The translations under genes were made by a program, and so were the position numbers. Below the pieces are notes generated by a model. That model worked only from the letters and a program-made list of their open reading frames with translations, searched no databases and was not told the DNA's origin. From positions 1 to 14,430 of the forward strand of contig CANQEB010000035.1 of NCBI GenBank assembly GCA_947594085.1: a stretch of DNA of 14,430 bases. Reading direction: 5' to 3'. Below, one piece after another: positions 1 through 14,430 of this stretch (its first letter is position 1; the number at the start of each line of letters is the position of its first letter). Source of the DNA: an uncultured Lachnospiraceae bacterium (GTDB taxonomy: Bacteria > Bacillota > Clostridia > Lachnospirales > Lachnospiraceae).

Positions 1-161
1 GTCATGGGATCGATGAACGGAGTTTTATAACCGCCGATCAGGGAGAAATAGCCGATGTCTTTTAGAACTGTTTTGGCATATGCAGGATCAGCAATCTTCA
101 TCTGCTTATCGTCAGTCAGTTTTTTGATCTGATCATCGTATGTAAGAAATGGTTTTGACAT
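1..161 (-). CDS. Abi_2 family abortive infection protein (AbiD/AbiF-like), N-terminal part
   Basis: This is the first 53 codons of a minus-strand gene that runs off the left edge. The N-terminus (MSKPFLTYDDQIKKL) and the later DIGYFSLIGGYKTPF stretch match the opening signature of the Abi_2 family: a KPFLTY-x2-QI start, then a Y-[FY]-x-L-I-x-GYK motif around residues 39-46. Members of the family (lactococcal AbiD and AbiF and their relatives) protect bacteria against phage by abortive infection; the biochemical activity of this one cannot be told from the fragment. The ATG at 161 has a GGAGGA ribosome site on the minus strand (168-173) six bases upstream. Just upstream lie a promoter and a terminator-like RNA module on the same strand, so the gene is probably read by passing that terminator. 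Catalytic or RNA-binding residues further in are outside the window. Confidence 0.85.
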   Translation of the reverse strand, partial: MSKPFLTYDDQIKKLTDDKQMKIADPAYAKTVLKDIGYFSLIGGYKTPFIDPM

Positions 162-187
162 GGCAGTTCCTCCTTCCCTGGCAAAGT

Positions 188-212
188 AAAAAGGAGGGCC
201 CTCAGGTCCTCC
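188..212 (-). terminator. Intrinsic terminator-like hairpin upstream of the Abi_2 gene
   Basis: Read on the minus strand, positions 212-193 form an 8-bp stem (GGAGGACC with GGGCCCTCC-side pairing, one G-U pair) and a 4-nt loop, followed at once by five T (192-188). It lies only 15 bases before the ribosome site of the Abi_2 gene. It could therefore end a short upstream RNA while letting some transcription through into the gene. Confidence 0.65.
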
Positions 213-253
213 CCCGGTCTCAGTCCTCACGAGTATCTGAAACCTGATCACTG
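188..253 (-). ncRNA. Candidate small structured RNA preceding the Abi_2 gene (abiF-RNA-like)
   Basis: Between a promoter (about 288-260) and a T-tract (192-188), the minus strand can fold into two adjacent hairpins. The first pairs 244-237 with 223-216 (GGTTTCAG with CTGAGACC, one G-U pair) around a 13-nt loop containing CTCGTGAGGA. The second is the terminator hairpin at 212-193. The linker is three bases. The predicted start near 253 gives an RNA of about 65 nt. A structured RNA motif called abiF RNA has been described upstream of Abi_2-family genes. The position, size and terminator-like 3' end here fit that motif, but I matched it from memory of its layout and not by a covariance search. 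Confidence 0.55.
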
Positions 254-259
254 GAATAA

Positions 260-288
260 AGTCTATCACAGCAACTGCTGAAAGTCAA
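260..288 (-). promoter_or_regulatory. Sigma-A-type promoter for the Abi_2 RNA/gene module
   Basis: On the minus strand TTGACT (288-283) and TAGACT (265-260) are separated by exactly 17 bases. The -35 box matches the consensus at five of six positions and the -10 at four of six. The spacer contains a perfect inverted repeat, CAGCA-GT-TGCTG (280-269 on the minus strand), which could be an operator. No other promoter of this quality lies between here and the gene. Confidence 0.6.
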
Positions 289-299
289 CAGCTTTTCAC

Positions 300-725
300 A
301 GCTTGAGGATGACGTATTCCGTAATTAGTATATGCAGAAATTTTAATTTTTTTCATGCTCGGAGATATCCAGACTCTTTAACGCTACGGGTGAAAAGCTG
401 AAGACGGCGGGGACAAGATTCCTTCTGTGGGGACGAAAATGCTCCTGATGACGGCGGGGTGACCGGACTAGGGGCTGTAGCGGTGTAGATTGTCGCAGAT
501 TTCGATTTCGTTATGAGCCCGGTGGCTGCAGTTTCCAGGGTGTAAGGCTCTGTCCTGGACGCTCTGCGGAAGAAGCCCCGTGAGATGGGAGCAAAACGAA
601 GTTTTTCGCATTGACCTGAATCATATATTAGAGTGGCTATGGAAAGATGGAGCTGGCGCATAAAGCTAATTAAAGCTTTGGAATGTTGATGAGGAATATA
701 TAAACTGCTACATTGCGGCTCTTGG
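300..725. other. Long stretch without a supported gene
   Basis: I see no gene here. The plus strand is broken by stops in all frames. The minus strand has one open frame (811-353, 152 codons), but it has no recognisable domain, no good ribosome site, and runs through the tandem repeats at its start. A short inverted repeat (AAAGCT...AGCTTT, about 662-679) and a T-rich tract (about 340-353) are the only visible structures. A decayed gene is possible but I could not recognise one. Confidence 0.4.
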
Positions 726-830
726 AATTCTGAAGAACTACACAAAACCAGCCTAAAAAGTTTTGAAGAACTACACAAAAAGCGTTTTTGCAATTCTGAA
801 GAAATGCACAAAAAGACAGTCAGCAGAGAC
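726..830 (+). repeat. Three 33-bp tandem direct repeats
   Basis: The core GAAGAACTACACAAAA starts at 732 and 765, and a variant (GAAGAAATGCACAAAA) at 798, giving a period of exactly 33 bp. The 5' flank AATTCT is kept in units 1 and 3. One plus-strand frame (693-842) stays open through all three and reads as an 11-residue repeat containing EELHK or EEMHK, but it has no start codon. The array ends at the ribosome site of the next gene. Confidence 0.8.
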
Positions 831-843
831 AGGAGGTAGTGCT

Positions 844-1479
844 ATGGGAAAAAAGATCATTGCGGTCAATGCGGGACCGAGAACAGGCTGGAACACGGAC
901 ACGCTGATTACGGAGGCTTCGAGAGGAGCGGAAGCAGAAGGGGCGGAGGTAGTAAGATTTGACCTGTTTCGCCTGGAGAAATATACGGGATGTATCTCCT
1001 GCTTCGGCTGCAAAAGGGAGAGATTTAAGGGGCACTGCATCTGCAAAGATGGGCTGACGCCTGTTCTGGACGCGATCAGGGAGGCTGATGGGCTGATCAT
1101 AGGCTCGCCGAATTACCTGGGCGAGTTGACGGCTTCGTTTCGTGCGCTTTATGAGCGACTGATATTCCAGAATCTGACATACAATCTGGAATCGCCCTGC
1201 TGTAACGATCGCCGGATCCCTGTGCTGTTGATTATGACCAGCAATGCTCCCGATACGGCTTATACGGGGCTTCTGCAGAATTATCAACAGACCCTGAGTC
1301 GGTACATAGGCCCGACAGAGCTGCTTGTCAGCGGAAACACGCTTCAGCTGAAGGATTACAGCAAGACAGACTGGCAATGGTCGATATTTGATCCGGAGGC
1401 AAAAATGAAACGCCGCGAGGAAGTTTTCCCGCAGGAGTGCCAAAATGCGTTTGAGCAGGGCAGACTGCTCGCGAAGTAA
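844..1479 (+). CDS. Flavodoxin-like / NADPH-dependent FMN reductase family protein with iron-sulfur flavoprotein-type cysteine cluster
   Basis: The 211-residue product has the flavodoxin-like layout of FMN reductases. It opens with a strand and phosphate-binding region (KKIIAVNAGPRTGWNTDTL, about residues 3-21), and later has LIIGSPNYLGELTASFRALYERL, which in this family contacts the FMN ring and carries the S-P-x-Y signature. Between them lies a cysteine cluster at residues 50, 53, 56, 65 and 67. Iron-sulfur flavoproteins such as the Methanosarcina Isf bind a 4Fe-4S cluster with a similar compact C-x2-C-x2-C-xn-C motif, so a cytoplasmic electron-transfer role is likely. The partner is unknown. 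ATG at 844 is chosen over an upstream TTG at 763 because AGGAGG (831-836) sits seven bases before it and the upstream codons are repeat sequence. The next gene starts 69 bp downstream. Confidence 0.85.
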   Translation: MGKKIIAVNAGPRTGWNTDTLITEASRGAEAEGAEVVRFDLFRLEKYTGCISCFGCKRERFKGHCICKDGLTPVLDAIREADGLIIGSPNYLGELTASFRALYERLIFQNLTYNLESPCCNDRRIPVLLIMTSNAPDTAYTGLLQNYQQTLSRYIGPTELLVSGNTLQLKDYSKTDWQWSIFDPEAKMKRREEVFPQECQNAFEQGRLLAK

Positions 1480-1512
1480 TTCATACAAAGAAATATTTGG
1501 TTGTATAGGCTT

Positions 1513-1524
1513 AGATTTTAATCT
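1513..1524. promoter_or_regulatory. Small inverted repeat upstream of the lactonase gene
   Basis: AGATT-TT-AATCT is a perfect 5-bp inverted repeat in an AT-rich gap, 24 bases before the lactonase start. It could be an operator or a chance palindrome. I found no convincing promoter beside it. Confidence 0.25.
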
Positions 1525-1548
1525 GTGTTACATTTGGGAGGGCGGTTT

Positions 1549-2652
1549 ATGGTCTACGATTTTTATGTGGGTAGTTATGCTCCGGCGGAGCATGAGAGCA
1601 TCTACAGATATCAGCTGAACGGAGAGACTGGGTCGCTGGCCAGAAAGGAAGCGATAAAGGGTGTGGACAATCCTTCTTGGCTTCTGCTCCACCCGAACGG
1701 GAAGCTTATGTATTCCGTTGAGGAGTTGAATCCGGACGGGCGTGTTGCCGTTTACAGTCTGGAAAGCGGTGCCCCGAAATATCTGTTTTCCTTTGGGACG
1801 GAGGGCGCAGATCCTTGCCATTTATCATTAAGCCCGGATGGAAGATTTCTGTTTGTGGCAAATTATTCCAGCGGCAGTTTATCGGTTTTCCGCCTGGATC
1901 CGTTCGGCAAGCCTGAGGGCATGACTGATCATAAACAGCATGTGGGACAAGGAAGCAATCCGAAGCGTCAGGAAGGACCGCACGTACATTTCACCAGTAT
2001 GATTGACGGGTTGCTCTATGTATGTGATCTGGGTCTTGACCGTGTTGTGGTTTATTCCCTGGATGAGCGGTCAGGCAGGCTGACAGAGAGCGGGAAGGAT
2101 ATTTGTTTCCCGGGCGGATATGGGCCCAGGCATCTGGCGGTACATGCTGCGCACAAAGGCTTTATGTATGTGATTGGCGAGCTGACGGGCGAGCTCTGTG
2201 TGCTGCAAAACAATGGAGATCGATACGAGTTGATTCAGCTTGTCAGTTCTCTGCCGGAGAGTTATGCGGGAGAAAATGCATCTGATGGAAATGCGAATAT
2301 GAGAAATATGACAGGGGAGGATGCAAGCGGAGAAAATCCTGTCATGGAAAATACCGCAGCGGCGATTAAATTCAGCGAAAATGGCAAGCTGCTGTTCGTC
2401 TCGAACCGGGGAGCAGACTCGATCACCAGTTTTCTTGTACAGGCGGACGGGAGGGTCAAAAAAGCGGACTGCATTTCCAGCGGCGGAAACGGGCCGAGAG
2501 ACTTTGCGATTTTCGGAAAACACATCATAGCCGCGAATCAATATTCCAATAATCTGTCTTTGATCGGGTTTCTGGCTGAAACTGGAAAGATGAAGCTTTT
2601 GACGGCGAATGAGTCGGTGACAAGCCCGGTGATGATTGCCGAAATCATGTAG
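1549..2652 (+). CDS. Lactonase family protein (6-phosphogluconolactonase-type, seven-bladed beta-propeller)
   Basis: The 367-residue product matches the YbhE/Pgl-type lactonase family (PF10282). It has YVGSYAP at the N-terminus, repeated blades such as PSWLLLHPNGKLMYSVEE, PCHLSLSPDGRFLFVANY, GPHVHFT and LLFVSNRGADSITSF, and GNGPRDFAI near the C-terminus. Family members hydrolyse 6-phosphogluconolactone or related sugar lactones in the cytosol, so a role in sugar oxidation is likely; the exact substrate is open. The ATG at 1549 follows GGGAGGG (1536-1542) at a good distance; an upstream in-frame start at 1525 lacks a ribosome site. Residues about 243-268 are an extra Asn/Glu/Met-rich loop not expected in the propeller: a 75-bp in-frame insertion flanked by GAAAAT (2272-2277 and 2347-2352). 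The gene lies just before the kinase/transporter locus, but the kinase has its own promoter. Confidence 0.87.
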   Translation: MVYDFYVGSYAPAEHESIYRYQLNGETGSLARKEAIKGVDNPSWLLLHPNGKLMYSVEELNPDGRVAVYSLESGAPKYLFSFGTEGADPCHLSLSPDGRFLFVANYSSGSLSVFRLDPFGKPEGMTDHKQHVGQGSNPKRQEGPHVHFTSMIDGLLYVCDLGLDRVVVYSLDERSGRLTESGKDICFPGGYGPRHLAVHAAHKGFMYVIGELTGELCVLQNNGDRYELIQLVSSLPESYAGENASDGNANMRNMTGEDASGENPVMENTAAAIKFSENGKLLFVSNRGADSITSFLVQADGRVKKADCISSGGNGPRDFAIFGKHIIAANQYSNNLSLIGFLAETGKMKLLTANESVTSPVMIAEIM

Positions 2653-2744
2653 AATAAAGAGCGTAAAAGGCGAATCTTGCTGTGAGGGGCGAATTTCTGA
2701 TTGTGTCTGTTTTGATGGAAAATTAGTCAAATCTTGAGTTTTTA

Positions 2745-2773
2745 TTGTCAAATCTGCCGAAATAATCTATAAT
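2745..2773 (+). promoter_or_regulatory. Sigma-A-type promoter of the sensor kinase gene
   Basis: TTGTCA (2745-2750) and a perfect TATAAT (2768-2773) are 17 bases apart. The predicted start is near 2780, leaving a leader of about 55 bases before the kinase ATG. Confidence 0.8.
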
Positions 2774-2784
2774 ATAACATGTAG

Positions 2785-2803
2785 GATCAAAATTTCTTTG
2801 ATC
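2785..2803. promoter_or_regulatory. Inverted repeat just downstream of the kinase promoter
   Basis: GATCAAA (2785-2791) and TTTGATC (2797-2803) form a perfect 7-bp inverted repeat with a five-base spacer, right at the predicted transcript start. It could be a repressor operator or a 5' hairpin. A wider GGATC/GATCC pair (2784-2810) surrounds it. Confidence 0.45.
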
Positions 2804-2834
2804 AAGATCCATATATTGAGTTTACAGGAATAAC

Positions 2835-4643
2835 ATGCCGATTGTCAAGGCGCGATCTGTTATGAAGAAGTTATCAGCATGGACCAAAAATTGGAAAGAG
2901 TGGTTTAACAATCTGAGCCTGAGGAGAAAGCTCTACGGGCTCTACTTTTTCTGCGTCCTGGTGCCCCTCATCGTGACGGACGGTGTGATTCTGTACAGCT
3001 TACTTCGGACGGAGCAGGCGGCGCAGCAGCACGAGATGGAGAACCAGGCCAGCTCAGTGCGGTACAGTATTTCGAGTTTTGTAGAGAATTCTGCTATTAT
3101 GGCGAAAAGTTTCTATATGAACGACTATGTGCGGGAATTTTTGAATACGCACTATGAAAGTTCTCTTGACTACGTGATCGCATACCAGAAATTTATGCGA
3201 AATTCGCTGCTGGGCAGTAGCCTTGGGGTGGATAACACAAAGATCACGATTTGCGCGGACAATGAGTCGATTGTCAACGGTGGCGGATTCTTGCGACTTT
3301 CCGAGGTTGAGGATACGCCGTGGTATCGGTATCTTCAGGAGAGTTCTCTGAACCAGGTGCTGCTTTTCTATTATGACGACCTGGATGTCCCGTACAAAAA
3401 GGCAGAGCGGAAGGTGCTTTTCCTGCAAAAGCTGAACCGCTTTCTGCGCGACGATACGGAAAAGCTGTTGAAGATCGAGATCAATTATGGCTCTCTGGAG
3501 CGCAACATCCGAAATCTGAATTATGAGAATCCTATTTACATATGCAGGGGAGATGAGCTTCTGTTTTCCAATGTCGGGCCGAACAACGTCGGACAGCCGT
3601 TTAAACCGTTCACCCTGGCGGATCAGGTTGGATATCAGAAGGACTTTGTCCTCTACGGCGAGCAATTGAGCATCTGTATCCTGTATGAGAAATTTAATCT
3701 CTTCAAAGTACTTCAGGATAATATTCCGATGCTCGTGCTTCTCTTGCTGATCAATATTGTCCTTCCCTGGATATTGATGCGCGAGATTGGAAAATCGGTC
3801 ACACTTCGTATTGCCAAACTCAATCAGGTGTTTGAGCAGGTGGATCAGGATACCCTGACAAAAATTTCCGATGTGGACGGCAAGGACGAGATTGGCAGTA
3901 TGATGGAAAATTATAACCGCATGGCAGACCGAATGAACGGGCTGATCCAGACCGTGTATAAGGACAGGCTGCGTGAGCAGGAGATCAATATCGCACGCCA
4001 GAGCGCGGAGCTGCGCGCGCTCCACAGTCAGATTAACCCGCATTTCCTGTTTAATGCACTGGAAAGTATTCGCATGCACAGTATTTTGAAGGAAGAATAT
4101 GAGACGGCCGGCATGGTGGAGAAGCTGGCGGTTATGGAGCGCCAGACTGTAGACTGGACGGCGGATATTGGCACAGTCAGCCGGGAAATAGAGTTCGTCG
4201 AGGCGTATCTGGAGCTGCAGAAATATCGCTTTGGCGATCGCCTTTCTTACCGCCTGGAGGTGGGGGAGGAATGTAAAGAGCAGGAAATCCCGCGGCTCAC
4301 GATTACGACACTGGCGGAGAACGCGTGTGTGCACGGGATCGAGAGCAAGACGACGCCGGGATGGATTTTCGTGCGCGTCTACCGGGCCGGACAGGAGCTG
4401 TGCATCGAGGTGGAGGACACCGGCGGGGGTATGGAAGAGGACGAACTTCAGACTCTTCAATACCGGATGGACAACGCGAGCATCGATATGCTGGAAGAGA
4501 AGGATCATGTGGGCATTATAAATGTGTGCCTGCGGCTTCGGATGATGACGAACGGTCGGGTGAAATTCCTGGTGGAGAGCGAGAAGGGCATCGGGACCAC
4601 GGTGTCCATCAGGATGCCGTTTTCAGAAGCCGACAATGAGTAA
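2835..4643 (+). CDS. YesM-type sensor histidine kinase
   Basis: The 602-residue membrane protein has a short cytoplasmic head, a first membrane segment (about 33-57), a large extracellular sensor region (about 58-294), a second membrane segment (about 296-315), then a HAMP linker. A His_kinase domain (PF06580) follows with QINPHFLFNALESI, where His403 is the likely phosphate acceptor, and a C-terminal ATPase domain with the N-box LAENACVHGI (Asn496), DTGGGM (Asp528) and GIGTTVSI. This is the family that pairs with AraC-type response regulators such as YesN, and the next gene encodes one. It probably senses a sugar or a sugar-loaded binding protein outside the cell. The ribosome site is weak and close (AGGAA, 2826-2830, four bases from ATG). 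A second ATG nine codons in has no better site, so I kept the first. Confidence 0.92.
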   Translation: MPIVKARSVMKKLSAWTKNWKEWFNNLSLRRKLYGLYFFCVLVPLIVTDGVILYSLLRTEQAAQQHEMENQASSVRYSISSFVENSAIMAKSFYMNDYVREFLNTHYESSLDYVIAYQKFMRNSLLGSSLGVDNTKITICADNESIVNGGGFLRLSEVEDTPWYRYLQESSLNQVLLFYYDDLDVPYKKAERKVLFLQKLNRFLRDDTEKLLKIEINYGSLERNIRNLNYENPIYICRGDELLFSNVGPNNVGQPFKPFTLADQVGYQKDFVLYGEQLSICILYEKFNLFKVLQDNIPMLVLLLLINIVLPWILMREIGKSVTLRIAKLNQVFEQVDQDTLTKISDVDGKDEIGSMMENYNRMADRMNGLIQTVYKDRLREQEINIARQSAELRALHSQINPHFLFNALESIRMHSILKEEYETAGMVEKLAVMERQTVDWTADIGTVSREIEFVEAYLELQKYRFGDRLSYRLEVGEECKEQEIPRLTITTLAENACVHGIESKTTPGWIFVRVYRAGQELCIEVEDTGGGMEEDELQTLQYRMDNASIDMLEEKDHVGIINVCLRLRMMTNGRVKFLVESEKGIGTTVSIRMPFSEADNE

Positions 4644-4655
4644 GAGATAGAGATA

Positions 4656-4725
4656 GAACATAAATCACACAAACAGCCGCAAACAGGGCGGAACATAAAT
4701 TGCATAAACAGCTGCAAAGGGAAGA
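4656..4725 (+). repeat. Two 35-bp tandem direct repeats after the kinase gene
   Basis: GAACATAAAT begins units at 4656 and 4691, a period of exactly 35 bases. Both units also share AAACAGC and GCAAA. The copies agree at most positions in the first 29 bases and then diverge. They sit between the kinase stop codon and the hairpin at 4725. Confidence 0.65.
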
Positions 4726-4777
4726 ACCTCTCCGGGAAGGACCATAGGGGTGTCTACCCGGAGAGGTTTTCCTTTTA
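4725..4777 (+). terminator. Strong hairpin with T-rich tail between kinase and regulator genes
   Basis: AACCTCTCCGGG (4725-4736) pairs perfectly with CCCGGAGAGGTT (4757-4768) around a 20-nt loop, and TTTTCCTTTT follows. This has the form of an intrinsic terminator. Only 16 bases separate the stem from the regulator's ribosome site (AGGAGG, 4785-4790), leaving no room for a promoter. If the regulator is read from the kinase promoter, transcription must pass through this hairpin, so it may lower or control regulator expression. The loop sequence is nearly identical to that of the hairpin at 6419-6483. Confidence 0.7.
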
Positions 4778-4800
4778 CGGCGTCAGGAGGGTGATTACGT

Positions 4801-6381
4801 ATGCTCAAGGTACTGCTCGTAGACGACGAATACTTTATTGTGCAGGGGCTTCTGGTCCTGATCGACTGGAAGGCGGAAGGGTATGAGGTTGCTGCGACCG
4901 CTGCGAATGGTCAGAAAGCGTTGGACTATCTGAGAGAGAACAAAGTCGATCTCGTGATTACCGATATTGCTATGCCGGGCATGGACGGGCTGGAGCTTCT
5001 GGAGACGGTACGGAGGGAGCATGTATCGGAGGCCGCCTTTGTGATTCTTAGCGGTTACAGCGATTTTGCATACGCGCAGCAGGCCATCCGCAACGGCAGC
5101 ATGGATTACCTGCTCAAGCCGGTGGAGCGCGAGGAGCTGCTTCGCATCCTGCGAAGATTCAACCATCTCTCGGAGCATGCGAAGCAGGAGCAGCAGGATC
5201 AGGAGCGCTACGAGGAAGCCTATCTGGCGCGGAACATTATTTCGCTTCTGTTCGGAAAGCACGATGATTTCAATTTGGATTACGTGAAAACGCATATGCA
5301 GTTGTCCGAAGGCGTCCGCTATATCGAGATCGAATTTTGCGACGCGCAGGATTTGGACGCGGAGGAAGGCGAGCTGCGCATCCGCCAACGAGAGCTCTAC
5401 CAGAGTTGCCGAAAGCTCCTGCGGGAGGACAGCGCGCACTGTGTGTTTGATGTTTCCCAGGAACGGGTCAGCTATGGCGTCGGCTTGATCTACTGCGATT
5501 ATATGGCTGCTAGAATGGGCTGTACGGAGCGGGAATATTTGGAGGAATTCCATCGGAAGCTGGAGGTGCTTATGCAGCAGGAGATTCGCATGCTGGTGGG
5601 CAAGAAGGTGGCAGATATTCATCTCGCTTCCGTCTCCTACGGTACGGCGTGCATCCTGCGCCCGCTGGAGGCCTTTCACAGCCGGAAACCGATCTATATT
5701 TACGAGGACGAGGCGCAGGTCAGGCAGGGCGGAATCGTGCTCTGCAAGGAAAGTCTGGATGCGCTGTTCTCCGCGATTGAGCAGAACGAACAGGACGAGA
5801 TACACTGGAATGTGGACAGGCTTTTCCGGGAAATGCGGCAGAACGGCCTGGAGAGCGACAGCGTGAACCTGAATATCAATTACCTGCTGTTCCGCCTGGT
5901 TCATCTGGCATCGGAACTGGACAGCGACGCCGACCAGGAGGAAATCCTGCGCTTCATCAGCAGCGGAGTGTTCGAGGACGGGATCAGCCGAGGCAGCAGG
6001 TCGCATCTGTCGCGATTTGCCTGCGCCTATGCCGACTATCTCACGCAGCTTCGCAAGAACGTATCCACAGACGTCCTCGCGGAGATCGAGAAGGACATCC
6101 GCAAGAACTATGCGGAGAATCTGACGCTGCGCGATCTCGGAAAGAAATATTATATCAACAGCTCCTATCTGGGACAGATCTTCCGAAAAAAGTACGGGCA
6201 GTCCTTCAAGGATTACCTGACCAACTACCGGATTAACGAGGCGGCGAAACAGCTTCGCAACACGGACAAGCGCGTCAGCGAGATTGCGGAGGACGTCGGC
6301 TACCGGGACGGCGACTATTTCATCCGCAAATTCATCGAACTCAAGGGCTGCACTCCCTCGCGCTACCGCAAGGACATCTAG
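4801..6381 (+). CDS. YesN-type response regulator, AraC family
   Basis: The 526-residue cytoplasmic protein starts with a receiver domain (about 1-120). Asp8 and Asp9 form the acidic pocket, Asp55 in TDIAMPGMDG is the phosphorylation site, and Ser84 and Lys106 (LLKPV) complete the switch residues. A long central region (about 125-420) of the type found in YesN regulators follows. The C-terminus (about 428-526) is an AraC-type double helix-turn-helix: NLTLRDLGKKYYINSSYLGQ, IFRKKYGQSFKDYL and VSEIAEDVGYRDGDYFIRKF, ending in GCTPSRYRKD. Such proteins bind direct repeats next to weak promoters; a fitting 21-bp repeat lies before the transporter operon downstream. ATG at 4801 has AGGAGG ten bases upstream. 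Pairing with the kinase is inferred from adjacency and family. Confidence 0.93.
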   Translation: MLKVLLVDDEYFIVQGLLVLIDWKAEGYEVAATAANGQKALDYLRENKVDLVITDIAMPGMDGLELLETVRREHVSEAAFVILSGYSDFAYAQQAIRNGSMDYLLKPVEREELLRILRRFNHLSEHAKQEQQDQERYEEAYLARNIISLLFGKHDDFNLDYVKTHMQLSEGVRYIEIEFCDAQDLDAEEGELRIRQRELYQSCRKLLREDSAHCVFDVSQERVSYGVGLIYCDYMAARMGCTEREYLEEFHRKLEVLMQQEIRMLVGKKVADIHLASVSYGTACILRPLEAFHSRKPIYIYEDEAQVRQGGIVLCKESLDALFSAIEQNEQDEIHWNVDRLFREMRQNGLESDSVNLNINYLLFRLVHLASELDSDADQEEILRFISSGVFEDGISRGSRSHLSRFACAYADYLTQLRKNVSTDVLAEIEKDIRKNYAENLTLRDLGKKYYINSSYLGQIFRKKYGQSFKDYLTNYRINEAAKQLRNTDKRVSEIAEDVGYRDGDYFIRKFIELKGCTPSRYRKDI

Positions 6382-6418
6382 AGCTGTAAATGATCAAACG
6401 TTGCTGAGACGACAGCAA

Positions 6419-6483
6419 CTATGGACAGGGCGTCTCCGGGAAGGACCTGTAGGGGTGTCCACCCGGAGACGCCCTGTCCATAG
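6419..6483 (+). repeat. 22-bp perfect hairpin, second copy of a conserved-loop hairpin family
   Basis: Positions 6419-6440 are an exact reverse complement of 6462-6483, giving a 22-bp stem with a 21-nt loop. The pairing continues outward past one mismatch (GCA at 6415-6417 with TGC at 6485-6487). The inner stem (TCTCCGGG / CCCGGAGA) and loop (AAGGACC...TAGGGGTGTC.A) match the hairpin at 4725-4768, while the outer stem differs but remains fully paired. No T-tract follows directly, so it is a poor classical terminator. It begins 37 bases after the regulator stop codon. A weaker resemblance at about 6488-6514 may be a decayed third copy. Confidence 0.75.
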
Positions 6484-6515
6484 CTGCGTCCGGAAGAGAC
6501 ACAGGAAGATGTCTA

Positions 6516-6557
6516 GACTTTTTCGGGTTTTTTCTCGACTTTCTCGGGTGTTTTCTT
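6516..6557 (+). promoter_or_regulatory. 21-bp tandem direct repeat, candidate binding site for the AraC-type regulator
   Basis: Two units, 6516-6536 and 6537-6557, share the pattern GACTTTnTCGGGTnTTTTCT and agree at 18 of 21 positions. The period of 21 bp is two turns of the helix, so both lie on one DNA face. The second unit overlaps the position of the -35 box of the transporter promoter, as in activation by AraC-family proteins that touch RNA polymerase. The regulator gene is immediately upstream. Assignment to that regulator is inference. Confidence 0.55.
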
Positions 6558-6577
6558 CTTTGTGAAAAATTTATAAT
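6549..6577 (+). promoter_or_regulatory. Transporter operon promoter with good -10 and weak -35
   Basis: TATAAT (6572-6577) is perfect, but 17 bases upstream stands TGTTTT (6549-6554), a poor -35 box. This is typical of a promoter that needs an activator. The start is expected near 6584, giving a leader of about 44 bases before the binding-protein gene. Confidence 0.65.
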
Positions 6578-6627
6578 AAACACAGGTTTAAGAACCGAAA
6601 AACTTTTTATTCACAAGGAGGGAGACA

Positions 6628-8298
6628 ATGAAACTGAGAAAACTGACAGCTCTTTTTATGAGCGCAATGATGGCAGCGACGATGATGACAGGTTTCACGG
6701 CATCCGCAGATGAAGGCGAGTATTCGGACGACGAGATCGTCACCTATACGATGTTCGCTACGATGGCTGGATCTGAACTCAATGATGACAATGAGATTAT
6801 GGACATCATCGCACACAAGCTGGGCGTGAGAGTGAAAGAGACCTGGTTGACCGGTCAGACGGCGGAAGAGGCGATCGGCACGATCATCGCGAGCGGCGAC
6901 TATCCGGACTTTATCGACGGCGGCGACGGCTCCAAGACACTGTATGAGCAGGACGTTCTTGTGCCGTGGGACGACTATCTTGAGAAATACCCGAATCTGA
7001 AGGAAATGTACACCGACGAGGAGTGGGATCAGTTCCGTCAGGACGATGGCCACATCTACTGGGCAAACGTATTCCAGAACACGTATGGCGAGCCCAAGAC
7101 CACAATGCACAATGACGAGGCTTTCTGGATTCAAGCGAGAGTGCTTGAGTGGGCAGGCTATCCGGAGATCAAGACGCTGGATCAGTACTTTGATCTTCTT
7201 GAGAGCTACTACGAGGCGAACCCGACGATGGAAGACGGCACGCCGATCATTCCGTACACCGTTCTCTGCGAGGACTGGAAGTATTACTGCATCGAGAACG
7301 CTCCGCAGTTCCTGGACGGCTATCCGAATGACGGTTCCGTCATCGTTGACAAGACCGATCCGAGCGCTCCGAAGATCGTGGACTACAATACGACGGAGAC
7401 CGCGGTAAGATACTTTAAGAAGCTGAATGAAGAGTACGCGAAGGGCATGATCGACGGCGAGTTTGCGACGCAGACTTACGACGAGTACATCGCGAAGCTT
7501 TGCACAGGTACCGTGCTTGGACTGTGCGATCAGTGGTGGGATTTCGGCTATGACACGAACGATTCCTTCAAGACACAGGGCCTTGACCTGATTGGCTGCA
7601 ACTACGTTCCGCTTGGCCTGACGATCGACGAGGGCATGGACAACAGATGGCATACCTACGGCGATACGCTGAACGTTGCAAGCGGCGTGGCAGTTACCAC
7701 GAGCTGCGACGATCCGGACCGTGCGTTCAAGTTCCTGAACGACGTTCTTGATCAGGAAATTCACGATCTCCGTTTCTGGGGTGTTGAGGGTGTTGACTAT
7801 CTGGTAGACGAGGACGGCATGTACTACAGAACCGCCGAGATGAGAATGCAGGCAGCGGATTCCAATTATCAGGCGTCGCACCTTTGCCAATACAGTTATC
7901 TCCCGCAGTGGGGCGGCACGAGCAGAGACGGCAAGAATGCAATGATGCCGTCGGATCAGGCTTCCGAGTTCCTTGACGGCCTGGCTGAGCCGCTGAGAAA
8001 TTGCCTTGAAGCATACGGGGCAGGCGGATATCCGGATATGATCGGTTCTGTTATCGAAGAAAATCCGCCGTGGTTCCCGATGTGGTCCTTCTCGAACAAC
8101 CTGTCCACCGAGACTCCGGGCGGCGTTGCATGGACGAAGATGCGCGAAGTGAAGCAAGAGTGGCTGCCGCAGGTGGTGATGTCGGATGATTTCGAGGGTA
8201 CCTGGGAGCAGTACATGGAAGCTTACAACGATGTCAATCCGCAGGATTTCCTGGATGAGATGCAGGAAGAACTGAACAGGAGAGCCGGTATCGAGTAA
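6628..8298 (+). CDS. Extracellular solute-binding protein of a sugar ABC transporter (LplA/YesO-like)
   Basis: The 556-residue protein has a signal peptide: Lys/Arg-rich head, hydrophobic core rich in Met and Ala (about 8-23), and a signal peptidase I-like site ASA at 25-27 followed by DEGEYSDD. The rest reads as a large family 1-type solute-binding protein, with IIASGDYPDFI and LVPWDDYLEKYPNLKEMY near the start, typical of the binding proteins that serve LplB/LplC permeases and capture oligosaccharides. It has no lipobox cysteine, which is unusual for a Gram-positive binding protein, so its attachment to the membrane is unclear. AAGGAGGG (6615-6622) lies five bases before ATG. A hairpin after its stop codon may help keep its mRNA more abundant than that of the permeases. 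The substrate cannot be read from the sequence; the esterase suggests an acetylated glycan. Confidence 0.9.
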   Translation: MKLRKLTALFMSAMMAATMMTGFTASADEGEYSDDEIVTYTMFATMAGSELNDDNEIMDIIAHKLGVRVKETWLTGQTAEEAIGTIIASGDYPDFIDGGDGSKTLYEQDVLVPWDDYLEKYPNLKEMYTDEEWDQFRQDDGHIYWANVFQNTYGEPKTTMHNDEAFWIQARVLEWAGYPEIKTLDQYFDLLESYYEANPTMEDGTPIIPYTVLCEDWKYYCIENAPQFLDGYPNDGSVIVDKTDPSAPKIVDYNTTETAVRYFKKLNEEYAKGMIDGEFATQTYDEYIAKLCTGTVLGLCDQWWDFGYDTNDSFKTQGLDLIGCNYVPLGLTIDEGMDNRWHTYGDTLNVASGVAVTTSCDDPDRAFKFLNDVLDQEIHDLRFWGVEGVDYLVDEDGMYYRTAEMRMQAADSNYQASHLCQYSYLPQWGGTSRDGKNAMMPSDQASEFLDGLAEPLRNCLEAYGAGGYPDMIGSVIEENPPWFPMWSFSNNLSTETPGGVAWTKMREVKQEWLPQVVMSDDFEGTWEQYMEAYNDVNPQDFLDEMQEELNRRAGIE

Positions 8299-8336
8299 GA
8301 CGTATCGTTTCGGACTGATACAGTGAAGACATAAAA

Positions 8337-8376
8337 AGCAGCCATGGTTGCTGAAAAGTGACTATGGCTGCTCTTT
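8337..8376 (+). terminator. Intercistronic hairpin between binding protein and first permease
   Basis: AGCAGCCAT (8337-8345) pairs perfectly with ATGGCTGCT (8364-8372), with an 18-nt loop and a short TCTTT tail. The stem is moderate and the tail short, so partial termination or protection of the upstream mRNA from decay is more likely than full termination. The permease ribosome site starts 30 bases further on. Confidence 0.5.
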
Positions 8377-8417
8377 ATGAGAAAATGATAAATGCGTTTG
8401 TTGGGAGGAGGCCGGCT

Positions 8418-9359
8418 ATGAAGCGCAAAGCGAAGACAAAAGCGGCGAGAGTGCCGATCACCTGGAAAGAGGTAAAACGGCAGAAGTTTCTTATCATCTG
8501 TTCTCTTATATTTGTGATTTACGGTATCATCTTTTATTATGTTCCCCTCGGCGGCTGGATTATGGCTTTCGAGAATTACAAGCCGAAAACCGGCCTGCTG
8601 GGTTCGAAGTTCGTGGGGCTGGACAAATTCAAATTTCTGTTTTCAGACGCCACGTTCATCCGTGTCATCCGAAACACGCTGGCGATGGGCGTGCTGAACC
8701 TGGTCGCGACTTTCGTGATGGCGATCCTGTTCGCGATCCTGCTGAATGAGATCCGCTTCGGATTCGGAAAGAAGCTTGTCCAGACGATCTCATACATGCC
8801 GCATTTCCTCTCCTGGATCATCGTTACCGGCATCCTGCACGACGCCCTTTCGAATTCAGGTATCGTGAACGAATTGCTGCTGAACTTTGGCTTTGTGGAT
8901 CGGGCGGTCAACTTCTTCGCCAATAAGTCCTTCTTCTGGCCGATCGTGGCGTTCGCCAACGTCTGGAAGGAGACTGGATGGAACGCGATCATCTATCTGG
9001 CGGCGATTACGTCCATCGATCCGAGCCTGTACGAGGCGGCAGCGATCGACGGCGCCGGCCGCTGGGCGAAGATCAAACATATCACGCTGCCGGGCATCAA
9101 GCCGACGATCATGATCCTGCTTCTGATGAATGTCGGTAACGTGCTGAACGCGGGCTTCGAGGTTCAGTACCTGCTGGGCAACGGCCTTGTGAAGAGAGTT
9201 TCGGATACCATCGACATCTACGTGTTGACCTGGGGCATCAGTCAGAATGACTACTCGCTCGGTACGGCGGCCGGTATCTTCAAGAGTCTTGTCGCAATCA
9301 TTCTTATCGTGGTGGCCAACCAGATCGCGAAGCGGTCCGGCGAGCAGCGCCTGTTCTAA
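8418..9359 (+). CDS. Sugar ABC transporter permease, LplB/YteP family
   Basis: The 313-residue inner-membrane protein has about six hydrophobic segments. The first is at about residues 24-50 (LIICSLIFVIYGIIFYYVPL). The cytoplasmic EAA loop EAAAIDGAG at 206-214, followed by HITLPGIKPT, is where the transport ATPase docks. The GW.MAFENYK and FVGLDKF motifs after the first segment are typical of the LplB/YteP/YesP branch. With the next gene it forms the membrane pore for the sugar delivered by the binding protein. ATG at 8418 has AGGAGG (8406-8411) six bases upstream. An in-frame ATG at 8358 lies inside the preceding hairpin and has no ribosome site, so I did not use it. Confidence 0.93.
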   Translation: MKRKAKTKAARVPITWKEVKRQKFLIICSLIFVIYGIIFYYVPLGGWIMAFENYKPKTGLLGSKFVGLDKFKFLFSDATFIRVIRNTLAMGVLNLVATFVMAILFAILLNEIRFGFGKKLVQTISYMPHFLSWIIVTGILHDALSNSGIVNELLLNFGFVDRAVNFFANKSFFWPIVAFANVWKETGWNAIIYLAAITSIDPSLYEAAAIDGAGRWAKIKHITLPGIKPTIMILLLMNVGNVLNAGFEVQYLLGNGLVKRVSDTIDIYVLTWGISQNDYSLGTAAGIFKSLVAIILIVVANQIAKRSGEQRLF

Positions 9360-9371
9360 GGAGGTGTCGGT

Positions 9372-10274
9372 ATGAAAAGGACAAAAATGAAAACAAAATG
9401 GCCGGATAAGCTATTTGTGGTCTGCAACACCCTCTTTATGATCGCGTTTGTGGTGATCACGCTGTATCCGGTGTTGAATACAGTAGCCATCTCCTTCAAC
9501 GACGGTATGGACGCCGTGCGCGGCGGGATTCATCTGTGGCCGCGGAAGTTTGTGCTGAAGAACTACGAAACGGTGCTGCATCAGCAGAACATGATCACCG
9601 GCGCATACATCAGCGTAGCGCGTACCGTGATCGGGACGCTGCTGGCTCTGGTGGCGAACGCGCTGCTCGCGTACGTCGTCAGCAGAAAGCGCTTCCTGTT
9701 CCGCTCGCAGCTCTCGCTGTTCTGGGTGATCACGATGTATGTGAACGGCGGACTGATCCCGGTATTGCTGGTGTACAGGAGCCTCGGACTCACAAACTCC
9801 TTCTGGGTGTACGTCATTCCGGGAATGATCAGCGCGTTCAACATGCTCGTCTTGCGAACGTACATGGAGGGCTTGCCGGAATCCCTGGCGGAATCCGCAC
9901 AGATTGACGGCGCTGGGGACTTCACGATTTTCAGCAGGATTATCTCTCCGCTGTGCAAGCCGGTCTACGCGACAGTTGCGCTGTTCGTGGCGGTCGGGCA
10001 GTGGAACTCCTGGTTTGACGCGATGATCTACAACCGCATGAGGTCGGAATACACTACGCTGCAGTATGAGCTGATGAAGCTGTTGTCTTCGGTCATGCAG
10101 CAGAGCGGCAGCGCTAACTCCATGGCGGCTGCAGGCCAGGGGGCCGCTACGGTCACGCCGGTGTCGGTGCGCGCGGCGGCGACGGTAGTCACCATGCTTC
10201 CGATCATCTGCCTGTACCCGTTCCTACAGAGATACTTCGTGACGGGTCTGACGATCGGTGGCGTAAAAGAGTGA
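9372..10274 (+). CDS. Sugar ABC transporter permease, LplC/YtcP family
   Basis: The 300-residue membrane protein is the second half of the transporter pore. The first membrane segment is at about residues 14-36 (LFVVCNTLFMIAFVVITLYPVL), and the EAA loop reads ESAQIDGAG at 174-182. LYPVLNTVAISFN near the start and the C-terminal YPFLQRYFVTGLTIGGVKE are hallmarks of the LplC/YtcP/YesQ branch. Its ribosome site AAGGAGGT (9358-9365) overlaps the stop codon of the first permease, so the two are tightly coupled, probably made in equal amounts. No ATPase gene follows. Transporters of this class commonly use a shared MsmX/MsmK-type ATPase encoded elsewhere. Confidence 0.93.
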   Translation: MKRTKMKTKWPDKLFVVCNTLFMIAFVVITLYPVLNTVAISFNDGMDAVRGGIHLWPRKFVLKNYETVLHQQNMITGAYISVARTVIGTLLALVANALLAYVVSRKRFLFRSQLSLFWVITMYVNGGLIPVLLVYRSLGLTNSFWVYVIPGMISAFNMLVLRTYMEGLPESLAESAQIDGAGDFTIFSRIISPLCKPVYATVALFVAVGQWNSWFDAMIYNRMRSEYTTLQYELMKLLSSVMQQSGSANSMAAAGQGAATVTPVSVRAAATVVTMLPIICLYPFLQRYFVTGLTIGGVKE

Positions 10275-10288
10275 GATAGAAGTATTTT

Positions 10289-10315
10289 AAAAGTGGGGCG
10301 GCAGCTCCACTTTTT
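10289..10315 (+). terminator. Intrinsic terminator after the second permease
   Basis: AAAAGTGGGG (10289-10298) pairs with CTCCACTTTT (10305-10314), with one G-U pair and a 6-nt loop, and a run of five T ends at 10315. It starts 14 bases after the permease stop codon. A further T-run follows at 10322-10328. The esterase may be read at a lower level through this site or from an unseen promoter. Confidence 0.75.
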
Positions 10316-10366
10316 GCTGGGCTTTTTTGCCATCTGCTGACGAGTGAAGAGAGGAGGAAAAGAGAG

Positions 10367-12484
10367 ATGCTGAGGCTTCCGAAATTATTTCATGACGGCT
10401 GTGTGCTGCAGCAGGGCAGCCAGTGCAGGATATGGGGCTGGTGCAGTCCGAGGGAGGAGGTGCGGCTTTCTCTTGAGATACCGGAACGCGCGGAGAAGGA
10501 GACGTCGGAGCCGAGCCCGACACTGATCCACGCAACGAAGCCTGGGAAGGATGTTGTCTGCCGTGAGAACGTAACCGCGGATGCGAATGGCCGTTTTGCG
10601 TTTGAAATACAGACACCCCAGGCGGGAGGACCGTATCTCATGTGCGTGGGAAATTCGGGCGGAGAAGAGTTGACAGTTCATGAGGTATATGTGGGAGAAG
10701 TCTTTGTCTGCGCGGGACAGTCCAATATGGAGCTGACGATGCGTGAAGTGTGCGAGCGCTTTCCGGAAGAATTCCAAAATGGCGGAGCGCCGGACGTTCA
10801 CGAATATAAGGTGATGGAGCATCCTGAATTCAGCGATCCCCTTGAGGATCACGTGCAGGCGGAGTGGAGGGCATGTACCGGAAAGCGGCTGCCCGAGGTT
10901 TCTGCATTTGCCTACTTTTTCGGAAAAGAGCTTGCAGAATTGAAAAAAGTTCCGGTGGGTATCTTGAACCTGAGCTTCGGCGGAACTCCGGCAGAGGCGT
11001 GGATGAGCCGTGAAGCGCTGCGCGAATGGCCGGATGCGTTGGAACAGGCCGAGATATACAAGGACAAGGCGTTCTGCCAGAGCTTGACAGAGCGGGAGGC
11101 ACAGGAGGAAGCAGACTGGCAGCGGGAGATTGCGCTTCAGGAGGAAAAGAGTGCTTCTGCGCCGTGACGCCTGGCAATGCTTCCGGGAGAGCTGCAGGAT
11201 TGGGGGCTGAAAAATTTTTGCGGATGTATTTATCTGAGAAAGACGTTTTCAGTGCCTTCTGCATGCCTGAGGGAGAATGCGCTGCTTCGGTTTGGAACGT
11301 TAGTAGACAGTGATACCATCTATATCAATGGGACTTGCGTGGGTGAGACAACATATCGCTATCCGCAGCGCCGCTACCCTGTCCCGGCGGGGCTTTTGCA
11401 GGAAGGAGAGAATGAGATTCTCATCCGTCTGGTGTGCCGCAACGGTGAAGGGCGCAGTACGGCCGGGCAGCCGCTGGAGCTCGTCTGGGCGGATGGAAGA
11501 ACAGAGCCGGATTGTGCCGCGGATCAGATCAGCAAATTGTCTGCGGCTCCCGAAGGCGAGCTGCTGCGCATGTCACTGGCGGAGCGCGCGAGCAGGTTGT
11601 CACGCATATCTCTTGCGGGTGCATGGGAATATCAGGTGCGTGCGGTCTGCGGCCCTGCGCCGGAGCAGACGTTTATCAGCTGGATGCCGACAGGAATGTT
11701 CTACGGGATGGAATTCCCCTGCCTGCCCTATCAGGTGCGGGGTGTGCTCTGGTATCAGGGCGAGTCCAACGACAGCAGGGCGCAGACATACAGTGTCGTT
11801 CTGGAGGGGTTGATCCGTGACTGGAGAAAAAACTGGAGACAGGATAAGCTGCCGTTCGTCATAATGCAGCTGCCAAACTGTGGCGTGGACGTTGCGCCTG
11901 GCGACGCGTGGCCGAGGATTCGGGAGGCGCAGAAGCTGGTGGAACGGTTGGAGGACGTAGCGGTCACAGTAAATCTGGATATAGGTGAGGACAATGATCT
12001 GCATCCGCACGATAAGAAGACGGTGGCATCACGCGCGGTCAGTGCTGTGCGGGCGCTGATTTACAAGGAGAATGTGGAGTGGAGAGCACCGGAGGTCTGC
12101 GGCTGGAAAGTACAGGAAGGGTATTGTAGAACAATGCCGGGAGCTTGTCTGGGAGAAATTGGAAAAGCACCGGAGGCCTGCGAAATAGAGACCGGGAAGA
12201 CATGCGTATGCCTGCGCTTTGACGGGCAGGTGATCCTGCGGCAGAGGCCGGAGGGACGGGATGTTCCGCGCAATATAAGGCTGTTTGAACTGGCTTCCGA
12301 CGATGGAGCATATTATCCTGCCGCCGCGCGTGTGGATGGAGACACGGTGATTTTGCATGCGGACGAGGTGACTTGCCCGAAGTATGTGCGGTATGCCTGG
12401 TTCCGTGCGCCGGGTGCGCTGCTTCTGTACGGAGAGAATGGGTTTTGCGTCAGCCCGTTCCGCCTGTGTCTGGCGGAGAAATAA
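10367..12484 (+). pseudogene. Sialate O-acetylesterase family gene (SASA/GDSL-like) interrupted by an in-frame TGA
   Basis: Two open pieces in the same frame, 10367-11167 and 11177-12484, together form one protein of about 705 codons split by TGA at 11165-11167. The first piece has the N-terminal beta domain and the nucleophile block FVCAGQSNMEL (Ser119). The second has LPGELQDWGL, YLRKTFSVP, GVLWYQGESND and the DLHPHDK block with Asp544 and His546. Family members remove O-acetyl groups from sialic acids or plant glycans. There is no signal peptide, so it would act in the cytosol on imported sugar. Between 11149 and 11176 the neighbouring frame gives RVLLRRDAWQ, which fits the family's D-x-W before LPG better. 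An extra A in the A-run at 11145-11148 and a lost base near 11175-11177 would explain this. Alone, the first piece lacks half of the active site. A sequencing error is possible. AGGAGG (10352-10357) precedes ATG. Confidence 0.8.
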
Positions 12485-12550
12485 GAGAATCAGAAATCTG
12501 TGAGTATGAAAAGTTGAAGGAGAAACGGCAACTTCAGAGGCACTTCTTTT

Positions 12551-12579
12551 TTGACAGAGCAGGAGGACTGTGCTAGTAT
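12551..12579 (+). promoter_or_regulatory. Sigma-A-type promoter of the hydrolase-YunG / DnaB-like unit
   Basis: A perfect TTGACA (12551-12556) and TAGTAT (12574-12579) are 17 bases apart. The predicted start near 12586 gives a leader of about 90 bases, so the unit is read separately from the sugar locus. A 6-bp inverted repeat (AAGTTG / CAACTT, about 12510-12533) lies upstream, but without an adjoining T-run I do not call it a terminator. Confidence 0.7.
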
Positions 12580-12676
12580 AAAGGCGGTTAAAACGGAGAA
12601 AAAGGGATGTGCTGTCAGAAATTTTATACCGAAAAATAACTGCACAGAACCTAAAACAGAGAAGGAGCGTCCAGTC

Positions 12677-13654
12677 ATGCGCAAATCAAAGCTTGCAATT
12701 TTGTTTCCCGGGATCGGTTATACCTGCGACAAGCCTCTGCTGTATTACAGCGGAAAGCTGGCCGCTTTTTGTGGCTATGAGCTGAAAACGGTTCCTTATG
12801 GAAATTTTGAATCTGGGATAAAAGGGAACCCCAAAAAGATGGAGGAAGCGTTTGACAGCGCTTTGCGTCAGGCAGAGGAGATTTTGCGGGATATAGATTT
12901 TGCAGACCGTGAATTGCTGTTCCTCTCGAAGAGTATCGGGACGGCTGTGGCGGCGGCCTACGCGAAGCAGCATAGTCTGAAAGTGAAGAGTGTCTCTTTT
13001 ACGCCGGTGGAACAGACATTCCTGTTCGCTGAGGGCGAGGGCATCATGTTTCATGGCACGGCGGATCCTTGGGCGAAAGATTCGCAGAAAATTCAGGAGG
13101 GATGCGACCGGATCGGGCAGAAGCTGTATTTGACGAAAGGGGCGAACCATTCCCTTGAGACAGGCGATGTGGAGACAGACATCCGCAATCTACAAACCGT
13201 TATGGGGCAGGTGAAGGCATTTATCGGATACCATTTCAAGGGCTGGGAGACGGCGGACGTCCGTCCCGTGTCCCCGGAATATGAGGCGATCCGGGATCCG
13301 AGAGAGCTCTACGATATCTTAAGCGGGCTTTGGTGCGCGGATACCTGCGCGCCGCGGATGCGGCAGGACTGGACGCCGGAGAACAGGACGCTTGGACAGT
13401 GTTCGATCACGGCGTTTTTGGCGCAGGATATCTTCGGTGGGAAGGTGTATGGAATCCCTCGCCCGGGAGGGAACTATCACTGTTATAATGTGGTTGGTAA
13501 TTGTGTGTTTGACTTGACCAGCGAGCAGTTCGGAAATGAGGTTTTGGCCTATGATGACAACCCTGAGCAGTTCCGGGAGGTGCACTTCGCGAAGGAAGAG
13601 AAGCGCGCGCGATATGAATATCTGAGGGAAAAGCTGCAGAATTACCTGAAATAA
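12677..13654 (+). CDS. Fusion of a small alpha/beta-hydrolase domain with a YunG-like domain
   Basis: The 325-residue protein has two parts. Residues about 1-185 look like a small alpha/beta hydrolase: LAILFPGIGYTCDKPLLYY, a nucleophile elbow SKSIGT with Ser86, FHGTADPWA with Asp130, and GANHSLETGD with His158. The elbow has Ser where Gly is usual. Residues about 197-325 resemble the YunG family: WTPENRTLGQCSITAFLAQD, a central GGNYHCYNVVG and CVFDLTSEQF. Cys242, His268 and Asp279 occur in the order of a papain/transglutaminase-like triad; whether they are catalytic is my inference. No signal peptide is seen, so it is cytosolic. The start at 12677 has AAGGAG (12662-12667) nine bases upstream; a longer reading from 12551 would begin inside the promoter. 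The next gene starts 13 bp later, suggesting one operon. Substrate unknown. Confidence 0.75.
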   Translation: MRKSKLAILFPGIGYTCDKPLLYYSGKLAAFCGYELKTVPYGNFESGIKGNPKKMEEAFDSALRQAEEILRDIDFADRELLFLSKSIGTAVAAAYAKQHSLKVKSVSFTPVEQTFLFAEGEGIMFHGTADPWAKDSQKIQEGCDRIGQKLYLTKGANHSLETGDVETDIRNLQTVMGQVKAFIGYHFKGWETADVRPVSPEYEAIRDPRELYDILSGLWCADTCAPRMRQDWTPENRTLGQCSITAFLAQDIFGGKVYGIPRPGGNYHCYNVVGNCVFDLTSEQFGNEVLAYDDNPEQFREVHFAKEEKRARYEYLREKLQNYLK

Positions 13655-13667
13655 GGGGGCAGGTTGC

Positions 13668-14430
13668 ATGTTTCTATTTGACGATGTGAAGCTGGGGCGA
13701 CAGCTGGGACGTTTCGAAAACAGCGGCAAGGGAAAAGGCGGAATGCGGTATTATCCGACCGGGTTTCCCGCGCTGGACAAACAGATCAACGGAGGACTTC
13801 AGCCGGGGCTCACCGTGCTGGGAGCTATCCCGACGATAGGAAAGTCGACGCTGGCGCTTCAGATCGCGGAGACGATCGCGGGAAGCGGTGTGCCTGTTCT
13901 TTTTTATTCCCTTGAGATGGATGGCGGATGGATCGAGGCGAAGGCGGTCAGCAGGCATATTTTCGAGGAGAATGAGCTTAATGAGCGGGGAAGCTTGTCG
14001 GCGAACGAAGTGATCCTGGCAGGAGACGATCGGAGAGAGCAGATCAGTCGGGCGCTGAAGGAGATGTCCGTCTGTGAAAAGTCCGGCGACGGAACCTTGG
14101 AGCTTTATGTGATCACGGGGGACGGAGACAGACCAGTCACAGCGGAATTTATCGGAGAGAACGTGAGGGAATTTATCGACAACAGGAAAGAAAAGTCGGT
14201 CGTAAAAAAGCCGGTCGTCTTTGTCGATTATCTTCAGTTGCTTTCGCCCGGCGGGCAAAAGAGCTATTCGGACAACCGTTCGAGGACGGACGCGGTGATT
14301 GAGAAGCTTGTGGCGCTGGCGCATGGGTGTAAGATCCCCGTCTTTCTGATCAGCTCCCTGAACCGCTCTTCGTACGATACGGCGGCGCTGATGCAGGGCT
14401 TCAAGGACACTGGCCTGATCGAGAATTCGG
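13668..14430 (+). CDS. DnaB-like RecA-fold ATPase (helicase C-terminal domain type), truncated by window end
   Basis: The first 254 codons are visible and the frame is still open at the edge. Residues 1-26 are a short leader. TGFPALDKQINGGLQPG then starts the domain as in the C-terminal half of DnaB. The Walker A loop is GAIPTIGKST with Lys59, then FYSLEM follows, and Walker B is VVFVDYLQLL with Asp187. LISSLNRSSYD and GFKDTGLIENS match the later DnaB motifs (Q/S-L-x-R and FK-x-[ST]G-x-IE). The N-terminal domain of DnaB, which binds primase, is missing, so it is not the replicative helicase. Such stand-alone forms occur in phages, integrative elements and chromosomal clusters of unknown role. 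The ribosome site is G-rich and imperfect (GGGGGCAGG, 13655-13663). It probably shares the transcript of the preceding fusion gene. Confidence 0.8.
   Translation, partial: MFLFDDVKLGRQLGRFENSGKGKGGMRYYPTGFPALDKQINGGLQPGLTVLGAIPTIGKSTLALQIAETIAGSGVPVLFYSLEMDGGWIEAKAVSRHIFEENELNERGSLSANEVILAGDDRREQISRALKEMSVCEKSGDGTLELYVITGDGDRPVTAEFIGENVREFIDNRKEKSVVKKPVVFVDYLQLLSPGGQKSYSDNRSRTDAVIEKLVALAHGCKIPVFLISSLNRSSYDTAALMQGFKDTGLIENS

Follow-up and report, generated by a model that had tools for sequence, protein, structure and literature searches.

Introduction

Anti-phage RNases of the Abi_2/AbiF kind are widespread, and Cas13 has been proposed to derive from them. The HEPN fold is unrelated to that of ToxN, the RNase of a type III toxin–antitoxin system. 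PDB entry 8vz6 is PbAbiF with the AbiFr ncRNA. AbiF/AbiFr and PbAbiF are covered in a review (PMC12737573). The pair AbiFCd/RCd22 originates from the C. difficile prophage phi027, and its RNA carries the motif RF03085. According to the report on this pair (PMC12373285), AbiFCd is toxic and requires the R and H of its motif, and the RNA antitoxin works both in cis and in trans, with binding. An earlier, sequence-only reading of the locus studied here had called the mechanism of such pairs poorly described, a statement that this report makes partly outdated.

RF03085 was the only RNA partner of Abi_2/AbiF found in Rfam searches. A second RNA family with clean covariation, tied to its own Abi_2 group, would imply that replacement or invention of the RNA partner has occurred more than once for a single protein fold. 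Here, we describe such a candidate, termed R1, as material on how an RNA comes to inhibit, and later to guide, a HEPN RNase.

Layout of the R1 Locus

The window, that is, the whole stretch of DNA analyzed, is the 14,430-nucleotide contig C35 of an uncultured Lachnospiraceae bacterium (CANQEB010000035.1; assembly GCA_947594085.1), whose genome is fragmented (319 contigs, 71% complete). The locus is on the minus strand, which the sequence-only reading did not state, at the window's left end, and the Abi_2 gene is truncated at codon 53 because the window is the entire contig. Every element that the sequence-only reading had described was found there, namely a promoter with a 17-bp spacer, two adjacent 8-bp hairpins, a T-tract, a ribosome site, and an Abi_2 N-terminus:

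283..288, minus strand: RNA promoter, −35 hexamer TTGACT (promoter scan; TTGAC equivalently placed in 41/46 intact relatives)
260..265, minus strand: −10 hexamer TAGACT, with TG before the −10 and a 17-bp spacer (promoter scan)
186..252, minus strand: R1 RNA, two hairpins, 67 model positions (R1 model, covariation, conserved block)
216..244, minus strand: hairpin 1, 8 bp, arms GGTTTCAG/CTGAGACC (predicted fold, covariation)
190..215, minus strand: hairpin 2, terminator-like, CC/GG inner pairs (predicted fold, covariation)
188..192, minus strand: T-tract of the intrinsic terminator (sequence)
169..175, minus strand: ribosome-binding site AAGGAGG (sequence)
159..161, minus strand: ATG start codon of the Abi_2 gene (sequence)
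3..161, minus strand: Abi_2 (AbiF-like HEPN RNase) gene, first 53 codons (homology; fold and motif of relatives)

Hairpin 2 of the window has 8 bp when G-U pairing is counted, with two inner pairs and one small internal loop. Based on the promoter spacing, the R1 transcript is predicted to start at approximately 253–252. The window locus shares a SigA-type promoter, a structured RNA, and a Rho-independent terminator with AbiFCd/RCd22, and R1 loci additionally share the adjacent Abi_2 gene and the HEPN motif (RNxCAH), the C. difficile pair being as described in PMC12373285. Unlike RCd22, R1 consists of one hairpin of a different type plus a terminator hairpin, within about 65 nt. The distance from the transcript start to the ATG is 168 nt in AbiFCd/RCd22 (PMC12373285) versus an inferred ~92 nt in the window, and the proteins share ~27% identity (phiC2 copy versus the protein of relative L006).

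Contig C71 closes with 261 bases that are 94% identical to bases 1–263 of C35. The RNA regions differ by 1 base in 76, and the C71 Abi_2 gene is broken, its open frames covering 83 and 179 residues. Because the match reaches exactly both contig ends, C71 and C35 may represent one locus in two strain variants, not two copies.

The neighbor of the Abi_2 locus (844–1479, plus strand) is an NADPH-dependent FMN reductase gene (PF03358), and no other defense or mobile genes were recognized by eye in the window. A long, near-perfect inverted repeat at 6409–6492, which yields microRNA matches below threshold, lies between a response-regulator gene and a gene resembling an ABC substrate-binding protein.

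Conservation and Structure of R1

The folding energy of the window RNA was not better than that of shuffled sequence (z = +0.72 and −0.60), and is not informative as evidence for the R1 structure. A DNA search with the region gave matches in 24/299 Lachnospiraceae genomes, many of them with the RNA block alone; this block of 65–66 nt matches in other genomes where its flanks do not. In the first alignment (27 sequences), 95.9% of cells were paired, as compared with 89.1% in shuffled and 41–62% in slid controls. The second alignment holds 103 matches, drawn from 98 sources; 96.5% of its cells are paired versus 79.2% when shuffled, with both-side changes in 335 cells versus 84.8. Fitting to the structure, which favors pairing, was used for this second alignment but not for the first. 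The sequence-only reading had proposed looking for compensatory changes in both stems, and these proved strong: 16 of the 17 pairs of the 103-match alignment show both-side changes. Helix 1, in hairpin 1, is paired in 98.7% of cells, with both-side changes in 6/7 pairs, and helices 3 and 4, in hairpin 2, are paired in 97.5% and 96.0%. Block conservation and compensatory changes thus show, by comparison, that the R1 structure is real.

The RNA begins with AGTGA, in which the first four positions are kept in 92–98 of the 103 matches and the fifth in 81. Across the family, hairpin 1 has a 7-bp stem, in which one of the middle pairs occurs as five pair types, and a loop part, A-N-A / C-U-Y-G-N-G-A-N-G, with little variation. 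In hairpin 2, the stem is G-rich, the inner pairs are CC/GG, and the loop is mostly UGNG; a T-tract follows. Several unpaired positions are among the most conserved, and R1 has no variable, spacer-like stretch. The window contains one R1 match and no tandem R1 repeats; only in L025 is the gene immediately preceded by two tandem copies.

Distribution of R1 and Its Protein Partner

A covariance model of R1 matched 84/397 Lachnospiraceae genomes at E ≤ 1e-3. The scores show a gap between 36.5 and 26.6 bits, above which lie 89 RNAs in 66 genomes; the window scores 88.9 bits, as a member of the training set. In a class-wide sample, 24/391 genomes gave a match, 16 of them above 36 bits, including 8 outside Lachnospiraceae. 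The chromosome of Hungatella hathewayi DSM 13479 carries an R1 locus (L249), as does Blautia sp. An81 (L221), whose Abi_2 relative is intact, and no DNA match to the region was obtained in a plasmid collection.

We classified the 102 R1 RNAs above 36 bits, leaving a 103rd match (19.1 bits) out of the locus and pair-retention counts. Partner scoring combined tblastn with an HMM built on 111 homologues, and a gene was considered intact if it had 270 codons or more, contained an RxxxxH motif, and started within 350 nt. By this definition, an intact Abi_2 gene lies downstream of 46 RNAs, forming the type III-like layout of RNA gene, terminator, and RNase gene. The gene is partial or broken in 17, or 15 once the window (cut by the contig end) and L088 (contig ending 855 nt downstream) are removed; 36 RNAs have no downstream Abi_2, and 3 lie at contig ends. 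An intact Abi_2 gene directly precedes one of these 3 RNAs and three of the 36; the other 33 of the 36 are orphans, with no Abi_2 detected within up to 1.5 kb on each side (shorter at contig ends). By eye, two orphans (L098, L127) and one contig-end locus (L055) have apparent first Abi_2 codons that tblastn did not report. In L032, L135, and L110, a second R1 RNA begins ~40–65 nt past the end of the Abi_2 match, as does the sole R1 RNA in L177/L106.

The 53 residues encoded in the window gave no Pfam match on their own, and the Abi_2 identity of the gene rests on homology to relatives: they are 70% identical to the intact relative L034, and the protein of L006 (same locus) matches PF07751 with 160.5 bits (cut-off 25.6) and PADLOC AbiD with 219.7 bits. 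Relatives of the window protein have the AbiF fold and an invariant HEPN RxxxxH catalytic motif.

Protein-first searches, which are free of RNA-first selection, placed R1 within 100 nt upstream of 23/23 full-length relatives of at least 45% identity in genome contigs, and at 27/53 of all Abi_2 loci returned from them. Below 45%, L245 is the only full-length genome-contig relative with R1, and L244 has an R1 look-alike that the model misses. In viral contigs, R1 was present at 7/7 Abi_2 relatives of at least 49% identity, at 2/3 at 38%, and at 9/24 overall. Across the 397 genomes, R1 lies within 600 nt upstream of 46/150 Abi_2 matches, among the matches listed; of the remaining 104, 80 were fetched and 24 were not, and 76 of those fetched had sufficient length for a tree. 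In this tree of 121 proteins, the 44 R1-associated proteins group with L177 only, where R1 lies downstream of the Abi_2 gene. Strict monophyly is not proven because the node support is 0.57. Taken together, these comparisons show close pairing of R1 with one group of Abi_2 proteins.

Relation to RF03085 and Other Leader RNAs

The sequence-only reading had suggested identity with the Rfam abiF RNA, which was not supported. At E ≤ 10, RF03085 matched neither the window nor its 171-nt piece, nor the host genome (150 of 893 first-look candidates scored), nor 20 related loci. The model does match the C. difficile phage phiC2 copy with 37.6 bits (gathering score 37), and therefore the test works. 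Within the same bacterial family, RF03085 also matches at Abi_2 loci of other groups. At E ≤ 0.01, it occurs at 35 places in 29 of the 397 genomes, 6 of which exceed its cut-off. Among the matches listed, 18 of the 35 places have a downstream Abi_2 and 17 do not, and RF03085 lies upstream of 18/104 non-R1 and 0/46 R1-associated Abi_2 genes. Conversely, over 60 non-R1 Abi_2 loci, many of the abiF type, the R1 model exceeded 14 bits only in L177. The assignment of R1 as an RF03085 member was rejected, as none of the R1 loci searched gave a model match.

When 20 Abi_2 loci of other groups were searched with Rfam, RF03085 was the only family matching upstream. We labeled the leaders of the 80 fetched Abi_2 loci without upstream R1 by loose regular expressions, which are not models. 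An abiF-like motif was found in 27. Other recurrent leaders were ACAGAGTTGCC (6 loci), GCGAATGACTG-like (5), and CCGTRGG (4), with smaller sets for TTGCCAGTTTG (3), AGGTCAGG (2), and GAGATGACTAGC (2); one locus had the CCTTCGGGCC terminator only. None of these motifs was present in 30 loci, among which L152, L153, L154, and L157 appear abiF-like by eye. In the upstream regions of L141–L216 (e.g., L158, L162, L182, L193, L214), the leader RNAs look mutually different from one Abi_2 group to another.

As far as Rfam 15 shows, R1 is a new RNA family. The system around it is of a known kind, an AbiF-type RNA–RNase pair. No description of R1 was found among the papers listed in a literature search that reached few subscription papers and did not include the PbAbiF study.

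Promoter and Terminator

Scanning positions 1–900 of the window gave 2 promoter-like sites versus 1.1 expected, which is not significant alone. Among the relatives, TTGAC lies 30–50 nt 5′ of R1 in 41/46 intact-gene loci, and 40 of those 41 have it at a distance of 35 or 36 nt; base shuffles give an expectation of 0.95. By this comparison, the promoter-to-R1 distance is fixed across intact relatives. TTGAC was also found at promoter distance in 10/16 partial-gene loci and in 20/36 loci without the gene.

A simple scan found no terminator at the window locus; the R1 alignment contains T-rich columns after the second hairpin. The terminator is probably leaky. The fold of the read-through leader had first suggested that the 3′ arm of the terminator masks the Shine-Dalgarno sequence, an idea that was rejected. 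Cognate arm/leader pairs (−10.48 kcal/mol) were no stronger than swapped ones (−11.18 kcal/mol; shuffled leaders, −9.66 kcal/mol), the cognate pairing being equaled or exceeded in strength by 4936 of 5000 permutations, and therefore there is no locus-specific pairing.

R1 RNAs without an Intact Gene

The 36 gene-less R1 RNAs retain their pairing: compared with the nearest intact-locus RNA, they carry 174 stem substitutions and 46 double changes but have lost only 22 pairs, versus a mean of 123 and a minimum of 101 in 1000 randomizations. The 16 RNAs beside partial genes, a set that leaves out the window, show 32 substitutions and 3 lost pairs versus a random mean of 23.8. The kept pairs in orphan R1 may partly date from before gene loss. 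In 15 of the 66 R1 genomes, PF07751 gave no match at E ≤ 1e-3. Orphans are no special mark of R1, because RF03085 RNAs are also often without a listed downstream Abi_2 (17/35).

In L068, L072, L073, and L123, the R1-type RNA (38–59 bits) is followed not by Abi_2 but by a small ORF and then a gene resembling zeta toxins, with no TTGAC visible by eye at the usual place. The downstream L068 protein, the only one of these run against Pfam, matched PF06414 with 26.5 bits. These four copies are too small a set, and too closely related, for zeta-type toxins to be interpreted as a second R1 partner. In L021, an HDV-like ribozyme (RF02682, 49.8 bits; 1845–1921, plus strand) lies ~270 nt from an orphan R1 on the opposite strand.

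Proposed Mechanism and Alternatives

We consider it likely that the locus is a type III-like toxin–antitoxin or abortive-infection pair of the AbiF kind, in which an RNA outside Rfam holds Abi_2 inactive. One promoter would produce the two-hairpin R1 RNA of ~65 nt; hairpin 2 would stop most transcripts, and occasional read-through would yield the Abi_2 mRNA, its rarity leaving the RNA in excess over the toxin. R1 would bind the Abi_2 HEPN ribonuclease and keep it inactive. A drop or disruption in the R1 supply, such as a phage might cause, would release Abi_2 to cleave cellular RNA and stop growth. We infer the inhibition from kinship, close pairing, and asymmetric loss, and likewise infer the transcription, read-through, binding, and trigger of the pair. 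The earlier suggestion that the RNA guards or inhibits the protein, with the terminator setting its excess, is well supported by comparison and agrees with what has been reported for AbiFCd (PMC12373285); its attribution to the abiF RNA is not supported. According to the same paper, the type III systems ToxIN, CptIN, and TenpIN share the promoter, RNA, terminator, and RNase gene with R1, and RNA excess by leaky termination, proposed here for R1, is a type III feature. Type III antitoxins are normally tandem repeats, whereas R1 is single in nearly all loci.

Two alternatives fit much of the same data. R1 could act in cis only, as a promoter with an attenuating terminator that keeps Abi_2 low, with no RNA–protein binding in trans. 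Hairpin 2 is terminator-like, with T-rich columns, and a terminator alone reduces expression; premature termination has also been proposed for RCd22 (PMC12373285). Attenuation alone, however, does not need the highly conserved 5′ AGTG and loop part of hairpin 1. Moreover, R1 occurs without the gene, 20 of the 36 gene-less loci have TTGAC at promoter distance, and the related RCd22 acts in trans (PMC12373285), so that we regard a purely cis role as unlikely. Alternatively, in the manner of a primitive crRNA, R1 might serve Abi_2 as a cofactor that activates it or a guide that aims it, and not as an inhibitor. A guide of this kind is hard to reconcile with the lack of a variable spacer-like stretch and with the unpaired positions among the most conserved ones, and mere activation does not predict that R1 pairs are kept beside broken toxins; we consider this role quite improbable.

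The two remaining explanations concern the nature of the RNA itself. A divergent RF03085 member would be expected at the same place and strand, beside the same kind of gene, and with a hairpin carrying an asymmetric internal loop, all of which apply to R1. Nevertheless, RF03085 gave no match to the R1 loci searched even at E ≤ 10, yet matched phiC2 and other Abi_2 groups; it lies upstream of 0/46 R1-associated versus 18/104 other Abi_2 genes among the matches listed, and R1 in turn exceeded 14 bits only in L177 over 60 non-R1 loci. Membership is therefore very unlikely. Chance hairpins with an ordinary terminator, and no RNA function, would agree with folding energies equal to those of shuffled sequence, but are scarcely credible given the covariation, the block conserved beyond its flanks, and the fixed promoter distance.

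R1 in Phages

Exact-pattern scans, which are not a census, identified R1 in three viral records (L306, L307, L308; 66–85 bits) with no PF07751 match in records that may be fragments; another pattern match, L304, is not R1 by the model. Like the pseudo-ToxI of PhiTE, these would be phage-borne RNA antitoxins without a toxin. Pseudo-ToxI was demonstrated by experiment, according to PMC3475682, whereas phage R1 is known from sequence alone. We tentatively suggest, as a possible but doubtful extension, that Abi_2/AbiF proteins have several unrelated, group-specific RNA antitoxins, with R1 as a new one, and that stand-alone R1 RNAs, whether phage-borne or remaining in genomes, serve as decoy antitoxins, a form of RNA anti-defense, against resident Abi_2. 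The phage copies would allow a ready test of such RNA-based counter-defense.

L306 and L307 are near relatives, and both resemble bacterial genome G237 (L046). R1 of L046 lies near a tail tape-measure gene (PHROGs), as it does in L306 and L307 by matching ORF starts. Two small ORFs beside R1 in L306 and L307 resemble, by eye, a toxin of the RelE/ParE type and an antitoxin of the Phd/YefM type. In L308, a 112.8 kb record, R1 follows a stop codon and a promoter is not evident by eye; among four neighboring ORFs, a phosphoesterase alone matched PHROGs.
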